Origin: Microbacterium salitolerans
Lineage (GTDB): Bacteria; Actinomycetota; Actinomycetes; Actinomycetales; Microbacteriaceae
DNA length: 64,000 bases
Assembly: GCF_019720895.1 (NCBI RefSeq)
Contig: NZ_JAHKSH010000002.1
Coordinates: forward strand, 248,001 to 312,000
Direction: 5' to 3'
A program made the position numbers and the translations under genes. The notes beneath the pieces were generated by a model that saw only the letters and a list, made by a program, of their open reading frames with translations, did not search any database and had not been told where the DNA came from. Of the stretch, positions 1 through 64,000 are shown piece after piece; position 1 is the stretch's first letter, and each line of letters starts with the position of its first letter.

Positions 1-196
1 CACGCACGGCGACATCTCGCTGTCAGAGGGCTTCGTCGAGGGCGACTCGCTCGAGTGCTGGGCGCACGGGTCCGCATTCTCGCTGCGCACCGGCAAGCCC
101 CTCAACCTCCCCGCATACGAGCCCGTGCCGGTCTACGCCGTCCAGATCGACGGCGACGACGTGCTCATCGACATCAACGTGAAGAAGGAAGACTGA
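1..196 (+). CDS. Rieske [2Fe-2S] ferredoxin, C-terminal part (suf operon)
   Basis: Only the last 64 codons are present; the gene begins before the window. The remaining peptide opens with the His of a first Rieske half-motif (THGDISL, the preceding Cys lies outside) and carries the second half CWAH followed by GSAFSLRTG, the usual Rieske arrangement. It is the kind of small non-heme-oxygenase-type ferredoxin that in actinobacteria often lies between sufD and sufC. Its stop is one base before sufC, so it is surely co-transcribed with it. It probably acts as an electron carrier or cluster accessory in Suf Fe-S assembly. The role is inferred from context; the fold is clear. Confidence 0.85.
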   Translation, partial: THGDISLSEGFVEGDSLECWAHGSAFSLRTGKPLNLPAYEPVPVYAVQIDGDDVLIDINVKKED

Positions 197-197
197 C

Positions 198-968
198 ATG
201 GCTGTTCTCGAGATCCGCGACCTGCACGTCACGGTCGACACGGATGAGGGAACGATCCCCATCCTCAACGGCGTGAACCTCACCGTGAAGAGCGGCGAGA
301 CCCACGCGATCATGGGCCCGAACGGATCCGGCAAGTCGACGCTCGCGTCGACGATCGCCGGACACCCGAAGTACTCCGTCACGAGCGGATCCATCTCGCT
401 CGACGGCGAGGACGTTCTCGAGATGGCGGTCGACGAGCGTGCTCGCGCGGGCCTGTTCCTCGCGATGCAGTACCCGGTCGAGATCCCGGGCGTCACGGTG
501 ACGAACTTCCTCCGCACCGCCAAGACGGCGCTCGACGGTGAGGCTCCCGCGATCCGCACCTGGACGAAGGACGTCAAGGAGGGCATGAAGAACCTCCGCA
601 TGGACCCGAAGTTCGCGCAGCGCAATGTCAACGAGGGCTTCTCGGGCGGCGAGAAGAAGCGCCACGAGATCCTCCAGCTCGAACTGCTCAAGCCCCAGAT
701 CGCGATCCTCGACGAGACCGACTCCGGCCTCGATGTCGACGCGCTCAAGGTCGTCTCGGAGGGCGTGAACCGCGCGAAGGAGAGCACGGGTCTCGGCGCG
801 CTGCTCATCACGCACTACACGCGCATCCTCCGCTACATCCAGCCCGACTTCGTGCACGTCATGGTCGGCGGCAAGGTCGTCGAGGAGGGCGGGCCCGAGC
901 TCGCTGAGCGTCTCGAGGCCGAAGGCTATGCGGGCTACGTGCCTGACGACGCTCCGATCGAGGCGTAA
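198..968 (+). CDS. sufC: SufC, Fe-S cluster assembly ATPase
   Basis: Cytoplasmic ABC-type ATPase of the SufBCD scaffold complex that builds Fe-S clusters. The 256-residue length is typical. Walker A GPNGSGKS lies at residues 40-47, the signature FSGGEKKRHEI near 149-159, and Walker B IAILDE near 169-174 followed by TDSGLD, the SufC form of the D-loop region. The ATG follows the stop of the Rieske gene by one base, and sufT follows after 9 bp, so the three genes form one transcript. sufS and sufU, which follow sufC in many actinobacteria, are not between sufC and sufT here. Confidence 0.96.
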   Translation: MAVLEIRDLHVTVDTDEGTIPILNGVNLTVKSGETHAIMGPNGSGKSTLASTIAGHPKYSVTSGSISLDGEDVLEMAVDERARAGLFLAMQYPVEIPGVTVTNFLRTAKTALDGEAPAIRTWTKDVKEGMKNLRMDPKFAQRNVNEGFSGGEKKRHEILQLELLKPQIAILDETDSGLDVDALKVVSEGVNRAKESTGLGALLITHYTRILRYIQPDFVHVMVGGKVVEEGGPELAERLEAEGYAGYVPDDAPIEA

Positions 969-977
969 GGTCAGACT

Positions 978-1307
978 ATGACTGCCACGCTCACCTCTGA
1001 GAAGTTCGACGAGGTCACCGAGGCGCTCAAGGACGTCATGGATCCTGAGCTCGGGGTGAATGTCGTCGACCTGGGCCTCATCTACGACCTCGCCTGGGAC
1101 GACGAGAACGACGCTCTCATCGTGCACATGACCCTGACGAGCGCCGGCTGTCCCCTGACCGACGTCCTCGAAGAGCAGACGGCTCAGTCGCTCGACGGCG
1201 TCGTGGAGCGGTTCCGCATCAACTGGGTGTGGATGCCGCCGTGGGGGCCGGAGAAGATCACGGACGACGGGCGCGACCAGATGCGCGCGCTCGGCTTCGC
1301 GATCTGA
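978..1307 (+). CDS. sufT: SufT-like metal-sulfur cluster assembly factor (DUF59/MIP18)
   Basis: A 109-residue protein of the PaaD/MIP18 (DUF59) family, which helps mature Fe-S proteins together with the Suf system. The family core DPELGVNVVDLGLIYDL is at residues 22-38, and the conserved Cys is C58 in TSAGCPL. It lies 9 bp after sufC and ends just before a strong terminator, so it is the last gene of the suf transcript. Length and sequence are ordinary for the family. The exact client proteins are unknown. Confidence 0.9.
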   Translation: MTATLTSEKFDEVTEALKDVMDPELGVNVVDLGLIYDLAWDDENDALIVHMTLTSAGCPLTDVLEEQTAQSLDGVVERFRINWVWMPPWGPEKITDDGRDQMRALGFAI

Positions 1308-1331
1308 CGACGTCGCAACCATCCCTCCTGA

Positions 1332-1359
1332 ACGGCCCGCAGAGTCCTCTGCGGGCCGT
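1332..1359 (+). terminator. Intrinsic terminator of the suf operon
   Basis: A perfect 13-bp stem (ACGGCCCGCAGAG pairing with CTCTGCGGGCCGT) with a 2-nt TC center, followed by TTTCG. It lies 24 bp after the sufT stop and before the next promoter. It has few trailing T residues, as is common in high-GC actinobacteria. Confidence 0.8.
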
Positions 1360-1402
1360 TTCGCGGTGTTGCGTCCCGATGCCGCGCGCCGCAGACGACA
1401 GA

Positions 1403-1408
1403 TAGGCT
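1403..1408 (+). promoter_or_regulatory. -10 element TAGGCT of a leaderless promoter
   Basis: TAGGCT ends 7 nt before the GTG start of the aminotransferase at 1416. This is the spacing expected if transcription starts on the start codon. No clear -35 is seen. The same geometry recurs at many genes in the window. Confidence 0.6.
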
Positions 1409-1415
1409 CGAGGGC

Positions 1416-2567
1416 GTGACGACTCCTCTCGACGCTCTGCCCCTCGACACCCTGCGCCGACGCTCGAGCACGAAGTGGGCCACGCACCCGCACGACGTGC
1501 TGCCGCTGTTCGTCGCGGAGACCGACTTCGCGCTCGCCGAGCCGATCGAGCGCACCCTCGCGGAGGCGCTGCGCATCGGCGACACGGGGTACGTGCCGCC
1601 GAAAACGCGCTACCCCGAGGCGTTCGCCGGGTTCGCGGACCGCCACTGGGGGTGGCAGGTCGACCCTGCCCGCGTGCGCACGACCTGCGACGTCATGATG
1701 GGCGTCGCCGAGCTGATCCGCGCGACGGCTCAGCCGGGGGAGAAGGTCGTCATCACCTCACCCGTCTACCCGCCGTTCTTCGACGTGCACGATGAGTCGC
1801 GCACGCAGGCCGTCGACGTGCCGCTCCTGCGCGACAAGGAGGGCTGGAGTCTCGACCTCGAGAACATCGAGCGAGCGTTCGCCGAAGGCGCCGTCGCGAT
1901 CCTGCTGTGCAACCCGCACAACCCGACCGGAACCGCCCACTCGCGGGAGACGCTCGCGGAGCTCGCGCGCATCGCGGACCGGCACGGCGCCGTCGTCATC
2001 AGCGACGAGATCCACGCGCCGCTCGCCATGCCGGGGGCGTCCTTCACGCCGTTCCTCACCGCGTCGTCCGAGGCGGAGCAGGTGGGGGTGTCGGTGCAGA
2101 GCGCGAGCAAGGCATTCAACCTCGCCGGACTCAAGTGCGCGCACCTGGTCACGGCGTCCGACCGCATGACGAGGATCGTCCAGGACATCCCGATGGAGGT
2201 CGAATGGCGCACGGGGCTGTTCGGCATCCAGGCGGGGATCGCGGCGTTCGAAGAGGGTGATGCGTGGCTCGACGCGCTCGTCGCGCGCCTCGCGTCGAAC
2301 CAGACGCTGCTCGTCGACCTGCTCGCGGAGCACGTGCCGGGCGCCGTCTACGAGCCCGGCGACGCGGGGTTCCTCGCGTGGGTCGATCTGAACCTCCTCG
2401 GCTGGGGTGACGCCCCTGCGCAGCGGATCCTCGACGAGGCGCGCGTCGCGCTCGTCCCGGGCCTGTCGTTCGGCCAGGCGGGGGCGGGCTTCGCCCGGAT
2501 CAACTACGGCACCGGGCCCGAGATCCTCACCGAGGCGATCGAACGGATCGGACGGCTCGTGGGCTGA
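1416..2567 (+). CDS. MalY/PatB-type PLP-dependent cystathionine beta-lyase / aminotransferase
   Basis: Fold-type I PLP enzyme of 383 residues. The nucleotide region after GVAELIRAT carries the usual PxYPPF motif (SPVYPPFFD), then CNPHNPTGT and the PLP lysine K232 in SASKAFNLAGLK. These features match the MalY/PatB group, which cleaves C-S bonds of cystathionine or related sulfur amino acids, though transamination is also possible. The GTG start is set by a TAGGCT -10 box 7 nt upstream and no Shine-Dalgarno, so it is probably leaderless. It stands alone after the suf terminator; a link to sulfur metabolism is plausible but not shown. Confidence 0.88.
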   Translation: MTTPLDALPLDTLRRRSSTKWATHPHDVLPLFVAETDFALAEPIERTLAEALRIGDTGYVPPKTRYPEAFAGFADRHWGWQVDPARVRTTCDVMMGVAELIRATAQPGEKVVITSPVYPPFFDVHDESRTQAVDVPLLRDKEGWSLDLENIERAFAEGAVAILLCNPHNPTGTAHSRETLAELARIADRHGAVVISDEIHAPLAMPGASFTPFLTASSEAEQVGVSVQSASKAFNLAGLKCAHLVTASDRMTRIVQDIPMEVEWRTGLFGIQAGIAAFEEGDAWLDALVARLASNQTLLVDLLAEHVPGAVYEPGDAGFLAWVDLNLLGWGDAPAQRILDEARVALVPGLSFGQAGAGFARINYGTGPEILTEAIERIGRLVG

Positions 2568-2577
2568 CCGATGAGAT

Positions 2578-2618
2578 CTATCGACTTACGATAGACTCCT
2601 ATTGAATATCGATAGGAG
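2578..2618. promoter_or_regulatory. Operator/leader with nested inverted repeats hiding the ribosome binding site of the DUF2975 gene
   Basis: This AT-rich stretch in a GC-rich genome holds CTATCG-N5-CGATAG (2578-2594), the 8-bp palindrome TATCGATA (2607-2614), and CTCCTAT-N9-ATAGGAG (2596-2602 with 2612-2618). CGATAG occurs again at 2610-2615. The right arm of the last repeat contains AGGAG, the Shine-Dalgarno of the gene starting at 2624. If that repeat folds in RNA it would mask the ribosome binding site. The repeated CGATAG half-sites also fit binding by the small HTH protein encoded two genes on. Confidence 0.55.
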
Positions 2619-2623
2619 ACCTC

Positions 2624-3091
2624 ATGAGTCGATGGATCACACGGGGTGCGCAGGCGATCGTCGCCCTGGCGTTCGCGGGGGCGCTCTTCCTGCAGACCGT
2701 CCTGCTGCTCGAGATCGGCGACGAGCTCTCGGGCGCCCGTGAGCGCGGCGTGATCGGGTGCGCGGTCGCGTTCCTCGCGTGCGCGCAGGTCGTGCTCGTG
2801 TGCGTGTGGCGGCTTCTCGCGCTGGCGCGGCAGGGTCTCGTGTTCCGCGCGCGTGCGTTCCGCTGGGTGGACGCCATCATCGGCGCCTGCGGTGTCGCCG
2901 GCATCGTCGTCTTCGCCGCCGCGGTGCTCGTCGCCCCGCTCCCGGATGACGGTGGACCGGCCCCCGGTGTCGTGCTGCTCGTCTGTGTGTTCGCGGCGAT
3001 GTGCTGGGGGGTCGCGCTCGTCGTCACGGTGATGCGCGGGCTGCTCGCCCAGGCGATCGCGTCGCGCGCTGAGCTCGACGAGGTGATCTGA
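2624..3091 (+). CDS. DUF2975 family integral membrane protein
   Basis: A 155-residue protein with four predicted membrane helices (about residues 8-30, 44-66, 82-105, 113-138). The pattern matches DUF2975, a family of unknown function nearly always paired with a small Cro/CI-type regulator, as here. The start is supported by AGGAG six bases upstream. The stop overlaps the start of the HTH gene by one base (TGATG), so translation is coupled. A role in membrane or envelope signalling is often guessed for the family; nothing in the sequence decides it. Confidence 0.8.
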   Translation: MSRWITRGAQAIVALAFAGALFLQTVLLLEIGDELSGARERGVIGCAVAFLACAQVVLVCVWRLLALARQGLVFRARAFRWVDAIIGACGVAGIVVFAAAVLVAPLPDDGGPAPGVVLLVCVFAAMCWGVALVVTVMRGLLAQAIASRAELDEVI

Positions 3092-3294
3092 TGCCGATCG
3101 TCGTCGACATCGACATCATGCTCGCGCGTCGTGGGATGGCGGTCGGAGAGCTGGCCGATCGCATCGGGATCACTCCGGCCAACCTGGCTGTCCTGAAGAA
3201 CGGTCGCGCGAAGGCGGTGCGGTTCGCCACGCTGGAGGCGCTGTGTCGCGAGCTGGACTGTCAGCCCGCGGAGCTCCTGCGCTACGAGTCGTGA
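3091..3294 (+). CDS. Small XRE/Cro-CI-type HTH regulator paired with DUF2975
   Basis: A 67-residue protein that is little more than a helix-turn-helix: MAVGELADRIGITPANLAVLKNG forms helices 2-3 and CRELDCQPAELLRY is the family's C-terminal signature, as in YozG-like regulators. Its start overlaps the stop of the DUF2975 gene by one base. It probably autoregulates the pair through the CGATAG repeats at 2578-2618 (inference). Its last 125 bp overlap, tail to tail, the 3' end of the TetR gene on the other strand. Confidence 0.88.
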   Translation: MPIVVDIDIMLARRGMAVGELADRIGITPANLAVLKNGRAKAVRFATLEALCRELDCQPAELLRYES

Positions 3295-3814
3295 GAGCCG
3301 CGATGCCCGCATCGAAATCGGCGAGGGTCGACTCCGCGACCTCCTCCGGATCGGCGTCGTAGGCGCCGATCTCGGCGGCCTGGATGCGCTGCTGCACAAG
3401 TGACACGTGGCCGAGCAGGAACTGCGCGAGTACGGCCGCGTCTCGGGTGGGGTCGGCGGAACCCTCGCGGGTCAGCGCGTCTCGGAGAAGAGCGTGGGCG
3501 GGGTCGGATCCGAGCGCCAGGGCGGCGGTGCCGATGACCACTTCCGCGCCGTCGCGGTGAGAGAGGATCGCGCGGCGGATCGCCCGCGCCGTCGACGCGA
3601 CGTCGGTCGCGTGGCCCGCCTCGCCGACGATGCGGTCGGCTACCGCCGCGAGCAGGGACTGCTTGTTCTCGACATGCCAGTACAGGGCGCTCGGCTGCAC
3701 GCCGAGTGCGGTCGCGAGGCGACGCATCGACAGGTCGGGCAGGCCGAACTCGTCGAGGAGGCCGAGCGCGCGGTCGACGATCTGCTCGAGGTCGTGGGTG
3801 CCGCGATTCGCCAT
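3170..3814 (-). CDS. bioQ: TetR-family repressor of biotin uptake, BioQ-like
   Basis: TetR regulator of 214 residues with an N-terminal HTH (MRRLATALGVQPSALYWHVENK, about 30-51) typical of the family. It is divergent from bioYMN. The gap holds two operators of the form TGAAC-N3-GTTCA, close to the 13-bp site reported for BioQ of Corynebacterium and Mycobacterium, so BioQ is the best identity. I chose the ATG at 3814 because a TATAGT -10 box ends 7 nt before it (leaderless); an in-frame ATG at 3820 is the alternative. The last 40 or so codons are Ala/Pro/Arg-rich and overlap the HTH gene at 3091-3294 by 125 bp. That tail may be an unusual extension or reflect a frameshift near 3295. Confidence 0.72.
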   Translation of the reverse strand: MANRGTHDLEQIVDRALGLLDEFGLPDLSMRRLATALGVQPSALYWHVENKQSLLAAVADRIVGEAGHATDVASTARAIRRAILSHRDGAEVVIGTAALALGSDPAHALLRDALTREGSADPTRDAAVLAQFLLGHVSLVQQRIQAAEIGAYDADPEEVAESTLADFDAGIAALTTRSAGAPRADSPARDTAPPAWRTAPPSRDRSSGQPGWPE

Positions 3815-3821
3815 GCGCATG

Positions 3822-3855
3822 ACTATACTGAACGGCGTTCAATGAACGGTGTTCA
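3822..3855. promoter_or_regulatory. Back-to-back bioQ/bioY promoters with two BioQ operators
   Basis: The palindromes TGAACGGCGTTCA (3829-3841) and TGAACGGTGTTCA (3843-3855) are centered 14 bp apart. The bioY -10 box TATACT (3824-3829, plus strand) and the bioQ -10 box TATAGT (3827-3822, minus strand) overlap each other and abut operator 1. A bound repressor would therefore block both promoters. The sites match the known TGAAC-N3-GTTAC type of BioQ motif. Confidence 0.75.
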
Positions 3856-3867
3856 GGAAGGCGTGAC

Positions 3868-4464
3868 ATGACAGGGAACGACCGCTTCGAGGCCCGCGAC
3901 ATCGCACGGGTCGCCGTGTTCGCGGGGATCATCGCCGTGCTCGGACTGATGGGGCCGATCCCGGTGCCCGGCCTCGTGCCGATCACGGCCCAGACGCTCG
4001 GCGTCATGCTCGCGGGAACCGTTCTCGGATGGAAGCGCGGCGGGGCGGCGGTTGCCGTCGTGTTCCTCCTGGCTGCCGTCGGTCTCCCCGTGCTGTCGGG
4101 CGGCCGCGGAGGCCTCGGGGTCTTCCTCGGCCCTGCCTCGGGCTACCTCATCGGCTGGCTCCCCGCCGCGATCGTCGTCGGACTCATCGCGCACGCGGGC
4201 GCGCGCCGGCTGGTGTGGTGGCGCGTCGCGCTCGGCGCGGTCATCGGCGGCATCGCCGTCATCTACGCGTTCGGGATCCCCGTGCAGGCGGCTGTCACCG
4301 GCATGTCCCTCGGCGACACGGCGCTCACGTCGCTCGCCTTCCTCCCGGGCGACATCATCAAGGCGGTGATCGCGACGGCCCTCACGATGGTGCTGTACCG
4401 CGCGTATCCGCCGGCATTCCCTGCCAGCGTGCGTCGTTCGCGCCGCGTCGTGCAGACCGCGTGA
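3868..4464 (+). CDS. bioY: BioY, biotin-specific S component of an ECF transporter
   Basis: Membrane protein of 198 residues that binds biotin and delivers it to the BioMN energizing module. It starts with FEARDIARVAVFAGIIAVLGLMG and continues VPITAQTLGVMLAGTVLG, both hallmarks of BioY. About six membrane helices are apparent. AGGAAG at 3855-3860 is a good ribosome binding site for the ATG. Its stop overlaps the GTG of bioM by four bases. Transcription should be repressed by BioQ through the two operators just upstream. Confidence 0.93.
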   Translation: MTGNDRFEARDIARVAVFAGIIAVLGLMGPIPVPGLVPITAQTLGVMLAGTVLGWKRGGAAVAVVFLLAAVGLPVLSGGRGGLGVFLGPASGYLIGWLPAAIVVGLIAHAGARRLVWWRVALGAVIGGIAVIYAFGIPVQAAVTGMSLGDTALTSLAFLPGDIIKAVIATALTMVLYRAYPPAFPASVRRSRRVVQTA

Positions 4465-5153
4465 TCCGCGTCGACGGTCTCGGCGTCGAGGTCGACGGCA
4501 CGCGGATCCTCGCGGACGTCGCCGTCGACCTCGCCGAGTCGCGCGTCGCGGTCATCGGCGCGAACGGATCCGGCAAGTCGACCTTCGCCCGCACGCTCAA
4601 CGGCCTCATCGTGCCGAGCGAGGGATCCGTCGAGGTGTGCGGAATCGACGTCGCGCGCGAGCCGAAGCGCGCGCGCGACGCCGTGGGATTCCTGTTCACG
4701 AACCCCGACGCGCAGATCCTCATGCCGACTCCCGCCGAGGATCTCGCGCTGTCGCTTCGAGCCGCGGAGGTGCCGCGCCGTGAGGTCGCGGACCGCGTGA
4801 GAGCGGCGCTGGCGCGCTTCGGGCTCGAGGGCCACGCTGAGCAGCCCGCCTACAGCCTCTCCGGTGGACAGAAGCAGCTGCTCGCCCTCGCCGCCGTGCT
4901 CGTGCGCGAGCCGCGCGTGCTCGTCGCGGATGAGCCGACGACCCTCCTCGATCTCGGCAACGCGCGTCGCATGGCCGACCTGCTGATCGAGGGAGACGGC
5001 GTCGGGAGCGCACCCGAGCAGGTCGTCGTGGTCACGCACGACCTCGACCTGGCGGCGCGCTGCGATGTCGCGCTGCGCTTCGACGACGGCCGGCTCACGT
5101 CCGTCGGCGACCCGGCCGACGTGATCGACGCCTATCGCGCGGAGTACGTGTGA
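4461..5153 (+). CDS. bioM: BioM, ATPase of the biotin ECF transporter
   Basis: ABC ATPase of 230 residues. Walker A GANGSGKST is at 33-41, the signature LSGGQKQ near 133-139, and Walker B VLVADEPTT follows. The GTG start overlaps the bioY stop (GTGA). The open frame continues far upstream, but those codons lie inside bioY in another frame and are not part of the protein. The stop overlaps the bioN start by four bases. This is the standard bioY-bioM-bioN order; with BioN it powers high-affinity biotin uptake. Confidence 0.93.
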   Translation: MIRVDGLGVEVDGTRILADVAVDLAESRVAVIGANGSGKSTFARTLNGLIVPSEGSVEVCGIDVAREPKRARDAVGFLFTNPDAQILMPTPAEDLALSLRAAEVPRREVADRVRAALARFGLEGHAEQPAYSLSGGQKQLLALAAVLVREPRVLVADEPTTLLDLGNARRMADLLIEGDGVGSAPEQVVVVTHDLDLAARCDVALRFDDGRLTSVGDPADVIDAYRAEYV

Positions 5154-5743
5154 TCCCGCTCTACCGGGCCGGCACGAGCCCTCTGCACCGCCTGTCCGCG
5201 GGGACGAAGCTCGCGGGGCTCGCCGTGCTCGCCCTCGTCGCCTCGCTGTTCCCCCACACCGTGTGGACTGCGGCCGGCGCATTCGCGATCACGTTCGTGC
5301 TCTTCCTCCTCGGCGGCCTCGGGGGTGCGACCTGGGCACGCCAGCTGTGGGCGGCGAAGTGGATCATCGCCTTCCTCCTCGTGACGCAGGTCATCTTCCT
5401 CGATGCCGAGACGGCGGTCATCGGCACGGTGCGCGTGGTCTCCGTCGTCCTGCTCGCCGCCGTCGTGACGATGACGACGCCGACGGGGGAGATGATCGAT
5501 GTCCTGCAGCGCCTCCTGGAGCCCTTGCGTCGCGTGGGGGTGGATCCCTGGCGTGTCGCCTTCACGCTGTCGCTCACCATCGCCGTGATCCCCGTGATCG
5601 CGTCGCTCGCCGCGCGGATCCGGGAGGCGCAGCGTGCTCGCGGCGTGCGGCTCGGGCCCCGCGCCATCGTGACCCTCCTCGTGCTGTCTCTGCGCCACGC
5701 CGACGACATGGGCGACGCTCTCACCGCCCGCGGGCTCGCCTGA
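5150..5743 (+). CDS. bioN: BioN, transmembrane (T) component of the biotin ECF transporter
   Basis: Membrane protein of 197 residues in the CbiQ/EcfT family. It has about five hydrophobic segments and two Ala-Arg-Gly coupling motifs in the C-terminal half (QRARGVRLG and LTARGLA), which bind the ATPase. The GTG start overlaps the bioM stop (GTGTGA). It is the last gene of bioYMN; 116 bp of non-coding DNA with a new promoter follow. Confidence 0.92.
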   Translation: MIPLYRAGTSPLHRLSAGTKLAGLAVLALVASLFPHTVWTAAGAFAITFVLFLLGGLGGATWARQLWAAKWIIAFLLVTQVIFLDAETAVIGTVRVVSVVLLAAVVTMTTPTGEMIDVLQRLLEPLRRVGVDPWRVAFTLSLTIAVIPVIASLAARIREAQRARGVRLGPRAIVTLLVLSLRHADDMGDALTARGLA

Positions 5744-5802
5744 CCGGGACGTCGCGGAGCCGAAGCGCCGCGACGCCCGGCCGACGGCCAGTCACACGCC
5801 GA

Positions 5803-5808
5803 TAGGAT
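5803..5808 (+). promoter_or_regulatory. Probable -10 element TAGGAT upstream of the ABC-F gene
   Basis: TAGGAT 51 bp before the GTG at 5860 fits the TANNNT form used by other genes here, but with a leader. No convincing -35 or terminator is visible between bioN and this site. Confidence 0.4.
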
Positions 5809-5859
5809 GGTCAGCTGGCGCATTCGCGTCGAAGATCCCCGACAGAACGGACCCTCCTC

Positions 5860-7458
5860 GTGCTTGCCGTCAGTGACCTCGAGATCCGCGTCGGTGCGCG
5901 CCTGCTCATGAGTGATGTGAGCTTCCGTGTCGCCGGTGGCGACAAGATCGGGCTCGTGGGGCGCAACGGCGCGGGGAAGACGACCCTCACGAAGGTGCTC
6001 GCGGGTGACCTTCCTCCCAACGATGGGACCGTGACGCTCTCGGGCGAACTCGGATACCTGCCGCAGGATCCGCGATCCGGCGATCCCGAGGAGCTCGCGC
6101 GCACGCGCATCCTCAACGCACGCGGGCTCGGCGACCTCACAGCGGGCATCTCGCAGGCGACAGAGGAGATGGCATCCGAGAACGCCGCCGTCGCCGAGAA
6201 GGCGATGCGCCGCTTCGGGCGCCTCACGGAGCGCTTCGAGACGTTGGGCGGATACACGGCCGAGGCCGAGGCCGCGACGATCGCGAGCAACCTCTCGCTT
6301 CCCGACCGGATCCTCGACCAGCCGCTGAAGACGCTGTCGGGCGGTCAGCGCCGTCGCATCGAGCTCGCACGGATCCTCTTCAGCGACGCCGACACCATGA
6401 TCCTCGATGAGCCGACGAACCACCTCGACGCCGACAGTGTCGTGTGGCTGCGCGAGTTCCTGAAGTCCTACAAGGGCGGACTCATCGTCATCAGCCACGA
6501 CGTCGACCTCGTCGGCGAGACGGTGAACCGCGTGTTCTATCTCGATGCGAATCGCCAGATCATCGACATCTACAATATGGGGTGGAAGCACTACCAGCGC
6601 CAGCGGGTCGCGGACGAGGAGCGTCGCAAGAAGGAGCGGGCGAACGCCGAGAAGAAGGCCGGCGCCCTGCAGCAGCAGGCGGCGAAGTTCGGGGCGAAGG
6701 CGTCCAAGGCCGCGGCGGCGCATCAGATGCAGGCGCGCGCGGAGAAGCTCCTGTCGGGTCTCGACGAGGTGCGCCGGGAGGATCGCGTCGCGAACATCCG
6801 GTTCCCCAAGCCGTCGGCCTGCGGACGCACGCCCCTCATGGCGAAGAGCCTGTCGAAGTCGTACGGCGCGCTCGAGATCTTCGCGGGTGTCGATCTCGCG
6901 ATCGACCGGGGCTCGAAGGTCGTCGTTCTCGGCCTCAACGGCGCGGGAAAGACGACGCTGCTGCGCATCCTCGCGGGTGTCGACGACTCCGATACGGGGC
7001 AGATCGAACCCGGACACGGGCTCAAGATCGGCTACTACGCGCAGGAGCACGAGAACCTCGACGTCGACCGCAGCGTCCTGCAGAACATGATGTCGGCGTC
7101 TCCCCACATCAATGAGACCGAGGCGCGCAAGGTCCTCGGTTCCTTCCTCTTCACCGGCGACGATGTACTCAAGCCGGCCGGAGTGCTGTCGGGTGGTGAG
7201 AAGACGCGCCTGTCGCTCGCGACGCTCGTCGTGTCGAGCGCGAACGTGCTGCTGCTCGACGAGCCGACGAACAACCTCGACCCGGCCAGCCGCGAGGAGA
7301 TCCTCGGTGCGCTGGCCCACTACGAGGGCGCCGTCGTGCTCGTCTCGCACGACGAGGGCGCTGTCGAGGCGCTCAACCCCGAGCGCGTCCTGCTGCTGCC
7401 GGACGGCGTCGAGGACATCTGGAACAAGAGCTACATCGATCTCATCACGCTCGCGTAG
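5860..7458 (+). CDS. ABC-F family ATPase (ribosome-associated)
   Basis: Protein of 532 residues with two ABC domains in one chain and no membrane part. Walker A motifs are GRNGAGKTT (34-42) and GLNGAGKTT (about 357-365), with signatures LSGGQRRRIE and LSGGEKTRLS. A charged, Lys/Glu/Ala-rich linker (about 245-310) joins them, as in ABC-F factors that act on the ribosome E site. Such proteins rescue or gate stalled ribosomes; some give antibiotic resistance. Nothing here shows which, and a housekeeping EttA/Uup-like role is more likely. It is monocistronic by spacing, with a GTG start. Confidence 0.9.
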   Translation: MLAVSDLEIRVGARLLMSDVSFRVAGGDKIGLVGRNGAGKTTLTKVLAGDLPPNDGTVTLSGELGYLPQDPRSGDPEELARTRILNARGLGDLTAGISQATEEMASENAAVAEKAMRRFGRLTERFETLGGYTAEAEAATIASNLSLPDRILDQPLKTLSGGQRRRIELARILFSDADTMILDEPTNHLDADSVVWLREFLKSYKGGLIVISHDVDLVGETVNRVFYLDANRQIIDIYNMGWKHYQRQRVADEERRKKERANAEKKAGALQQQAAKFGAKASKAAAAHQMQARAEKLLSGLDEVRREDRVANIRFPKPSACGRTPLMAKSLSKSYGALEIFAGVDLAIDRGSKVVVLGLNGAGKTTLLRILAGVDDSDTGQIEPGHGLKIGYYAQEHENLDVDRSVLQNMMSASPHINETEARKVLGSFLFTGDDVLKPAGVLSGGEKTRLSLATLVVSSANVLLLDEPTNNLDPASREEILGALAHYEGAVVLVSHDEGAVEALNPERVLLLPDGVEDIWNKSYIDLITLA

Positions 7459-7575
7459 GGGTTCTTCCGCGTCGCGAAATTGTCGGTCTCAGGCGGCGCA
7501 GTGCGCGGCAGAGTGGTGGCGATCGAGGCGAATCCGCGCTCTGCGGGCCGCCGTGACGACGCCACCGGGAGCACC

Positions 7576-8427
7576 ATGACATCTCGCGACGACTGGGCCG
7601 CGCAGACCACCTCCGATGCGATCGCGGCGGACGAGGCGCCGAGGATGGACGGAGAGGTCGCTCTCGTCGCAGGAGGCGGTCTCAGCGGCCCCCTCGGCGG
7701 GGTCGGGTTCTCGATCGCCTGGCTGTGCGCGCGCAGCGGCGCGTCGATCGCGATCCTCGATGTCGACCAGGAGGCCGGCGAGCGCGCGGTCGACGCGATC
7801 CGCTCGGCCGGAGGAGACGCGGCGTGGTTCGATGTCGACGTCACAGACGACGGATCGGTCGCGGCGGCCGTCGACGGCGCCGTGCAGCGCTTCGGCCGCC
7901 TCGATCATGTCGCCGATTCGATCGGGGGCGGCGGAGCTGTGCCGATCTTCGACATCGACGACGCAGAACTCGAGCGCGTCATGAATCTGAACTTCACGTC
8001 GGCCTGGCGGGTCATGAAGCACTCGCAGAAGCATCTCTCACACGGTGGATCCATCGTGACGATCTCATCGGGCGCCACGGAGGGGCGCGGGCCGGCCATG
8101 CCCTACACCATCGCCAAGACGGCATTGGAGAAGCTCACCGTCGGCGCTTCCCAGACGCTCGCGCCGCGCGGGATCCGCGTCAACGGCGTCCGAGTCGGGA
8201 TGATCTGGGGCGCCTTCGCCGCGCGCGGGATGGATGAGGACATGCGGGAGATCCGGCGCAGGAACGTGGCGCTGCAGACGGAGGGGAACGTGTGGGACAT
8301 CGCGTCGGCCGCGTTCTTCCTGCTGAGTGACCGGGCGCGGTGGGTCTCGGGCCAGGTGCTCGCGGTCGATGGCGGCGGCTTCGCACTCAAGCCGACGGGG
8401 GCTGCAGGGTCGGCGAAGCCGCGCTGA
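7576..8427 (+). CDS. SDR-family oxidoreductase
   Basis: Short-chain dehydrogenase of 283 residues from the chosen ATG, which has GGGAG five bases upstream; the frame is open back to 7480. The cofactor motif is a variant, VAGGGLSGPLGGVG (31-44), rather than the plain TGxxxGIG. The catalytic set is intact: N in MNLNFTSAW, S in TISSGA, and YTIAK at 177-181. The C-terminal SGQVLAVDGGGF is typical of classical SDRs. The substrate cannot be told. It stands alone between the ABC-F gene and the convergent SURF1 operon. Confidence 0.85.
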   Translation: MTSRDDWAAQTTSDAIAADEAPRMDGEVALVAGGGLSGPLGGVGFSIAWLCARSGASIAILDVDQEAGERAVDAIRSAGGDAAWFDVDVTDDGSVAAAVDGAVQRFGRLDHVADSIGGGGAVPIFDIDDAELERVMNLNFTSAWRVMKHSQKHLSHGGSIVTISSGATEGRGPAMPYTIAKTALEKLTVGASQTLAPRGIRVNGVRVGMIWGAFAARGMDEDMREIRRRNVALQTEGNVWDIASAAFFLLSDRARWVSGQVLAVDGGGFALKPTGAAGSAKPR

Positions 8428-8430
8428 CGC

Positions 8431-9276
8431 TCACCGCTCCGCGGCGTCGAGGAGGGCGTCCTCCTCTTCCATGTCGCGGTCGCGGCGGCCCTTGTCCCGC
8501 TTCTTGCGGGGCGCGGGTGCGTCGAGCTCGTCCGGGTCGTCCTCGTCTTCGTCAGTCGCCCGGATCTCGGTGCGGATCATGTAGCCGATGAAGCCGAAGC
8601 CCATGATGGCGAACAGGATCCACTGGATCGCGTACGACAGGTGAGGGCCCGGATCCTGCTCGGGCTCGGCGAGCGGCTGCGGGCGCTCCGCGACGGCGGG
8701 ATCCTCCTCCACCATGACGGCGTAGGCGGTCGTGATCGTGCTCTCGCCCGCGACGGCGGCCACCTGCGGTGCGTGGATCGTGGGGAGCTGCCCGTCGGGG
8801 GCGCCGCGGCCCGACGGCGGAAGGGGCTCGCTCGGCCGCAGGCGCGCGGTCACGGTGACCTCGCCGTCCGGGGGAGCCGGGGCCGTCTCCGGGCCGCCAC
8901 CGTCGGCGGGAGGGATCCACCCGCGATCGACCGCGATGATGCGACCGTCGTCGAGCTGGAACGGCACGATCACCTCGTACGCGCTGGTGCCCCCCTGCGC
9001 GCGGTTCCGGGCCAGCAGCTGATCGTCGGCGAGATACTCTCCGGTCAGCGCGACCGGTCGCCACTCGTCGCCCGGTGCGAAGTCGTCCGTGCCCGTCATC
9101 AGCTCGGTGAGGGGAACGGGGGCGGCGTCGTAGTTGTTCGCGATCAGCGCGTTCGCCGCTTCGCGCTGCTCGTTGCGTGCGAACTGCCACTGCGAGAGCA
9201 CCGCGCACAGGATCGCGAACAGGATCGCGACTCCTACGTACATGCTCCAGCGCCCCGCGCGCGGCCACCGCTTCAT
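8431..9276 (-). CDS. SURF1-family cytochrome oxidase biogenesis protein
   Basis: Membrane protein of 281 residues with the SURF1 plan: one helix near the N terminus (about 12-30), a long extracytoplasmic region, and a second helix near 222-242, then a charged cytoplasmic tail. The family motifs GEYLADDQLLARNR and VDRGWIPPA are present. SURF1 helps assemble the aa3 terminal oxidase. The ATG overlaps the stop of the preceding small zinc protein (ATGA). The tail is rich in Asp/Glu and Lys/Arg, which is common in actinobacterial versions. Confidence 0.9.
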   Translation of the reverse strand: MKRWPRAGRWSMYVGVAILFAILCAVLSQWQFARNEQREAANALIANNYDAAPVPLTELMTGTDDFAPGDEWRPVALTGEYLADDQLLARNRAQGGTSAYEVIVPFQLDDGRIIAVDRGWIPPADGGGPETAPAPPDGEVTVTARLRPSEPLPPSGRGAPDGQLPTIHAPQVAAVAGESTITTAYAVMVEEDPAVAERPQPLAEPEQDPGPHLSYAIQWILFAIMGFGFIGYMIRTEIRATDEDEDDPDELDAPAPRKKRDKGRRDRDMEEEDALLDAAER

Positions 9277-9518
9277 GCGTCCGCCTCGGGCAGGACGACA
9301 CCGTTTCCGTCGACGAGCCCGTCTTCGACGGCGACGGGGAAGCTGCGTGATGCCAGGAAGTCGCGGAGGTAGTCGACGTGCTCGGCGCACGCGAGCCACA
9401 CCTTGCGGCGATCGACCGAATGGATCTTGGGATTGCGCCACACGACGCTGTACGACGCGGACGACCGACATCCTGCGCGGGAGCACTGCGGGGAGTCGGG
9501 ATCGAGCCCGAGGATCAC
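9273..9518 (-). CDS. Small Cys/His protein between DUF3099 and SURF1 genes
   Basis: An 81-residue protein starting at a GTG that overlaps the DUF3099 stop (GTGA); its own stop overlaps the SURF1 start (ATGA). It carries CSRAGC at 11-16 and, further on, the pattern WRNPKIH and CAEH, so four ligands of C-x4-C and C-x2-H type are available for a zinc site. Similar small proteins occur at this position in other actinobacteria. I recall some being labelled 'acetone carboxylase', a name that does not fit their size. The operon position suggests a part in oxidase assembly, but no function is established. Confidence 0.8.
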   Translation of the reverse strand: MILGLDPDSPQCSRAGCRSSASYSVVWRNPKIHSVDRRKVWLACAEHVDYLRDFLASRSFPVAVEDGLVDGNGVVLPEADA

Positions 9519-9874
9519 GCGTCGGCCTCCGGACGCTGGGGCGTCTCGCTGAGCCGGATGACGGGCGGCGTCGCCTCGGCGGGCGCTTCCTCGGCGGGAG
9601 CGGGAGGGCCGATCGAGAGCTCCGGCTGCTCGGCCTGCGAGGCGGATGCGGACTGGCTCTGGTTCGCGATAACGACGGCGAAATAGGGGAGGAAGATCGC
9701 CCCGACGGCGAACACCGCCGTGTACCAGCCCCACGGCTGGATCGCGAAGGCCAGCACGATGCACGCCGTGCGGATCCCCATGGTGAGGAGATACTGCCGC
9801 ATGCGCGACGTCTCGTCCTCATCGGGAGAGGTGCCGAGCGAGGTCGCGGTCGGTGCGGGGTGCTTGCGGTTCAC
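9515..9874 (-). CDS. DUF3099 membrane protein
   Basis: A 119-residue protein with two membrane helices (about 28-47 and 52-70) and a Pro/Ala/Glu-rich cytoplasmic tail. The hallmark region MRQYLLTMGIRTACIVLAF identifies the DUF3099 family. It is the first gene of a three-gene unit with 4-bp overlaps (DUF3099, Cys/His protein, SURF1). Function unknown; co-conservation with SURF1 suggests a respiratory or membrane-assembly context. Confidence 0.85.
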   Translation of the reverse strand: MNRKHPAPTATSLGTSPDEDETSRMRQYLLTMGIRTACIVLAFAIQPWGWYTAVFAVGAIFLPYFAVVIANQSQSASASQAEQPELSIGPPAPAEEAPAEATPPVIRLSETPQRPEADA

Positions 9875-9912
9875 GATGTCTCCAGCCTAATCCGCCGGAG
9901 ATGGGAGGGGGG

Positions 9913-10458
9913 CTACGCCGCTGCGAGCGCGGGAACGAGGGCGAGGAAGGTCCCGCCGAAGAGGATGATCGCGACGACGGCGATCAGGACGAGGAGCAGG
10001 GTGAGCCCGATGGTCACGTACCCGACGATGAGGCCGGTGAGCGCGATTCCCCGGCCGCCCTGCGTCGACTTCCTGATCTGCGAGAGGGCGATGTGGCCGA
10101 AGATCACGGCGAGGATCGGCGCCACCACGGCGACGGCCATGAGGATGACGCCGAGCACTGGAATCCACGAGAACAGCCACGAGGCCGGTGCGACGAAGCT
10201 GCAGATCATCGACGTCACGGCGAGCGGATTCGCGGGGTTCGCGGGCGTCGTGTAGACGGGGTGACCGGGCGCGGCACCCGGAGTCGCATACGGCGACGGC
10301 TGCGGCGCCTGGTACGTGGCGGTCGGAGTGGCGGGCGCGGGGGAGTGCGGCGACTCGAACGGCGGATCCAGCGGAAGCGTCTGAGACTGATCCGCCGGCG
10401 TCTCGCGTGACGGCTGCGGCCGGACCGGCTCGGGGTACGACGGCTGCTCGTGCGACAT
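9913..10458 (-). CDS. DUF4190 domain membrane protein with Pro-rich N terminus
   Basis: Protein of 181 residues. The first 75 are Pro/Thr/Ala-rich and probably unstructured. They are followed by two membrane segments around 80-115 and 135-170, flanking GHIALSQIRKSTQGGRGIALTGLIVGY, the DUF4190 core. The ATG has GGGAGGGAA upstream. Similar proteins are common in actinobacteria and have no known function. It is divergent from fabG and has 38 bp between its stop and the DUF3099 gene, so it may head that transcript. Confidence 0.82.
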   Translation of the reverse strand: MSHEQPSYPEPVRPQPSRETPADQSQTLPLDPPFESPHSPAPATPTATYQAPQPSPYATPGAAPGHPVYTTPANPANPLAVTSMICSFVAPASWLFSWIPVLGVILMAVAVVAPILAVIFGHIALSQIRKSTQGGRGIALTGLIVGYVTIGLTLLLVLIAVVAIILFGGTFLALVPALAAA

Positions 10459-10567
10459 GGGTTCCCTCCCGTTTGCGTCCCCTCCAGACTACTGCGTTCC
10501 GCGTGCGGAGAGAGGCCGACGGTTAGGCTGATCGGCGGCCGATTCCTTCCGATCCAGGAGCAACAAC

Positions 10568-11290
10568 ATGAGCGCAGCTGCCACGTCCGACCGCGTCGCC
10601 CTCGTCACGGGCGGGAACCGAGGGATCGGACGCGCGATCGCCGAGCGCCTCGTGCGCGACGGATACCGCGTCGCCGTGACGGCGCGATCCGGTGAGGGCC
10701 CGGAGGGCGCTCTCGCCGTGCGCGCAGACGTCACGGACGGCGCATCCCTCGATGCCGCGATCGCGGACGTCGAGGCCCAGCTCGGTCCGGTCACGACCGT
10801 CGTCGCCAACGCCGGCATCACGAAGGACACGCTGCTCATGCGGATGAGCGACGACGACTTCGACGCGGTCGTCGACACGAACCTCGGCGGCGCCTTCCGG
10901 ACCGTCAAGCGCGCGATCAAGAGCATGATCAAGGCGCGTCGCGGTCGCATCATCCTCGTCTCGAGCGTGTCGGGGCTGTACGGGGTGGCCGGCCAGGCGA
11001 ACTACTCGGCGTCGAAGGCGGGTCTCGTCGGCTTCGCGCGCGCCATCACACGCGAGCTCGGCGGGCGCGGCATCACGGCCAATGTCGTCGCCCCCGGGTT
11101 CATCGAGAGCGACATGACGGCCGAGCTCGACGACGAGACGCAGAAGGCCTACAAGAAGCAGATCCCCGCGGGGCGCTATGGATCGGTCGAGGAGATCGCG
11201 GGGGTCGTGTCCTGGCTCGCGGGCGACGACGCCGCGTACATCTCGGGCGCGGTCATTCCGGTCGACGGCGGCCTCGGCATGGGGCACTGA
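10568..11290 (+). CDS. fabG: 3-oxoacyl-ACP reductase, FabG
   Basis: SDR enzyme of 240 residues that reduces 3-oxoacyl-ACP with NADPH in fatty acid synthesis. TGGNRGIG is at 14-21, NAGIT near 80, S in VSSVSGLYG, and YSASK at 146-150. The MRMSDDDFD and SGAVIPVDGGLGMGH segments match the FabG1/MabA group of actinobacteria. A TAGGCT box at 10524-10529 and AGGAG before the ATG give a promoter with a short leader. No other fatty acid genes adjoin it, so the assignment rests on similarity alone. Confidence 0.87.
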   Translation: MSAAATSDRVALVTGGNRGIGRAIAERLVRDGYRVAVTARSGEGPEGALAVRADVTDGASLDAAIADVEAQLGPVTTVVANAGITKDTLLMRMSDDDFDAVVDTNLGGAFRTVKRAIKSMIKARRGRIILVSSVSGLYGVAGQANYSASKAGLVGFARAITRELGGRGITANVVAPGFIESDMTAELDDETQKAYKKQIPAGRYGSVEEIAGVVSWLAGDDAAYISGAVIPVDGGLGMGH

Positions 11291-11343
11291 GGCGCCCGGA
11301 TCTCGCCCCGCGCCGCGATGCCGGCGACGGCGAACCGAGGTGG

Positions 11344-11982
11344 TCAGGGCAGCAGCGGGATGAGCTGGGCGAGATCCACGGGGCCGACGGTCAGGGGGGC
11401 CGCGGCGCGCACCGCGGGCTTCGCGTTGAAGGCGACGCCGAGCCCGGCTGCTGCGATCATCAGCAGGTCGTTGGCGCCGTCGCCGATCGCGATCGTGCGG
11501 TGCGGCGCGACCTCGTGCTCCGCGGCCCACGCGCGCAGATGATCGGCCTTCGCCTGCGCATCGACGATCGGTCCGTCGACGGAGCCGGTGAGGATCCCCT
11601 CTGCGGCCTCGAGCCGGTTCGCACGCCACATGTCGACGCCGAGCGTCGGGGCGAGGCGGTCGAGGATCTCGTGGAAGCCGCCGGACACGACGCCGACGAG
11701 ACCGCCGCGCGCGTGGACGGCGTCCGTGAGGGCGGTGACGCCCGGCGTCGGCTCGATGCGCGACAGCACACAGTCGAACGCCGAGGTGGGGACGCCCGCG
11801 AGCTCCTCGACGCGCGAGCGCAGGCTCGACGCGAAGTCGGTCTCGCCGCGCATCGCGGCCTCGGTCGCCGCGGCGACCTCGGCGCCGCGGCCGGCCTCAT
11901 CGGCGATCAGCTCGATGACCTCGTTGCGGATGAGGGTGGAGTCGGCGTCGAGAACGACGAGAAAACGCGCAGTCACGTTCAC
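11344..11982 (-). CDS. serB: Phosphoserine phosphatase SerB
   Basis: HAD-superfamily phosphatase of 212 residues that makes L-serine from phosphoserine. The nucleophile motif DADST is at 12-16, with motif II S in VVSGGFHE and motif III GDGANDLLM. GLGVAFNAKP is the SerB C-terminal signature. It is the short form without an N-terminal ACT domain. The first GTG (11982) is used here; a second GTG at 11976 lies 8 nt after a TACTCT box and could be the true leaderless start. Convergent with fabG. Confidence 0.92.
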   Translation of the reverse strand: MNVTARFLVVLDADSTLIRNEVIELIADEAGRGAEVAAATEAAMRGETDFASSLRSRVEELAGVPTSAFDCVLSRIEPTPGVTALTDAVHARGGLVGVVSGGFHEILDRLAPTLGVDMWRANRLEAAEGILTGSVDGPIVDAQAKADHLRAWAAEHEVAPHRTIAIGDGANDLLMIAAAGLGVAFNAKPAVRAAAPLTVGPVDLAQLIPLLP

Positions 11983-12004
11983 CGAGAGTACTGATTCCGA
12001 TCGG

Positions 12005-12010
12005 TAGGCT
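12005..12010 (+). promoter_or_regulatory. -10 element TAGGCT of a leaderless promoter
   Basis: TAGGCT ends 7 nt before the ATG of the ABC ATPase at 12018, consistent with transcription starting at the start codon. Confidence 0.6.
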
Positions 12011-12017
12011 CGACGTC

Positions 12018-12815
12018 ATGACTTCGGTGCTCGAGATGAACGACGTCGTGGTGCGTCGGAACGGCCGTCACATCGTCGACGAGGTCTCGTGGACGGTGAA
12101 CGACGACGAGCGCTGGGTCATCCTGGGGCCGAACGGCGCGGGCAAGACGACGCTGCTGCAGCTCGCCGACACGCTGCTCTACCCGACGAGCGGATCCGTC
12201 GACATCCTCGGCGAGCGTCTCGGCAGGACCGACGTGTTCGGACTGCGACCGCTGATCGGGTTCGCCTCGAGTGCACTGGCCCGCCGGATCCCGGCCGACG
12301 AGACGGTTCTGAACGTCGTCCTCACGGCCGCCTACTCCGTGACGGGTCGCTGGAACGAGGAGTACGAGAGCATCGACGAGCGACGCGCGCGGCGCGTGCT
12401 CGCCGAGTGGCACCTCGACGGTCTCGCCGATCGCCTCTTCGGCACGTTGAGCGACGGCGAGCAGAAGCGCGTGCAGATCGCGCGCGCCGTCATGACGGAT
12501 CCCGAGCTCCTCCTCCTCGACGAGCCGACCGCGAGCCTCGATCTCGGTGCGCGAGAGGTGCTGCTGCACCTGCTCGGCGGCTACGCGCAGGCACCGGGGA
12601 CCCCGGCGATGATCATGGTCACCCATCACGTCGAGGAGATCCCCGTCGGATTCACGCACGTCATGCTCATGCGCGACGGCAGGTCCGTCGCTCAGGGGCC
12701 GCTCCGCGAGACCCTCACCCGCGAGAACCTGCAGAAGGCGTTCGGCATCCCGATCGCCGTCATCGAACACGGCGGACGCTGGGTCGCGCGAGCCGAGGCG
12801 CCTGCCGCTCCCTGA
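12018..12815 (+). CDS. Stand-alone ABC transporter ATP-binding protein (YlmA/ModF-like)
   Basis: Single ABC domain of 265 residues: Walker A GPNGAGKTT at 37-45, the signature LSDGEQKRV (variant of LSGGQ), and Walker B LLLLDEPTAS. The ITRREF-like N terminus is replaced by VLEMNDVVVRRNGRHIV. No permease gene is adjacent, as is usual for this YlmA-type subgroup, whose substrate is unknown. The start is supported by a TAGGCT box 7 nt upstream. The rpmE2 gene follows from its own promoters. Confidence 0.85.
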   Translation: MTSVLEMNDVVVRRNGRHIVDEVSWTVNDDERWVILGPNGAGKTTLLQLADTLLYPTSGSVDILGERLGRTDVFGLRPLIGFASSALARRIPADETVLNVVLTAAYSVTGRWNEEYESIDERRARRVLAEWHLDGLADRLFGTLSDGEQKRVQIARAVMTDPELLLLDEPTASLDLGAREVLLHLLGGYAQAPGTPAMIMVTHHVEEIPVGFTHVMLMRDGRSVAQGPLRETLTRENLQKAFGIPIAVIEHGGRWVARAEAPAAP

Positions 12816-12833
12816 CGCCCAGGACCGATCTGG

Positions 12834-12889
12834 TAAGATCATTCGCTGGCGCTCGAGGTGCGCCGGTACGGGCCTCTGGCTCGTACAAT
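12834..12889 (+). promoter_or_regulatory. Tandem promoters for rpmE2
   Basis: CTGACG (12812-12817) and TAAGAT (12834-12839) with a 16-bp spacer form one likely promoter; a second -10, TACAAT (12884-12889), lies 34 bp before the ATG. Both would give rpmE2 transcripts with a leader carrying AAGGAC as ribosome binding site. I looked for an AT-rich Zur-type palindrome here and saw none. Confidence 0.45.
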
Positions 12890-12923
12890 TCCCTCCTCAC
12901 ACGATCTTTCGCAAGGACATCCC

Positions 12924-13172
12924 ATGAAGACTGACATCCACCCCACGTACGCGCCCGTCGTGTTCCGCGACCTGGGTTCGGGCGAGACGTTCCTCACGCG
13001 CTCGACCGCCACGAGCGACAAGACCATCGAGCTCGACGGCGTCGAGTACCCGGTGATCGACGTCGAGATCTCGTCGGCGTCGCACCCGTTCTACACGGGC
13101 AAGCAGCGCATCATGGACTCGGCTGGCCGCGTCGAGAAGTTCAACCAGCGCTTCAAGAACTTCGGCAAGTAA
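12924..13172 (+). CDS. rpmE2: 50S ribosomal protein L31 type B
   Basis: An 82-residue ribosomal protein beginning [16 protein letters not shown] and ending [14 protein letters not shown]. It is the type B (zinc-free) form: the CxxC pair of type A is absent. The type B protein typically replaces the zinc form when zinc is short, but some actinobacteria have only this one. Start codon at 12924 has AAGGAC upstream; the longer open frame from 12858 has no such support. A strong terminator follows. Confidence 0.95.
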
Positions 13173-13185
13173 GCCGCAGTTCTCG

Positions 13186-13219
13186 CGAAGAAGGCCCCGT
13201 TTCGGCGGGGCCTTCTTCG
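13186..13219. terminator. Bidirectional terminator between rpmE2 and the exonuclease gene
   Basis: A perfect 14-bp stem (CGAAGAAGGCCCCG with CGGGGCCTTCTTCG) around a TTTCGG loop, followed by TTCTCGG. It sits between convergent genes and can serve both. Confidence 0.85.
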
Positions 13220-13234
13220 TTCTCGGGGAGATCT

Positions 13235-13966
13235 TCAGCGGATCGGCCAGCTGCCGTCGATCGTCTCGCCCGCGTCGATCTTGCCGATCTTCACGAAGTA
13301 GCGGCTGAGGCTCTCGGCCTGCTCTGCCGCCCAGGAGACCTGCTTCTCGTGCAGCTCGGCGAGGGAGCCGGGGAAGTCGGACGCATAGCGGCTCGCCTGA
13401 GCCAGGGCCACGCGGCCCGCGGCGATCGCGTCGGCCGATGCCTCGTGCGCGTCGTCGAGCGGGATGCCGTAGTGCTCGGCGACGATGTCGAGCGTGCGCT
13501 TGCCGCGACGGTAGGTGTCGTGGTGCTTGTCGACCACGAGCGGGTCGACGACAGGCGACGGATTGGCGATCGGCGCGAGCGCGTGGCGGACCGCCTCGTT
13601 CTTCAGGACGGAGAAGTCGAACGGCGCGTTGTACGCGACGACGGGGATCCCCGCGTCGAGGAGCGCGCGCAGCGCCTCGGTGATCTCGCCGACGACCTGT
13701 CGGGCGGGGCGGCCCTCGGCGCGGGCCATCTCGGTCGTGATGCCGTGCACAGCAGCAGCGCCCGCGGGGATCTCGATGCCCGGGTCGGCGAGCCACTCGG
13801 ACGAGGCGAGCACCGCACCCGACTCGTCGAGTACGCCGACATACGCCGTGACGATGCGATCGCGCGCGACGTCGACGCCCGTGGTCTCGAGGTCGAAGAC
13901 GGCGAGGCGGGAGAGCGGATGCCCCGCGACCGGCGCGTAGCGCGCGATGATGTCGTCGAAGGGCAT
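13235..13966 (-). CDS. DnaQ-like 3'-5' exonuclease (DEDDh)
   Basis: Exonuclease-fold protein of 243 residues from the ATG at 13966, which has CAGGAG eight bases upstream. Exo I is FDLETTG (24-30), Exo II is YNAPFDFSVL, and Exo III is DDAHEASADA, whose His-x4-Asp spacing makes it DEDDh type. It resembles DNA polymerase III epsilon-like nucleases that stand alone in actinobacteria. The same frame stays open upstream to an ATG at 14194 and would add 76 residues of Pro/Arg-rich but well-behaved sequence. That extension is discussed as a finding. Convergent with rpmE2. Confidence 0.85.
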   Translation of the reverse strand: MPFDDIIARYAPVAGHPLSRLAVFDLETTGVDVARDRIVTAYVGVLDESGAVLASSEWLADPGIEIPAGAAAVHGITTEMARAEGRPARQVVGEITEALRALLDAGIPVVAYNAPFDFSVLKNEAVRHALAPIANPSPVVDPLVVDKHHDTYRRGKRTLDIVAEHYGIPLDDAHEASADAIAAGRVALAQASRYASDFPGSLAELHEKQVSWAAEQAESLSRYFVKIGKIDAGETIDGSWPIR

Positions 13967-14256
13967 GCGATTCTCCTGCGGTGTCATGGGGGAGGGCAGG
14001 TCGACCGCGAGGGAGCCGTCGACGGCCAGGAGCGCGGCGGGCGCTCCCTCGTGTCGATGATCGCGCGTCGCTGCTGAGCGGGCCCTGGGGGTGCGGGTCC
14101 GCGGCTCGCGTGGCACCCACGACGGACGCTCGCCGGGATGCTCGAGGTCTGCCAGCCCGAAGAGCGGCGGCGGGTCGGGCCACGTCGTCTTCATACCCAC
14201 GAAGGTAGGTGCGACCCCTGACATTCGACGCGCGCCACGCCACATACACTCGGATG

Positions 14257-15156
14257 GTGCCCGTCCCCTCGCCCTACGCCGACCTGCTGGACCGCGTCCC
14301 CTCGGAGCGGCACGAGGTCGAAGCCGGCGGCACGCGCACCGCTTACTGGGAGTACGGGGCCTCTGACGCGCCCCTCGCGATCCTCGCTGTGCACGGCTTC
14401 CGCGGGGATCATCACGGCCTCGAACCGGTGGTCGCGCACCTGCCGCAGGCGCGCTGGATCATGCCGGACCTGCCGGGCTTCGGCGAGACGCCCCCGGTCG
14501 CCGACCGCACGCACGACCTCGACACGTACGTGGACTGGCTCACGTCGTTCGCGCGCGAGGTCGCACCCGGGGCGGTCGTGCTCGGCCACTCGTTCGGCTC
14601 GATCGTCGCGTCAGCGGCCGTCGCCCGAGGGCTCGCCGCGCCGCGCCTTGTCCTCGTCAATCCGATCGGCGCCCCCGCTCTGGAGGGCCCCCGCGGCATC
14701 CTCACACGCCTCGCGGTCATCTACTACGGTGCGAGCGCCCGGCTGCCGCACCGCCTCGGCACCTGGCTGCTGCGATCGCGTCTCATCGTCCGCGTCATGA
14801 GCGTCGCGATGGCGAAGACCAGAGATGCGCGGCTGCGGCGCTGGATCCACGATCAGCACGACCGATTCTTTTCCGACTTCAGCGATCGCGACACGCTCCG
14901 CGACGCTTTCGTGACGAGCGTCTCGCACGATGTCCGGGAGTCGGCGGGGCGGATCCGCCAGCCGACCCTGCTCGTCGCCGCGATGCAGGACGACATCACG
15001 CCGATCGACGCGGAGCGCGAGCTCGCCGCCCTGTTCGCAGACTCGTCGCTCGTCGAGATCGACGGCGTCGGACACCTCATCCACTATGAGAAGCCCGCGG
15101 AGGCCGCCGCGGCGATCCGCGACTTCCTGAGCCCCTCGGGCGCGTCTCCCGACTGA
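14257..15156 (+). CDS. Alpha/beta-hydrolase
   Basis: Hydrolase of 299 residues. The nucleophile elbow is GHSFGS, preceded by the oxyanion motif VHGFRGDHHG. The acid is likely D in MQDDITPID and the base H in GVGHLIHYE. A TACACT box (14245-14250) ends 6 nt before the GTG at 14257, which fits the leaderless pattern of this window, so I prefer it. An ATG at 14254 is the in-frame alternative and would not change the protein much. It is divergent from the exonuclease. The substrate is unknown. Confidence 0.85.
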   Translation: MPVPSPYADLLDRVPSERHEVEAGGTRTAYWEYGASDAPLAILAVHGFRGDHHGLEPVVAHLPQARWIMPDLPGFGETPPVADRTHDLDTYVDWLTSFAREVAPGAVVLGHSFGSIVASAAVARGLAAPRLVLVNPIGAPALEGPRGILTRLAVIYYGASARLPHRLGTWLLRSRLIVRVMSVAMAKTRDARLRRWIHDQHDRFFSDFSDRDTLRDAFVTSVSHDVRESAGRIRQPTLLVAAMQDDITPIDAERELAALFADSSLVEIDGVGHLIHYEKPAEAAAAIRDFLSPSGASPD

Positions 15157-15295
15157 TCGTCGACGGTGCGGACCGCGGGTACGTGCGTCGCGGCGCCGAC
15201 ACCGGCGCACGTTGCGGCGATTCGACCACCTTGTCCGCACGGGGAGGCGCGTACGCGCGACCATGCTCGCTGCGGCCCTGACGGGGCCTCTCGCC

Positions 15296-15775
15296 TCAGC
15301 GCTGCGGTTCGCGGCGAGCGAGCTCCATGAGACCCGAGACGCGGTACGGGATCGCCTCGCTCATGACGAGCTGGGTCTCGGTGCGCTCCACGCCCGTGAC
15401 TCCGAGCATGCGGGCGTCGACGTCGAAGAGGTGACGCGCATCGCGGCACGCGACGAGCGCGAGCATGTCGACCTGGCCCGAGACGCCGTGCACCTGCACG
15501 ATCTCGGGGATCCGGCGCAGTTCGTCGGTGATCGCAGGCAGCGACGCCTGCATGACGCCGATCGAAATGAAGGCCTGCAGCGGGAACCCGAGCGCCGTCG
15601 GCGCGATGGTGCGTTCGAACGACTGGAACACACCGGCCTTCTCCAGGCGGGCCATGCGCGACTGGACGGTGTTGCGCGACATGCGAAGGGTCTCCGCGAG
15701 CGCCACGACGGTCGCGCGCGGGTCATCCGACAGCGCGGCGATCAGCTCGAGGTCGACGTGATCCAGTGAGGCCAT
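15296..15775 (-). CDS. Lrp/AsnC-family transcriptional regulator
   Basis: A 159-residue regulator with an N-terminal HTH (VVALAETLRMSRNTVQSRMARLEKAG) and a C-terminal RAM domain that would bind an amino acid-like effector and set the oligomer. TERT-type residues appear in VTGVERTETQLVMSEAIPYRV. The ATG at 15775 starts MASLDHVDLELIAAL, the usual beginning of the family. No metabolic gene is directly adjacent, so its targets cannot be read from context. Confidence 0.88.
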   Translation of the reverse strand: MASLDHVDLELIAALSDDPRATVVALAETLRMSRNTVQSRMARLEKAGVFQSFERTIAPTALGFPLQAFISIGVMQASLPAITDELRRIPEIVQVHGVSGQVDMLALVACRDARHLFDVDARMLGVTGVERTETQLVMSEAIPYRVSGLMELARREPQR

Positions 15776-15895
15776 AGTGCATGACGGTACCAGTGCTGAC
15801 GGTCGCATCATGGTCAATATGCTCAACCGTTATCGGAACTACTGCGCGACGTGTCGAAGTGTTACGTCAGGGCTGATCAGTGAGGGCTGAACGCG

Positions 15896-16453
15896 TCAGG
15901 TGCCGGAGTATCCGATGACGCGGATCCCGTCGTCGGTCACGTCGAGGATCTGCTGGGATCCGTTTCCGATGCGTTCGCCCGCACGCGGGTAGCGGCCGTC
16001 GGAGGCGTGCCGCAGCACGCGCGAGATGAGTCCGCCATGCGCCACGGCGATCGCCGGGGTCCCATCGGCGGCGATCCGGGCGAGCGTGTCGAGCGCCCGT
16101 GCGAGGACCTCGTCGTTCGTCTCGGCACCGGGCACATCGACGCCGCCGGGATAGCGCTCCCAGTACTCGGCGGCGTGCATGCCCTCGGCCTCGCCGTAAC
16201 CGCGCTCCTTGAGCCCGTCGTACAGGGCGGGCGCGGTGAGGCCGATCGCGCGGCCGATGATCTCAGCGGTCTCGCGCGCGCGGAGCAGCGGGCTCGCCAC
16301 GATGCGCGCGTAGTCGCCGCCGCGCAGCGCCTCAGCGGCGCCCTGCGCCTGCGCGCGACCGGTGTCGTTGAGGGGGATATCGCTGTGGCCCTGCACGCGC
16401 CCCTCGCGATTCCACTCGGTCTCACCATGGCGTACGAGAGCGATGATCGTCAC
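15896..16453 (-). CDS. Histidine phosphatase (phosphoglycerate mutase-like)
   Basis: A 185-residue member of the histidine phosphatase superfamily. The catalytic RHGET motif is LVRHGETEWN at 6-15, the second His is in AVAHGGLISRVLRH, and the LNDTGRAQAQ and SPLLRARETAE motifs are typical. It starts at GTG 16453; the frame is open further upstream without support. Substrate unknown; such enzymes act on phosphosugars or nucleotides. It follows the sirtuin gene by 35 bp and may be co-transcribed with it. Confidence 0.86.
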   Translation of the reverse strand: MTIIALVRHGETEWNREGRVQGHSDIPLNDTGRAQAQGAAEALRGGDYARIVASPLLRARETAEIIGRAIGLTAPALYDGLKERGYGEAEGMHAAEYWERYPGGVDVPGAETNDEVLARALDTLARIAADGTPAIAVAHGGLISRVLRHASDGRYPRAGERIGNGSQQILDVTDDGIRVIGYSGT

Positions 16454-16488
16454 AGAGCCGACCCTATCCGGGTGCGATGGGGCGGGGG

Positions 16489-17352
16489 TCACCGCAGGGC
16501 GGGCAGCGCGTCGGCGAGGCGCGCGAGCACCTCGCTCGTGCCGCCGTCGATCTTGACCGTCGCGCGCTGGTCGGCCTTGGTCGCGCCGCGATTGACGACC
16601 ACGACGGGGATCCTGCGCCGTCTGGCGCGCTCGACCAGGCGGATCCCGCTGTTGACGACGAGCGATGAGCCCGCGACGACGAGCGCGTCGCTGGCCCGCA
16701 CGAGCTGCTCGGCCTCGCGGAACTTCTCGGCGGGGATGAACTCGCCGAAGAACACGACATCCGGCTTGAGCAGACCACCGCACACCGTGCAGTCCGGGAT
16801 GAGGAAATCGAACTCGGCGCGGGGAGCGACGTCGCCGTCGGGACCGAGGGGCACGCTGTCGGGCACCGTGATCCAGGGGTTGTCGCGCTCGACGCGCGCG
16901 CCGATGTCGCGCCGATCGAACACCTGGTAGCAGTCGGTGCAGAACACGCGGCGCATGGTGCCGTGCAGCTCGACGACGCGTGCGGACCCCGCACGCAGGT
17001 GCAGGCCGTCGACATTCTGCGTCACGACGCCCGTGACGACACCGTCGTGTTCGAGATCTGCGAGCGCCTGATGCCCGCGGTTCGGCTCCGCGGCGGAGAA
17101 CGCCTGCCAGCCGAGGTGAGAGCCGACCCAGTAGCGGCGCCGCGCGTCTTCATCGCCGAGGAACATCTGCGCCGTCATGGGCGTGCGCTTCGGAGCGCCC
17201 TCGCCGCGATAGTCGGGGATTCCGGAGTCGGTCGAGATTCCGGCGCCCGTGAGCACGGCGAGTCGGCATCCCGCCAGGGCGTCGATCGCCCGCCCGATCT
17301 GAGTCGTCAGTTCGGACTCGGACTCCTGCGCGATGCTCACGGGCACGATCAT
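16489..17352 (-). CDS. Sir2-family NAD-dependent protein deacylase
   Basis: Sirtuin of about 287 residues. GAGISTDSGIPDYRG is the NAD site, TQNVDGLH follows, and the catalytic His is in VELHGT. The zinc site has two Cys pairs, CTDC and CTVC. These are all the parts of an active class II/IV-type bacterial sirtuin that removes acyl groups from lysines. I start it at ATG 17352; the frame is open to 17403, but a start there would overlap the divergent TrmH gene. Confidence 0.9.
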   Translation of the reverse strand: MIVPVSIAQESESELTTQIGRAIDALAGCRLAVLTGAGISTDSGIPDYRGEGAPKRTPMTAQMFLGDEDARRRYWVGSHLGWQAFSAAEPNRGHQALADLEHDGVVTGVVTQNVDGLHLRAGSARVVELHGTMRRVFCTDCYQVFDRRDIGARVERDNPWITVPDSVPLGPDGDVAPRAEFDFLIPDCTVCGGLLKPDVVFFGEFIPAEKFREAEQLVRASDALVVAGSSLVVNSGIRLVERARRRRIPVVVVNRGATKADQRATVKIDGGTSEVLARLADALPALR

Positions 17353-17397
17353 ACGGCCGGATCCTGCGGCCCCAGACAGGTGCGAGAGGATGGCCGG

Positions 17398-18225
17398 ATG
17401 CATCTCGAGCGGATCACCGACGCCTCAGACGAGCGCCTCGCCGACTACCGGAGCCTTACGGATGTCGCGCTGCGGCGCGTGCTCGAGCCGGAGGGTGGCC
17501 TCTACATGGCCGAGTCGGCGAAGGTCCTCGGGCGGGCTCTCCGCGCGGGGCACTCGCCCCGATCCGTTCTGACGGCGGAGAAGTGGCTCGGCGACGTCGA
17601 GGAGCTGCTGGGTGAGTCGGATACCCCCGTCTACGTCGTCGCGGACGAGGTCGCCGAATCCGTCACCGGCTATGCGGTGCATCGGGGGATCCTCGCGGCC
17701 ATGCATCGACCCGTTCTGCCGTCCGTGCCGGACGTCCTGCGTGACGCCCGCACGGTGCTCGTGCTCGAGGACATCGTCGACCACACGAACGTGGGCGCCG
17801 CGTTCCGTGCGGCCGCAGGGCTCGGCGCAGACGCCGTGCTCGCGACCCCGCGGTGCGCCGATCCGCTCTATCGCCGCAGCGTGCGCGTGTCGATGGGCAC
17901 GGTCTTCCAGGTGCCGTGGACGAGGCTGCCTGAGTGGCGCCGGAAGGACGGTGCCGGCGCTCGGGAGATGCTCCATGACGCCGGCTTCCACATCGCGGCC
18001 ATGGCGCTGTCCGAGGAGGCCGTCCCGCTCGACGCGTTCGCCGCGACGCGGCCCGAACGCGTGGCGTTCACGATGGGATCCGAGGGACCCGGGCTCACGC
18101 GCTGGGCACTCGATGCGGCGGACACGACGGTGATGATCCCGATGGCGGGCGGCGTGGACTCGCTCAACGTCGCGGCCGCGGCCTCCGTCGCCCTCTGGGC
18201 GCTGCAGCACCCGCCGGCGCGCTAG
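17398..18225 (+). CDS. TrmH/SpoU-family RNA 2'-O-methyltransferase
   Basis: A 275-residue SPOUT methylase with an N-terminal substrate-binding part and the C-terminal knotted SAM site: LEDIVDHTNVGAAFRAAAGLGADAVL, then FTMGSEGPGLTRW, and finally IPMAGGVDSLNVAAAASVALW. These three motifs define the SpoU/TrmH group. The target (rRNA or tRNA) is not clear. A GAGGAT hexamer lies 6 nt before the ATG, matching the leaderless pattern. The TAG stop is part of the CTAG that borders the inverted-repeat element at 18222. Confidence 0.9.
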   Translation: MHLERITDASDERLADYRSLTDVALRRVLEPEGGLYMAESAKVLGRALRAGHSPRSVLTAEKWLGDVEELLGESDTPVYVVADEVAESVTGYAVHRGILAAMHRPVLPSVPDVLRDARTVLVLEDIVDHTNVGAAFRAAAGLGADAVLATPRCADPLYRRSVRVSMGTVFQVPWTRLPEWRRKDGAGAREMLHDAGFHIAAMALSEEAVPLDAFAATRPERVAFTMGSEGPGLTRWALDAADTTVMIPMAGGVDSLNVAAAASVALWALQHPPAR

Positions 18226-18339
18226 GGCGTGTCTCACAATTGGAGCCGCAACGAGCAAGGTCGTGAGTGCGTACATCGCAAGGCGAGGCGCGTGCTCGCG
18301 GCCTGCGCAGTCGGCGATCAATTGTGAGACACGACCTAG
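18222..18339. mobile_element. MITE-like element with 21-bp inverted ends bordered by CTAG
   Basis: The left end (18222-18242, CTAGGGCGTGTCTCACAATT and one more G) is the reverse complement of the right end (18319-18339, CAATTGTGAGACACGACCTA and one more G) with a single mismatch. The interior is 76 bp and non-coding. CTAG at both outer edges may be a 4-bp target duplication, or part of the repeat. Both flanking genes, which converge, use the TAG in these CTAG sequences as stop codon. It could also act as a bidirectional terminator. I see no second copy in the window. Confidence 0.6.
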
Positions 18340-19166
18340 ACCCCGCTGTCGCCGCCGATGAAGGGCGCGGCGTCGGGGCGCTTCGGGAGCACGCCGTCTC
18401 CCGAGGACTGGTGGCGCAGGCGACGCAGCACCCACGGGACCAGGTGGGTGCGCGCCCATACGAAATCCTCGCGGCGCGCCTGACGCCATGTGCGCTCCGG
18501 CAGAGGAGGGGCCTGCATCGGCTTCAGGTCGTTCGCGACGTTGAGGGTGCGCAGCACCAGGCGCGCCACCTCGTGGTGTCCGATCGGGTTGAGGTGGAGG
18601 CGGTCCTCCGACCAGAAGCTCGCGCCCTGGATCTCCTTCAGCGCCCAGAGATCGGCCACGAGTGCATCGTGCTTGTCCGCGATCGCGCGCACGTTCTCGT
18701 TGTAGATGGCGATCTTCCCGCGGAACGTCTTGAACACCGGGTTCCAGCCGATGTCGAAGCCCGTGAACACGACCACCGCCGCGCCGCCCGACCCGAGGCG
18801 CGTGACGGCGTCCTCGAACTGCACGGCGATCTCATCAGGATCCGTGCCGGGACGCAGCACATCGTTTCCGCCCGCGCAGATCGTGACGAGATCCGGCGTC
18901 AGCGCCAGGGCAGAGTCGATCTGGTCGTCCATGATCTGCCGGATGAGCTTGCCGCGCACCGCCAGATTCGCGTACGCGAAGTCTTCCGCCTGCTGCGAGA
19001 GCACCTCGGCGACGCGGTCGGCCCAACCGCGGTGTCCGCCGGGCGTCGACTCCTCGGGATCGCCGAGGCCCTCCGTGAACGAGTCGCCCACCGCGACGAG
19101 TCGTCGCCACGGATGGACGTGCGCATTCGGCAGATGCGGGGTGCGGGGATCCGTCGGCGTCGTCAT
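18336..19166 (-). CDS. SGNH/GDSL-family hydrolase
   Basis: A 276-residue esterase-like protein. Block I is VAVGDSFTEG (nucleophile Ser), block II has NLAVRGK, block III is AGGNDVLR, and block V is HLNPIGHHEV with the catalytic Asp/His spacing. No signal peptide is seen, so it is probably cytoplasmic. The substrate (acyl ester or acetylated carbohydrate) is unknown. Its last codons and stop abut the inverted-repeat element at 18222-18339. Confidence 0.88.
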   Translation of the reverse strand: MTTPTDPRTPHLPNAHVHPWRRLVAVGDSFTEGLGDPEESTPGGHRGWADRVAEVLSQQAEDFAYANLAVRGKLIRQIMDDQIDSALALTPDLVTICAGGNDVLRPGTDPDEIAVQFEDAVTRLGSGGAAVVVFTGFDIGWNPVFKTFRGKIAIYNENVRAIADKHDALVADLWALKEIQGASFWSEDRLHLNPIGHHEVARLVLRTLNVANDLKPMQAPPLPERTWRQARREDFVWARTHLVPWVLRRLRHQSSGDGVLPKRPDAAPFIGGDSGV

Positions 19167-19276
19167 CGTTCCTCCATCGTCGGCAGAAGGGAATCTAGCC
19201 GCTCATCGGCGGCGGATCCATCACCTGTGAGGTCCGCGCAGAAGAATGTCGGTGGTCGCGTCTATCGTTGTTGATC

Positions 19277-21028
19277 GTGCTGAGTCCCTCCTATCCGCAG
19301 AGAGCCCCGAGGGGCACGGCGGGCAGGCTCCGGGCGTGGCAGCAGGAGGCCCTCGACCAGTTCTTCGAGCAGAACAAGCGAGACTTCCTCGTCGCTGCGA
19401 CGCCGGGCGCCGGAAAGACCACCTACGCCCTCACCGTCGCCCGCGAGCTCCGTCAGCGCGATGAGATCGACAGGGTCGTCGTCGTATGCCCGACCGAGCA
19501 CCTCAAGACGCAGTGGGCCGATGCGGCCGCACGCGTGTCGATCCGCCTCGACCCCGAGTTCAGCAACGGATCGCCGTATCTGGCGCGCCACTACCACGGC
19601 GCCGTCGTCACCTACGCGCAGGTCGCCGTGAAGTCGTCCGTGCATCGCGCCCTCGTCGGCGAGGCGCGCACGCTCGTGATCCTCGACGAGGTGCACCACG
19701 GCGGCGACGCGCTCAGCTGGGGCGACGCCATCCGCGACGCATACGAGGGCGCGACCCGACGCCTCCTGCTCAGCGGGACGCCGTTCCGCAGCGACGAAGC
19801 CCCCATTCCGTTCGTGGAGTATGCGCCCGACGAGCAGGGCCTGCGAACATCCGTGACCGACTACAGCTACGGCTACGGCCGTGCGCTCGCCGACGGCGTC
19901 GTGCGTCCCGTCCTGTTCCACGTGTACACGGGGCACATGAAGTGGCGCACCCGCATGGGCGACGAGATGGAGGCGAATCTCGGCCAGGACAACACGAAGG
20001 ACATCACGAGCCAGGCGTGGCGCACGGCGCTCGACCCCGAGGGCGACTGGATGCCCGCCGTGCTGAAGAGCGCGGACCAGCGTCTCACCGAGATCCGGCA
20101 CCACGTGCCCGACGCCGGCGGCCTCGTCATCGCGACCGATCAGTCCAACGCGCGTGCCTACGCCGCGCTGCTCCGCGAGCTCACGGGGCAGGTCCCGACC
20201 GTCGTGCTCAGCGACGAAGAGGGAGCCTCGTCGCGGATTGAGCAGTTCTCCCAGAACACGTCGCGGTGGATGGTCGCGGTGCGCATGGTGTCCGAGGGCG
20301 TCGACGTGCCGCGCCTCGCGGTCGGCGTCTACGCGACCAGCTCGTCGACGCCGCTGTTCTTCGCGCAGGCCATCGGCCGCTTCGTGCGCGCTCGCCGCAA
20401 GGGCGAGGCCGCGAGCGTGTTCCTGCCGCAGGTGCCCGTGCTCATGCAGCACGCGCACGAGATGGAGAAGCAGCGCGATCACGTCCTCGACCGCGGCGAG
20501 AAGGACGAGGACGGCCTCGACGACTCGCTCCTCGAGTCGGCCGAGCGCGAAGAGAAGGCGAGCGACGAGCTGATGCGGGACGAGGAGTTCTCGTTCCAGT
20601 CGCTCGGATCCACGGCGCACTTCGACTCGGTCGTGTTCGAGGGACAGCAGTTCGGTCAGCTCGCCGAGCCGGGAACCGAAGAGGAGCTCGAATTCATCGG
20701 GATCCCCGGCCTGCTCGAGCCCGAGCACGTGCACGACCTCCTCATGCAGCGTCAGGCGCGGCAGTCGAAGCACCGCCAGGCACGCGAGTCCCGCGAAGAG
20801 AGGTCCGGGATCGAGCCCGACATCCCCGCCCCGCTCCATCGCACGCTCAAGGAGCAGCGTCAGCTCCTCAACAGCCTCGTCGGCGTCTACGCGCGGCAGA
20901 CGGGGGATGCCCATGGGCAGGTGCACGCGTGGCTCCGGCGGTCGTGCGGAGGTCCCCCCGTGGCGCAGGCGACGGTCGCTCAGCTGCAGGCGCGCGTCGA
21001 GCTGCTGCGCAAGCGCGTGCGCAGCTGA
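19277..21028 (+). CDS. Uncharacterised DEAD/DEAH-box helicase (SF2)
   Basis: Protein of about 583 residues with SF2 helicase motifs: I AATPGAGKTT, II DEVHHG, III SGTPFRS, and VI QAIGRFVRARR. The N terminus LRAWQQEALDQFF supplies the Q-like motif. After the second RecA domain comes a 200-residue acidic, partly coiled region (EKDEDGLDDSLLESAEREEK and beyond). This looks like the actinobacterial helicase often called simply DEAD/DEAH helicase, of unknown role. The start is uncertain: GTG 19277 lies about 8 nt after TATCGT; TTG at 19268 or 19271 is also in frame. Confidence 0.82.
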   Translation: MLSPSYPQRAPRGTAGRLRAWQQEALDQFFEQNKRDFLVAATPGAGKTTYALTVARELRQRDEIDRVVVVCPTEHLKTQWADAAARVSIRLDPEFSNGSPYLARHYHGAVVTYAQVAVKSSVHRALVGEARTLVILDEVHHGGDALSWGDAIRDAYEGATRRLLLSGTPFRSDEAPIPFVEYAPDEQGLRTSVTDYSYGYGRALADGVVRPVLFHVYTGHMKWRTRMGDEMEANLGQDNTKDITSQAWRTALDPEGDWMPAVLKSADQRLTEIRHHVPDAGGLVIATDQSNARAYAALLRELTGQVPTVVLSDEEGASSRIEQFSQNTSRWMVAVRMVSEGVDVPRLAVGVYATSSSTPLFFAQAIGRFVRARRKGEAASVFLPQVPVLMQHAHEMEKQRDHVLDRGEKDEDGLDDSLLESAEREEKASDELMRDEEFSFQSLGSTAHFDSVVFEGQQFGQLAEPGTEEELEFIGIPGLLEPEHVHDLLMQRQARQSKHRQARESREERSGIEPDIPAPLHRTLKEQRQLLNSLVGVYARQTGDAHGQVHAWLRRSCGGPPVAQATVAQLQARVELLRKRVRS

Positions 21029-21167
21029 CCCAAGCGCACGCCCTTCGGGAATCCGAAATGCTCCGAAAGCGTCCGTGAGTGGGGTCCTTCGGACGGCGGC
21101 GTTCTACGTTCGATGAGGCCCGCGTCGGGACGCGCGGGGCGTCACACCATCTTCCGAGGAGCTCCGC

Positions 21168-22262
21168 GTGCCCGCGACTTCGCCCGAACTCGATCCGTCA
21201 CAGGCGACCCCGGCCCAGCGCCGTCGCTGGGCACAGTACCTCGCCGACGAGCGCGCCGAAGCCGCCGTGTACCGGCGGCTCGCACGTCGACGCTCGGGCG
21301 ACGAGCGGGACATCCTGCAGCAGCTCGAGGCGGCGGAGAACCGCCACGAACGGCATTGGCTCCAGCTCCTGGGCGGCGAGCCGTCGAAGATGCCGAAGGC
21401 GAGCCTCCGCACACGCCTGACAGCGTGGCTCGCGGCGCGCTTCGGCTCGATCTTCACGCTTGCGCTCGCGCAGCTCGCCGAGGCGCGATCTCCGTACGAT
21501 TCGGATCCCTACGCGACGCCGGCGATGCGGGCGGACGAGAAGATCCATCACGAAGTCGTGCGCGGGCTCGCCGCGCGCAGCCGGCGGCAGTTCTCGGGCA
21601 CGTTCCGTGCCGCCGTGTTCGGCGCGAACGACGGCCTCGTCAGCAACCTCGCGCTCGTCATGGGGATCGGCGCCACGGGCGTCTCCGGGGCGTTCGTCCT
21701 GTTCAGCGGTCTCGCGGGCCTCCTCGCGGGCGCTCTCTCGATGGGGGCGGGTGAGTTCGTCTCGGTCAAGTCGCAGCGCGAGCTGCTCGACGCGACCGAG
21801 CCCAATGCGTTCGCCGACGACAGCCTCCCGGATCTGGACGTCGATGCCAACGAGCTCGCGCTCGTCTACCGCACGCGCGGCATGCCGCAGGACGACGCGC
21901 TGCGCCATGCTCGCGAGGTGGTCGCGAACGCTCACGCGGGCCGCATGCCGGCGCGCACGGGGACGGTCGATGCGCACGAAGTCGTCGGGGGAGCGTGGAA
22001 GGCGGCGTCGTCGAGCTTCCTGTTCTTCTCGTCGGGGGCGATCATCCCCGTCCTCCCGTGGATCTTCGGGCTCAGCGGCATCGCGGCGGTCGCGGTGGCG
22101 CTTGTCCTCGTCGGCATCGCCCTGCTTCTGACGGGCGGCGTGGTCGGACTGCTGTCGGGTGCCTCGCCGCTCCCACGCGCCCTGAGACAGCTGGCGATCG
22201 GCTTCGGAGCGGCCGCGGTGACGTACGTGCTGGGGCTGGTCTTCGGAGTGTCGGTGGCGTGA
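21168..22262 (+). CDS. Ferritin-like/VIT1 (CCC1) membrane transporter, MbfA type
   Basis: A 364-residue fusion. The first 130 residues are a four-helix ferritin/rubrerythrin-like domain with Glu/His residues (ERAEAAVYRRLARR and LEAAENRHERHW). The rest is a VIT1/CCC1 transporter domain with five membrane helices, containing FGANDGLVSNLALVMG and SMGAGEFVSVKSQREL. Proteins of this plan (MbfA) export iron or manganese from the cytoplasm. The GTG start has GAGGAG eight bases upstream. Just downstream lie a tRNA gene and a siderophore reductase, so iron handling may be a local theme. Confidence 0.86.
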   Translation: MPATSPELDPSQATPAQRRRWAQYLADERAEAAVYRRLARRRSGDERDILQQLEAAENRHERHWLQLLGGEPSKMPKASLRTRLTAWLAARFGSIFTLALAQLAEARSPYDSDPYATPAMRADEKIHHEVVRGLAARSRRQFSGTFRAAVFGANDGLVSNLALVMGIGATGVSGAFVLFSGLAGLLAGALSMGAGEFVSVKSQRELLDATEPNAFADDSLPDLDVDANELALVYRTRGMPQDDALRHAREVVANAHAGRMPARTGTVDAHEVVGGAWKAASSSFLFFSSGAIIPVLPWIFGLSGIAAVAVALVLVGIALLLTGGVVGLLSGASPLPRALRQLAIGFGAAAVTYVLGLVFGVSVA

Positions 22263-22371
22263 CGCGCCCGGGATCCGTGTTCGATTCGCCCGTGCTCGGA
22301 GGCGGTGGTAATGTTGTTTCTCGGTTCGGAAAACGAGCGGAAGCGCTCGAGAAGATGAATCGACACCCAAT

Positions 22372-22457
22372 GCGCGGGTGGCGGAATAGGTAGACGCGCT
22401 AGCTTGAGGTGCTAGTGCCCGTATTAGGGCGTGGGGGTTCAAGTCCCCCCTCGCGCA
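22372..22457 (+). tRNA. tRNA-Leu (anticodon GAG)
   Basis: An 86-nt class II tRNA. The acceptor stem is GCGCGGG with CTCGCGC, the D loop contains AATAGGTAGACGC, and the anticodon stem CTAGC/GCTAG encloses TTGAGGT with anticodon GAG at 22406-22408. A variable arm (TGCCCGTATTAGGGCGT) follows, and the T arm is GGGGGTTCAAGTCCCCC. The discriminator is A; CCA is not encoded (the next bases are CAG). It reads CUC and CUU codons. Confidence 0.96.
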
Positions 22458-22465
22458 CAGAAGGT

Positions 22466-22498
22466 CGAAGGCCGGGTCCCATCGGGGCTCGGCCTTCG
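22466..22498 (+). terminator. Terminator after tRNA-Leu
   Basis: A hairpin of 9 bp (CGAAGGCCG with CGGCCTTCG), a G-T wobble, then 5 further pairs (GTCCC with GGGGC) and an ATC loop, beginning 9 nt after the tRNA. The T tract is weak. Confidence 0.7.
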
Positions 22499-22528
22499 TC
22501 GTGTGCACGGCCATGTTGCACGATGTTG

Positions 22529-22544
22529 GTGAGGCATGCCTAAC
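22529..22544. promoter_or_regulatory. Candidate iron-regulator (DtxR/IdeR-like) operator
   Basis: GTGAGGCATGCCTAAC is a 16-bp palindrome with one mismatched pair. It is centered on GGCATGCC with TNAGG/CCTNA flanks, similar to DtxR-family half-sites but with shorter spacing than the classic 19-bp box. It lies between a TTGCAC -35-like hexamer (22516-22521) and the start of a siderophore reductase gene, so binding would block transcription. Confidence 0.5.
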
Positions 22545-22553
22545 TTCCCTGGC

Positions 22554-23423
22554 ATGATGGATGGGATGAACTCCGAGACCCCGGGCGCGCGGCGCCAGAA
22601 GGCCCAGTACGTGTTCGACGTGGACCGCACGGAGCGGATCGCGCCCGGCATGGTGCGTGTGCACCTGGGAGGCGCGGCATTCGCCGCGTTCGTCGAGAGC
22701 GTCGATGCGCAGAAGCAGCCGAAGACCGACAAGTACGTGAAGCTGCTCTTCGCGAAGCCCGAGCTGGGGCTCGAGCCGCCATACGATCTCGATGCGCTGC
22801 GGGAGACTCTCGCTCCCGAGGACATGCCGTCGCGACGCACGTACACGGTGCGATCGATCGACGAGGCGGCCGGCACGATGGCGGTCGACTTCGTCGTGCA
22901 CGGCGACGAGGGGATCGCGGGCCCGTGGGCGGCGAGCGCCGTCCCGGGAGATCGCGTCGCGCTCATGGGACCCGGCGCGCAGTACGAGCCGTCACCTGAC
23001 GTCGACGCGCACCTGTTCTTCGGCGATGAGTCGGCGATCCCGGCCATCGCAGCGGCGCTCGAGAGCCTCGACGCCGCGGCGCGAGGTCTCGCGCTCATCG
23101 AGGTGGGCGCGGCCGGCGACGAGCTCGACCTCGCGGCGCCGCATGGCGTCGAGGTGCGCTGGATCCACCGCGATGGACGCGCGTTCGGCGTTCCTCTCGT
23201 CGAGGCCGTGGAGGCGCTGCCCGCGCCGAACATCGCGGTCGACGTCTTCGCACACGGAGAGCGCGAGGCCATGAAGCGTCTGCGCCCGCTGGTCCACGCG
23301 GGGTGGGGGATCGACCGCCGGCTGCTCTCGCTGTCGGCGTACTGGGCGCACGGGCGCGCGGAGGACACCTTCCAGGCGGAGAAGCGCACGCCCACGGGGC
23401 AGATCTTCGAGCCGGACGCCTGA
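22554..23423 (+). CDS. Siderophore-interacting protein (FAD ferric-siderophore reductase)
   Basis: A protein of about 289 residues in the SIP/ViuB family, which reduces ferric siderophores in the cytoplasm with NAD(P)H. The FAD motif is SRRTYTVRS, the nucleotide-side motif is FFGDESAIPAI, and the C-terminal signature is SAYWAHGRAEDTF. In-frame ATG codons occur at 22536, 22554, 22557 and 22566. The first lies inside the putative iron operator, so 22554 or later is more likely. Iron repression is inferred from the operator. Confidence 0.88.
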   Translation: MMDGMNSETPGARRQKAQYVFDVDRTERIAPGMVRVHLGGAAFAAFVESVDAQKQPKTDKYVKLLFAKPELGLEPPYDLDALRETLAPEDMPSRRTYTVRSIDEAAGTMAVDFVVHGDEGIAGPWAASAVPGDRVALMGPGAQYEPSPDVDAHLFFGDESAIPAIAAALESLDAAARGLALIEVGAAGDELDLAAPHGVEVRWIHRDGRAFGVPLVEAVEALPAPNIAVDVFAHGEREAMKRLRPLVHAGWGIDRRLLSLSAYWAHGRAEDTFQAEKRTPTGQIFEPDA

Positions 23424-23508
23424 GCGACCGCGTGAGGGGCCGGGGGCAGGCGGCGGATCGCCTCCCCGGCTTCCACGGGCGGCGACGGCGCTCAGGCACA
23501 ATGGGGCC

Positions 23509-24441
23509 ATGATCAGGCGACGCGCGAGGGTGCGCTCCGAGCTCAAGAACACGGCGTACGAGATCTTCATCGGAGTGCTCTCGGTTCTTTCGATCGTGAA
23601 CCTCGTCTTCGTCTTCGCCTTCCACTCCGACGGTGCGCTCCAGCTCATCCTGTCGATGATGAACGCCCTGTTCAGCCTGATCTTCCTCGGCGACTTCATC
23701 TATCGCATGGCGACCTCGACGTCGGCCGCGCGGTACTTCTTCCGGGGCTTCGGATGGGCCGACCTCCTCGCGAGCCTGCCGTTCCCGCACCTCAAGGTGC
23801 TGCGCGTGTTCCGCCTGCTGCGGGTCGTCCGCCTGATGCGCGATCTCGGGCCGCGCACCATCTGGCACACGCTCGTGCACGACCGCGCCAACAGCACGCT
23901 CATGACCCTGCTGCTGCTCGGCGTGCTCGTGCTCCAGTTCGGCAGCCTCTCGATCCTCGCCGTCGAGGGGCGCGCGGACGGCGCGAACATCACCACGGCA
24001 TCGGACGCCCTCTGGTACACGATCGTGACGATCTCCACGGTCGGCTACGGCGACCAGTTCCCGGTCACGGACTCGGGGCGTCTGATCGGCGCACTCATCA
24101 TCGTGGTGGGCGTCGGCATCTTCGGAACGTTCACCGGCTATCTCGCGAACCTCTTCCTCGGACCGGGCGAGGGCGCCGACGCGGTGAGCGGCGACGCGAG
24201 CACACCGGAGCCGGAGGCGTCCGACGCGTCCGCGGGCGTCGCCGCGGGCGCGACATCGGGAGCCGTCGCGGCCGGGGCCGCACACACGGCTCGCTCCCAC
24301 GGTGCGGAGGTCGATGCGCCGGAGGCGTCTGCGGATCTCCGGGAGCAGCTCACCGCGATGCTCGCGCAGTCCCAGCAGACGACGGATCAGCTTCGCGCGC
24401 TGCTGGCGCGCACGGCAGACGACGAGGGGCGTGATCGCTGA
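23509..24441 (+). CDS. Voltage-gated-type potassium channel
   Basis: A 310-residue membrane protein with six segments. The S4 segment is RVFRLLRVVRLMRDL with Arg every third position, and the pore carries the selectivity filter STVGYGDQ. An Ala/Ser-rich spacer (about 222-270) then leads to a short helical C terminus (LREQLTAMLAQSQQTTDQLRAL) that may form a tetramerising coiled coil. It conducts K+ across the cell membrane. A CACAAT hexamer ends 6 nt before the ATG, so the transcript is probably leaderless. Confidence 0.88.
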   Translation: MIRRRARVRSELKNTAYEIFIGVLSVLSIVNLVFVFAFHSDGALQLILSMMNALFSLIFLGDFIYRMATSTSAARYFFRGFGWADLLASLPFPHLKVLRVFRLLRVVRLMRDLGPRTIWHTLVHDRANSTLMTLLLLGVLVLQFGSLSILAVEGRADGANITTASDALWYTIVTISTVGYGDQFPVTDSGRLIGALIIVVGVGIFGTFTGYLANLFLGPGEGADAVSGDASTPEPEASDASAGVAAGATSGAVAAGAAHTARSHGAEVDAPEASADLREQLTAMLAQSQQTTDQLRALLARTADDEGRDR

Positions 24442-24587
24442 GCTGCCGCCCGTCGCGCGCGGATCAGGGCACCCCACGATGACGCCGCGTGTCACCGCCG
24501 TTCCACGAGGGCGCTAAGGTCATCGCAGGGAGTGAGTGCGGTCCCCACCGCATCACCCCCTGGCCATAACCGAGAGTATGTTCCGCA

Positions 24588-24606
24588 CCCCGTCGTCACG
24601 ACGGGG
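24588..24606 (+). other. Hairpin in the leader of the PLDc_N/SHOCT gene
   Basis: CCCCGTCGT-C-ACGACGGGG is a 9-bp inverted repeat that ends 26 nt before the ATG at 24633. A likely -10 (TATGTT, 24577-24582) precedes it, so the repeat would lie at the very 5' end of the mRNA, or act as a DNA operator just downstream of the promoter. Confidence 0.45.
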
Positions 24607-24632
24607 ACATCCTTGCGAAGAAAGGCACGTCA

Positions 24633-25031
24633 ATGGATCTCTGGGAGAACTTCTGGGACCTGATCTGGTGGTTCATCTGGGTGTTTGCGTTCATCGCCTA
24701 CCTGTTCGCGATCTTCGCGATCATCGGTGACCTGTTCCGCGACCGCAAGCTCAACGGCTGGTGGAAGGCGCTGTGGATCGTTCTGCTCGTCTTCGTGCCG
24801 TTCCTGACGGCTCTCGCCTACGTCATCGCACGCGGAAAGGGCATGGCCGAGCGTCAGGCGACCGACGCGCGCGCCGCACAGCAGGCGGCCGAGGACTACA
24901 TCCGTGACGCGGCCGGCACGGCGGCGAGCCCGGCGACGGAGATCGCCAAGGCGAAGGACCTGCTCGACGCCGGCACGATCGACCAGCGGGAGTACGAGGC
25001 CCTCAAGGCCAAGGCGATCGCGCTGTCCTAG
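24633..25031 (+). CDS. PLDc_N and SHOCT domain membrane protein
   Basis: A 132-residue protein. Residues 10-35 and 43-65 are two membrane helices of the phospholipase-D-nuclease N-terminal (PLDc_N) type. A short helical linker leads to a C-terminal SHOCT motif (EIAKAKDLLDAGTIDQREYEALKAKAI). Proteins of this design are very common in actinobacteria, and function is unknown. GAAAGGCAC precedes the ATG as ribosome binding site. The gene is monocistronic and ends in a strong terminator. Confidence 0.85.
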   Translation: MDLWENFWDLIWWFIWVFAFIAYLFAIFAIIGDLFRDRKLNGWWKALWIVLLVFVPFLTALAYVIARGKGMAERQATDARAAQQAAEDYIRDAAGTAASPATEIAKAKDLLDAGTIDQREYEALKAKAIALS

Positions 25032-25048
25032 GCCGCGACGCCCGCAGG

Positions 25049-25082
25049 ACAGGGCCGGATGCCTCGGGGCATCCGGCCCTGT
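25049..25082. terminator. Bidirectional terminator
   Basis: A perfect 15-bp stem (ACAGGGCCGGATGCC with GGCATCCGGCCCTGT) with a TCGG tetraloop, between the convergent SHOCT and response-regulator genes. Confidence 0.88.
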
Positions 25083-25089
25083 GGCGTCG

Positions 25090-25746
25090 TCACCCGGTCA
25101 GGAGACCTGCGTGCAGCGCGCGCAGCACCGCCTGCGTGCGGTCGCGTGAGGCGAGTTTGACGAGGATCGCGGACACATGGTTCTTCACGGTCCCCTCCGC
25201 GAGGTGCAGCATGACGGCGATCTCGCGGTTGCTGTAACCGCCCGCCATGAGATGCAGCACGTCAAGTTCGCGCGCCGTGAGCGCCTCGAGGATCGCGAAG
25301 GAGCCGGCCGGGTCAGGGGCCGACCTCTCCGCCTCGCGCAGCAGGCGCTCGGTGAGCGCGGGCTGCAGCATCGTGCCGCCGTCGGCGACCGTGCGGATCC
25401 CGCGGGCGAGCTGTTCGAGCGTGACGTCCTTGAGGAGGTAGCCGCGTGCGCCTGCCCGCATCGCGGCGAGCACGAGCTCGGCGTCGTCGAACGTCGTCAG
25501 GACGAGCACCGGCACCTCGGCTCCGCGGCGGCGGAGCTCCTCGAGGGTGCCGATCCCATCGAGTCCCGGCATACGGAGGTCGAGCAGCACGACATCGGGC
25601 TGGAGTCGGGCGATCGCATCGAGCGCCTCCGCACCATCGGCGGCCTCGCCGACGACCTCGACTCCGTCGCCGACCTCGAGGAGTCCGCGGATGCCCTGCC
25701 GGACCAGGGTCTGGTCGTCGACGACGAGAACGCGCAGCGCTGTCAT
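25090..25746 (-). CDS. NarL/LuxR-family response regulator
   Basis: A 218-residue two-domain regulator. The receiver has D-D near residues 10-11 (VVDDQT), the phosphorylated Asp in VVLLDLRMPG, the switch Thr in LTTFDD, and the Lys in YLLKDV. The C-terminal LuxR HTH is LTARELDVLHLMAGGYSNREIAVMLHLAEGTVKNH (described here in parts: LTARELDVL, YSNREIA, EGTVKNH). It overlaps the histidine kinase stop by four bases. It probably controls the divergent ABC-2 exporter genes at 27016. Confidence 0.93.
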   Translation of the reverse strand: MTALRVLVVDDQTLVRQGIRGLLEVGDGVEVVGEAADGAEALDAIARLQPDVVLLDLRMPGLDGIGTLEELRRRGAEVPVLVLTTFDDAELVLAAMRAGARGYLLKDVTLEQLARGIRTVADGGTMLQPALTERLLREAERSAPDPAGSFAILEALTARELDVLHLMAGGYSNREIAVMLHLAEGTVKNHVSAILVKLASRDRTQAVLRALHAGLLTG

Positions 25747-26873
25747 GTCGGGATCATCACGCGCACGTGGAGGCCCCCGTCCGGGTGCCGGCCGAACTCG
25801 GCCGTCCCGCCGAGTGCCTCGACGCGTTCGCGGATTCCGCGGAGGCCGTTGCCGGGTCGGATGTCACGGGGCGCCGTTCCGTCGTCGTGCGCGTCGAGGA
25901 CGACGGATCCTTCCCGCGGATTCTGCGTCACGTCGATGTCGAGGCGGCGGGCTCCGCTTGCGTGCCGGATCGTGTTCGTGAGCACCTCCTGCGCGGTGCG
26001 GATGAGCGCGGTCGCGCTCTCCGCGTCGACCGTCAGATCGGTCGGGGTCGTCACACGGACCTCGGGACGCGGAACGCCGGAGACGACACGGCGAAGCGCG
26101 GCCTCGAGGGGCTCGTCGTCGTCGCGCACGGCCGACACGGTCGCGCGCACGTCGCCGAGCAGATCCTTCGCGATCGACCGCGCCCGCGCGATGTTCTCGC
26201 GCGCCGGCCCCGTCGCGCGGTGCGACGCGATCTCGAGTTCGAGGGCGAGAGCCGTGAGCTGGTGGCCGACGACATCGTGCAGATCGCGTGAGATGCGCAG
26301 ACGCTCCTCGCCGCGCGCAGAACGTTCGAGCAGCGCCCCCGTCGCGGCCAGCTCGACGTGCGCTTCGGCGAGCCGGCGCCGCGACCTCTCCTCGGCCTGC
26401 CACACGCGCACGGTGTAGACGGCGACGATCTGGATCGCGAGGTAGAAGGCGGCGCCGACGATCTGGTCGGCGAACGACTGCGGAGCGGCCTGGACGAAGA
26501 CGGCCGCGGCGTTGGCCGCGACGACGAGCGCCGTGCCCCACGTCGGCAGCAGGTAGCAGCTCAGCGCCGCGCCGAACACGAGGATCACGGCGGTGAAGCC
26601 CATCGCTCCCTGCAGGAGCAGGACGCTTGCGATCGCGAGCACCTGCTGCGCGCAGAACACGGACACGGCGAGGACGCGGGCACGGTGCTCGGCGAGGAAC
26701 GATGTCGCCAGGTATGCGGCGAGGAACGCCGCGAAGACGATGGGCCACAGCCACGTCGGGCCGAGCGCGACGTCGTTCCCGGCGGCGGTCAGCACGACGT
26801 ACGGCACGGCCAGGACAGCGCACAGAAGCGTGATGAGAGCCACCAGCACGAGGCCGGAGTCGATTCTGCGCAC
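25743..26873 (-). CDS. HisKA_3-type sensor histidine kinase
   Basis: A 376-residue kinase. About five or six membrane helices fill residues 8-160, with no clear extracytoplasmic sensor. A short coiled coil then leads to the dimerisation helix with the phospho-acceptor His in ISRDLHDVVGHQLTAL, and an HATPase domain with LIRTAQEVLTNTIRHA (N box) and GNGLRGIRERV (G box). This DesK/LiaS-like plan senses the membrane itself or works with the ABC transporter next door. The GTG start faces that transporter operon across 142 bp. Confidence 0.92.
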   Translation of the reverse strand: MRRIDSGLVLVALITLLCAVLAVPYVVLTAAGNDVALGPTWLWPIVFAAFLAAYLATSFLAEHRARVLAVSVFCAQQVLAIASVLLLQGAMGFTAVILVFGAALSCYLLPTWGTALVVAANAAAVFVQAAPQSFADQIVGAAFYLAIQIVAVYTVRVWQAEERSRRRLAEAHVELAATGALLERSARGEERLRISRDLHDVVGHQLTALALELEIASHRATGPARENIARARSIAKDLLGDVRATVSAVRDDDEPLEAALRRVVSGVPRPEVRVTTPTDLTVDAESATALIRTAQEVLTNTIRHASGARRLDIDVTQNPREGSVVLDAHDDGTAPRDIRPGNGLRGIRERVEALGGTAEFGRHPDGGLHVRVMIPT

Positions 26874-26916
26874 GACCCCACGCTATCGACTCGACGCTCG
26901 GCGCGCCCGTGCCGGA

Positions 26917-26939
26917 AGTCATGGGCAGAAGAGGTGACT
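26917..26939. promoter_or_regulatory. Candidate operator between the two-component and ABC exporter genes
   Basis: AGTCA (26917-26921) and TGACT (26935-26939) form an inverted repeat with a 13-bp spacer in the divergent gap. It lies upstream of TAGCGT (26971-26976), a likely -10 for the exporter. The position suits binding of the NarL-type regulator encoded next to it, but the arms are short. Confidence 0.35.
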
Positions 26940-27015
26940 CCTGCCACGCGCCCGGCATGTTCGTCCTCCGTAGCGTCGAAGCCACGACAGCCGCCGAACG
27001 ATCAGGGGGATCACC

Positions 27016-27750
27016 ATGACCAGTGCCGTCGAGACACGAGGCGTCCGCCGCGTCTACCGAGGTCGGGCCGCCCTGGACGGAGTCGACCTCGAGGTGCCGA
27101 TCGGAGAGACGATCGGGATCCTCGGTCGCAATGGAGCCGGCAAGACCACGCTCGTCGAGACGATCGCCGGGCTCCGGAAGCCCACGTCCGGGTCGGTCCG
27201 CGTCCTGGGGCTGGACCCCGTCCGCGACCGCGCACGCGTGCGCAGCATCCTCGGTGTGCAGCTCCAGGACGCCCTGCTGCACTTCTCGCTCACCGTCGCC
27301 GAGAACATGCGCCTGCACCGCTCGTTCCATCGGCATGGCGCCGATCCGGATGAGCTCATCCACCAGCTCGGCCTCGACGATGTGCGCCAGACGCGGACGG
27401 AGAACCTCTCCGGTGGCCAGCGCCAACGGCTGTCAGTCGGCGCCGCTCTTGTCGGGCGTCCGCGCGTCGTCATCCTCGATGAGCTCACGACCGGTCTCGA
27501 CCCTGACGGGCGCCGCGGCATCTGGCGCGTGATCGAGGACCTCCGGGCCGAGGGCGTCACGATCCTGCTCGTGAGCCACTCCATGGATGAGGTCGAACGC
27601 CTCTGCGAGCGTCTGATCGTCCTCGACAGCGGCCGGATCGTCGCGGAGGGCTCTCCCGAGGACGTGCGGCGGCATGCGGGCGCCGAAGATCTCGAGGAAG
27701 CCTTCCTCACTCTGAGTGCGCAGGCGCGCGAAGCGGAGGAGCGAGCATGA
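27016..27750 (+). CDS. ABC-2 exporter ATP-binding protein
   Basis: A 244-residue ATPase of the drug/lipid exporter type (NatA/CcmA-like). Walker A is GRNGAGKTT (about 36-44), the signature LSGGQRQRL, and Walker B VVILDELTTGLDPDGRR. The stop overlaps the permease start by four bases, so the two form one transporter. It is divergent from a histidine kinase/response regulator pair, the usual arrangement for an exporter induced by membrane stress or antibiotics. Substrate unknown. Confidence 0.92.
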   Translation: MTSAVETRGVRRVYRGRAALDGVDLEVPIGETIGILGRNGAGKTTLVETIAGLRKPTSGSVRVLGLDPVRDRARVRSILGVQLQDALLHFSLTVAENMRLHRSFHRHGADPDELIHQLGLDDVRQTRTENLSGGQRQRLSVGAALVGRPRVVILDELTTGLDPDGRRGIWRVIEDLRAEGVTILLVSHSMDEVERLCERLIVLDSGRIVAEGSPEDVRRHAGAEDLEEAFLTLSAQAREAEERA

Positions 27751-28535
27751 CTGCGACCGGATACGACATCCCGCGACCGAAGGCGCCCGGGATCCGCGCC
27801 TGGACCCAGCTGACGCTGGCCGAGATGCGGACCGTGGCGCGTGACACCGCGGGTCTCATCGTGCCCATCGGCATGCCGAGCCTCTTCCTCATCGTCAACG
27901 GGATGGCCGTCAGCGGCGAGACATTGCCGGGGACCGGCGGGCGCTCCGTCCTCGAGGTGTTCGTGCTGCCGCTCATGCTCGTCATGGTCATCGCGCTCGT
28001 CGGCGTCGTGAACATGCCGTCCTTCCTCGCGACGTATCGCAAGGAGGGACTGCTCACACGGCTCGCCGCGACTCCCGTGCGGCCGGCGATGGTGCTCGGT
28101 GCCCAGGTGATCACCTCCTTCGTTCAGACGGCCGTCGGCATCGGCATCGCGACTACCATCTCTTTCCTCGCATTCGACATCGTCGGTCCTGTCGACGTCG
28201 CCGCGACGGTGGGCGTGCTGCTGCTCGTGTGCGCGGCCATGTACGCGCTCGGCATGGTCGTCGCCGCCGTGTCGCCGACGGCGAACGCCTCCGTCGCGAT
28301 CGGCCTCGTCGCCTTCTTCGCCCTCGGCGCGGTCGGCGGGCTGTTCGGGGGCGCACAGAATCTCCCGGATGTCGTCCGCACGATCGGCGAGTGGACGCCG
28401 TTCGGCGCAGGAGTGACCGCGCTGCAGCACGCGTGGCTCGGCGAGCCCGTTCCCGGGAGCGCGCTGATCGCGCTCGCCGCAGTGGCCGTCGTCGGGTCGG
28501 TCGTCTCGATGCGCCTGTTCCGCTGGCGCAGGTGA
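27747..28535 (+). CDS. ABC-2 exporter permease
   Basis: A 262-residue membrane protein with six helices in the ABC-2 fold. It begins with a short cytoplasmic segment (RAWTQLTLAEMRTVARDT), then a helix near 33-50. The family motif YRKEGLLTRLAATPVRP follows the second helix. It pairs with the ATPase that overlaps it. Together they probably export a lipid, peptide or drug. Regulation by the adjacent two-component system is inferred from position. Confidence 0.9.
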   Translation: MTATGYDIPRPKAPGIRAWTQLTLAEMRTVARDTAGLIVPIGMPSLFLIVNGMAVSGETLPGTGGRSVLEVFVLPLMLVMVIALVGVVNMPSFLATYRKEGLLTRLAATPVRPAMVLGAQVITSFVQTAVGIGIATTISFLAFDIVGPVDVAATVGVLLLVCAAMYALGMVVAAVSPTANASVAIGLVAFFALGAVGGLFGGAQNLPDVVRTIGEWTPFGAGVTALQHAWLGEPVPGSALIALAAVAVVGSVVSMRLFRWRR

Positions 28536-28620
28536 CGTCGGGCGGAGAGCCGCGGGACGGACAGCCAGACAATCTCGGCACGGGCGCAGTCGGCAACGAG
28601 GGCGCGACACGTCGAACGGG

Positions 28621-28626
28621 TAGCGT
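28621..28626 (+). promoter_or_regulatory. -10 element TAGCGT of a leaderless promoter
   Basis: TAGCGT ends 7 nt before the ATG of the M20 peptidase at 28634; no ribosome binding site precedes that ATG. Confidence 0.6.
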
Positions 28627-28633
28627 GAAGCGC

Positions 28634-29929
28634 ATGTCTGAATCCCCGCTTCCCGACGTCGTGCGCATCGCGCGCGATCTCATCCGCATCGATACGACGA
28701 ACTACGGCGGCGGGAACGCGAAGGGCGAGCGAGAGGCCGCCGAGTACGTCGGAGCGTTCCTGCGCGAGCTCGGCCTCGAGCCCGAGTTCTACGAGCCCGT
28801 CGAGCGTCGGACGAACGTCGTCGCGCGCGTCGAGGGGCGGAATCCCGACAAGCCCGCACTGGTGCTGCACGGCCACCTCGACGTCGTACCGGCGGTCGCG
28901 GGCGACTGGTCGGTGGATCCGTTCTCCGGAGAGATCCGCGACGGTCTGCTCTGGGGCCGCGGCGCCGTCGATATGAAGAACATGGACGCGATGATCCTCT
29001 GCGCGGTCGCTGACCTGCTCCGCGCGGGGGAGAAGCCCGAGCGCGACCTGATCCTCGCCTTCTTCAGCGACGAGGAGAACGGCGGCGTCGAGGGATCCCA
29101 CCGGGTCGTCGAGGCGCACCCCGAGTGGTTCGCGGGCGCGACCGAGGCCATCAGCGAGGTCGGCGGCTACTCGATCCCCGTGGGTGACGCGTCGGCGTAC
29201 CTGCTGCAGGTGGGCGAGAAGGCGCTCATGTGGATGACGCTGATCGCCCGCGGACGCGCCGGACACGGCAGTCGCGTGCACCCCGACAACGCCGTGACCC
29301 GCATCGCCGACGCGATCCAGAAGCTCGGATCCACCAGCTGGCCGGTCGAGCTCACCGAGACGACGCGCGCACTGCTCGACGGCATGCGGGACATCTGCGG
29401 CGACGGCACGGGGGATCCCGACCACGTCGCAAAGGCCGCGGGCCCCGCCGAGGCGTTCCTCGCCTCGACGTGGCGCACGACCGCGAACCCGACCGGGCTC
29501 ACCGCGGGCTACAAGCACAATGTGATCCCCGACATGGCGACCGCGACGGTCGACGTGCGCGTGCTCCCGGGCATGGAGAAGCGCGTCCTCGCCGAGATCC
29601 AGGCGCTGATCGGCGACGACATCGAGATCGAGATCTTCCACACCGACATCGGCCTCGAGATCCCCTTCGAAGGCGAGCTCGTGGAGGCGATGGTGGGAGC
29701 GCTCGGCGCCCACGATCCCGGTGTTCCGGTTCTGCCGTACCTGCTCGGCGCAGGAACCGACAACAAGGCGCTGTCTCGACTCGGGATCGCGGGCTACGGC
29801 TTCGCGCCCCTGAAACTTCCCCGTGAACTCGACTTCACGGGCATGTTCCATGGTGTCGACGAGCGCGTTCCGTTGGATGCTCTCGTCTTCGGGCAGCGCG
29901 TGCTGACCGATCTCATCCGCACGTACTGA
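28634..29929 (+). CDS. M20-family metallopeptidase
   Basis: A 431-residue dinuclear zinc hydrolase. Metal ligands appear as [17 protein letters not shown], the catalytic Glu pair in SDEENGG, and a late His in MFHGVDE. The dimerisation (lid) domain lies between, with [14 protein letters not shown]. It probably splits dipeptides or acylated amino acids in the cytoplasm. A fixed TAGCGT box 7 nt upstream sets the start; the frame is open upstream but unsupported. uppP follows after 25 bp and may share the transcript. Confidence 0.9.
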
Positions 29930-29954
29930 TCCACGACGAAAGACCCGCCGCAGC

Positions 29955-30797
29955 ATGCACATCATCGAGGCGATCATCCTCGGCCTGGTCCAGGGCCTGA
30001 CGGAGTTCCTCCCCATCTCGTCGAGCGCGCACATCCGCGTCGTCGGCGAGTTCCTGCCCTCCGGGGCGGATCCCGGGGCGACCTTCACCGCCATCACGCA
30101 GATCGGCACAGAGGTCGCCGTTCTCGTTTACTTCTGGACGAAGATCGTCACGATCATCAGTCGGTGGGCGCTGTCGCTCGTCGGCAAGGTGCCGCGCAAC
30201 GATCCCGACGCGCGTATGGGCTGGCTCGTGATCGTCGCGTCGATCCCGATCGGCATCCTCGGCTTCACGCTGCAGGACTACATCCGCGACGTGTTCCGCA
30301 ACCTGTGGCTCGTCGCGACGGTGCTCATCGTCTTCGGCATCATCCTCGGGATCGCCGACAGATGGGGCGCCCGCCGACGCGAGATGCATGATGTCACCTA
30401 CCCGCACGGAGTGACGATCGGCGTCGCGCAGGCGCTCGCGCTCATCCCGGGCGTCTCGCGCTCGGGAGCGACGACGACCGCCGCGCGCGCCCTGGGGTAC
30501 AAGCGCACGGACGCGGCGGAGTTCGCCTTCCTCATGGCGATTCCTGCGGTCTTCGGCTCGGGGCTCTACGAGCTCAAGCACGGTCTCGAAGAGGGCGACG
30601 TCGGTCCGCTCGGATGGAGTGGGACCATCGTCGCGACGGTCGTCGCGTTCGTCGTCGGCTGGGTCGTGATCGCATACCTCATGCGGTACCTCAAGACCGG
30701 CAGCTTCCTGCCGTTCGTGATCTACCGGATCCTGCTGGGCGCGGCGATCATGATCCTGCTCGCGATGGGCGTGCTCACCCCGTTCGGCACCGCCTAG
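29955..30797 (+). CDS. uppP: Undecaprenyl-diphosphatase UppP (BacA)
   Basis: An integral membrane enzyme of 280 residues that dephosphorylates undecaprenyl diphosphate to recycle the cell-wall lipid carrier. The two catalytic motifs are [12 protein letters not shown] (with GLVQG before it) and [13 protein letters not shown]. About eight membrane helices are predicted. It gives the bacitracin-resistance side effect known for the family. It follows the M20 peptidase by 25 bp and ends 7 bp before a strong hairpin. Confidence 0.95.
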
Positions 30798-30803
30798 GGT
30801 GAG

Positions 30804-30837
30804 TCGTCGTCGGCGCCGCGACCTGCGCCGACGACGA
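30804..30837. terminator. Bidirectional terminator after uppP
   Basis: A perfect 13-bp stem (TCGTCGTCGGCGC with GCGCCGACGACGA) with an 8-nt loop between the convergent uppP and PAC2 genes. There is no T tract. Confidence 0.7.
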
Positions 30838-30863
30838 TCGATCGGGGAACGCGCGCCGACCCG

Positions 30864-31721
30864 TCACCCGCGCGGGGGACGGCCCTTGCCGGGGCCGTCC
30901 CCGCGGAGGTACTTCTCGAACGCCTGCGCGATCGCGTCGCCGGAGGCTTCGGGGGAGTCCCACGTGTCGCGGGCCTCTTCGAGCTGGTGGATGTAGTCGG
31001 TCATCTCCTCGTCGTCGGCGGCGGCCGCGTCGACCGTCGCCTCCCACGTCGCCGCCTCGGTCGGGAGCGACCCGAGGGCGACATCGCGGGCGGAGATCTC
31101 GCCGAGCTTCTCGAGCAGCGCGAGGGTGGCCTTGGGGGAGGGCGTGGCACCCGCGACGTAGTGCGGCACACTGGCCCACATCGACATGGTCGGGATCCCG
31201 GCGCGCTCGGTGGCGTCGGCCAGGACGCCGAGGATCCCCGTCGGGCCCTCGTAGCGGCTGCGATCGATCTCGAGCTGATTGCGAAGGAGCTCGTTGTCGC
31301 TCGTCGAGTGCACCGCGATGGGGCGCGTGTGGGGCACGTCGCTCATCATGGCGCCGATCGTGACGAGGCCCGTGATGTCCTCCGCGAGGAGCGTGTCGAC
31401 GAACTCGGCGACGAATCCGCGCCAGGCGCGCGCCGGTTCGACGCCGCGCAGCGTCCAGAATCCGCGCGGATCGAGCGGGCGATGCAGCGTCGCCTCGGGC
31501 CAGTCGAGCACGCGCAGCCCTTCGCCGTCGGTGCGGACGGACGGACGCGTGTACTGGTAGTCGAAGTACAGCTCGGCGTCGACGGCGGCGATCTGGATGC
31601 TCGGCTGCGTGTCGCGCAGGACGCCGACGGCGGTGGACGCGGCTTCTCCGGCATCGTTCCAGCCGTCGAACGCGGCGACCGCGATGCGCGGGCCGAGTGC
31701 CTGCTGCGTGCTCTCTTCCAC
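30864..31721 (-). CDS. PAC2-family protein (proteasome-assembly-chaperone-like fold)
   Basis: A 285-residue protein of the PAC2 family, named for a eukaryotic proteasome assembly chaperone but in actinobacteria of unknown function. Motifs include AAFDGWNDAGEAAS near the N terminus, FDYQYTRPSVR, and MWASVPHYVAGATPSPKATLALL, all typical. I use the GTG at 31721 because AGGGAG lies six bases upstream; the frame is open to 31763. It is divergent from the HAD/trmI genes. Confidence 0.88.
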   Translation of the reverse strand: MEESTQQALGPRIAVAAFDGWNDAGEAASTAVGVLRDTQPSIQIAAVDAELYFDYQYTRPSVRTDGEGLRVLDWPEATLHRPLDPRGFWTLRGVEPARAWRGFVAEFVDTLLAEDITGLVTIGAMMSDVPHTRPIAVHSTSDNELLRNQLEIDRSRYEGPTGILGVLADATERAGIPTMSMWASVPHYVAGATPSPKATLALLEKLGEISARDVALGSLPTEAATWEATVDAAAADDEEMTDYIHQLEEARDTWDSPEASGDAIAQAFEKYLRGDGPGKGRPPRG

Positions 31722-31762
31722 CGGGCTCCCTTCTGCCTGGGCGTCGTACCAGGCTATCCCCA

Positions 31763-31768
31763 TAGGCT
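31763..31768 (+). promoter_or_regulatory. -10 element TAGGCT of a leaderless promoter
   Basis: TAGGCT ends 6 nt before the GTG of the HAD phosphatase at 31775. Confidence 0.6.
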
Positions 31769-31774
31769 GGTGCG

Positions 31775-32473
31775 GTGACTCTCACCGACACCGCGTGGCC
31801 TCAGGCCGTGCTCTGGGACATGGATGGCACGCTCGTCGACACCGAGCCCTACTGGATGGCGGCCGAGACGGCGCTCGTGAAGCGGTTCGGCGGCACGTGG
31901 ACGCACGACGATGCGCTCGAGCTCGTCGGCAGCGACCTCGAGGGGTCCGCGCGGATCCTTCAGCGCGCGGGCGTCGACATGGGCGAGCAGGAGATCGTCG
32001 AGCACCTGACCGACGAGGTCCTCCGTCAGATGGCCGAGTCCGGGATCCCCTTCCGGCCCGGGGCGCAGGAGCTTCTGCGCGACCTGCGGGACGCGGGGGT
32101 CAAGACGGCCATCGTCACGATGTCGCGTCACCGTATGGCCGCGCAGATCGCCGACCTCATCGAGTTCGACGCCTTCGACGCGATCCTCGGCGGCGACGAC
32201 GTGCCGCGGCCGAAGCCGTTCCCGGACCCGTACCTCGCGGGCGCCGAGGCGCTGGGCGTCGACATCCGCGACTGCGTGGCGATCGAGGACTCCCCGACGG
32301 GGCTGACCTCCGCCGTCGCATCGGGGGCCGCGGCGCTCGGCGTGCCGCACATCGTCCCGCTCGGCGGCGTCGGGGCGCTCGAGCTGTGGCCCACTCTCGA
32401 GAAGCGCTCGGCCGAGGACCTGGCGGCGTTCTGGCGCGCGCACCGCGACGCGGGCTCGGCGGACGCCCGATGA
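31775..32473 (+). CDS. HAD-family phosphatase (beta-phosphoglucomutase-like)
   Basis: A 232-residue HAD hydrolase. Motif I is WDMDGTLVDTEPYW, motif II is the T of VTMSRH, motif III Lys is in RPKPFPDPY, and motif IV is AIEDSPTGLTSA. The helical cap between motifs I and II (C1 cap) suits phosphosugar-type substrates. It overlaps trmI by four bases (ATGA), the conserved actinobacterial order. The GTG start is set by the -10 box 6 nt upstream. Confidence 0.9.
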   Translation: MTLTDTAWPQAVLWDMDGTLVDTEPYWMAAETALVKRFGGTWTHDDALELVGSDLEGSARILQRAGVDMGEQEIVEHLTDEVLRQMAESGIPFRPGAQELLRDLRDAGVKTAIVTMSRHRMAAQIADLIEFDAFDAILGGDDVPRPKPFPDPYLAGAEALGVDIRDCVAIEDSPTGLTSAVASGAAALGVPHIVPLGGVGALELWPTLEKRSAEDLAAFWRAHRDAGSADAR

Positions 32474-33492
32474 CGTCGGCACCGCGGGGGCCGTTCCGCT
32501 TCGGCGACCGCGTGCAGCTCACGGGCCCCAAGGGGAAGCTGCAGACCATCACGCTGCGCGAGGAGGGCGAACTGCACACACATCTCGGTGTGCTCGCGCA
32601 CTCCCAGATCGAGGGACAGCCCGACGGATCGGTGGTCGCGAACAGCGAGGGGCACGAATACCTCGCGATGCGCCCGCTCCTGCGCGACTTCGTCATGTCG
32701 ATGCCGCGCGGCGCCGCCATCGTCTACCCGAAGGACGCGGCGCAGATCGTCACGCAGGCCGACATCTTCCCCGGCGCCGTCGTGGTCGAGGCGGGCGTGG
32801 GATCGGGAGCGCTCTCGATGTCGCTCCTGCGGGCCATCGGGCACGAGGGACGCCTGATGTCCTTCGAGCGACGTATGGAGTTCGCCGACGTGGCTCGCGC
32901 CAACGTCGAGACGTTCTTCGGCGAGGTGCCGGGGTCCTGGTCGATCCACGAGGGCGATCTCGCCGACGCGCTTCCGCGCGATGTCGAGCACGGCGCGGTC
33001 GACCGCGTCGTGCTCGACATGCTCGCGCCGTGGGAGGTGCTCCCGGCCGTGAGCGACGCGCTCGCGCCGGGCGGCGTCGTCCTCTGCTATGTCGCGACGG
33101 CCACGCAGCTCAGCCGCATCGCCGAGTTCCTGCGCGGAATGGGCAGCTTCACCGAGCCGGAGTCGACCGAGACCATGGTGCGCGGCTGGCATGTCGACGG
33201 CCTCGCGGTGCGGCCCGACCACCGCATGGTGGGGCACACGGGGTTCCTCATCACGGCGCGCAAGCTCGCTCCCGGAGCGATCCCTCCTGAAGTCAGGCGA
33301 CGTGCGTCCAAGCGCAGCTACGGCGACGAAGACGAGGAGATCTGGACCCCTGGATCCGTCGGAGACCGCGAGATCACCGACAAGAACCTCCGCAAGCGGA
33401 TCCGCGAGGCGGAGAAGGCCGCCGGCGGCGCGCGACACGCCGCGCAGCTGCGGGCGAGCGACGCCGATGACGACTCCGCGTCCGAAGCCTGA
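32470..33492 (+). CDS. trmI: tRNA (adenine-58-N1)-methyltransferase TrmI
   Basis: A 340-residue SAM methylase that makes m1A58 in the T loop of tRNA. It has an N-terminal beta-barrel part, then the SAM motif VVEAGVGSGALSMSLL and VLDMLAPWEVLP, and a basic C-terminal region (KNLRKRIREAEKAA) with a long tail. It overlaps the HAD gene. In many actinobacteria the next genes are arc/mpa, dop, pup and the proteasome; here an FKBP gene follows after 13 bp. Confidence 0.93.
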   Translation: MTSAPRGPFRFGDRVQLTGPKGKLQTITLREEGELHTHLGVLAHSQIEGQPDGSVVANSEGHEYLAMRPLLRDFVMSMPRGAAIVYPKDAAQIVTQADIFPGAVVVEAGVGSGALSMSLLRAIGHEGRLMSFERRMEFADVARANVETFFGEVPGSWSIHEGDLADALPRDVEHGAVDRVVLDMLAPWEVLPAVSDALAPGGVVLCYVATATQLSRIAEFLRGMGSFTEPESTETMVRGWHVDGLAVRPDHRMVGHTGFLITARKLAPGAIPPEVRRRASKRSYGDEDEEIWTPGSVGDREITDKNLRKRIREAEKAAGGARHAAQLRASDADDDSASEA

Positions 33493-33493
33493 T

Positions 33494-33499
33494 TAGACT
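33494..33499 (+). promoter_or_regulatory. -10 element TAGACT of a leaderless promoter
   Basis: TAGACT lies immediately after the trmI stop and ends 6 nt before the GTG at 33506. Confidence 0.6.
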
Positions 33500-33505
33500 G
33501 ACCCG

Positions 33506-34459
33506 GTGCGCAAGACGACAGCCGTAGCCTCCGTCCTTGGCCTGACCGCTCTCGCCCTCGCGGGATGCTCGTCGGCGCCGCAGACTCCCGAAGCCTGTGG
33601 ACGCGAGGCCGTGACCGATCCGAGCCTCATGAACGCGGTCGAGGTGTCCGGCGAGATCGGCTCCCAGCCGACTGTCGATTTCCCGATGCCGTTCGTCGCC
33701 GAGAACGCGGAGCATGCCGATGTCGAGCAGGGCGACGGCCCCGTCATCGAGTCGATGCAGCAGGCCGTGCGCTTCGACGCGACGCTCTACGAGGGCACGA
33801 CGGGTGTCGAGATCCCGCTCACGACCTATTCGGGCGACCAGTCGCAGGTTCTCGGCCTGTCGGCGCTCGTCGAGCAGCTCCCGGGCCTCGAGAGCGCGTT
33901 CGAGTGCGCGTCCGAGGGGTCCCGCGTCGTCGCGGCGCTCGGCAAGGAGGGCCTTTCTGAGGCCTTCGCGCAGCAGATCACGCAGTACGGTGCGCAGACG
34001 GGCGCCGAGCTCGATCCGACCCGCATGATCGCGGTCGTCGACGTCCACCGCGTCGTGCCCGGCGCCGCCGACGGTGCGCACGTCTACAACGATGGCCACG
34101 GTCTGCCGAGCGTCGTGCGCACGCCGGACGGTGTGCCCGGCGTCATCGTCCCCGACGGAGCGGCGCCGACCGACCAGGTCACGCAGACCCTGCTCAAGGG
34201 CGATGGCGACGCGATCGGGGAGGGTGACCTGCTCACCGTCCAGATGACGAGCGTCGACTGGTCGACGCGCAGCGTGTCGACGAACACCTGGGAGAGCGGC
34301 GCGCCCGCGACGACGACGGCGGATCAGCTGCCGGAAGGCGTTCCTCAGGCGCTCGAGGGCGCGACGGTGGGCTCGCAGATCATGACGATCGTGCCGGGCC
34401 AGGGCGGCTCGGCGACGATCACGGTCATCGACGTGCTGGGAGCCGTCGCCGCCGGCTGA
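33506..34459 (+). CDS. FKBP-type peptidyl-prolyl isomerase lipoprotein
   Basis: A 317-residue lipoprotein. The signal peptide ends in the lipobox LALAGC with the lipidated Cys at 21. The C-terminal third (about 210-317) has the outline of an FKBP domain, and the middle region looks like a degenerate copy of the same fold. Active-site residues of FKBP are not obvious, so foldase activity is uncertain; a chaperone role outside the membrane is more likely. Its place between trmI and pafBC is conserved in relatives. GTG start by promoter spacing. Confidence 0.8.
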   Translation: MRKTTAVASVLGLTALALAGCSSAPQTPEACGREAVTDPSLMNAVEVSGEIGSQPTVDFPMPFVAENAEHADVEQGDGPVIESMQQAVRFDATLYEGTTGVEIPLTTYSGDQSQVLGLSALVEQLPGLESAFECASEGSRVVAALGKEGLSEAFAQQITQYGAQTGAELDPTRMIAVVDVHRVVPGAADGAHVYNDGHGLPSVVRTPDGVPGVIVPDGAAPTDQVTQTLLKGDGDAIGEGDLLTVQMTSVDWSTRSVSTNTWESGAPATTTADQLPEGVPQALEGATVGSQIMTIVPGQGGSATITVIDVLGAVAAG

Positions 34460-34490
34460 CGCTCTGACGCCCATGCGGCTCGTCTGGCCA

Positions 34491-34496
34491 TAGGAT
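34491..34496 (+). promoter_or_regulatory. -10 element TAGGAT of a leaderless promoter
   Basis: TAGGAT ends 6 nt before the GTG of pafBC at 34503. Confidence 0.6.
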
Positions 34497-34502
34497 TGCC
34501 AG

Positions 34503-36485
34503 GTGGCAGAGCGGATCCGTGCGGAAGAGCGGCTCATGAACCTCACGGTCGCCCTCTTGGGAACCGAGGTGGGGCTCACGCGAGCGCAGATCTTCGGCAG
34601 CGTGACGGGCTACGTCGAGCAGGCGCGCAAGGGGGCCGAGGCGCTCGAGCGCATGTTCGAACGAGACAAGGCGACTCTCGTCGAACTCGGAATGCGCATC
34701 GAGGTCATCGGCGACAGCGAGAATCCGCAGAACATGCGCGAGGCGCGGTACCGCATTCCGCGCGAGGACAACGCCCTTCCCGACGACCTCGAGTTCACGC
34801 CGGCCGAGCTCGCGGTGCTGAGCCTCGCGGCCGAGGCCTGGGGCGAGGCCACCATGTCACGCGAGGCGCGCTCTGGACTGCGCAAGATCCGAGCCCTCGG
34901 AATCGATGTCGACGAGCCGATTCTCGGCTTCACTCCGCAGCTGAGTGCCCGCGAGCAGGCATTCGCACCGCTCGAAGCCGCGATCGATCGCGCCGCAGTC
35001 GTGCAGTTCGCCTACCTGCGCCCCGGATCTCAGCGCGTCCGGATGCGAACAGTGAGCCCGCTCGCCCTCGTGCAGTTCGAGGGACGCTGGCATCTCCACG
35101 GAGACGACGCGGCGACGGGCGGACCGCGGACGTTCCTTCTCAGTCGCATCGTGTCGGAGATCCGCACGACCGGGGCCCGCTTCGACTCCGCGCTCCGGGA
35201 GGGCGCCGCCGAGAGAGCGCTCCGCGGCCTGCGCGAGGTCGCCGCTCGTCAGCACGCGCTCATCGAGGTGACCCCGGGGTCTGAGGCGGCTCTGCGGCTC
35301 TCGCGGCGAGCGATTCCCGACGCGGCCGTGCAGGGTCTTGTCGTTCCGTACGTCGACGCGTTCGTGCTCGCCGACGAGATCGCGTCGTACGGGCCGGAGG
35401 CGCGCGTCGTCGAGCCGGCGGACCTGCGGGACCTCGTGATCGAGCGGCTGCGCGCCGTGCGCCTGCTTCACGCACGGCCCGCGGATCCGCGCCGGGCCGA
35501 GGGGGCTGAGCCCGTGCGTCAGAAGAGGAAGGCACCCGTCGTCTCCGCCGAACGGGTCCGCACGATCCTCACACTCGTCCCGTGGCTCCTCGAGCGCGGA
35601 GACGTCTCGCTCTCCGAGGTCGCCGCGGAGTTCGACGTGCGCGCCGACGAGCTCCGGAAGATGCTCTCGACGCTCACGCTCGTGGGCGAGCCGATGGGCG
35701 GTCTCTACACGGGCGCGGCGTTCGATCTGGATCACGAGCTGCTCGACCGGCGCGGCATCGTGCGTCTCACGCAGACAGTCGGGATCGACCGCGTGCAGCG
35801 CTTCACGGCACGCGAGGCGGCCGCGCTCATCGCGGGCCTCCAGCTCGTGGCGGCGATGCCGGGAGCCGCCGACGGGCAGACCGTGAGCGACCTGCGCGCG
35901 AAGCTCTCGCGCGGCGCCGCGGAGGACCCGGCGGACTCGGTGGTGGTCGACGCGCCGACGTCCGACCTCCGCGGTCATCTCTCTCGCGCCGTCCGCGATC
36001 GCGTCTCCGTGCGATTCACATACCGTCGCCCCGACGGCGCCGAGACCTCGCGCACGGTCGACCCGTCGGGACTGCTGCTCTCGGGCGGCGAATGGTATCT
36101 GCAGGGGTGGTGCCATCTCCGCGAGGCCGGGCGCACCTTCCTGCTCGAGCGTATGAGCGATGTCGAGATCACAGACGCTCCCGCCGCACACGTCGAGGAG
36201 GTCACGGCTCGACTGTTCGAGCCTCGAGACGGCGACCTCGTCGCGACGCTGCGCTTCCCGCAGACGATCCGCCCCCTCATCGCCGCGTACCTCGAACATG
36301 CGGAGATCCGGGAGTCGGGCGACGACGTGGTCGCGCGGATCCCGGTCGCCGACGTCGGCACCGTCAAGCGTCTGGCGGCACGCGGGGGAGGGCGCATAGA
36401 GGTCCTCGCACCGCTCGCCGCTCGCGATTCGACCACAGCGTGGGCCGAGGCGGGTGAAAAGCTTCACCGGGCGGCGCTAGACTGA
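34503..36485 (+). CDS. pafBC: Fused PafB-PafC, WYL-domain transcription activator of the DNA damage response
   Basis: A 660-residue protein made of two WYL modules in one chain. Each half has an N-terminal winged HTH (first near 1-60 with LTRAQIFGSVTGY, second near 345-400 with LSEVAAEFDVRADELRKML) followed by a WYL domain and a WCX C-terminal extension. In mycobacteria PafB and PafC are separate and form a heterodimer controlling RecA-independent repair genes; natural fusions are known in Arthrobacter. The pupylation genes that name it (pafA, pup) are not next to it here. GTG start by promoter spacing. Confidence 0.93.
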   Translation: MAERIRAEERLMNLTVALLGTEVGLTRAQIFGSVTGYVEQARKGAEALERMFERDKATLVELGMRIEVIGDSENPQNMREARYRIPREDNALPDDLEFTPAELAVLSLAAEAWGEATMSREARSGLRKIRALGIDVDEPILGFTPQLSAREQAFAPLEAAIDRAAVVQFAYLRPGSQRVRMRTVSPLALVQFEGRWHLHGDDAATGGPRTFLLSRIVSEIRTTGARFDSALREGAAERALRGLREVAARQHALIEVTPGSEAALRLSRRAIPDAAVQGLVVPYVDAFVLADEIASYGPEARVVEPADLRDLVIERLRAVRLLHARPADPRRAEGAEPVRQKRKAPVVSAERVRTILTLVPWLLERGDVSLSEVAAEFDVRADELRKMLSTLTLVGEPMGGLYTGAAFDLDHELLDRRGIVRLTQTVGIDRVQRFTAREAAALIAGLQLVAAMPGAADGQTVSDLRAKLSRGAAEDPADSVVVDAPTSDLRGHLSRAVRDRVSVRFTYRRPDGAETSRTVDPSGLLLSGGEWYLQGWCHLREAGRTFLLERMSDVEITDAPAAHVEEVTARLFEPRDGDLVATLRFPQTIRPLIAAYLEHAEIRESGDDVVARIPVADVGTVKRLAARGGGRIEVLAPLAARDSTTAWAEAGEKLHRAALD

Positions 36486-36517
36486 CCGCGAACACGACCC
36501 CCATCGTTGGAGAACTT

Positions 36518-36790
36518 ATGCCTTTCGGGAACGCCGGTATCTGGCAGATCCTCCTGATCCTCGCCATCGTCCTGCTCATCTTCGGCGCCTCGCGCCTGCC
36601 AGCGCTGGCGAAGAGCCTGGGACGCTCCGCGCGTGAGTTCAAGGGCGAGATCAAGCAGATGAAGGACGAGGGCAAGGCAGACAGCACGGCCGAGTCGACG
36701 GACGCCACGACGGACGCACCGTCGACGACGCCCTCCGCATCGCCGTCGTCGAACGACTCGTCGTCGTCTTCGTCCGACGTCAAGCCGTAG
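36518..36790 (+). CDS. tatA: Twin-arginine translocase subunit TatA
   Basis: A 90-residue protein with a single N-terminal helix (GIWQILLILAIVLLIFGASRLP), an amphipathic helix (LAKSLGRSAREFKGEIKQM), and a Ser/Thr/Asp-rich tail. TatA forms the pore for folded proteins with the RR signal. A TAGACT box near 36479 overlaps the end of pafBC and may be its promoter, with a short leader. tatC follows after 6 bp. A Tat-dependent oxidase is encoded 1.8 kb downstream. Confidence 0.93.
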   Translation: MPFGNAGIWQILLILAIVLLIFGASRLPALAKSLGRSAREFKGEIKQMKDEGKADSTAESTDATTDAPSTTPSASPSSNDSSSSSSDVKP

Positions 36791-36796
36791 CCGGTC

Positions 36797-37621
36797 GTGG
36801 CACGACCCCTCACGAGCGAGGGAGACCGGGGCGGCGAGCCGCTGGGTGACCGCCGCATGACGCTGGCGGGGCACCTCAAGGAGCTCCGTCGACGCCTGAC
36901 GTTCGCGGTGATCGGGCTCGCGGTGGGCATGATCATCGCGGCCTTCGCAACGACGTGGATCATCGAGTGGCTCACGTACCCGATCGAGCGCGTCGCGGAG
37001 AAGCTCAACGACGACACCTTCACGAAGCTCACCTTCACGACCGTCACCGGCCCATTCGATATGCGCGTGCGCATCTCGTTCGTCGCAGGCCTCATCCTGT
37101 CTGCCCCCGTCTGGCTGTGGCAGATCTGGCGCTTCATCACACCGGGCCTGACCCGGCGCGAGTTCTGGTACGCGCTCGGCTTCATGGGCGCGGCGATCCC
37201 GCTGTTCTTCGGCGGTGTGACGCTCTCGCTGTTCCTGCTGCCGAACATCATCACGATCATGGCGTCGTTCTTCCCCGAGAGCGTCGAGAACGCGGCCCAG
37301 ATGTTCACCGCGACCGAGTACTACAACTTCGTCTTCCGCACGATGACGATCATCGGAATCGGCTTCGTCTCGCCCGTCTTCGTCGTCGCGTTGAATCTCG
37401 CCGACGTGATCCGCGCGAAGCAGATCATGAGGGCCTGGCGCTGGGTCGTCGTGCTCTGCCTGGTGTTCGGGATGTTCGCCTCGCCGCCCGCCGACATGCT
37501 CACGTTCGTCATCGTGTCGGCGGTCCTCTTCGTGCTCTACATGCTCGCGGCGCTGCTGTGCCTGCTGTTCGACTGGCGGAAGAAGAAGCGCGCCCCCGAG
37601 CTCTTCATCGAGTACGACTGA
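36797..37621 (+). CDS. tatC: Twin-arginine translocase subunit TatC
   Basis: A 274-residue membrane protein with six helices, the receptor for RR signal peptides. HLKELRRRLTFAVIG near the N terminus and the conserved region FWYALGFMGAAIPLFFGG are typical. It starts at GTG 36797, 6 bp after tatA, and the frame begins with a cytoplasmic stretch (ARPLTSEGDRGGEPLGDRRM). A 21-bp perfect hairpin terminator follows. Confidence 0.95.
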   Translation: MARPLTSEGDRGGEPLGDRRMTLAGHLKELRRRLTFAVIGLAVGMIIAAFATTWIIEWLTYPIERVAEKLNDDTFTKLTFTTVTGPFDMRVRISFVAGLILSAPVWLWQIWRFITPGLTRREFWYALGFMGAAIPLFFGGVTLSLFLLPNIITIMASFFPESVENAAQMFTATEYYNFVFRTMTIIGIGFVSPVFVVALNLADVIRAKQIMRAWRWVVVLCLVFGMFASPPADMLTFVIVSAVLFVLYMLAALLCLLFDWRKKKRAPELFIEYD

Positions 37622-37631
37622 GCCTGGGGCG

Positions 37632-37678
37632 GTGCGAAAGAGGAGCCCGAGCATCAGGCTCGGGCTCCTCTTTCGCAC
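37632..37678. terminator. Very strong bidirectional terminator after tatC
   Basis: A perfect 21-bp stem (37632-37652 with 37658-37678) around an ATCAG loop. The center arms are GAGGAGCCCGAGC and GCTCGGGCTCCTC. It separates the tat transcript from the convergent RidA gene. The inner CTCTTTC on the plus strand supplies some pyrimidines. Confidence 0.9.
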
Positions 37679-37687
37679 TGCCGTGCG

Positions 37688-38329
37688 TCAGCCGGGGTAG
37701 ACCGCGTCGACCTCGATCTCCACGAGCCAGCCGTCGACCGGCAGATTCTCGATCTCGAGCGCGAATCGTGAGGGACGTACGTCGTTCGACACCATCGGCT
37801 CGGTCGGGGTGGATCCGAGGAGCACCTCGAGAGAGTCGCCGGTCGAGCGGTTCGTGTTCGCGAAGAACTGGCGGTACGCGCGATTGAAGCCGGAGTAGTC
37901 CATCTTCTCCGCGCCCTCGGGGTTCTGCAGGAAGACCCGCATCGAGATGACGTCCTCGTAGGAGAGACCCGCCCGTTCGAGGTTGTCGCCGATGCGATTC
38001 AGCGTGCCGATCGCCTGTGCCTCGGTCAGCGTCACTCCCTCGGGGAGCTTGCCGCCGGGGAACACGTCTGTCGGGATGAAGCGCTCTTCGGCCGTCGCGT
38101 CAGGATCGTCGTTCATCGCGGCAGGCCCGAGACCGGAGGACTTGTACCAGGCGGCGTTCTTGCCGATCGCGACGCCGTCCGCGAGAAGGGCCTCATCGCC
38201 TGAGACGAACGAGTGCGCTTCGGTCGGCTTCGGCGTGAAGACGCCCGAGGCGAATGCGGTGCTCGGAACGGCGACGGCGGCGGTTGCGGCGACGGCGAGA
38301 GCGACCCTCGTGCGGGTTCTCATCTTCAT
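37688..38329 (-). CDS. Exported RidA/YjgF-family protein (enamine/imine deaminase-like)
   Basis: A 213-residue protein with an N-terminal signal peptide (KMRTRTRVALAVAATAAVA, cleavage likely after AFA near 27). RidA-family proteins hydrolyse reactive imines and enamines to keto acids and are normally cytoplasmic; a secreted one is unusual. The catalytic Arg has an equivalent in DVRPSRFALEIENLP and the acidic residue in LVEIEVDAV, so activity is plausible. The ATG has AAGGAG seven bases upstream; the open frame continues to 38515 without support. It is divergent from a Tat-exported amine oxidase that would produce imines, which suggests the two work together outside the membrane. Confidence 0.82.
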   Translation of the reverse strand: MKMRTRTRVALAVAATAAVAVPSTAFASGVFTPKPTEAHSFVSGDEALLADGVAIGKNAAWYKSSGLGPAAMNDDPDATAEERFIPTDVFPGGKLPEGVTLTEAQAIGTLNRIGDNLERAGLSYEDVISMRVFLQNPEGAEKMDYSGFNRAYRQFFANTNRSTGDSLEVLLGSTPTEPMVSNDVRPSRFALEIENLPVDGWLVEIEVDAVYPG

Positions 38330-38632
38330 GGGGACTCCTTGCGTGGTTCTCCGGCGGTGGCCGGGCCGCCGGATCCTCCGAGCGGCGTGTGGAGGCTCCC
38401 ACCCCGAGATTTCACGATCGTGTCGGGAGGAGTCGACGGAGACACATGTCACGTGATCGACACACGTCGCCGTTTTCGTCACACGCCCGTCATGGATCAT
38501 GACGCCGGTCGACACCGAGGCGAATCATCGGCGTGATGCGACCTTCATAGCCTGCTCGGACGTGGAGCGGACGGACCCAGATCCGTCATCGGGGGAGCGC
38601 TCCCGGAGAGTCCGCCCGAGAGGTTCAGTCAC
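38330..38632. promoter_or_regulatory. Divergent promoter region with several palindromes
   Basis: This 303-bp gap separates the RidA-like and amine-oxidase genes and contains no credible ORF. It holds three palindromes: CACGATCGTG (38413-38422), TCACGTGA (38449-38456), and GTCATG-GAT-CATGAC (38489-38503). The local AT content is higher than in the flanking genes. A shared regulator for both genes is likely. No regulator gene is adjacent, so its identity is open. Confidence 0.5.
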
Positions 38633-40243
38633 ATGGTCACCGAGAAATCCGCCGGCGTCTCGCGCCGCAACTTCCTGCATGCCGTCGGCGCCGGATCCAG
38701 TGCTGGTGTCCTGTTCGCCACGATGGGGGCGATGGGGCTCGCGCCGGCTGCGGCCGCTCAGCCGACGTCCGGTGACTGGACGCCTCCGTCCGGCAGCGAC
38801 TTCTCCCTGACCGGTCGCGGACGCAAGACGGTCGTCATCGTCGGGGCAGGGCCCGCGGGTCTGGCGTCGGCGTACGAGCTGCAGAAGGCGGGCTACGACG
38901 TCACCGTGCTCGAGGCGCGGCATCGCCCGGGCGGGCGCACGCTGACGGTGCGTGGCGGCGACAGCGAGACCGACAGCGACGGGGTCACGCAGACGGCGCG
39001 TTTCGACGACGGCATCTACATGAACTGCGGGGCCGGTCGCATTGCGCAGTGGATGGTCACGATGGACTACCTCCGCGAGCTCGGTGTGCCCTACGAGGTG
39101 TTCACGAACGCCAACGCCGACGCGTATCTCTATAACGAGAAGGCCGGATCCCGGCCGGGCGCGCCGACCCGGTACCGCACCGCGAAAGCCGACTGGTTCG
39201 GATACACCTCGGAGCTGCTGAGCTATGCCACCGATCAGGGCGCGCTCGATCAGAAGCTCACGACCGCGGACAAGGACCACCTGCGCGACTTCCTTCGCAG
39301 CTGGGGGGCGCTTCAGGCCGACGGCACCTACACGGGTGGGAACAACCGCGGCTTCTCCGAGTACCCCTCGGCCTGGAACGAGCACGGAACTCCGCTGACG
39401 GGACCCGCGTCCATGTCGGAGGTCTTCGGGTCGCGCATGGGGATGTACTTCCCGTTCGAGGTCAACTGGGAGCAGTCGATGCTGATGTTCCAGCCCACGG
39501 GCGGCATGGACGCCATCTGCGACCACTTCGTGAGAGCCATCGGCAAGAACAACGTGAGATACAACTCGCCGGTCACCGGCGTCGAGAACACCTCCTCGGG
39601 CGTTGCGGTCACGTACCAGCGCGCCCACGGCCCCGCGAAGCGGATCGAGGCCGACTACGCCATCGTCTCGGCGCCGGCCCAGCTCATGCGCCGGTGGGAC
39701 ACCAACTGGAGTCCCGAGATCGACGCCGCGCTCGGCGAATTCTCGATCGGGTCGCCGGCCGGCAAGATCGGGCTGCAGTACCGGTCCCGCTTCTGGGAGG
39801 ACGACCACCGCATCTTCGGCGGCATCACCGAGACCGATATGGACCTCGCTCACATCTGGTACCCGTCGTATGGCTACGGCGAGAAGAAGGGCCTCGTCGT
39901 CGGCTACTACAACACGGGTGGGAACGCCCGTTCGTACGGCGCCATGAGCCCGGCGCAGCGTCAGGCGCGCGCCGTCTCACAGGGCGTGAAGATTCACGGC
40001 GAGAAGTACGCGACCGAGCTCGAGAGCTCGTTCTCGATCTCGTGGGACAAAGTGCCCTATGTCGAGGGCGCGTGGGCGTTCCCCGACACGTCGTCGTCGG
40101 GATTCACGCAGCTCCAGGCCGGTGAGGGCAGGGTGTTCTTCGCGGGCGACTGGATGTCGGAGATCTCGGCCTGGCAGCACGGGGCCTTCTGGTCGGCGCG
40201 CTACGCGGTGCAGGCGCTTCACGCGCAGGTCATGGCGAGCTGA
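38633..40243 (+). CDS. Tat-exported flavin amine oxidase
   Basis: A 536-residue FAD enzyme. The Tat signal has RR at 11-12 (VSRRNFLHAVGA) and a hydrophobic stretch ending in APAAAA near 42. The FAD site is VVIVGAGPAGLASA (67-80) and ARHRPGGR (95-102). The C-terminal FAD motif is FFAGDWMSEISAWQHGAFWSA. It belongs to the flavin monoamine/L-amino acid oxidase family, turning an amine or amino acid into an imine plus peroxide in the cell envelope or medium. It is divergent from an exported RidA-like gene, and tatAC lies just upstream. Confidence 0.88.
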   Translation: MVTEKSAGVSRRNFLHAVGAGSSAGVLFATMGAMGLAPAAAAQPTSGDWTPPSGSDFSLTGRGRKTVVIVGAGPAGLASAYELQKAGYDVTVLEARHRPGGRTLTVRGGDSETDSDGVTQTARFDDGIYMNCGAGRIAQWMVTMDYLRELGVPYEVFTNANADAYLYNEKAGSRPGAPTRYRTAKADWFGYTSELLSYATDQGALDQKLTTADKDHLRDFLRSWGALQADGTYTGGNNRGFSEYPSAWNEHGTPLTGPASMSEVFGSRMGMYFPFEVNWEQSMLMFQPTGGMDAICDHFVRAIGKNNVRYNSPVTGVENTSSGVAVTYQRAHGPAKRIEADYAIVSAPAQLMRRWDTNWSPEIDAALGEFSIGSPAGKIGLQYRSRFWEDDHRIFGGITETDMDLAHIWYPSYGYGEKKGLVVGYYNTGGNARSYGAMSPAQRQARAVSQGVKIHGEKYATELESSFSISWDKVPYVEGAWAFPDTSSSGFTQLQAGEGRVFFAGDWMSEISAWQHGAFWSARYAVQALHAQVMAS

Positions 40244-40324
40244 CGATCCTCGTCGGCGACGCCGGGAGGGAGAGCGTCGCGCGGTCCTGCGGCACCGGCG
40301 TCATCGGGATGAATGCGGTCTGAC

Positions 40325-40358
40325 GAGGGGCGGGGTGCCGCGCGGCACCTCGCCCCTC
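40325..40358 (+). terminator. Terminator after the amine oxidase gene
   Basis: A 16-bp stem with one G-T wobble (GAGGGGCGGGGTGCCG with CGGCACCTCGCCCCTC) and a 2-nt CG center. It lies 82 bp after the oxidase stop and 27 bp before helY; no T tract. Confidence 0.65.
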
Positions 40359-40384
40359 CGCACGCGAAGTGGTGGGATGGACCC

Positions 40385-42799
40385 ATGACCTCCGCCACAC
40401 CCGCCGAACGGTATTCCGAGGCGCGAGACAACCGCGAGCATCCCATCACGATGGCATTCGCGGACGACCAGCGATTCGACCTCGACGCGTTCCAGATCGC
40501 GGGGTGCCGCGCGCTCGAAGACGGATCGAGCGTGCTCGTCGCGGCGCCGACGGGCGCGGGCAAGACGATCGTGGGAGAGTTCGCGATCCATCTCGCGATG
40601 CGCTCCGCGGGGGACAAGGCGTTCTACACGACGCCCATGAAGGCGCTGTCGAATCAGAAGTTCCGCGAGCTGCAGGACGTCTACGGCGCGGACGAGGTGG
40701 GCCTGCTGACGGGCGACACGAACATCAACGCCCATGCACGTGTCGTGGTCATGACGACCGAGGTGCTGCGCAACATGATCTACGCGGGATCGAGCGCGCT
40801 CGACGGGCTGCGGTACGTGATCATGGACGAGGTGCACTACCTCGCCGATCGGTTCCGCGGCGCCGTATGGGAGGAGGTCATCATCCATCTCCCCGAGAGC
40901 GTGCGGCTCGTGGCGCTCTCGGCCACGGTGTCGAACGCCGAGGAGTTCGGCGACTGGCTCGGGACCGTGCGCGGTGGCACGGAGGTCGTCGTCTCCGAGA
41001 TCCGTCCCGTGCCGCTCGAGCAGCACGTGCTCGCGCGGGGCGACCTGCTGCCGCTGTTCGACGAGAGCAGGGGTGCCGCGGCGGCGGAGGTGAATCGCGA
41101 CCTCCTGCGGCTCGGGCGCGCTCTGCCGAGCGGAGGGGGAGGTCACCGCGGACGCGGCAGGCCGCGTCACCAGCGCCCTCCCCACGGTGGAGGGCGTCTC
41201 GACCGGGCGCAGGCGATCGAGCTGCTCGACCGGCAGAATCTGCTTCCGGCGATCTTCTTCATCTTCAGTCGAGTCGGCTGCGACCAGGCGGTCCTCCAGG
41301 CGCGGCGGGCGGGGATCCGGCTCACTTCCTCGGAGGAGCGCTCCGAGATCCGCGACATCGTGCGGCAGCGCACAGCGGCGCTGCAGGACGAGGACCTCGG
41401 CGTGCTGGGGTTCTTCGAATGGTCGGACAACCTCGAGCGGGGGATCGCCGCCCACCACGCCGGCATGCTCCCGGCTTTCAAGGAAGTCGTCGAAGAGCTG
41501 TTCCAGAGGAAGCTCGTGAAGGTCGTCTTCGCGACGGAGACGCTCGCCCTCGGAATCAACATGCCCGCGCGCACCGTCGTGCTCGAGAAGCTCGAGAAGT
41601 TCAACGGCGAGGCGCGCGTGCCCATCACATCGGGAGAGTACACGCAGCTCACGGGGCGCGCCGGTCGTCGGGGGATCGACGTCGAGGGGCACGCCGTCGT
41701 GCACTGGACGGACGGACTCGATCCGCACGCGGTCGCGTCGCTCGCCTCGCGTCGCACGTATCCGCTCAACTCGTCGTTCCGCCCGACATACAACATGGCG
41801 GTCAACCTCATCGATCAGTTCGGTCGGCGGCGGGCGCGCGAGATTCTCGAGTCGTCGTTCGCGCAGTTCCAGGCCGACCGTGCGGTCGTCGGGCTCGCGC
41901 GCGAGGTGCGTGGTGCCGAGGAGTCGCTCGAGGGGTACCTGAAGGCGATGCAGTGCCACAAGGGCGACTTCTCCGAGTACGCCGGCATCCGGCGTGAGCT
42001 GAGCGACCTCGAGAAGAAGGCGCGCAAGGACCACTCGGCGTCGAAAGCGCGCGAGGAGCAGCGGCGCCAGAAGATGGCGAGCCTCAAGCGCCGCATGCAG
42101 CGGCACGAGTGCCACCGCTGCGAGGACCGCGAGAAGCACGCCCGATGGGGCGAGCGGTACTACAAGCTCAAGCGGCAGAACGACAAGCTGCGCAAGCAGA
42201 TCGAGAGCCGCACGGGGACCGTCGCCCGTCAGTTCGACCGCATCGTCGACGTGCTCGTCGAGCTCGACTACGTGCGCGTCGACGGTGCGTCGGCCGAGCT
42301 GACCGATACCGGACGCACGATGAAGCGGATCTACGGCGACCGCGACCTCCTCGTCGCCGAGGCTCTCCGTCGCGGGCTGTGGGACAAGCTCGATGTCCCG
42401 TCGCTCGCGGCCCTCGCCTGCTCGCTCGTGTACGAGCCCCGCCGCGGCGAGCAGGGCGGTGAGGACCGGATCCCTCGGGGCGCGTTCGTCGATGCGCTCG
42501 ACCAGACGGAGCGTCTCTGGGCCGAGCTCGACGATCTCGAGGAGGCGCACCGACTGCCGGGAACGGCGCCCGTCTCGCCCGGCCTGGCGGAGGCCATGCA
42601 CATGTGGTCGCGCGGGCAGCTGCTCGATCGCGTGCTCGGCGCCGCCGACATGGCGGCGGGCGACTTCGTGCGCTGGGCGAAGCAGACGATCGATCTGCTC
42701 GACCAGATCTCGCGCGTGGCCGACGGCGATCTCGCCCGCACCGCCCGCCGGGCCCTCGACGCCGTCCGCCGGGGCATCGTCGCCTACACCGGGGTGTGA
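40385..42799 (+). CDS. helY: HelY-like DEAD/DEAH RNA helicase (Ski2/Mtr4 family)
   Basis: An 804-residue helicase of the Ski2-like family, probably acting on RNA. Motif I is AAPTGAGKTI, motif II DEVHYL, motif III SATVSN, and motif VI QLTGRAGRRGID. A C-terminal DSHCT-type domain begins near 640, with a Cys pair in HECHRCEDREKHARW near 575-590. A Gly/Arg/His-rich insert (about 245-270) sits between the two RecA domains. The tatAC-helY order is conserved in relatives; here the oxidase/RidA pair interrupts it. A TGGGAT hexamer 6 nt before the ATG fits a leaderless start. Confidence 0.92.
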   Translation: MTSATPAERYSEARDNREHPITMAFADDQRFDLDAFQIAGCRALEDGSSVLVAAPTGAGKTIVGEFAIHLAMRSAGDKAFYTTPMKALSNQKFRELQDVYGADEVGLLTGDTNINAHARVVVMTTEVLRNMIYAGSSALDGLRYVIMDEVHYLADRFRGAVWEEVIIHLPESVRLVALSATVSNAEEFGDWLGTVRGGTEVVVSEIRPVPLEQHVLARGDLLPLFDESRGAAAAEVNRDLLRLGRALPSGGGGHRGRGRPRHQRPPHGGGRLDRAQAIELLDRQNLLPAIFFIFSRVGCDQAVLQARRAGIRLTSSEERSEIRDIVRQRTAALQDEDLGVLGFFEWSDNLERGIAAHHAGMLPAFKEVVEELFQRKLVKVVFATETLALGINMPARTVVLEKLEKFNGEARVPITSGEYTQLTGRAGRRGIDVEGHAVVHWTDGLDPHAVASLASRRTYPLNSSFRPTYNMAVNLIDQFGRRRAREILESSFAQFQADRAVVGLAREVRGAEESLEGYLKAMQCHKGDFSEYAGIRRELSDLEKKARKDHSASKAREEQRRQKMASLKRRMQRHECHRCEDREKHARWGERYYKLKRQNDKLRKQIESRTGTVARQFDRIVDVLVELDYVRVDGASAELTDTGRTMKRIYGDRDLLVAEALRRGLWDKLDVPSLAALACSLVYEPRRGEQGGEDRIPRGAFVDALDQTERLWAELDDLEEAHRLPGTAPVSPGLAEAMHMWSRGQLLDRVLGAADMAAGDFVRWAKQTIDLLDQISRVADGDLARTARRALDAVRRGIVAYTGV

Positions 42800-42813
42800 G
42801 GGACGGGGACCGG

Positions 42814-43428
42814 ATGATCGACATCGTGCGCGGGGATCAGCTCGGGCCTGCCGGCCGACGCATGATCGTGGACGTGCTCGTCCGCGGGTTCTCCGAGGAC
42901 TTCTCCTTCTTCTCGAAGGATCCCGGCAGGCTCGCGGACGCCTTCGAGCACATGGTGATTCCGGAGCGCTTCTTCGTCGCGCTCGTCGAGGGGGAGGCGG
43001 CCGCGATCGCGTCGGTCACGGTCGGGGAGGAGGAGTGCTTCGACCCCGACCCCCGAACGATCCGGCGGCTGCTAGGCCCCGTGCGCGGCGTCATCAGCGC
43101 TCTCGTCGTCCGCAGCCAGTTCCTGGGCGCGCACCCGGACGCGCGACCAGGGCTCGTGGAGATCGGGTTCGTCACCACGGCTCCGCGGTTCCAGGGCCGG
43201 GGTGTGGCGACCGCGCTGGTGCGCCACCTCATCGCGCTCCCCGGCGAGGAGTTCGTGCTCCGCGAGATCAAGAACACGAATGCGGTGGCTCTCGGGCTCT
43301 ACGAGAAGCTGGGTTTCAAGGTGTCGGAGACGCGCCGGGTGCGGTTCGCGAAGAGGGCCGGGTTCTCCGAGTACGTCTCGATGTCCCTTCGACCGGGCGA
43401 CGTTCGGCGCGTCACCGACGTCACCTGA
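42814..43428 (+). CDS. GNAT-family N-acetyltransferase
   Basis: A 204-residue acetyltransferase. The acetyl-CoA motif is TTAPRFQGRGVATALVRHLI, followed by TNAVALGLYEKLGFKV, both standard for GNAT. The substrate is unknown. The ATG follows helY by 14 bp, so it is probably on the same transcript. The upstream sequence GAGGGACGGG may serve as ribosome binding site. Confidence 0.85.
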   Translation: MIDIVRGDQLGPAGRRMIVDVLVRGFSEDFSFFSKDPGRLADAFEHMVIPERFFVALVEGEAAAIASVTVGEEECFDPDPRTIRRLLGPVRGVISALVVRSQFLGAHPDARPGLVEIGFVTTAPRFQGRGVATALVRHLIALPGEEFVLREIKNTNAVALGLYEKLGFKVSETRRVRFAKRAGFSEYVSMSLRPGDVRRVTDVT

Positions 43429-43437
43429 GGACGCCGA

Positions 43438-44031
43438 TCACTCACCTGCGGCGTCGCGGAAGTCGCGGTCCCACGCGCGCAGCTCGGTGCGCGCACTCAG
43501 GCTGTCCAGCGAGGTCTCGGCGCGGATCGCGCGGCGCATCGTGAGGTCTGTCGCGTCTTCCGAGGCCCGGTGCGCGACGTCGTCCAGCGCCTGTTCGACC
43601 TCGGCGATGCGGCGGTCGCGGTCGTCCCAGAGTTCGGGCGTCTCGATCATCGCGAGGAGATAGCCGCGGTCGAGTGCCGTCGCGAGTCTGCCGAGCGCCG
43701 GGACGTACTCGTGCTCAGCGCGGGCGAGGTCCTCACCGGAGGAGGAAAGCCGCTGGAACAGGTCGCCGACGCCGCGGGTGACGTCACGGATGGAGCGCGC
43801 CGTGCGGGCCGCGACCGGGTAGCGCTCGCGCGCGAGATAGACACCGCGCAGCACGTCGAGACGGCCCAGCACGTCCGCGACGGCCGGCGGGATCTGACCG
43901 GGGGAGATCTCGTCGCCCGTGCGGCGGGCGCGGGCGACGAGCACGCCGACCCCGATGCCGCCCGCGACGAGCGCGGCGACGCCGATGACGGCTCCGACGA
44001 CAGCGGGTGCGAACAGGGCGCCCAGATCCAT
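43438..44031 (-). CDS. Hypothetical membrane-anchored helical protein
   Basis: Not recognised. A 197-residue protein with one N-terminal membrane helix (about 8-34, Gly/Val/Ala-rich) and a cytoplasmic part that is almost wholly helical and charged (repeated RxxxALDD-like segments). No catalytic motif is seen. It stands alone, convergent with the GNAT gene. It resembles single-pass proteins common in Micrococcales with unknown function. Confidence 0.7.
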   Translation of the reverse strand: MDLGALFAPAVVGAVIGVAALVAGGIGVGVLVARARRTGDEISPGQIPPAVADVLGRLDVLRGVYLARERYPVAARTARSIRDVTRGVGDLFQRLSSSGEDLARAEHEYVPALGRLATALDRGYLLAMIETPELWDDRDRRIAEVEQALDDVAHRASEDATDLTMRRAIRAETSLDSLSARTELRAWDRDFRDAAGE

Positions 44032-44180
44032 GCGGTCAGCCTAGTGCGCGTCGTCCGATGTTCGTCGGGGGGCGATGACCGAACCGGCGAACGACGATCC
44101 GGCGGGAGGAGCCGCTGATCCCTCCCACCATTGTGTCGTCCGCTACCGTCCGTTGTCGTCCCGTCCTTCGGTGGGCATCG
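44032..44180. other. Intergenic stretch, no recognisable element
   Basis: This 149-bp gap lies between the hypothetical gene and the 3' end of nasA, both on the minus strand. I see no strong hairpin terminator for nasA and no clear promoter. Several CGGTC/GTCGTC repeats occur but form no convincing structure. Confidence 0.4.
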
Positions 44181-46298
44181 CTATCGTCGGTCGTCGTGCG
44201 GGCCCGGGGCCGCCTCGACCGTCACCACCGCGTTCTTGAACTCGGGCATCGCGCTGTGGGGGTCGGTCTTCGCGCTCGTGAGCAGATTCGCGCTCTCGGC
44301 CCCCGCGTAGTGGAACGGCAGGAACACGGTGTCGGGGCGGATGTCGGCGTTCACGCGCGCCGTCGCCTCGACGGATCCGCGCCCGTTCGACAGGCGCACA
44401 CGCTGTCCTTCCGCGATCCCGCGGTCGCGAGCTGTCACGGGGTGCAGCTGGGCCGTGAGCTCGGGGCTCGTCGCGTGGAGGTCGTCGACGCGCCGCGTCT
44501 GCGTGCCCGACTGATAGTGCTCGAGGAGTCGGCCGGTGATCAGGCTCAGCTCGGCCCCGCGCGGGCGCTCGGGCTCGCGCGCCCGCACCGCGACGAGGCG
44601 TGCCCGCCCGTCCGCGTGCGCGAAGCGCTCGCGGAACAGATGCGGCGTGCCGGCGGATCCCTGCGGGAACGGCCAGTGCGCCGCGACCCCCGTGTCGAGC
44701 AGGTCGTGCGAGAGCCCGGAGTAGTCGCTGAGCCCACCGGCAGACGCGCGCGCGAGTTCATCGAACACCTCGGCGGGATCCAGCGACCAGGTTCCCGGGG
44801 CATCGAGACGGCGCGCGAGCTCGCGCAGGATCCAGAGCTCGCTGCGCGGACCCGCGGGCGGCTCCACGGCCTTGCGGCGCCGGATCACGCGGCCCTCGAG
44901 GTTCGTCATCGTGCCCTCCTCCTCGGCCCACTGCAGGACGGGCAGCACGATGTCGGCCATCGCCGCCGTCTCGGAGAGGAAGAAGTCGCTCACCACGAGC
45001 AGGTCCAGTGCGCCGAGCGACGCCCGCACCCGCGAGACGTCGGGTGCCGAGACGACGACGTTGGACCCGTGCACGAGCAGCATGCGCACGCCGCCGTCCG
45101 TGCCGCATGACTGCAGCAGCTGCACGGCGGGGACGCCGGGGCCGGGAAGAGAAGCGGGTTCGACGCCCCAGATTCCTGCGACGTGGGCGCGGGCGGCCGG
45201 ATCCGTGATCTTGCGGTATCCCGGCAGCTGGTCCGATTTCTGGCCGTGCTCTCGGCCGCCCTGACCGTTGCCCTGCCCCGTGAGGGTGCCGTATCCGCTG
45301 CCTTCCCGCCCGACGAGGCCGAGCAGGAGCGCGAGATTGATGGCGGCCGTCGCCGTGTCGGTGCCGTCGGCGTGCTGTTCCACGCCGCGGCCGGTCAGAA
45401 TGTACGCCGACCCCGCCGCGGCCAGGCGGTGCGCGATGTCGCGGATGACGGCGGCGGGAACTCCCGTGACCGATTCGGTGCGGGCGGGCCACCACTGCTG
45501 CACGGAGCGCGACAGGGCGGCGAATCCGACGGTGCGATCGTCGAGGTAGGCGCCGTCGTGCAGCCCCTCGGCGAGGACGACGTGCGCGATGCCGAGCAGC
45601 AGCGCGAGATCGGTTCCGGGGGCGGGCTGCACGTGGAGGCCCGCGCCGTCGTCCGTCAGGCGGGCGGTCGTCGAGCGGCGCGGGTCCACGACGAGGAGCC
45701 CGCCGCGCGCGCGGGCGCCCTGCAGGTGCCGCACGAACGGTGGCATCGTGTCGCCCATGTTCGAGCCCAGGACGAGGACGACATCGGCGGTGCCGACGTC
45801 GCTGAGCGGGAACGGCAGCCCCCTGTCGAGCCCGAACGCGCGGTTCGCCGCGGCGGCGGCCGACGACATGCAGAACCGCCCGTTGTAGTCGATGCGGCTG
45901 GTTCCGAGCGCGATACGCGCGAACTTGCCGAGCTGGTACGACTTCTCGTTCGTGAGCCCGCCCCCGCCGAACACGCCGATGGCGTCGCGGCCGCTCTCGG
46001 TCTGGATCCGCAGAGCCTCGCGTGCGATCCGATCGAGCGCCTCGGCCCACGTCGCCTCGGCGAAGGATCCGTCCGGTCGCCTCATGAGGGGGGAGACGAG
46101 GCGGTCGGTGCGGGCGAGCAGCTCCGCCGAAGTCCACCCCTTCTTGCAGAGCCCGCCGCGATTCGTGGGGAACTCGCGGCCGGCGACCTCGACGGGCAGG
46201 CGCTCGTCGGGCGTCGGCGAGAGCGTCATGGCGCACTGCAGCGCGCAGTACGGGCAGTGCGTGTCGGTCGGGCGGGCTGGAGCGTCGGCGATCGTCAC
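44181..46298 (-). CDS. nasA: Assimilatory nitrate reductase catalytic subunit (Mo-bis-MGD)
   Basis: A 705-residue molybdopterin oxidoreductase that reduces nitrate to nitrite in the cytoplasm. The N-terminal [4Fe-4S] site is CPYCALQC plus the distant Cys in GGLCKKG. The Mo-bis-MGD domains follow ([42 protein letters not shown]), then a C-terminal molydopterin-dinucleotide-binding barrel ([15 protein letters not shown]). The C-terminal [2Fe-2S] domain found on some NasA proteins is absent; the partner gene carries one instead. The GTG start overlaps the stop of that gene, in an operon narK-nasB-nasA. Confidence 0.93.
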
Positions 46299-47839
46299 GC
46301 GGGCGCCGCCTCGAGATTCCGCAGCATCTCTGCGATGCGCGATCGGCAGCCGCCGCACCCGGTCCCCGCGCGCGTGCGGCGGCCGACGTCCTCGACGGTC
46401 GCGCATCCGTGCTGGGCGACGGCGTCCTCGATGGGTCCCGCAGTCACCGCATTGCACAGGCAGACCGTGGCCGCGCGGCCCTCGGCGCGCGGCGTCTGCT
46501 CGCCCGCGGCGTCGAGCCGCAGCAGGAGGGATCGGTCGCTCGGCAGCTCACCGCGACGCTGGTAGAGCACGCTCAGCTCCGCGGCCGCGCGCGGCATGCC
46601 GACGGCGACGAAGCCATCGAGCACGCCGTCGGTCGTCGCCATCTTCACGTAGGTGCCGTGCTGCGGGTCAGCCCACATCGCCACCTCGGGGGCGCGCTCG
46701 CCCGCGGGGACGGGCGCGAAGGGATCCGCCTGCGCGTCGCCGGCCGTGACGAGGTCGACCTGTCCGGCTTTCATGAGGACGATGCCGGGCACGTCCTCCT
46801 CATATGGCGCTGGATCCTCTCCGTCGAGCTCGGCGAGGATCGCCTGCGCGAGCCACTCAGCCTGCCGCCACCCGGGCCCGACGAGTCCGCTCGGACCGCC
46901 GGGGACCTCGCGATCGTGGCGATGCACGGCGGGATCCGCAACGTGGGCGACGTCGCCGATCGCGTGGATCGTCGGATCCGTCCAGGAGCGCAGACGATCG
47001 TCGACGAGGACTCCGCGCGCGGTGCGCAGCCCCGCGTCCGTCGCGAGCTCGGCGCGCGCCTGCACGCCGCAGGACAGTACGAGCAGATCGCCCTCGATGC
47101 GCTTGCCGTCGCCCGAGACGAGCGCACGGAAGGTGCGACGACCATCGACCTCGTGGGCCACGATCGCCTCGGCGCGCGTGTGCGGGACGACGCCGACCCC
47201 CGCGCGGGTGAGCTGGTCGACGAGCACGTGCGCGGCACCGCGGTCGAGGTGGCGCGGCATCGGGGCGGGGCCGAAGTGCGCCAGCTGCGGGATCGCACCC
47301 GCGGCGGCCAGGAGCAGCGCGAGCTCGAGACCGAGGACGCCCGCGCCGAGGACGACGACGCGCCCGCCCGCCGCGACGACATCCGCCACCCGTTCCGCGT
47401 CCTCGAGCGAGCGCATCGCGCACACGCCGTCTGTCAGGACGGAGTCGACGCCGGCCGCGTCGTCGCCCGTCGTCTCGAGACCGTCGAGCGGCGGGACGTT
47501 CGCCCGCGCGCCCGTGGCGAGGACGACGCGGTCGTAGCGGATCCGCTCTCCGTCCGAGAGGACGACCTCGCGGGCCTCGCGGTCGATGGCGTCCGCCCGC
47601 CGGCCGCGGATGACGCGGGCGCCACCCGCAACGACGTCGCGGGTGTCGGCGATCTGCAGCGTGTCTCGCTCGATCTCGCCGGCGGCGAACTCGGCGATCA
47701 TGATCCGGTTGTAGGGCTCGTGGCGCTCCGCGCCGACGATCGTGAGGTCGACCTGACCGCGCTCGACGGCGGGCAGGATCTCCTCGGCGAAGCGCACGCC
47801 CACGGGCCCGAAGCCGAGGAGCACGATCCTCGTCGTCAT
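46295..47839 (-). CDS. nasB: NAD(P)/FAD nitrate reductase electron-transfer subunit with BFD [2Fe-2S] domain
   Basis: A 514-residue flavoprotein like the N-terminal half of NirB. FAD/NAD motifs are [14 protein letters not shown] near the start and [18 protein letters not shown]. The AIGDVAH motif closes the FAD site, and a C-terminal BFD-type [2Fe-2S] domain has CLCNAVTAG and CGGCRSR. It lacks the siroheme/ferredoxin domains of nitrite reductase, so it most likely carries electrons from NAD(P)H to the adjacent nitrate reductase. Start and stop both overlap neighbours by four bases. Confidence 0.88.
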
Positions 47840-49242
47840 ACGATCCGTCCGGCGAGCGACCGGCGGGGGATCATGTACACGACCGCGGTGAGCACGGCGA
47901 GCACGACGTAGAACGCGATGAAGCCCCAGAACGCCGCGTCGTACGTGCTCGTCGCCTGCTGCGATGCGTTGAGCACCTGTGGGATCACGAAGCCGCCATA
48001 GGCACCGAGCGCTGAGATGATGCCGAGTGCCGCGGCGCCCTGGCGCTGCGTCGAGACGGCGTTGTCCTCCCCGGCCTTCGCGGCGCCGCGCGCCGCGAAG
48101 ATCGACGGGATCATCCGGTAGGTGGCACCGTTGCCGATGCCCGTCGCGCAGAACAGCACGAGGAAGCAGCCGAGGAAGACCCAGAAGTTCGCCAGCGGCA
48201 GGGTGAGGACGAGAGCCAGGGTCGCCGCGATCATCACGGCGAACGACACCACGGTCATCCGCGCTCCGCCCACGCGATCGGCGAGCCTGCCGCCGTACGG
48301 CCGCGCCAGGGAGCCGACGAGCGCGCCGAGGAATGCGAGCGTCATCGATGCGGCGCCGATCGAGAACGTCGAGAACTCGGGGAACTGATCCGCGATGAGC
48401 TTGGGGAACACGCCCGCGAACCCGATGAACGACCCGAACGTGCCGATGTAGAGCAGCGCCATGATCCAGAGGTGCGGTTCGCGCAGCGCCGCGGCGGCGC
48501 CCGCGACGTCGCTCCTGGCCGTGGAGAGGTTGTCCATGAACTTCCACGCGCCCCACATGGCGAGCAGGATGAACGGCACCCAGATGAAGCCCGCGAGATG
48601 CAGGTTGAGCGTGCCGGCGGCGCCGAGGGTGACGACGATCGGCACGAGAAGCTGCGCGACGGCGGCGCCGAGATTGCCGCCCGCCGCGTTGAGACCGAGG
48701 GCGTACCCCTTCTCCCTCTGCGGGAAGAAGAAGGTGATGTTGGCCATCGAGCTGGCGAAATTGCCGCCGCCGAGGCCACCGAGCGCCGCGACGACCACGA
48801 GGACGGCGTACGGGGTGTCAGGGTTCTGCACGACGACCCCGAGCCCGATGGCGGGGATCAGCAGCAGACCGGCCGAGATGATCGTCCAGTTGCGGCCGCC
48901 GAACCTCGCGACCATGAATGTATAGGGGAAGCGCAGCGTCGCGCCGACGAGGCTCGCGACCGAGATGAGCCAGAACTGCTGCGTCGAGGTGATGTCGAAG
49001 CCGGCGGCCGGGAGCATCACGACGACGATGCTCCACAGCTGCCAGACGACGAAGCCGAGGAACTCGGCGAAGATCGACCACCGGAGGTTGCGCTGCGCGA
49101 TCGCGCGGCCTTCCGACTCCCACTGGCGGGGATCCTCGGCGTTCCAGCCGTCGATCCAGCGACCGCGCCGGAAGACCAGCGTCGACGGCGACTCGGCGGT
49201 GCTGTGCGGGGTGGTGCTCGCGGTGCTCAGCGGCGTGGCCAT
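47836..49242 (-). CDS. narK: Nitrate/nitrite MFS transporter NarK
   Basis: A 468-residue transporter with 12 membrane helices and the two nitrate signatures: GGLGGGNFASSMANITFFFP in TM5 and GNGATYRMIP in TM11. It imports nitrate, or exchanges it for nitrite. The ATG at 49242 has GGAGGG upstream; the frame is open to 49317 without support. It is the first gene of narK-nasB-nasA and is divergent from trmD across 179 bp, where a weak GlnR-like motif may lie at 49333-49348. Confidence 0.93.
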   Translation of the reverse strand: MATPLSTASTTPHSTAESPSTLVFRRGRWIDGWNAEDPRQWESEGRAIAQRNLRWSIFAEFLGFVVWQLWSIVVVMLPAAGFDITSTQQFWLISVASLVGATLRFPYTFMVARFGGRNWTIISAGLLLIPAIGLGVVVQNPDTPYAVLVVVAALGGLGGGNFASSMANITFFFPQREKGYALGLNAAGGNLGAAVAQLLVPIVVTLGAAGTLNLHLAGFIWVPFILLAMWGAWKFMDNLSTARSDVAGAAAALREPHLWIMALLYIGTFGSFIGFAGVFPKLIADQFPEFSTFSIGAASMTLAFLGALVGSLARPYGGRLADRVGGARMTVVSFAVMIAATLALVLTLPLANFWVFLGCFLVLFCATGIGNGATYRMIPSIFAARGAAKAGEDNAVSTQRQGAAALGIISALGAYGGFVIPQVLNASQQATSTYDAAFWGFIAFYVVLAVLTAVVYMIPRRSLAGRIV

Positions 49243-49409
49243 GGCGTCCCTCCAGATCGAATTCTCGTCCCGTGCGAGGTCGACGCTATGAGAGGGGTGT
49301 TTCGGGCCGCCCGCCACGGCGGTGTCGAGTGCGTCACCTTTCCTTCACGGGATCAGCGTGGTGCCGAGGAGAGCAGGGAAACGTCGCGGAAACACGCGGA
49401 TCCGCCCCG

Positions 49410-49415
49410 TAGAAT
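49410..49415 (+). promoter_or_regulatory. -10 element TAGAAT of a leaderless promoter
   Basis: TAGAAT ends 6 nt before the ATG of trmD at 49422; this promoter would drive trmD-mog-moaE. Confidence 0.65.
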
Positions 49416-49421
49416 CGGGGG

Positions 49422-50111
49422 ATGCGCATCGACATCGTCACGATCTTCCCGATGTTCTTCGACGTGCTCGATGTGTCGCTTATCGGCAGGGCGAGAGAGA
49501 AGGGCGTGCTCGACCTGCGTGTCCACGACCTCCGGGAGTGGACGCACGATCGTCACCGCACGGTCGACGACACCCCCTACGGCGGCGGCGCCGGGATGGT
49601 GATGAAGCCCGAGCCGTGGGGCGAGGCGCTCGACGCGATCCTCGGCGACGACGCGCTGCTCGTCGTGCCGACGCCCTCGGGCGAGGTGTTCACGCAGACG
49701 ACGGCTCGCGAGTTCGCCGACGAGTCGCAGCTCGTCTTCGCCTGCGGCCGGTACGAAGGAATCGACCAGCGCGTGCTCGACCATTACGCTGCGCGCGGCC
49801 GCGTGCGATTCGTGAGCATCGGCGACTACGTCCTCAACGGGGGCGAGGTCGCCTCGATGGCGATGATCGAGGCCGCGGGCCGGCTCATCCCCGGCGTCGT
49901 CGGCAATCCCGAGAGCCTCGTCGAGGAATCCCACGAACTGGGCATGCTCGAGTATCCGATCTACACGAAGCCCGCGTCGTGGCGCGGGCACGACGTCCCC
50001 GACGTCCTGCTGAGCGGTCACCACGGCCGGATCGCCGAGTGGCGCCGCGAGCAGGCGCTCGAGCGCACGCGCGAGCGCCGTCCCGATCTCCTCGAGGAGT
50101 CGGACCTGTGA
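49422..50111 (+). CDS. trmD: tRNA (guanine-37-N1)-methyltransferase TrmD
   Basis: A 229-residue SPOUT methylase, essential in most bacteria, which prevents frameshifting by making m1G37. It begins [13 protein letters not shown]; the SAM-binding knot includes [12 protein letters not shown] and [13 protein letters not shown], with [15 protein letters not shown] and VLLSGHHG following. In most bacteria trmD lies in rpsP-rimM-trmD-rplS. Here none of these is present and the stop overlaps a molybdenum cofactor gene (GTGA), so tRNA modification and Moco synthesis share a transcript. Confidence 0.95.
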
Positions 50112-50581
50112 CGCGCGCGACGGTCATCACGGTCAGCGACCGATCCGCGGCCGGCGAACGCGAAGACCTCGCGGGTCCTGCCGCCGTCGCGGCGCTGCGG
50201 GAGGCGGGCTTCTCGTGCGACGCGACGATCGTTCCTGACGGCGCCGACAGCGTGAGGCGGGCGCTTCGCTCCGCGCTGGATGCGGGCGCCCGGCTCGTCG
50301 TCACGACGGGCGGGACGGGGATCTCCCCGCGCGACCAGACCCCCGAGGGGACGAGGCCGGTGCTCGACCGCGAGGTGCCGGGGATCGCCGAGGAGCTGCG
50401 CCGCATCGGCGCGCAGGAGGCGTCGGGCGGCATGCTGTCGCGCGGGCTCGCCGGCGTCGCGGGCACAGCGCTCGTCGTCAACCTGCCGGGATCGCCGAAG
50501 GCCGTCGCGAGCGGCATCCCCGTGATCCTGCGCGTCGCCGACCACGCTCTCGGACAGCTGGAGGGCAACGACCATGGGTGA
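50108..50581 (+). CDS. mog: Molybdopterin adenylyltransferase MogA/MoaB
   Basis: A 157-residue MogA/MoaB-fold protein that adenylylates molybdopterin before molybdate insertion. Motifs are [33 protein letters not shown], and NLPGSPKAV. The GTG start overlaps the trmD stop. Its stop overlaps the moaE start by eight bases. The MoaB and MogA names are both used for such proteins in actinobacteria; the DNA does not separate them. Confidence 0.9.
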
Positions 50582-51002
50582 GGTTCGGCTCGCGGCTCTC
50601 CGCGCGGATCCGATCTGTCTCGTCGACCACCTGAGGGCCGTCGACGACCCGCGCATGGGCGCCGAGGCGAGCTTCGTCGGCCGTGTGCGCGATCACGATC
50701 CCGACGCCTCCGGCACGGTCGCCGCGCTCGAGTACACGTCGCACCCCGATGCCGAGCGGATCCTCGGCGAGATCGCGGCGCGCGCCGCCCAGCGCACGGG
50801 GTCCCTCGTCGCCGTGAGCCACCGCATCGGCCGCCTCGCGGTCGGCGACACCGCCGTCGTCATCGCCGTCGCCTCGGCGCATCGAGCCGAGGCCTTCGAT
50901 GCCTGCCGTGAGGTCATCGAGGACATCAAACGCGAGCTTCCGGTCTGGAAGAGACAGATCGAGGCCGACGGCACCAGCGCCTGGAAGGGGATCGGGGGCT
51001 GA
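50574..51002 (+). CDS. moaE: Molybdopterin synthase large subunit MoaE
   Basis: A 142-residue subunit that, with MoaD, converts cPMP into molybdopterin. FVGRVRDHDPDASG, LEYTSHPDAER, and the C-terminal KRELPVWKRQ motif with the catalytic Lys are present. It overlaps mog by eight bases. MoaD, its partner, is encoded on the opposite strand 36 bp away, at the end of a convergent operon. Confidence 0.93.
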   Translation: MGEVRLAALRADPICLVDHLRAVDDPRMGAEASFVGRVRDHDPDASGTVAALEYTSHPDAERILGEIAARAAQRTGSLVAVSHRIGRLAVGDTAVVIAVASAHRAEAFDACREVIEDIKRELPVWKRQIEADGTSAWKGIGG

Positions 51003-51037
51003 CACCGCGGGCGTGCGGCGGGAGTGAGGCAGCCGCG

Positions 51038-51268
51038 TCACCCGCCGGCGAAGGGCGGGAGGATGTCCACTGTCGCGCCGGAGAGAAGCTCGACGTCGTC
51101 GTCATGCCGTGTGCCGTCGACGAGGACGGCGCAGCGGGGGAGGATCCCCGTGAGAGCCGGATGATCGGCGACGAGCGCGTCGCGCAGGGCGTCGAGGCGC
51201 GTCTCCTCGCGCTGCTCTTCGGCCGTGCCCGCCGCCTCCTCAGCCGCGGCGAAAAAGCGCACGCGCAT
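51038..51268 (-). CDS. moaD: Molybdopterin synthase small subunit MoaD
   Basis: A 76-residue ubiquitin-like sulfur carrier. It begins MRVRFFAAAEEAAG and ends in PPFAGG with the terminal Gly-Gly that becomes a thiocarboxylate. The ATG overlaps the stop of the DUF6457 gene by one base (TGATG). The MoeZ-type enzyme encoded four genes upstream on the same transcript should activate it. Confidence 0.92.
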   Translation of the reverse strand: MRVRFFAAAEEAAGTAEEQREETRLDALRDALVADHPALTGILPRCAVLVDGTRHDDDVELLSGATVDILPPFAGG

Positions 51269-51513
51269 CAGGACTCCCACCGCTTCGCGAGAGCGACGGC
51301 CTTGTCGAGCGCGGCGGCGTCGCCGTTCCGACCGGCCGCGAGGCCCGCCAGGTAGGCCGTGAGGGGAGCCGCGGGGCGGGCGACGCCGTGGGCGACGTCG
51401 CGCGCGAGGTCGAGGACGGCGGCGATGTCGATGTCGTCGGGGTCGAGGTCGAGCTCGTCGCACGCGGCGCGCGTCCATGCGTCGAGGGCCTCGGGAGGAA
51501 GATGGACGGCCAT
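51268..51513 (-). CDS. DUF6457 small protein of the molybdenum cofactor operon
   Basis: An 81-residue helical protein with LPPEALDAWTRAACDELDLDP at the N terminus and PAAPLTAYLAGLAAGRNG, the DUF6457 hallmark. In relatives this domain is fused to or placed beside MobA, the enzyme that adds GMP to molybdopterin, but no mobA is present in the window. It overlaps moaC and moaD by single bases (TGATG each). Function unknown; probably an accessory of Mo-cofactor guanylylation. Confidence 0.82.
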   Translation of the reverse strand: MAVHLPPEALDAWTRAACDELDLDPDDIDIAAVLDLARDVAHGVARPAAPLTAYLAGLAAGRNGDAAALDKAVALAKRWES

Positions 51514-52001
51514 CAGATCTGCTCGCCGTCCCGGACCCAGGAACCGCTGCGTCCGCCGGTCTTCTGCACGATGCGCGCGTTCTCGATGAGGGCAGTGCGG
51601 TCGATGCCCTTGACCATGTCGAGCACTGTGAGCGCGGCGACGGTGACGGCCGTGACCGCCTCCATCTCGACGCCTGTGCGGTCGGCGGTCCGCGCCGTCG
51701 CCTCGATCTCGATGCCGTCGTCGGTGATCTCGAGGTCGACGGTCACCCCGTGCACGCCGATCACGTGCGCCAGGGGCAGCAGGTCGGGGGTCTTCTTCGC
51801 GGCCTGGATTCCGGCGATGCGGGCGACGGCGAGGACGTCGCCCTTCGGCACCGTCTGATCGTGGAGGGCCGACACCGTCTCGGGCGCGACGCGCACGAAA
51901 CCGCGCGCCGTGGCGGCCCGCACGGTCGGCTGCTTCGCGGTGACGTCGACCATGCGGGCGTGCCCGGCGGCGTCGAGATGCGTGAACGCGGGGGAGCTCA
52001 T
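51513..52001 (-). CDS. moaC: Cyclic pyranopterin monophosphate synthase MoaC
   Basis: A 162-residue enzyme that with MoaA turns GTP into cPMP, the first Moco intermediate. It has MVDVTAKQPTVRAATARG, KKTPDLLPLAHVIGVHGV, the catalytic region GVEMEAVTAVTVAALTVLDM, and the Lys in VKGIDR. The ATG overlaps the moeA stop (ATGA). Standard length. Confidence 0.94.
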   Translation of the reverse strand: MSSPAFTHLDAAGHARMVDVTAKQPTVRAATARGFVRVAPETVSALHDQTVPKGDVLAVARIAGIQAAKKTPDLLPLAHVIGVHGVTVDLEITDDGIEIEATARTADRTGVEMEAVTAVTVAALTVLDMVKGIDRTALIENARIVQKTGGRSGSWVRDGEQI

Positions 52002-53230
52002 ACGACAAGCATGACATCGACGAGGTCGCCGGTCGCGACGACGGCCACGTCCTCCGGCACGATCGCGTATCCCTCCGCGAGGCCGAGGCCGCCGACGAGG
52101 TGCGACCCGGATCCGCCCGCTGTCGCCGGCCGCGCGCGCCACGCGCGCGGATCCGTCCGATCGATCACGATCGGCGCGTACTGCCGACGGTCCGGCGGTG
52201 TGCGCCAGCCGGTCGCGGCGGGAAGGCGGAGGAGCGGCCGGTGAATGCTCGCGCGGCCCTGCAGCGCGAGGAGGGCGGGGCGCACGAAGACCTCGAAGGA
52301 CACGGCGACGCTCACGGGATTCCCGGGCAGCCCGAAGAAGAGCGCGCCGGTGTCGAGCGCGCCGAACGCCTGCGGCTTGCCGGGCTGCATCGCGACCTTC
52401 GAGAAGCGGACGCGCCCCTCGAGCGCCTGCTTCACGGGCTCGTAGGCGCCCGCGCTCACGCCCCCCGAAGTGACGACGGCGTCGACGTCGTGCTGATCGG
52501 CGAGCAGGCGCGTGAGCTCCGCGGGGTCATCTCCGACGCTCGTGCGCAGAACGACCTCGCCGCCTGCGTCGCGCACGAGGCCCGCGAGGAGCGTCGAGTT
52601 CGAATCGGGGATCTGGCCTTCAGCGGGGACGCTCCCCGGAGCCGACAGCTCGGATCCGGTCGACACGACGACGACGCGCGGGGCGCGGAAGGCGGCGACC
52701 TCCGTCACCCCCGCCGCGACGAGAGCGGGCACCTGCAGAGCCCCGAGGAGCGAACCCGCCCGCAGCACGATGTCTCCGGCCGCGATGTCCTCGGCGCGCC
52801 GCCGGACATGGGCGCCGGCCGCCGGCGGCGCCGTGCGCACGAGGGCGGTGTCGAGGGAGTCCGCGAGTCCGCCGGCCGTCTGCTCGAAGGGGACGATCGC
52901 GTCGGCGCCGGGCGGGACGGGCGCGCCCGTCATGATCCGCTGCGTCGTGGCCGGGGCGACCGGGAGCGCCGCCACGGATCCCGCCGGAACGTCGCCGATG
53001 ACCGTGAGCGCGACCGGCGCGCCCGGGGCGGCGTGCGCGACGTCGGCGAAGCGCACGGCGAATCCGTCCATGGCGGAGTTGTCGAACGCGGGGATGTCGA
53101 GCGCGGCGATCGCGTCCGCGGCGAGGGTCCGCCCCGCCGCGTCGATCGGAGACGCGTGCTGCATCTCGACGTGGCGCACGTGGGCGAGGATGTCGGCGAG
53201 GTGATCCTCGACCGAGAGCAGGCCCATCAT
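51998..53230 (-). CDS. moeA: Molybdopterin molybdenumtransferase MoeA
   Basis: A 410-residue enzyme that inserts molybdate into adenylylated molybdopterin. Motifs: FDNSAMDGFAVR, QRIMTGAPVPPGADAIVP, TGSEL, and GLPGNPVSVAVSFEVFV. It starts with MMGLLSVEDH; the first ATG (53230) overlaps the moeZ stop (ATGATG). It ends at the moaC start. Two ATGs in a row make the exact start ambiguous by one codon. Confidence 0.93.
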   Translation of the reverse strand: MMGLLSVEDHLADILAHVRHVEMQHASPIDAAGRTLAADAIAALDIPAFDNSAMDGFAVRFADVAHAAPGAPVALTVIGDVPAGSVAALPVAPATTQRIMTGAPVPPGADAIVPFEQTAGGLADSLDTALVRTAPPAAGAHVRRRAEDIAAGDIVLRAGSLLGALQVPALVAAGVTEVAAFRAPRVVVVSTGSELSAPGSVPAEGQIPDSNSTLLAGLVRDAGGEVVLRTSVGDDPAELTRLLADQHDVDAVVTSGGVSAGAYEPVKQALEGRVRFSKVAMQPGKPQAFGALDTGALFFGLPGNPVSVAVSFEVFVRPALLALQGRASIHRPLLRLPAATGWRTPPDRRQYAPIVIDRTDPRAWRARPATAGGSGSHLVGGLGLAEGYAIVPEDVAVVATGDLVDVMLVV

Positions 53231-54360
53231 GCGCGCCCGCCCTCGTCGGGTGCGACGACGGCGCCGGACCAGGTGCGCATTCCTCCGGTGAGGCTGCGCG
53301 AGGTCAGTCCGGCGCCGGCGAGAGCCGCCGTGGCGCGCGCCGAGCGCACGCCTGCGGCGCAGACCGTCACGACGTCGCGTCCGTCCGCCGCGTCCCGCAC
53401 GCGCGCGGCGGCGGCGGACGGATCCGCGAGTACCTCCGCGACGGGAATCGCGACCGACCCCGCGATCACGCCGTCACGCCGTTCTGATGGCTCCCGCACA
53501 TCGATGACGAGCGTGCGGATCAGGGCGCCGCGCAGCTCCGCGTCGGTCACCTCCGTGGGCACGGTGCGAGGAATCGGCGGCGGCGTCGCGGGCGACGAGG
53601 CGCGAAACGGCACCTCCCGGGTGGTCGACCGCAGCGCGTCGACGAGGGCGATGCGACCGACGAGCGGATCCCCGATGCCCGCGACCAGCAGGATCGCCTG
53701 CGTCGCCATGAGGGAGCCGACCTGCATCACGAGTGCGCCCAGCACGCCGACCTCCGCGCACGTGGGCACGTTGCCGACGGCGCCCGCCGGGTGAAGGTCG
53801 GACAGACGCGTCGCCGGCGCGCCCGCGGGGGGATCGGCCCAGAACACGGTCACCTGCGCGTGGAATTCCTGCACGACGCCCCAGACCAGCGGCACGCCGA
53901 TCGCGGCGCACGCGGCATCGACGATCTCGCGCGTGGCGAAGGTGTCCGAGCCGTCGATCACCACGTCGGCTCCGCGCAGGATGCGGCCGGCGTTGTCCGC
54001 GGTGAGACGCTCGCGCACGGCGACGACGTCGCATTCGGGCGCGAGGTCGTGCCCGGCCCGCACCGCGCTGTCGACCTTGGCGCGGCCGATGTCGCGCGTG
54101 CGGTGCATCACCTGACGCTGCAGGTTCGAGGCGTCGACATCGTCGTCGTCGATGACGGTGAGCCGGCCGACGCCGGCGGCCGCCAGCGCGAGCAGCGCGG
54201 GAGAGCCGAGCCCCCCGGCTCCGACGATCGCGACATGCGCGGCCTGCAGACGCCGCTGTCCCTCTTCTCCGAGCGGGAACAGCACGTGATGGCGTGCCGT
54301 GCGCGCGGCTTCGGCGGGCGTCAGCTGCGCGACCGGATCGACCAGCGGGGGGAGGGCCAT
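53227..54360 (-). CDS. moeZ: MoeZ/MoeB-like sulfur-carrier adenylyltransferase with rhodanese domain
   Basis: A 377-residue fusion. An E1-like adenylyltransferase (GAGGLGSPALLALAAAG nucleotide site, DASNLQRQVMH, Cys in VPTCAEVGVLG) is followed by a rhodanese domain with the active Cys in VTVCAAGVRSARA. It adenylates the C-terminal Gly of MoaD and supplies sulfur. As in mycobacterial MoeZ, the CxxC zinc pairs of E. coli MoeB are absent. It is first in moeZ-moeA-moaC-DUF6457-moaD; a TAGGCT box 6 nt before the ATG predicts a leaderless mRNA. Confidence 0.9.
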   Translation of the reverse strand: MALPPLVDPVAQLTPAEAARTARHHVLFPLGEEGQRRLQAAHVAIVGAGGLGSPALLALAAAGVGRLTVIDDDDVDASNLQRQVMHRTRDIGRAKVDSAVRAGHDLAPECDVVAVRERLTADNAGRILRGADVVIDGSDTFATREIVDAACAAIGVPLVWGVVQEFHAQVTVFWADPPAGAPATRLSDLHPAGAVGNVPTCAEVGVLGALVMQVGSLMATQAILLVAGIGDPLVGRIALVDALRSTTREVPFRASSPATPPPIPRTVPTEVTDAELRGALIRTLVIDVREPSERRDGVIAGSVAIPVAEVLADPSAAAARVRDAADGRDVVTVCAAGVRSARATAALAGAGLTSRSLTGGMRTWSGAVVAPDEGGRA

Positions 54361-54366
54361 GCTCCG

Positions 54367-54372
54367 AGCCTA
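54367..54372 (-). promoter_or_regulatory. -10 element TAGGCT (minus strand) of a leaderless promoter for moeZ
   Basis: On the minus strand TAGGCT ends 6 nt before the ATG at 54360. It lies in the 41-bp gap to the divergent modA, whose own likely -10 is TGAGAT (54390-54395), 6 nt before its ATG. Confidence 0.65.
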
Positions 54373-54401
54373 CTGACGATGGGGCGTGGTGAGATGGTCA
54401 G

Positions 54402-55145
54402 ATGCGTCGCTCCCGCCTGCTCGCCGTCCCCGCCCTCCTCGGCGTCGCCGCACTTGCATCGTGCGCGCAGGCCGGGGCCGCGGGCGGCGGGCTGCGGATC
54501 GCGGCCGCGGCGTCCCTCCAGGGGGCGTTCGATGAGCTCGTCGCCGAGTTCGAGGTCGCCCATCCGGACATTCTCGTCGCGCCCGTCGTCTACGACGGCT
54601 CCAGCACGCTCGCGACCCAGATCGCGGAGGGCGCGCCCGTCGACGTCGCGGCGTTCGCCGACGAGCCCACGATGGCGCGCATCTCCGACGATGCCGAGGA
54701 GCCCCGGATCTTCGCCACGAACTCGCTCGTCGTCGCCGTCCCCGAGGGCAGGAGCGAGGTCGCCTCGCTCGACGACCTCGCGGATCCGGGCCTCGACGTC
54801 GTGCTCTGCGCGCCCGAGGTCCCCTGCGGCGCGGCGGCCCAGACAGCTCTCGAGGCGGAGGGGCTGCGGATCGACGCCGCGAGCCTCGAGCAGAACGTCT
54901 CGGCCGTCGCGACGAAGGTCGCGGAGAGCATCGCGGACGCGGGCCTCGTCTACCGCACCGATGTCCTGGCGACCGAGGGCATCGTCGCCGTCGAGGACCC
55001 CCGCCTCGACGACATCGTGAACTCCTATCCGATCGCCGCGACGGCTGGCGCGGCATCGGCGGACGACGCCGAGGCGTTCATCGACTTCGTCCTGAGCGAC
55101 CCGGGTCAGCAGACCCTCGCCAAGTGGGGCTTCGGCACGCCATGA
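54402..55145 (+). CDS. modA: Molybdate-binding lipoprotein ModA
   Basis: A 247-residue substrate-binding lipoprotein with lipobox LASC (Cys 21). The mature part begins LRIAAAASLQGAFDEL, the molybdate-binding signature, and later has YDGSSTLATQIAEGAPVD and VYRTDV. It captures molybdate outside the membrane for ModBC. A TGAGAT hexamer 6 nt before the ATG predicts a leaderless transcript. First gene of modABC-moaA. Confidence 0.93.
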   Translation: MRRSRLLAVPALLGVAALASCAQAGAAGGGLRIAAAASLQGAFDELVAEFEVAHPDILVAPVVYDGSSTLATQIAEGAPVDVAAFADEPTMARISDDAEEPRIFATNSLVVAVPEGRSEVASLDDLADPGLDVVLCAPEVPCGAAAQTALEAEGLRIDAASLEQNVSAVATKVAESIADAGLVYRTDVLATEGIVAVEDPRLDDIVNSYPIAATAGAASADDAEAFIDFVLSDPGQQTLAKWGFGTP

Positions 55146-55185
55146 TGTGAGGAGCGGTCTCAGACACATGACGAAAGGGGAGAAC

Positions 55186-56001
55186 ATGGCGATGTCGCGC
55201 GACGCACCGGCACGCAGCGTCTTCCCCCGCCTCATCCTCATCCCGGCCGTCCTCGCTCTCCTGTTTCTGCTCCTCCCGCTCGCCGCTCTCGTCGCGCGCG
55301 TGGAATGGACGAGCCTGTGGGCCGACATCGCCGCTCCTGACGCCGTCAGCGCACTCGTGCTCTCGGTGACGACCGCCGCGATCGCCACGGCGGTGTGCGC
55401 CGTCGTGGGGATCCCGCTCGCGATCGCGATCGCCCGCGCGCCGCGCGTCCTCGCCGCTGTGCTGCGGGTGGTCGTGACGATTCCGCTCGTCCTCCCGCCC
55501 ATGGTCGGCGGCGTCGCGCTGCTCTTCCTCTACGGCGGCTCGAGCCCGGTCGGCATCTGGCTCGACAGCGCGGGGCTCGCGCTGCCCTTCACGACGGCGG
55601 CGGTCGTCGTCGCCCAGATCTTCGTCGCGCTGCCGTTCCTCGTGATCGCCGTCGAAGGATCCGTGCGCACGGCCGGGACCGACTACGAGCGCACCGCGGT
55701 CGCACTCGGCGCGAGCCGGTGGACCACGCTGCGCCGCATCACGCTGCCGCTCGCGGCCGACGGCATCGTCGCGGGTGTGATCCTCTGCTTCGCCCGCGCG
55801 ATCGGCGAATTCGGTGCCACGGCGCTCTTCGCCGGCAACGCGCCGGGCGTGACGCAGACGATGCCGCTGGCGATCTACACGGCCTTCAACGGATCCGGCG
55901 TCGACCAGGGCTCCGCGGTCGCGCTCGCCCTCCTGCTGCTCGTGACGGTCCTGGTCGTCTTGCTCGTGGTCCGCGGCTGGCGGCCCGGGAGAATCCGATG
56001 A
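55186..56001 (+). CDS. modB: Molybdate ABC permease ModB
   Basis: A 271-residue permease with five or six membrane helices and an EAA-like loop (VALGASRWTTLRRITLPLA). ARAIGEFGATALFAG is typical of ModB. I use the ATG at 55186 (AAGGGGAG eight bases upstream) rather than the open frame from 55147. It overlaps modC by four bases and, with ModC, moves molybdate into the cell. Confidence 0.92.
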   Translation: MAMSRDAPARSVFPRLILIPAVLALLFLLLPLAALVARVEWTSLWADIAAPDAVSALVLSVTTAAIATAVCAVVGIPLAIAIARAPRVLAAVLRVVVTIPLVLPPMVGGVALLFLYGGSSPVGIWLDSAGLALPFTTAAVVVAQIFVALPFLVIAVEGSVRTAGTDYERTAVALGASRWTTLRRITLPLAADGIVAGVILCFARAIGEFGATALFAGNAPGVTQTMPLAIYTAFNGSGVDQGSAVALALLLLVTVLVVLLVVRGWRPGRIR

Positions 56002-57179
56002 GCGGGCACGCGGGCACCGCCGTCGACGGCCGCGTCGTCGTGCGTCGCTCACGCCGCTTCGAGCTCGACGTCGAGCTCGACGTCGAGCACGGCGAGATCC
56101 TCGCCGTCATGGGCCCCAGCGGTGCCGGGAAGTCGACGCTGCTGCAGGCACTCGCGGGAGAGGTGCGGCTCACGGGCGGCGAGATCGCGATCGGCGACCA
56201 GGGCGTCACGCGGCGGCACCACGCGGATCCCCGCCGCCGCGGCGTGGTGCTGCTGGGGCAGAAGCCGCTGCTGTTCCCGCATCTCGACGTCCGAGACAAT
56301 GTCGGCTTCGGGCTGCGCGTGCGCGGCACGCCCCGCGCCCGCTCGCGTGCGGAAGCCGACGAATGGCTCTGGCGCATGGGGCTCTCGGGCATGGGGGACC
56401 ACCGACCGCGCGAGCTGTCGGGTGGGCAGCAGCAGCGCGTCGCCCTCGCCCGCGCCCTCGCGACGTCGCCGCGGCTCCTCCTCCTGGACGAGCCGCTCAC
56501 GTCGCTCGACGTCGACACTGCGAGCGACATCCGCGGGCTGCTCCACGAGCAGCTCGCGTTCACCCTCACGACGACGCTCCTCGTGACCCACGACGCGTTC
56601 GATGCCGCGGCGCTCGCGCACCGCATGGTCGTCATCGAAGACGGCCGTGTGACGCAGCGGGGCGACGTGCGCGAGGTCCTCGCACGCCCGGCCACGCGCT
56701 TCGTCGCGATGTCTGCGGGCCTCAATCGCCTGAGCGGGACGGCCCACGACGGTGCGTGGACGGGGGAGTCGTTCGGACTGCCCGTGCGCATCGCCTCCAG
56801 CGAGGGCGGCCCCCGGCCCGCGGACCACACGCCCATCGTCGCCGTGTTCCGCCCCGCCGATGCCCGCATCGCGCGGGCTGAGGAGACCACGTGGACGGGC
56901 GCGTTCCACACGGCTCGCGACGAGGCGGAGGGCGAGCCTGCGCCCGGAGAGTGGCTCGCACGCGTCGCACGCCTCGAGCCGGCGCCCGGCGGCGCCCGGG
57001 TGCACGTGACGGAGCCCGATCTCGCCGTCGACATCCCGAGCGCCCAGGTCGCCGCCCTCGGGATCGCGCCGGGCGATCCCGTGCGCGTGTCGATCGCTCC
57101 GGAGCATGTGCGGCTGATCCCGGTCGTCGAGCCGGGTCCGGTGCCGTCGTCCCGGGCGGACGATTCGTCGAGCCGCTGA
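55998..57179 (+). CDS. modC: Molybdate ABC ATPase ModC
   Basis: A 393-residue ATPase: Walker A GPSGAGKST near 42-50, signature LSGGQQQRV, Walker B LLLLDEPLTS, and a C-terminal extension (about 285-375) with the mop/TOBE molybdate-binding fold. Near the N terminus a 12-bp unit is repeated exactly (56061-56084), giving ELDVELDV just before the Walker strand. It overlaps the modB stop. Confidence 0.92.
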   Translation: MSGHAGTAVDGRVVVRRSRRFELDVELDVEHGEILAVMGPSGAGKSTLLQALAGEVRLTGGEIAIGDQGVTRRHHADPRRRGVVLLGQKPLLFPHLDVRDNVGFGLRVRGTPRARSRAEADEWLWRMGLSGMGDHRPRELSGGQQQRVALARALATSPRLLLLDEPLTSLDVDTASDIRGLLHEQLAFTLTTTLLVTHDAFDAAALAHRMVVIEDGRVTQRGDVREVLARPATRFVAMSAGLNRLSGTAHDGAWTGESFGLPVRIASSEGGPRPADHTPIVAVFRPADARIARAEETTWTGAFHTARDEAEGEPAPGEWLARVARLEPAPGGARVHVTEPDLAVDIPSAQVAALGIAPGDPVRVSIAPEHVRLIPVVEPGPVPSSRADDSSSR

Positions 57180-57245
57180 CAGGCGCCGGCGTCCTCGCGC
57201 GACCGTCAGATGCGCGAGACGGCGCCCGGATCACCTGCCGTCTCG

Positions 57246-57251
57246 TAGTCT
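57246..57251 (+). promoter_or_regulatory. -10 element TAGTCT upstream of moaA
   Basis: TAGTCT 38 bp before the GTG at 57290. Transcription would begin near 57258, after the alternative ATG at 57254, which favours the GTG start that has AGAGGG seven bases upstream. Confidence 0.45.
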
Positions 57252-57289
57252 GGATGGATGAGGTCGATTCAGGTCGAGAGGGCTCCGCG

Positions 57290-58354
57290 GTGACGGCGGT
57301 GCCGATCGGGCTGTCGGATCCGCGCGTGCGTGAACCCGCTCCCGCCGACATGCCGGCCCACGGCCCGCTCGTCGACCGCTTCGGCCGTGTGCACCGCGAT
57401 CTCCGCGTCTCGCTCACCGACCGCTGCTCCCTGCGATGCACGTACTGCATGCCGGAGCAGGGCAACGAATGGCTCGCGAAGCAGAGCATCCTCACCCTCG
57501 ACGAGATCGAGCGCGTCGCGCGGATCGCGGCGGCGCAGGGCATCTCGACGTTCCGGCTGACCGGTGGCGAGCCCCTCCTCCGCCGCGACATCGTGCAGAT
57601 CGTCGAGCGGCTCGCGGCGCTCGAGACCCCCGACGGCCCCGTGCAGATCGCCATGACGACGAATGCGATCGGGCTCGACAAGGTGCTGCCTGCTCTCGTC
57701 GACGCGGGTCTCGGCCGGCTCAACATCTCGATCGACACCGTCGACCGCGAGCGCTTCCGCGACCTGACGCGGCGCGACCGGCTGCACGATGTCGTCGCAG
57801 GGATCCAGGCAGCCGCCGCCTCGCGCCTTCGTCCTCTCAAGTTCAACGCCGTCGCCATGCGGGGCGTCAACGACGACGAGCTCGTCGAGCTCGTCCAGTT
57901 CGCGCTCGACAACGATGCTCAGATGCGCTTCATCGAGCAGATGCCCCTCGACGCGGGACACACCTGGTCGCGCGAGAGCATGGTCACGCGCGAGGAGATC
58001 CTCGAGCGGCTCTCGGAGCGGTGGGATCTCGAGCCCGTCCCCGGCCGCGGGGGTGCTCCTGCCGAGTCCTGGCGTCTCGCGGGCACCGGCAGCACCGTCG
58101 GCGTCATCGCGTCGGTCACGGCGCCCTTCTGCGGAGCCTGCGATCGCCTGCGGCTCACCGCCGACGGGCAGCTGCGCAACTGCCTGTTCTCGAATCGCGA
58201 GTTCGACCTCGTGCCGCTGCTGCGCGGCTCCGGCACCGACGACGACCTCGAGCAGCTTCTGCGCGGCTGCATCTGGCGAAAGCTGCCCGGCCACGCCATC
58301 AACGATCCCGGGTTCCTTCAGCCTGATCGCGGCATGAACGCGATCGGCGGCTGA
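57290..58354 (+). CDS. moaA: GTP 3',8-cyclase MoaA
   Basis: A radical-SAM enzyme of 354 residues that begins Moco synthesis by rearranging GTP. The SAM cluster site is CSLRCTYC, the C-terminal substrate cluster is CGACDRLR plus the Cys in LRNCLF, and the GG tail (NAIGG) needed for activity is present. GTG 57290 is supported by AGAGGG; ATG 57254 is in frame but would lie upstream of the predicted transcription start. It follows modC by 110 bp and ends 8 bp before the convergent chelatase gene. Confidence 0.94.
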   Translation: MTAVPIGLSDPRVREPAPADMPAHGPLVDRFGRVHRDLRVSLTDRCSLRCTYCMPEQGNEWLAKQSILTLDEIERVARIAAAQGISTFRLTGGEPLLRRDIVQIVERLAALETPDGPVQIAMTTNAIGLDKVLPALVDAGLGRLNISIDTVDRERFRDLTRRDRLHDVVAGIQAAAASRLRPLKFNAVAMRGVNDDELVELVQFALDNDAQMRFIEQMPLDAGHTWSRESMVTREEILERLSERWDLEPVPGRGGAPAESWRLAGTGSTVGVIASVTAPFCGACDRLRLTADGQLRNCLFSNREFDLVPLLRGSGTDDDLEQLLRGCIWRKLPGHAINDPGFLQPDRGMNAIGG

Positions 58355-58362
58355 GACGGGCC

Positions 58363-59055
58363 TCAGATCTCGGGATCGAGCAGGTCGAGACCATCGCGAT
58401 AGCGCTCGGCGATGACGCCGACGACGCGGGGATCGGTGCCGACGGGGTCGGTGACGATGTCGGCGCCGGAGTCCGCGATCATGTCGGCGAAGTGCCCGGG
58501 TGCGAGGACGTAGCTGGCGATGATCACGCGGCCGGCGCCGCCCTCGCGCGCGGCGCGCACGGCATCGGCGACCTTCGGCTCGGCGCCGTACGCGTAGCCG
58601 ACCGTGAGCGGTGCGTCGAACTGCGTCGCGAGCATCTCGCGCACCTCCTCGACCCGCTGGGCGGATTCGGGACGCGTGGATCCGGCCGCCGCGAGAACGA
58701 CGTGGTCGTCGCTGCGGAGGCCGATCTCGCGCACGCGGTCGCCGAGGATGTCGACGAGACTCAGGTGAGGGCCGAGCGTTCCTGAGGCGACGACGTCGTC
58801 GCGCGCGCTGGCGGCGCGCGCGATGTCGACGGCCGTGTGGAAGCCGGGCGAAAGCAGGATCGGGACGATCACGGCGGGGCCTTCGACGGCATCGACGACC
58901 TCATCGATCTGAGGCGTCTGCACATCGACGTACGTTTCGTGATGCGGAACCCCATCGAGCAGTTCGACGGCGTCCGAGACGAGTTTCGAGATGACGGCGC
59001 GCCCCTCGGGGGAGTCGGTGCCGTGTGAGCAGCAGATGAGCGTGGGCTGTTGCAT
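58363..59055 (-). CDS. Sirohydrochlorin ferrochelatase-like protein (CbiX/SirB family)
   Basis: A 230-residue protein of the CbiX superfamily with two similar halves. It has CCSHGTDSPEGRAVI near the N terminus, with the metal-binding His, and LSPGFHTAVDIARAA and VLAPGHFADMIADS later. It probably inserts iron into sirohydrochlorin to make siroheme for NirB. The ATG overlaps the stop of the HemD-like gene by one base. It is the last gene of nirB-nirD-cysG-hemD-chelatase, all in siroheme and nitrite metabolism. Confidence 0.9.
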   Translation of the reverse strand: MQQPTLICCSHGTDSPEGRAVISKLVSDAVELLDGVPHHETYVDVQTPQIDEVVDAVEGPAVIVPILLSPGFHTAVDIARAASARDDVVASGTLGPHLSLVDILGDRVREIGLRSDDHVVLAAAGSTRPESAQRVEEVREMLATQFDAPLTVGYAYGAEPKVADAVRAAREGGAGRVIIASYVLAPGHFADMIADSGADIVTDPVGTDPRVVGVIAERYRDGLDLLDPEI

Positions 59056-60194
59056 CAGATGTCCTCCACGTTCAGACGGTACCCCCTCTTGACGACCGTT
59101 TTGATGAGATCGGGGAAGCCGAGCGATTCGCGGAGCCGCGCGATCGCCATCTCGACCGCGTGCGTGCTGCGGTTCGAACGTGGCAGCGCGACCTGCAGCT
59201 CTCGGCGTGCGATGACGGCGCCGCCGGCGTCGAACAGATCGCTCAGCACCGCGGTGCTCGTCCGCGAGAGGGGCCGGAACACGCCGTCGAGCACGGCGCC
59301 CGCGCTGCGCATCTCGAGGCGTCCTCGCACCGTGTCGAGGCCGGGCGCGCTTCCGCCGCCGAAGTGCGTCACGACACCGCGCACGAGGGATCCGAGACGC
59401 CCGCGCTCGGCGACGATCGCGGGGATGTCGCGATCGTCGAGCGGCTGCACGGTGATGGGGCCGACGGCGGCCATGACGACGCGCCCGCGCTCGGCGAGGC
59501 GACGGATGTCGTCGAGCGCGCCCGCGCGCTCCGCCTCGGCGAGCCACTCGCTCGTGCCGGGTGCGGACGTGAACAGGACGGCGTCGGTCTCCCCGGCGGC
59601 CGTGGCGAGAACTGACTGCCGCACGATGTCGGGATCCGCGGGAGGGCCCCAGCGGTAGACCGTGATGCTCACGACGTCGGCGCCGTGCGCGCGGAACATC
59701 TCGTCGAGCCCGTCGGCGCCGGAACCGTGGTGCTGCACCGCGATGCGCTTGCCGGCGACGCCCTCGGCGAGGAGGAACTCGCCGAGTTCCTGCGCGGTCT
59801 CCGACTCGGCGACCCAGTCGGCCTGGAAGCCCGCCTGCTGGATGGCGCCGCGGGCCTTGGGGCCGCGTGCGACGATCTGCGCACCGGCGAACGCCTGCGC
59901 GAGCTCGTCCGCGAGGTCCGCCTCGTGCGCCGCCTCGATCCAGCCTCGGAACCCGACGCCCGTCGTCGCCACGACGACATCGGGCGGCGTCTCGATGAGA
60001 TCGCGCGTCGCGTCGAGGAGAGCCGCGTCGTCGATGTGCGGGACGATCGTGAGCGCGGGCGCCTGGCGGACAGCCGCGCCGTGCCGTTCGAGTGCCGCCG
60101 TGAGCTCGCCCGCGCGACGGTCGACGGCGATGACGACGGTGCAGCCGTCGAGCGCGGACGACAGGCGCGGGCGTGAGGTGCCGGCGTCCGTCAT
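59055..60194 (-). CDS. Uroporphyrinogen-III synthase fused to a winged-helix DNA-binding domain
   Basis: A 379-residue fusion. The N-terminal 270 residues are a HemD-like uroporphyrinogen-III synthase (VVIAVDRRAGELTAALERHG, DAVLFTSAPGTSEWL). The last 90 residues are an OmpR-type winged helix (STAVLSDLFDAGGAVIARREL and FPDLIKTVVKRGYRL). Mycobacterium has a similar protein beside a chelatase gene near nirBD (Rv0260c, from memory). It may sense a tetrapyrrole and regulate the siroheme/nitrite genes, and may not be an active synthase. Overlaps cysG (ATGA) and the chelatase gene. Confidence 0.88.
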   Translation of the reverse strand: MTDAGTSRPRLSSALDGCTVVIAVDRRAGELTAALERHGAAVRQAPALTIVPHIDDAALLDATRDLIETPPDVVVATTGVGFRGWIEAAHEADLADELAQAFAGAQIVARGPKARGAIQQAGFQADWVAESETAQELGEFLLAEGVAGKRIAVQHHGSGADGLDEMFRAHGADVVSITVYRWGPPADPDIVRQSVLATAAGETDAVLFTSAPGTSEWLAEAERAGALDDIRRLAERGRVVMAAVGPITVQPLDDRDIPAIVAERGRLGSLVRGVVTHFGGGSAPGLDTVRGRLEMRSAGAVLDGVFRPLSRTSTAVLSDLFDAGGAVIARRELQVALPRSNRSTHAVEMAIARLRESLGFPDLIKTVVKRGYRLNVEDI

Positions 60195-61444
60195 TCGGCG
60201 CGGCCCTCGGGATCGACGAGGGCATCGGCGGGGGAGAACGGCGCAGGCATCAGGAGATCGGGGCGCGCGACGTCGCCGATGACGATGACAGCGGGGTTGC
60301 GGACGCCGGCCGCGCGGGCGTCCTGCGCCGCACGCGCGAGGGTCGTGCGCGTCGTCCTCTGGCGCTCGGTGTGCCCGCTCTCGACGAACGCGACGGGACG
60401 GTCGCCGGGGACGCCCGCGTCCTGCGCCTCCCGGGCGATGCCGGCGAACGCCGCGACCCCCATGAGCAGGACGGTCGTGACGGACGGATCCTCGAGTGAC
60501 GCGAGCGTCGCAGGCGAGACGCCGGACTGGCCGTTGATGATGTGCACGCTCGACGCGACGCCACGGTGCGTGACGGGGATCCCCGCCGCCTGGGGGACCG
60601 AGACGGCGCTCGTCGTCCCGGGCACGACCTCGACGGGAACGCCGGCCGCGAGGCAGGCCGTGACCTCTTCTCCGCCGCGGCCGTACACGAACGGGTCGCC
60701 GCCCTTCAGCCGCACGACGCGCAGTCCGCGCTGGGCATGGTGGACGAGCAGCGCATTGATCTCGCCCTGCGGGACGGGGTGGTGACCGGGCGCCTTGCCG
60801 ACGTGGATCACCTCGACGTCCGGGTCGAGCTCGTCGAGCACGGCGGTGGCACCGAGGCGATCGGCGACGACGACGTCTGCCTCGGCGAGCAGGCGACGCG
60901 CGCGAAGGGTGAGGAGATCGACGGGCCCGGGGCCGCCACCCACGAGCGCAACCTGTCCCGCCGCGGACTCGCGCACGCGGCGCAGCGGCACGCGGCCCGA
61001 CTGGAGCAGCTCACGCACCGACTGGTTCACGCGCGCGGTGCGGCGGGGGTCCACGCCCGCATCGCTCGTGACGCCCACGATGACATCGCCGGCGCGGGTC
61101 TCGGCGGTCGTCCGCGCGGATCCGTGCGCGCCGTCGGACGCGTTGATGCAGAACGTTCGGCGGGCCTCGCTCCAGGCGACCACCTGCGCGTCGACCTCGG
61201 CGTCGCCCGTGGCGGTGTGGACGAGCCACGCCTCGGCGACGTCCGATTCCTCGACGGGGCGCGCGCGCCAGGGCAGATCGTGGTCGGCGACGAGCTGCGC
61301 CACCTCCGGCGCCAGGGCGGGGGCCACGATGTTCACCGCGGCGCCCTCGGCGAGGTAGCGGCGCATGCGCCGCGCGGTGACGGATCCGCCGCCCACCAGC
61401 ACGACCTCGCGACCATCGAGCGAGACACCGAGCATCGTCGTCAT
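60191..61444 (-). CDS. cysG: Siroheme synthase: SirC-like dehydrogenase fused to uroporphyrinogen-III methyltransferase
   Basis: A 417-residue fusion. The first 150 residues are a precorrin-2 dehydrogenase with an NAD site (VVLVGGGSVTARRMRRYLAEG) and FCINASD. The rest is a SUMT methylase: VALVGGGPGPVDLLTLRA, VVRLKGGDPFVYGRGGEE, and VEVVPGTTSAVSVP. It makes sirohydrochlorin for siroheme in nitrite reductase. The middle chelatase helper region of E. coli CysG is shortened, in keeping with a separate chelatase gene. It starts one base after nirD ends. Confidence 0.92.
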   Translation of the reverse strand: MTTMLGVSLDGREVVLVGGGSVTARRMRRYLAEGAAVNIVAPALAPEVAQLVADHDLPWRARPVEESDVAEAWLVHTATGDAEVDAQVVAWSEARRTFCINASDGAHGSARTTAETRAGDVIVGVTSDAGVDPRRTARVNQSVRELLQSGRVPLRRVRESAAGQVALVGGGPGPVDLLTLRARRLLAEADVVVADRLGATAVLDELDPDVEVIHVGKAPGHHPVPQGEINALLVHHAQRGLRVVRLKGGDPFVYGRGGEEVTACLAAGVPVEVVPGTTSAVSVPQAAGIPVTHRGVASSVHIINGQSGVSPATLASLEDPSVTTVLLMGVAAFAGIAREAQDAGVPGDRPVAFVESGHTERQRTTRTTLARAAQDARAAGVRNPAVIVIGDVARPDLLMPAPFSPADALVDPEGRAE

Positions 61445-61445
61445 G

Positions 61446-61832
61446 TCACGCCTCCTTCCCTCGGACGAGCACCTGTCCGTCGTCGACCGCGACCGGATAC
61501 GCGGCGATCGCGCGCTCGTCTCTTCCCTGCGTCTCGAGGACGGCTCCCGTGCGCAGATCCCATGCCTGCTTGTGCAGCGGCGATGCGACCGTCGGAACCT
61601 CGAATCCGTCCGCGAGCGATTTCGTGCCGACGATACCCCTGCTGAGCACGTGCGCGTCGCCGTACGGGTCATAGTTCGACACAGCCCGGACGGTGCCGTC
61701 GGCGAGACGGAACAGCGCGACTTGCGTCCCGCCGATGAGCGCCGCCCGTCCGCGTTCGACATCGAGGTCGCTCAGTGCGCACACGCGCACCCAGCTCGTC
61801 GTCGCCTGCGATGTCCGCTCGATCGTCGTCAT
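61446..61832 (-). CDS. nirD: Nitrite reductase small subunit NirD
   Basis: A 128-residue Rieske-fold protein without cluster ligands: the usual Cys-His pairs are replaced in SNYDPYGDAHVLSRGIVG and ASPLHKQAWDL, as is normal for NirD. It pairs with NirB in the cytoplasmic NADH nitrite reductase. The ATG overlaps the nirB stop by four bases. cysG follows immediately. Confidence 0.93.
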   Translation of the reverse strand: MTTIERTSQATTSWVRVCALSDLDVERGRAALIGGTQVALFRLADGTVRAVSNYDPYGDAHVLSRGIVGTKSLADGFEVPTVASPLHKQAWDLRTGAVLETQGRDERAIAAYPVAVDDGQVLVRGKEA

Positions 61833-64000
61833 CGTCTGACCTCCAGCGTCGTTCCCGCGATCACGACGGATCCGTCCTCTCTCTCCGCGCGAGACGCGGG
61901 GCGCACCTGGCCGCGCTCCGAGACGTACGCGAGCGACGGATCCGGTGTGTCCGGTGCGTTGACGAAGGAATGGAAGCGCGTGAGCTTCTCGGGATCCGCG
62001 AGCGTCGCGGCCCACTCGTCCTCGTACCCCTCGACGTGCTTCGCCATGGCGGCGTCGAGGTCGGCGCAGAGTCCGAGCGAGTCGTCGAAGATCACCTCGC
62101 GCAGGCCGTCGATGCCGCCGTCGAGGTCAGCGAACCATGGGGCCGTGCGCTGCAGGCGGTCGGCCGTGCGGATGTAGTACATGAAGAAGCGGTCGATCGC
62201 CTGGATGAGCTCGTCATCGCCGAGGCCCTCCGCGAGCAGCTCGGCGTGGCGCGGGGTGAAGCCGCCGTTGCCCCCGACGTAGAGGTTCCAGCCGTTCTCC
62301 GTGGCGATGATGCCCGCGTCCTTGCCCCGGGCCTCGGCGCATTCTCGCGCGCACCCCGAGACGCCGAGCTTCAGCTTGTGCGGCGCCCGCAGGCCGCGAT
62401 AGCGCAGCTCGAGCTTCACGGCCATGCCGACGGCGTCGAGCACCCCGTACCGGCACCACGTGGATCCGACGCACGACTTCACGGTGCGCAGCGACTTGCC
62501 ATACGCCTGCCCCGACTCGAATCCGGCATCGACGAGGCGCTTCCAGATCTGGGGAAGCTGCTCGAGCCGGGCGCCGAACATGTCGATGCGCTGTCCGCCC
62601 GTGAGCTTCGTGTAGAGGCCGAACTCCTGGGCGACCTCGCCGATCACGATGAGCCCCGCCGGCGTCACCTCGCCGCCGGCCATACGCGGCACGACCGAGT
62701 ACGAGCCGTCCTTCTGCATGTTGGCCATGACGTGGTCATTCGTATCCTGCAGCGTCGCCGTCTCGCCGTCGAGGACGTGCTCGCCGACGAGGCCCGAGAG
62801 GATGCTCGCGATGGTCGGCTTGCAGACGTCGCACCCGCGCCCGCGGCCGAACCGGGCCACGATCGTGCTGAAGGTCGTGAGCTCCGAGACGGCGATCGCG
62901 TCGAACAGCTGCCGACGCGACATGTCGAAGTGCTCGCACAGCGCGTTCGAGACGGTCTTCCCGAGCGCCGACAGCTCCGTGCCGACGATCTTCTTGACGG
63001 CGACGAAGCAGGATCCGCAGGTCGCGCCCGCCCGCGTGCAGGCTTTGACCTCGCCCGCATCGGCGCACCCGTCCTCGTGAACGGCCTCCCGGATCCGGCC
63101 CGCCGTCACGCTGGAACAGGAGCACACGATCGCGTCGTCGGGAAGATCGCCTGTGGGAGCCTCGACGCCGCCCTGCGGCAGGAGATAGGCCGCCGGATCA
63201 CCTCCGAGCGGTCTGCCGACGAGCGGGCGGAGCGCGCCGTACGCGGAGGCGTCGCCGATGAGGATGCCGCCGAGCAGAGTCGTCGCGTCGTCGCTCAGCA
63301 CGAGCTTCTTGTAGACGCCGCCGACCGGGTCGGTGTAGACGACGTCGAGGGCATCAGGGGAGGCGGCCATCGCGTCGCCGAAGCTCGCGACGTCGACGCC
63401 GGACAGCTTGAGCTTCGTCGACTCGTCGAAGCCCGGGAACGTCGCCTCGCCGCCGAGGAGCCGATCGGCCGCGACCTCGGCCATCGCGTAGCCGGGAGCG
63501 ACCAGGCCGACGCAGCGCCCTTCGAAGCTCGCGACCTCGCCGATCGCGAGGATCGACGGATCCGTCGTGCGGCAGGTCTCGTCGATCCGCACGCCCCCGG
63601 TCGGCGCGCAGTCGATCGATGCCGCGCGGGCGAGTGCGTCGTGGGGGCGGACGCCCACGGTGAAGATGACGACGTCGGCGGACTCGTAGGAGCCGTCGCG
63701 GAACTCGAGGCCCGCGACCTGGCCCGTCCGATCCGGATCGAGCCGGGTCGTGCGCGACTCCGTGCGCACGCCGATGCCGCGCTGCGAGATGAGGCGTCCG
63801 AGCACCTCGCCGCCGGCGCGATCGATCTGCGCCGACATCAGGTGCGTCCCCGAGTGCACGACCGTGCAGGCGACGTCGAGCCCCTGCAGGGCGCCCGCGG
63901 CCTCGAGCCCGAGGAGTCCGCCGCCCACGACCCGTCCGATGAGCTCGCGCCCGAGCTCGGCGCGTCGGCGCGCGACGAAGGCGCTGAGGCCCTCGAGGTC
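61829..64000 (-). CDS. nirB: Nitrite reductase large subunit NirB, N terminus cut by the window edge
   Basis: The 723 C-terminal residues of NirB; the frame is open to the last base, so the N terminus (first part of the FAD domain) lies outside. Seen in order: NAD-binding part (GGGLLGLEAAGAL), FAD closing motif (AIGEVASFEGRCVG), a BFD [2Fe-2S] domain (CSCSSVTAG then CTRAGATCGSC), the NIR_SIR half-domains, and the siroheme-[4Fe-4S] site (SCVGSTWCRYG and GCARECAEARG). It reduces nitrite to ammonium with NAD(P)H. It heads the nirBD-cysG-hemD-chelatase operon transcribed leftward. Confidence 0.95.
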   Translation of the reverse strand, partial: DLEGLSAFVARRRAELGRELIGRVVGGGLLGLEAAGALQGLDVACTVVHSGTHLMSAQIDRAGGEVLGRLISQRGIGVRTESRTTRLDPDRTGQVAGLEFRDGSYESADVVIFTVGVRPHDALARAASIDCAPTGGVRIDETCRTTDPSILAIGEVASFEGRCVGLVAPGYAMAEVAADRLLGGEATFPGFDESTKLKLSGVDVASFGDAMAASPDALDVVYTDPVGGVYKKLVLSDDATTLLGGILIGDASAYGALRPLVGRPLGGDPAAYLLPQGGVEAPTGDLPDDAIVCSCSSVTAGRIREAVHEDGCADAGEVKACTRAGATCGSCFVAVKKIVGTELSALGKTVSNALCEHFDMSRRQLFDAIAVSELTTFSTIVARFGRGRGCDVCKPTIASILSGLVGEHVLDGETATLQDTNDHVMANMQKDGSYSVVPRMAGGEVTPAGLIVIGEVAQEFGLYTKLTGGQRIDMFGARLEQLPQIWKRLVDAGFESGQAYGKSLRTVKSCVGSTWCRYGVLDAVGMAVKLELRYRGLRAPHKLKLGVSGCARECAEARGKDAGIIATENGWNLYVGGNGGFTPRHAELLAEGLGDDELIQAIDRFFMYYIRTADRLQRTAPWFADLDGGIDGLREVIFDDSLGLCADLDAAMAKHVEGYEDEWAATLADPEKLTRFHSFVNAPDTPDPSLAYVSERGQVRPASRAEREDGSVVIAGTTLEVRR

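What the first reader, a model, noticed from the sequence alone, without database searches (positions are those of the whole stretch)
37688..40243. Exported RidA-like protein divergent from a Tat-exported amine oxidase: a possible extracytoplasmic imine-handling pair
RidA proteins normally protect the cytoplasm from imines and enamines. Here a RidA-family protein has a signal peptide and keeps the equivalents of the catalytic Arg and the acidic residue. It shares a 303-bp palindrome-rich promoter region with a Tat-signal flavin amine oxidase whose product is an imine. The pair lies directly after tatAC, and the tat-helY order usual in relatives is split by it. The simplest reading is an oxidase plus dedicated imine hydrolase acting outside the membrane, with peroxide released there. 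The enzyme motifs and signals are seen; the joint role is inference.
Basis: partly seen in the sequence, partly recalled or inferred. Interest (0 to 1): 0.7.

Follow-up and report, generated by a model that had tools for sequence, protein, structure and literature searches.

The report
Exported amino-acid oxidase with exported RidA
The bacterium carries a gene pair that probably strips nitrogen from amino acids outside the cell membrane, one enzyme making an unstable imine and its partner clearing it; the pair recurs in distant bacteria, and similar pairs are already known from an alga and a nitrogen-fixing bacterium.

Summary
Window 37688-38329(-) is a RidA-family protein (PF01042) with a Sec-like signal peptide and the catalytic Arg/Glu. 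Window 38633-40243(+) is a Tat-signal flavoenzyme whose nearest solved relative is Rhodococcus opacus L-amino acid oxidase (LAAO; 2JAE, E 1e-120). The pair is real. In a genus sample both genes occur in the same 3 of 198 genomes, adjacent in all three. In a class sample all 24 RidAs of this type (24 of 394 genomes) sit beside such an oxidase, 23 of them downstream on the same strand. The association crosses phyla: Actinomycetota, Pseudomonadota (with cytochrome c) and one Bacillota plasmid (followed by its own tatA-tatC). All 40 paired RidAs examined have signal-like N-termini, the Arg and the Glu; all 40 partner oxidases have the twin arginine. [quoted passage not shown] The kind is not new: Gluconacetobacter lao-cccA-ridA and Chlamydomonas LAO1/LAO2 are published. 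New here are the cytochrome-free actinobacterial form, its breadth, and consistent export signals on RidA. The tatAC neighbourhood is an insertion peculiar to this strain; the palindromes are not above chance. Catalysis and export are untested.

The parts
37688..38329 (-). Exported RidA-family protein, 213 aa: signal peptide about residues 1-28, catalytic Arg188, Glu204
   Evidence: PF01042 40 bits; nearest solved relatives PSPTO3006 and PFL1385; signal score 2.41; R188/E204 in 40 of 40
38633..40243 (+). Tat-signal LAAO-like flavin oxidase, 536 aa; twin Arg 11-12, Arg136, Lys378, Tyr410, Trp514
   Evidence: PF01593 132.8 bits; 2JAE E 9.9e-121; residues counted on 75 oxidases
38330..38632 (.). 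Divergent intergenic region, 303 bp; holds GGGAGCGCTCCC at 38593-38604, not conserved in relatives
37628..37683 (.). Long hairpin between the tatC end and the RidA end, candidate shared terminator (approximate limits)
   Evidence: stretch 37625-37690 folds at -56.6 kcal/mol; the terminator scan does not list it
40325..40358 (.). Hairpin after the oxidase gene, candidate terminator (approximate limits)
   Evidence: stretch 40318-40365 folds at -36.0 kcal/mol; not listed by the terminator scan
37622..40365 (.). Inserted cassette (hairpin, RidA, oxidase, hairpin) between tatC and helY; right limit approximate
   Evidence: G043, tatC 77% identical, has about 30 bp between the tatC stop and the helY ATG; tatC followed directly by helY in 30 of 31 other congeners
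36518..37621 (+). tatA and tatC, the only TatC found in the genome; neighbours, not part of the conserved module
   Evidence: no tatA, tatC or helY match in the 18-, 19- and 12.6-kb stretches around the pair in G049, G101 and Oerskovia

Best explanation
The pair is a two-enzyme unit for deaminating L-amino acids outside the cytoplasmic membrane. The LAAO-type flavoenzyme is folded with FAD and exported by Tat; it oxidises an L-amino acid to the 2-imino acid, which leaves the active site. The RidA protein, exported separately by a Sec-type signal, binds the imino acid's carboxylate through Arg188 and speeds its hydrolysis to 2-keto acid and ammonium (water activation by Glu204). In the actinobacterial form no cytochrome gene accompanies the pair, so O2 is the likely electron acceptor and H2O2 a by-product; in Pseudomonadota a cytochrome c gene suggests respiratory use of the electrons. 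Shown: gene identities, export-type N-termini, catalytic residues, conserved adjacency. Inferred: activities, substrate, site of action, electron acceptor, benefit (nitrogen or keto-acid supply, and keeping reactive imines off surface proteins).
For: Same 3 of 198 congeners hold both genes, adjacent and divergent. In a class sample of 394 genomes the RidA type occurs in 24, every one beside an LAAO-type oxidase; 23 intact, one interrupted by masked N stretches. The weakest of the 24 RidA matches has E 2e-46 and none lies between that and the limit of 1e-15, so the type is discrete. In 23 same-strand actinobacterial loci RidA follows the oxidase by -4 to 38 bp, 7 of them with a 4-base overlap (RidA starts were chosen by signal score). 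On plasmids 14 of 18 records with a RidA match have an oxidase match beside it. Signal score of 1.6 or more: 40 of 40 distinct paired RidAs, against 4 of 18 control rows; 2.0 or more: 34 of 40 against 0 of 18. Twin Arg in 40 of 40 partner oxidases, 24 of 35 unpaired ones. Rid1, Rid2 and Rid3 proteins hydrolyse imines made by snake-venom LAAO in vitro (PMC5619798, passages); RidA and Rid2 likewise in PMC4433059 (passages).
Against: 36 of 59 oxidase places in the class sample have no RidA within the fetched stretch of about 3 kb either side, including G396, 73% identical to the window oxidase; its contig begins at the oxidase, but the genome gave no RidA of this type anywhere. So the oxidase can work without it. 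In Pseudomonadota and the other bins the oxidase was within 6 kb of the RidA in only 7 of 24 loci, and 2 of the other 17 genomes or bins have no such oxidase found; 4 of 18 plasmid records have the RidA match without the oxidase. Imino acids hydrolyse spontaneously in water, so the gain outside the cell is unclear. No activity or export is measured. The signal score is home-made, takes the best start codon, and is not SignalP.
Confidence: 0.72

Rival explanations
1. RidA is mainly a non-catalytic or stabilising subunit of an extracytoplasmic oxidase complex, as reported for the Chlamydomonas periplasmic LAAO (catalytic M-alpha with RidA-type M-beta).
For: Precedent quoted in PMC5053998 (passage). 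Genes overlapping or near-overlapping in 23 actinobacterial loci suggest stoichiometric production. Long loops of the actinobacterial RidAs, absent from the proteobacterial ones, could be contact surfaces (inference).
Against: Catalytic Arg and Glu identical in 40 of 40, which a purely structural role would not require. Oxidases without a RidA keep the same active-site Arg, Tyr and Trp (35 of 35 each).
Confidence: 0.15
2. The oxidase acts on a different primary amine or on a dedicated pathway substrate, and RidA is a pathway deaminase rather than an imine-clearing helper.
For: The PF01593 family is broad; the PF01042 fold includes pathway deaminases (AmnE among the fold matches).
Against: Best solved match by far is an LAAO, and the residues aligned with its Arg, Tyr and Trp are kept: Arg136 75 of 75, Trp514 75 of 75, Tyr410 73 of 75. 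Shared pathway genes around the pair were not tested systematically; the frame lists of L007, L090 and L091 were only read by eye.
Confidence: 0.08
3. The neighbourhood is a chance result of insertion next to tatAC, without a joint function.
For: In this strain the pair is an insert between tatC and helY and lies elsewhere in its relatives.
Against: The two genes stay together through different locations, orientations and phyla. The label 'RidA beside' needs 8 changes on the oxidase tree against 25.3 in shuffles.
Confidence: 0.03

Closest known systems
lao-cccA-ridA cluster of Gluconacetobacter diazotrophicus PAL5 (GDI2456-2454; PMC5053998)
   Same: Tat-signal LAAO related to R. opacus LAAO, with RidA in one cluster; two transposon insertions in lao abolish IAA; lao and ridA reported together in 19 further genomes
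   Different: Has a cytochrome c gene in the cluster. The passages that I saw give a signal peptide for the LAAO and do not discuss one for RidA. The window pair has no cytochrome and is divergent.
Chlamydomonas reinhardtii LAO1/LAO2 (PMC10805672)
   Same: Extracellular (periplasmic) LAAO with a putative RidA gene in one cluster, drawn as acting together in the periplasm
   Different: Eukaryotic alga; sequences not compared here
Rid genes clustered with FAD amine oxidases (PMC4433059)
   Same: RidA and sometimes Rid3 genes cluster with FAD-dependent amine oxidases; imine hydrolysis proposed
   Different: 'signal peptide', 'secreted', 'periplasm' and 'extracellular' occur 0 times in its main text
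Rid3 proteins PSPTO_3006 and PFL_1385 (PDB 9bka, 9bkc; PMC5619798)
   Same: Nearest solved structures by sequence and by fold; deaminate imines made by LAAO and by D-arginine dehydrogenase
   Different: About 23% identity in the fold alignment; the window protein has longer loops; export of these Rid3 proteins not examined here
Rhodococcus opacus L-amino acid oxidase (PDB 2JAE)
   Same: Best solved match, over residues 62-533; Arg, Tyr and Trp positions kept
   Different: Neighbourhood of its gene not examined

Membership tests
Rid superfamily (PF01042) | Domain score over the curated cut-off | tested here: met
   40 bits against 27.3
Rid superfamily, imine-hydrolysing group (RidA, Rid1-3) | Catalytic Arg, with the Glu | tested here: met
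   Arg188 and Glu204, 40 of 40 paired RidAs; the rule is from PMC4433059 (passages)
RidA subfamily in the narrow sense (TIGR00004) | Score over the NCBIfam cut-off | tested here: not met
   26.1 bits against 106.25
Rid3 subfamily | Subfamily assignment (CDD model, tree) | tested here: inconclusive
   Rid3 structures are the best matches; model confidence only moderate (mean pLDDT 67.6); no CDD model available and no Rid tree built
Rid superfamily | Trimer with active sites between subunits; imine deaminase activity | not testable with these tools
   needs the purified protein
L-amino acid oxidase (PF01593, LAAO type) | FAD amine oxidase domain and the substrate-binding Arg, Tyr, Trp of LAAO | tested here: met
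   PF01593 132.8 bits; 2JAE E 9.9e-121; Arg136 and Trp514 75 of 75, Tyr410 73 of 75. The role of these residues is recalled; one paper search for it found nothing
L-amino acid oxidase | Oxidation of L-amino acids | not testable with these tools
   needs an assay
lao-cccA-ridA cluster | LAAO and RidA genes adjacent | tested here: met
lao-cccA-ridA cluster | Cytochrome c gene in the cluster | tested here: not met
   No CxxCH in the open frames of 90 aa or more picked in the stretches of the window (L004), G049, G101 or Oerskovia
Tat substrate | Twin-arginine signal | tested here: met
   SRRNFL; both Arg in 40 of 40 paired oxidases
Exported proteins | Export in the cell | not testable with these tools
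   needs fractionation or proteomics

The most novel reading that the evidence does not exclude
Exported Rid proteins are a coherent extracytoplasmic class that evolved as partners of Tat-exported LAAO-type enzymes in at least three phyla: as a translationally coupled two-gene oxidase unit in Actinomycetota, as a cytochrome c-linked amino-acid dehydrogenase unit in Pseudomonadota, and as a self-contained plasmid unit with its own tatA-tatC in Bacillota. Rid proteins would then have an outside-the-cell career that the cytoplasmic damage-control picture does not cover.
Probability: 0.6. Interest if true: 0.55.

Novelty: new variant of a known kind. Interest (0 to 1): 0.45.

Why it matters
Rid proteins are known as cytoplasmic guards of PLP enzymes. 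A widespread class that is exported and tied to a surface oxidase would show that imine hydrolysis is worth a dedicated enzyme outside the cell too, and gives a clean genetic test: delete one gene of an isolated pair. The module would also make ammonium, keto acids, possibly peroxide and, from tryptophan, auxin precursors outside the cell, which matters for plant- and alga-associated bacteria. The cytochrome-linked and cytochrome-free versions suggest a testable split between amino-acid dehydrogenases and oxidases.

Tried and rejected
tatAC as part of the module: rejected for this genus. One TatC was found in the genome, the pair lies away from tat in the stretches fetched of G049, G101 and Oerskovia, and G043, with the most similar TatC (77%), lacks the pair. 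The best TatC match is 58-77% identical to the window's in four of 98 congeners and 41-52% in the other 94, so its divergence is not tied to the pair. In Metabacillus tatA and tatC do follow the pair; one record only.

Shared palindromic promoter: rejected as a conserved signal. GGGAGCGCTCCC resembles the CebR/LacI-family operator (recalled), but 10 of 100 shuffles of the window give as many near-matches, and the aligned relatives lack it.

Recent foreign origin by composition: not supported; GC3 of oxidase 0.90 and RidA 0.86 against 0.90 and 0.94 for helY and tatC.

Structure: the RidA model is only moderate (mean pLDDT 67.6, residues 1-52 under 50) and was used only for the fold match. The oxidase was not modelled, since sequence already gives 2JAE. 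No complex was modelled.

A census of Bacillota could not be run.
Full report
WHAT IS THERE. Window 37688-38329 on the minus strand encodes a 213-aa protein with the PF01042 (Rid) domain, 40 bits against a cut-off of 27.3. It does not reach the narrow RidA model TIGR00004 (26.1 against 106.25). Its N-terminus, MKMRTRTRVALAVAATAAVAVPSTAFASG, looks like a Sec signal with an AFA cleavage site (the reading is mine). Window 38633-40243 on the plus strand encodes a 536-aa flavoprotein with SRRNFL (Tat) and PF01593, 132.8 bits. Its best solved relative is Rhodococcus opacus L-amino acid oxidase 2JAE over residues 62-533, E 9.9e-121; other LAAOs follow at E 3e-28 and weaker. The genes are divergent, 303 bp apart, between tatAC and helY. 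The genome has one further PF01042 gene, on another contig.

CONSERVATION OF THE PAIR. Genus: RidA (E up to 1e-8) in 3 of 198 genomes, oxidase (E up to 1e-80) in the same 3 of 198, adjacent and divergent in all three. Class: oxidase (E up to 1e-40) in 51 of 394 genomes, 59 places; RidA (E up to 1e-15) in 24 of 394, one place each. I looked at all 59 oxidase places (58, the window as L004) for a RidA-type domain within about 3 kb, with a profile built from paired RidAs: 23 of 59 have one. The 24th RidA genome, G401, has an oxidase beside its RidA that is interrupted by masked stretches. So 24 of 24 RidAs of this type lie next to the oxidase, while 36 of 59 oxidases lack it. One of these 36, G396, begins at a contig edge, but no RidA of the type was found anywhere in that genome.

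BEYOND THE CLASS SAMPLE. One scan of genome contigs with the RidA gave 25 loci: Oerskovia douganii with the same divergent pair, and 24 others titled Pseudomonadota or metagenome bins (one titled Euryarchaeota). The oxidase lies within 6 kb in 7 of those 24 (L008, L010, L011, L016, L017, L018, L024). The genomes of the other 17 were searched: 15 of 17 have the oxidase somewhere, 2 (L026, L027) do not. In 7 of the 17 (L009, L012, L019, L020, L021, L025, L029) the oxidase coordinates abut the outer edge of the fetched locus, which would put it about 6 kb from the RidA; this rests on comparing coordinates, the contig names being hidden. On plasmids RidA matches in 18 records, 14 of which have an oxidase match beside it; the four without are two Proteus and two Komagataeibacter records.

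ARCHITECTURE. Actinomycetota: 23 loci (22 of the class sample plus Nonomuraea) have oxidase then RidA on one strand, gap -4 to 38 bp, a 4-base overlap in 7 (RidA starts were chosen by signal score, so gaps are approximate); G401 has the same order. Of the loci I saw only the window, G049, G101 and Oerskovia are divergent (303-354 bp as scored). Pseudomonadota: a cytochrome c lies between oxidase and RidA in five gammaproteobacterial loci (L010, L011, L017, L018, L024), in L008 and L016 (CxxCH) and in the annotated plasmids of Microvirga, Comamonas, Paracoccus, Sulfitobacter and Ketogulonicigenium. Deinococcus, Rhizobium, Mesorhizobium and Dinoroseobacter plasmids have oxidase plus cytochrome c and no RidA by my profile in the stretch; a Paraburkholderia plasmid stretch also has no RidA. 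In Dinoroseobacter the oxidase and cytochrome c follow cytochrome c oxidase genes. Bacillota: the Metabacillus dongyingensis plasmid has oxidase, Rid, tatA, tatC in a row. In 25 of 28 stretches with a cytochrome-free pair (27 actinobacterial, one Metabacillus) no picked open frame holds CxxCH; three have a distant 387-aa frame with it.

EXPORT. I scored signal-like N-termini with a simple rule (positive n-region, uncharged 11-residue hydrophobic stretch), taking the best start codon. Of 43 RidA rows 42 scored at least 1.6 and 36 at least 2.0. The exception, L130, has no oxidase; two rows (L090, L091) repeat L005 and L006. That leaves 40 distinct paired RidAs: 40 of 40 at 1.6 or more, 34 of 40 at 2.0 or more. 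Controls were other PF01042 genes (31 loci given, 18 rows recognised by the profile): 4 of 18 at 1.6 or more, 0 of 18 at 2.0 or more. One paired RidA (Comamonas, L125) looks like a lipoprotein (my reading). Twin Arg is present in 40 of 40 paired oxidases and 24 of 35 unpaired ones; ten of the other eleven form one clade without a Tat start, and the eleventh (L092) begins at its contig end.

CATALYTIC RESIDUES. RidA: Arg188, Glu204, Glu206, Ser65, Gly66, Gln105 and Tyr152 identical in 40 of 40. Rid1-Rid3 keep the Arg and are predicted imine hydrolases; Rid4-7 lack it (PMC4433059, passages). The nearest solved structures by sequence are PSPTO3006 and PFL1385, also by fold (Foldseek E 1.3e-8 and 7e-8; model mean pLDDT 67.6); both are Rid3 proteins that deaminate imines from LAAO and DauA (PMC5619798, passages). 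Oxidase: on 75 sequences Arg136 75 of 75, Trp514 75 of 75, Tyr410 73 of 75, Lys378 69 of 75. In one search these align with LAAO residues that I recall as binding the substrate or sitting at the flavin.

HISTORY. On a quick tree of 75 oxidases (3 of 59 census places dropped as short) the label 'RidA beside' needs 8 changes, against 25.3 in shuffled labels, 0 of 500 shuffles as low. Long branches make the deep order unsure. In this genome the pair sits in an insert: 30 of 31 other congeners examined have helY directly after tatC (29 of the 98 others, those for which loci were given, plus G049 and G101), and in G043 about 30 bp separate the tatC stop from the helY ATG. The exception, G057, carries an unrelated 3.2-kb insert there. 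Composition does not mark the insert as foreign, and strong hairpins lie at both ends.

MECHANISM. Tat export of a cofactor-loaded oxidase, oxidation of an L-amino acid outside the membrane, release of the 2-imino acid, and hydrolysis by exported RidA to keto acid and ammonium. Everything after 'export-type N-terminus' is inference from family knowledge and gene linkage. In the actinobacterial form O2 is the likely acceptor; in Pseudomonadota cytochrome c is likely. The closest rival is that RidA is a subunit of the oxidase, as reported for the Chlamydomonas enzyme (quoted in PMC5053998).

WHAT IS KNOWN. Gluconacetobacter lao-cccA-ridA is published (PMC5053998, abstract and passages), as are Chlamydomonas LAO1 with LAO2/RIDA in the periplasm (PMC10805672, passages) and the clustering of RidA and Rid3 genes with FAD amine oxidases (PMC4433059, passages). 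A Rid6 gene in a nicotine-degradation cluster is mentioned in PMC7688666 (passages). I found no paper on bacterial exported Rid proteins as a class: (secreted, exported, periplasmic or extracellular RidA) listed two cable-bacteria papers, seen as listing only; one search listed one paper, whose RidA-family protein belongs to a set of enzymes placed in the cytoplasm (PMC9537276, passages); two searches gave papers already named, none, and the 15 shown of 314 were seen as listing only and, by title, add no other case. Only open-licence PubMed Central papers were searched.

VERDICT. A real, conserved LAAO-RidA pair with export signals on both proteins: a new variant of a known kind, with good support for joint function and no biochemical proof.

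Noticed in passing
L121 (Metabacillus dongyingensis plasmid pBY2G20), 3501-6764: Oxidase, Rid, tatA and tatC lie in a row on one strand, as if the plasmid brings its own export machine; a gene annotated as subclass B1 metallo-beta-lactamase lies about 2 kb upstream.
   Followed up: partly
L220 (G057:C2:293000-300500), 1084-4299: A congener with a 64% identical TatC also has about 3.2 kb of other genes (one looks by eye like a GNAT acetyltransferase) between tatC and helY, so this junction has taken inserts at least twice.
   Followed up: no
window 36797-37621: The only TatC found in the genome is 41-52% identical to that of 94 of 98 congeners and 58-77% to four, while helY stays at 70-89% in the loci compared; TatC seems unusually variable in this genus.
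   Followed up: partly
L242 (Dinoroseobacter shibae plasmid pDSHI02), 1-5892: LAAO-type oxidase and cytochrome c follow cytochrome c oxidase genes, suggesting respiratory coupling of the oxidase without RidA.
   Followed up: no
L009, L012 (gammaproteobacterial bins), about 5800-6942: Two tandem RidA-type frames after a TonB-receptor-like gene and a di-heme cytochrome c gene.
   Followed up: no
window 38593-38604: GGGAGCGCTCCC, like a CebR/LacI-family operator (recalled), 28 bp before the oxidase start; not conserved in the aligned relatives.
   Followed up: yes
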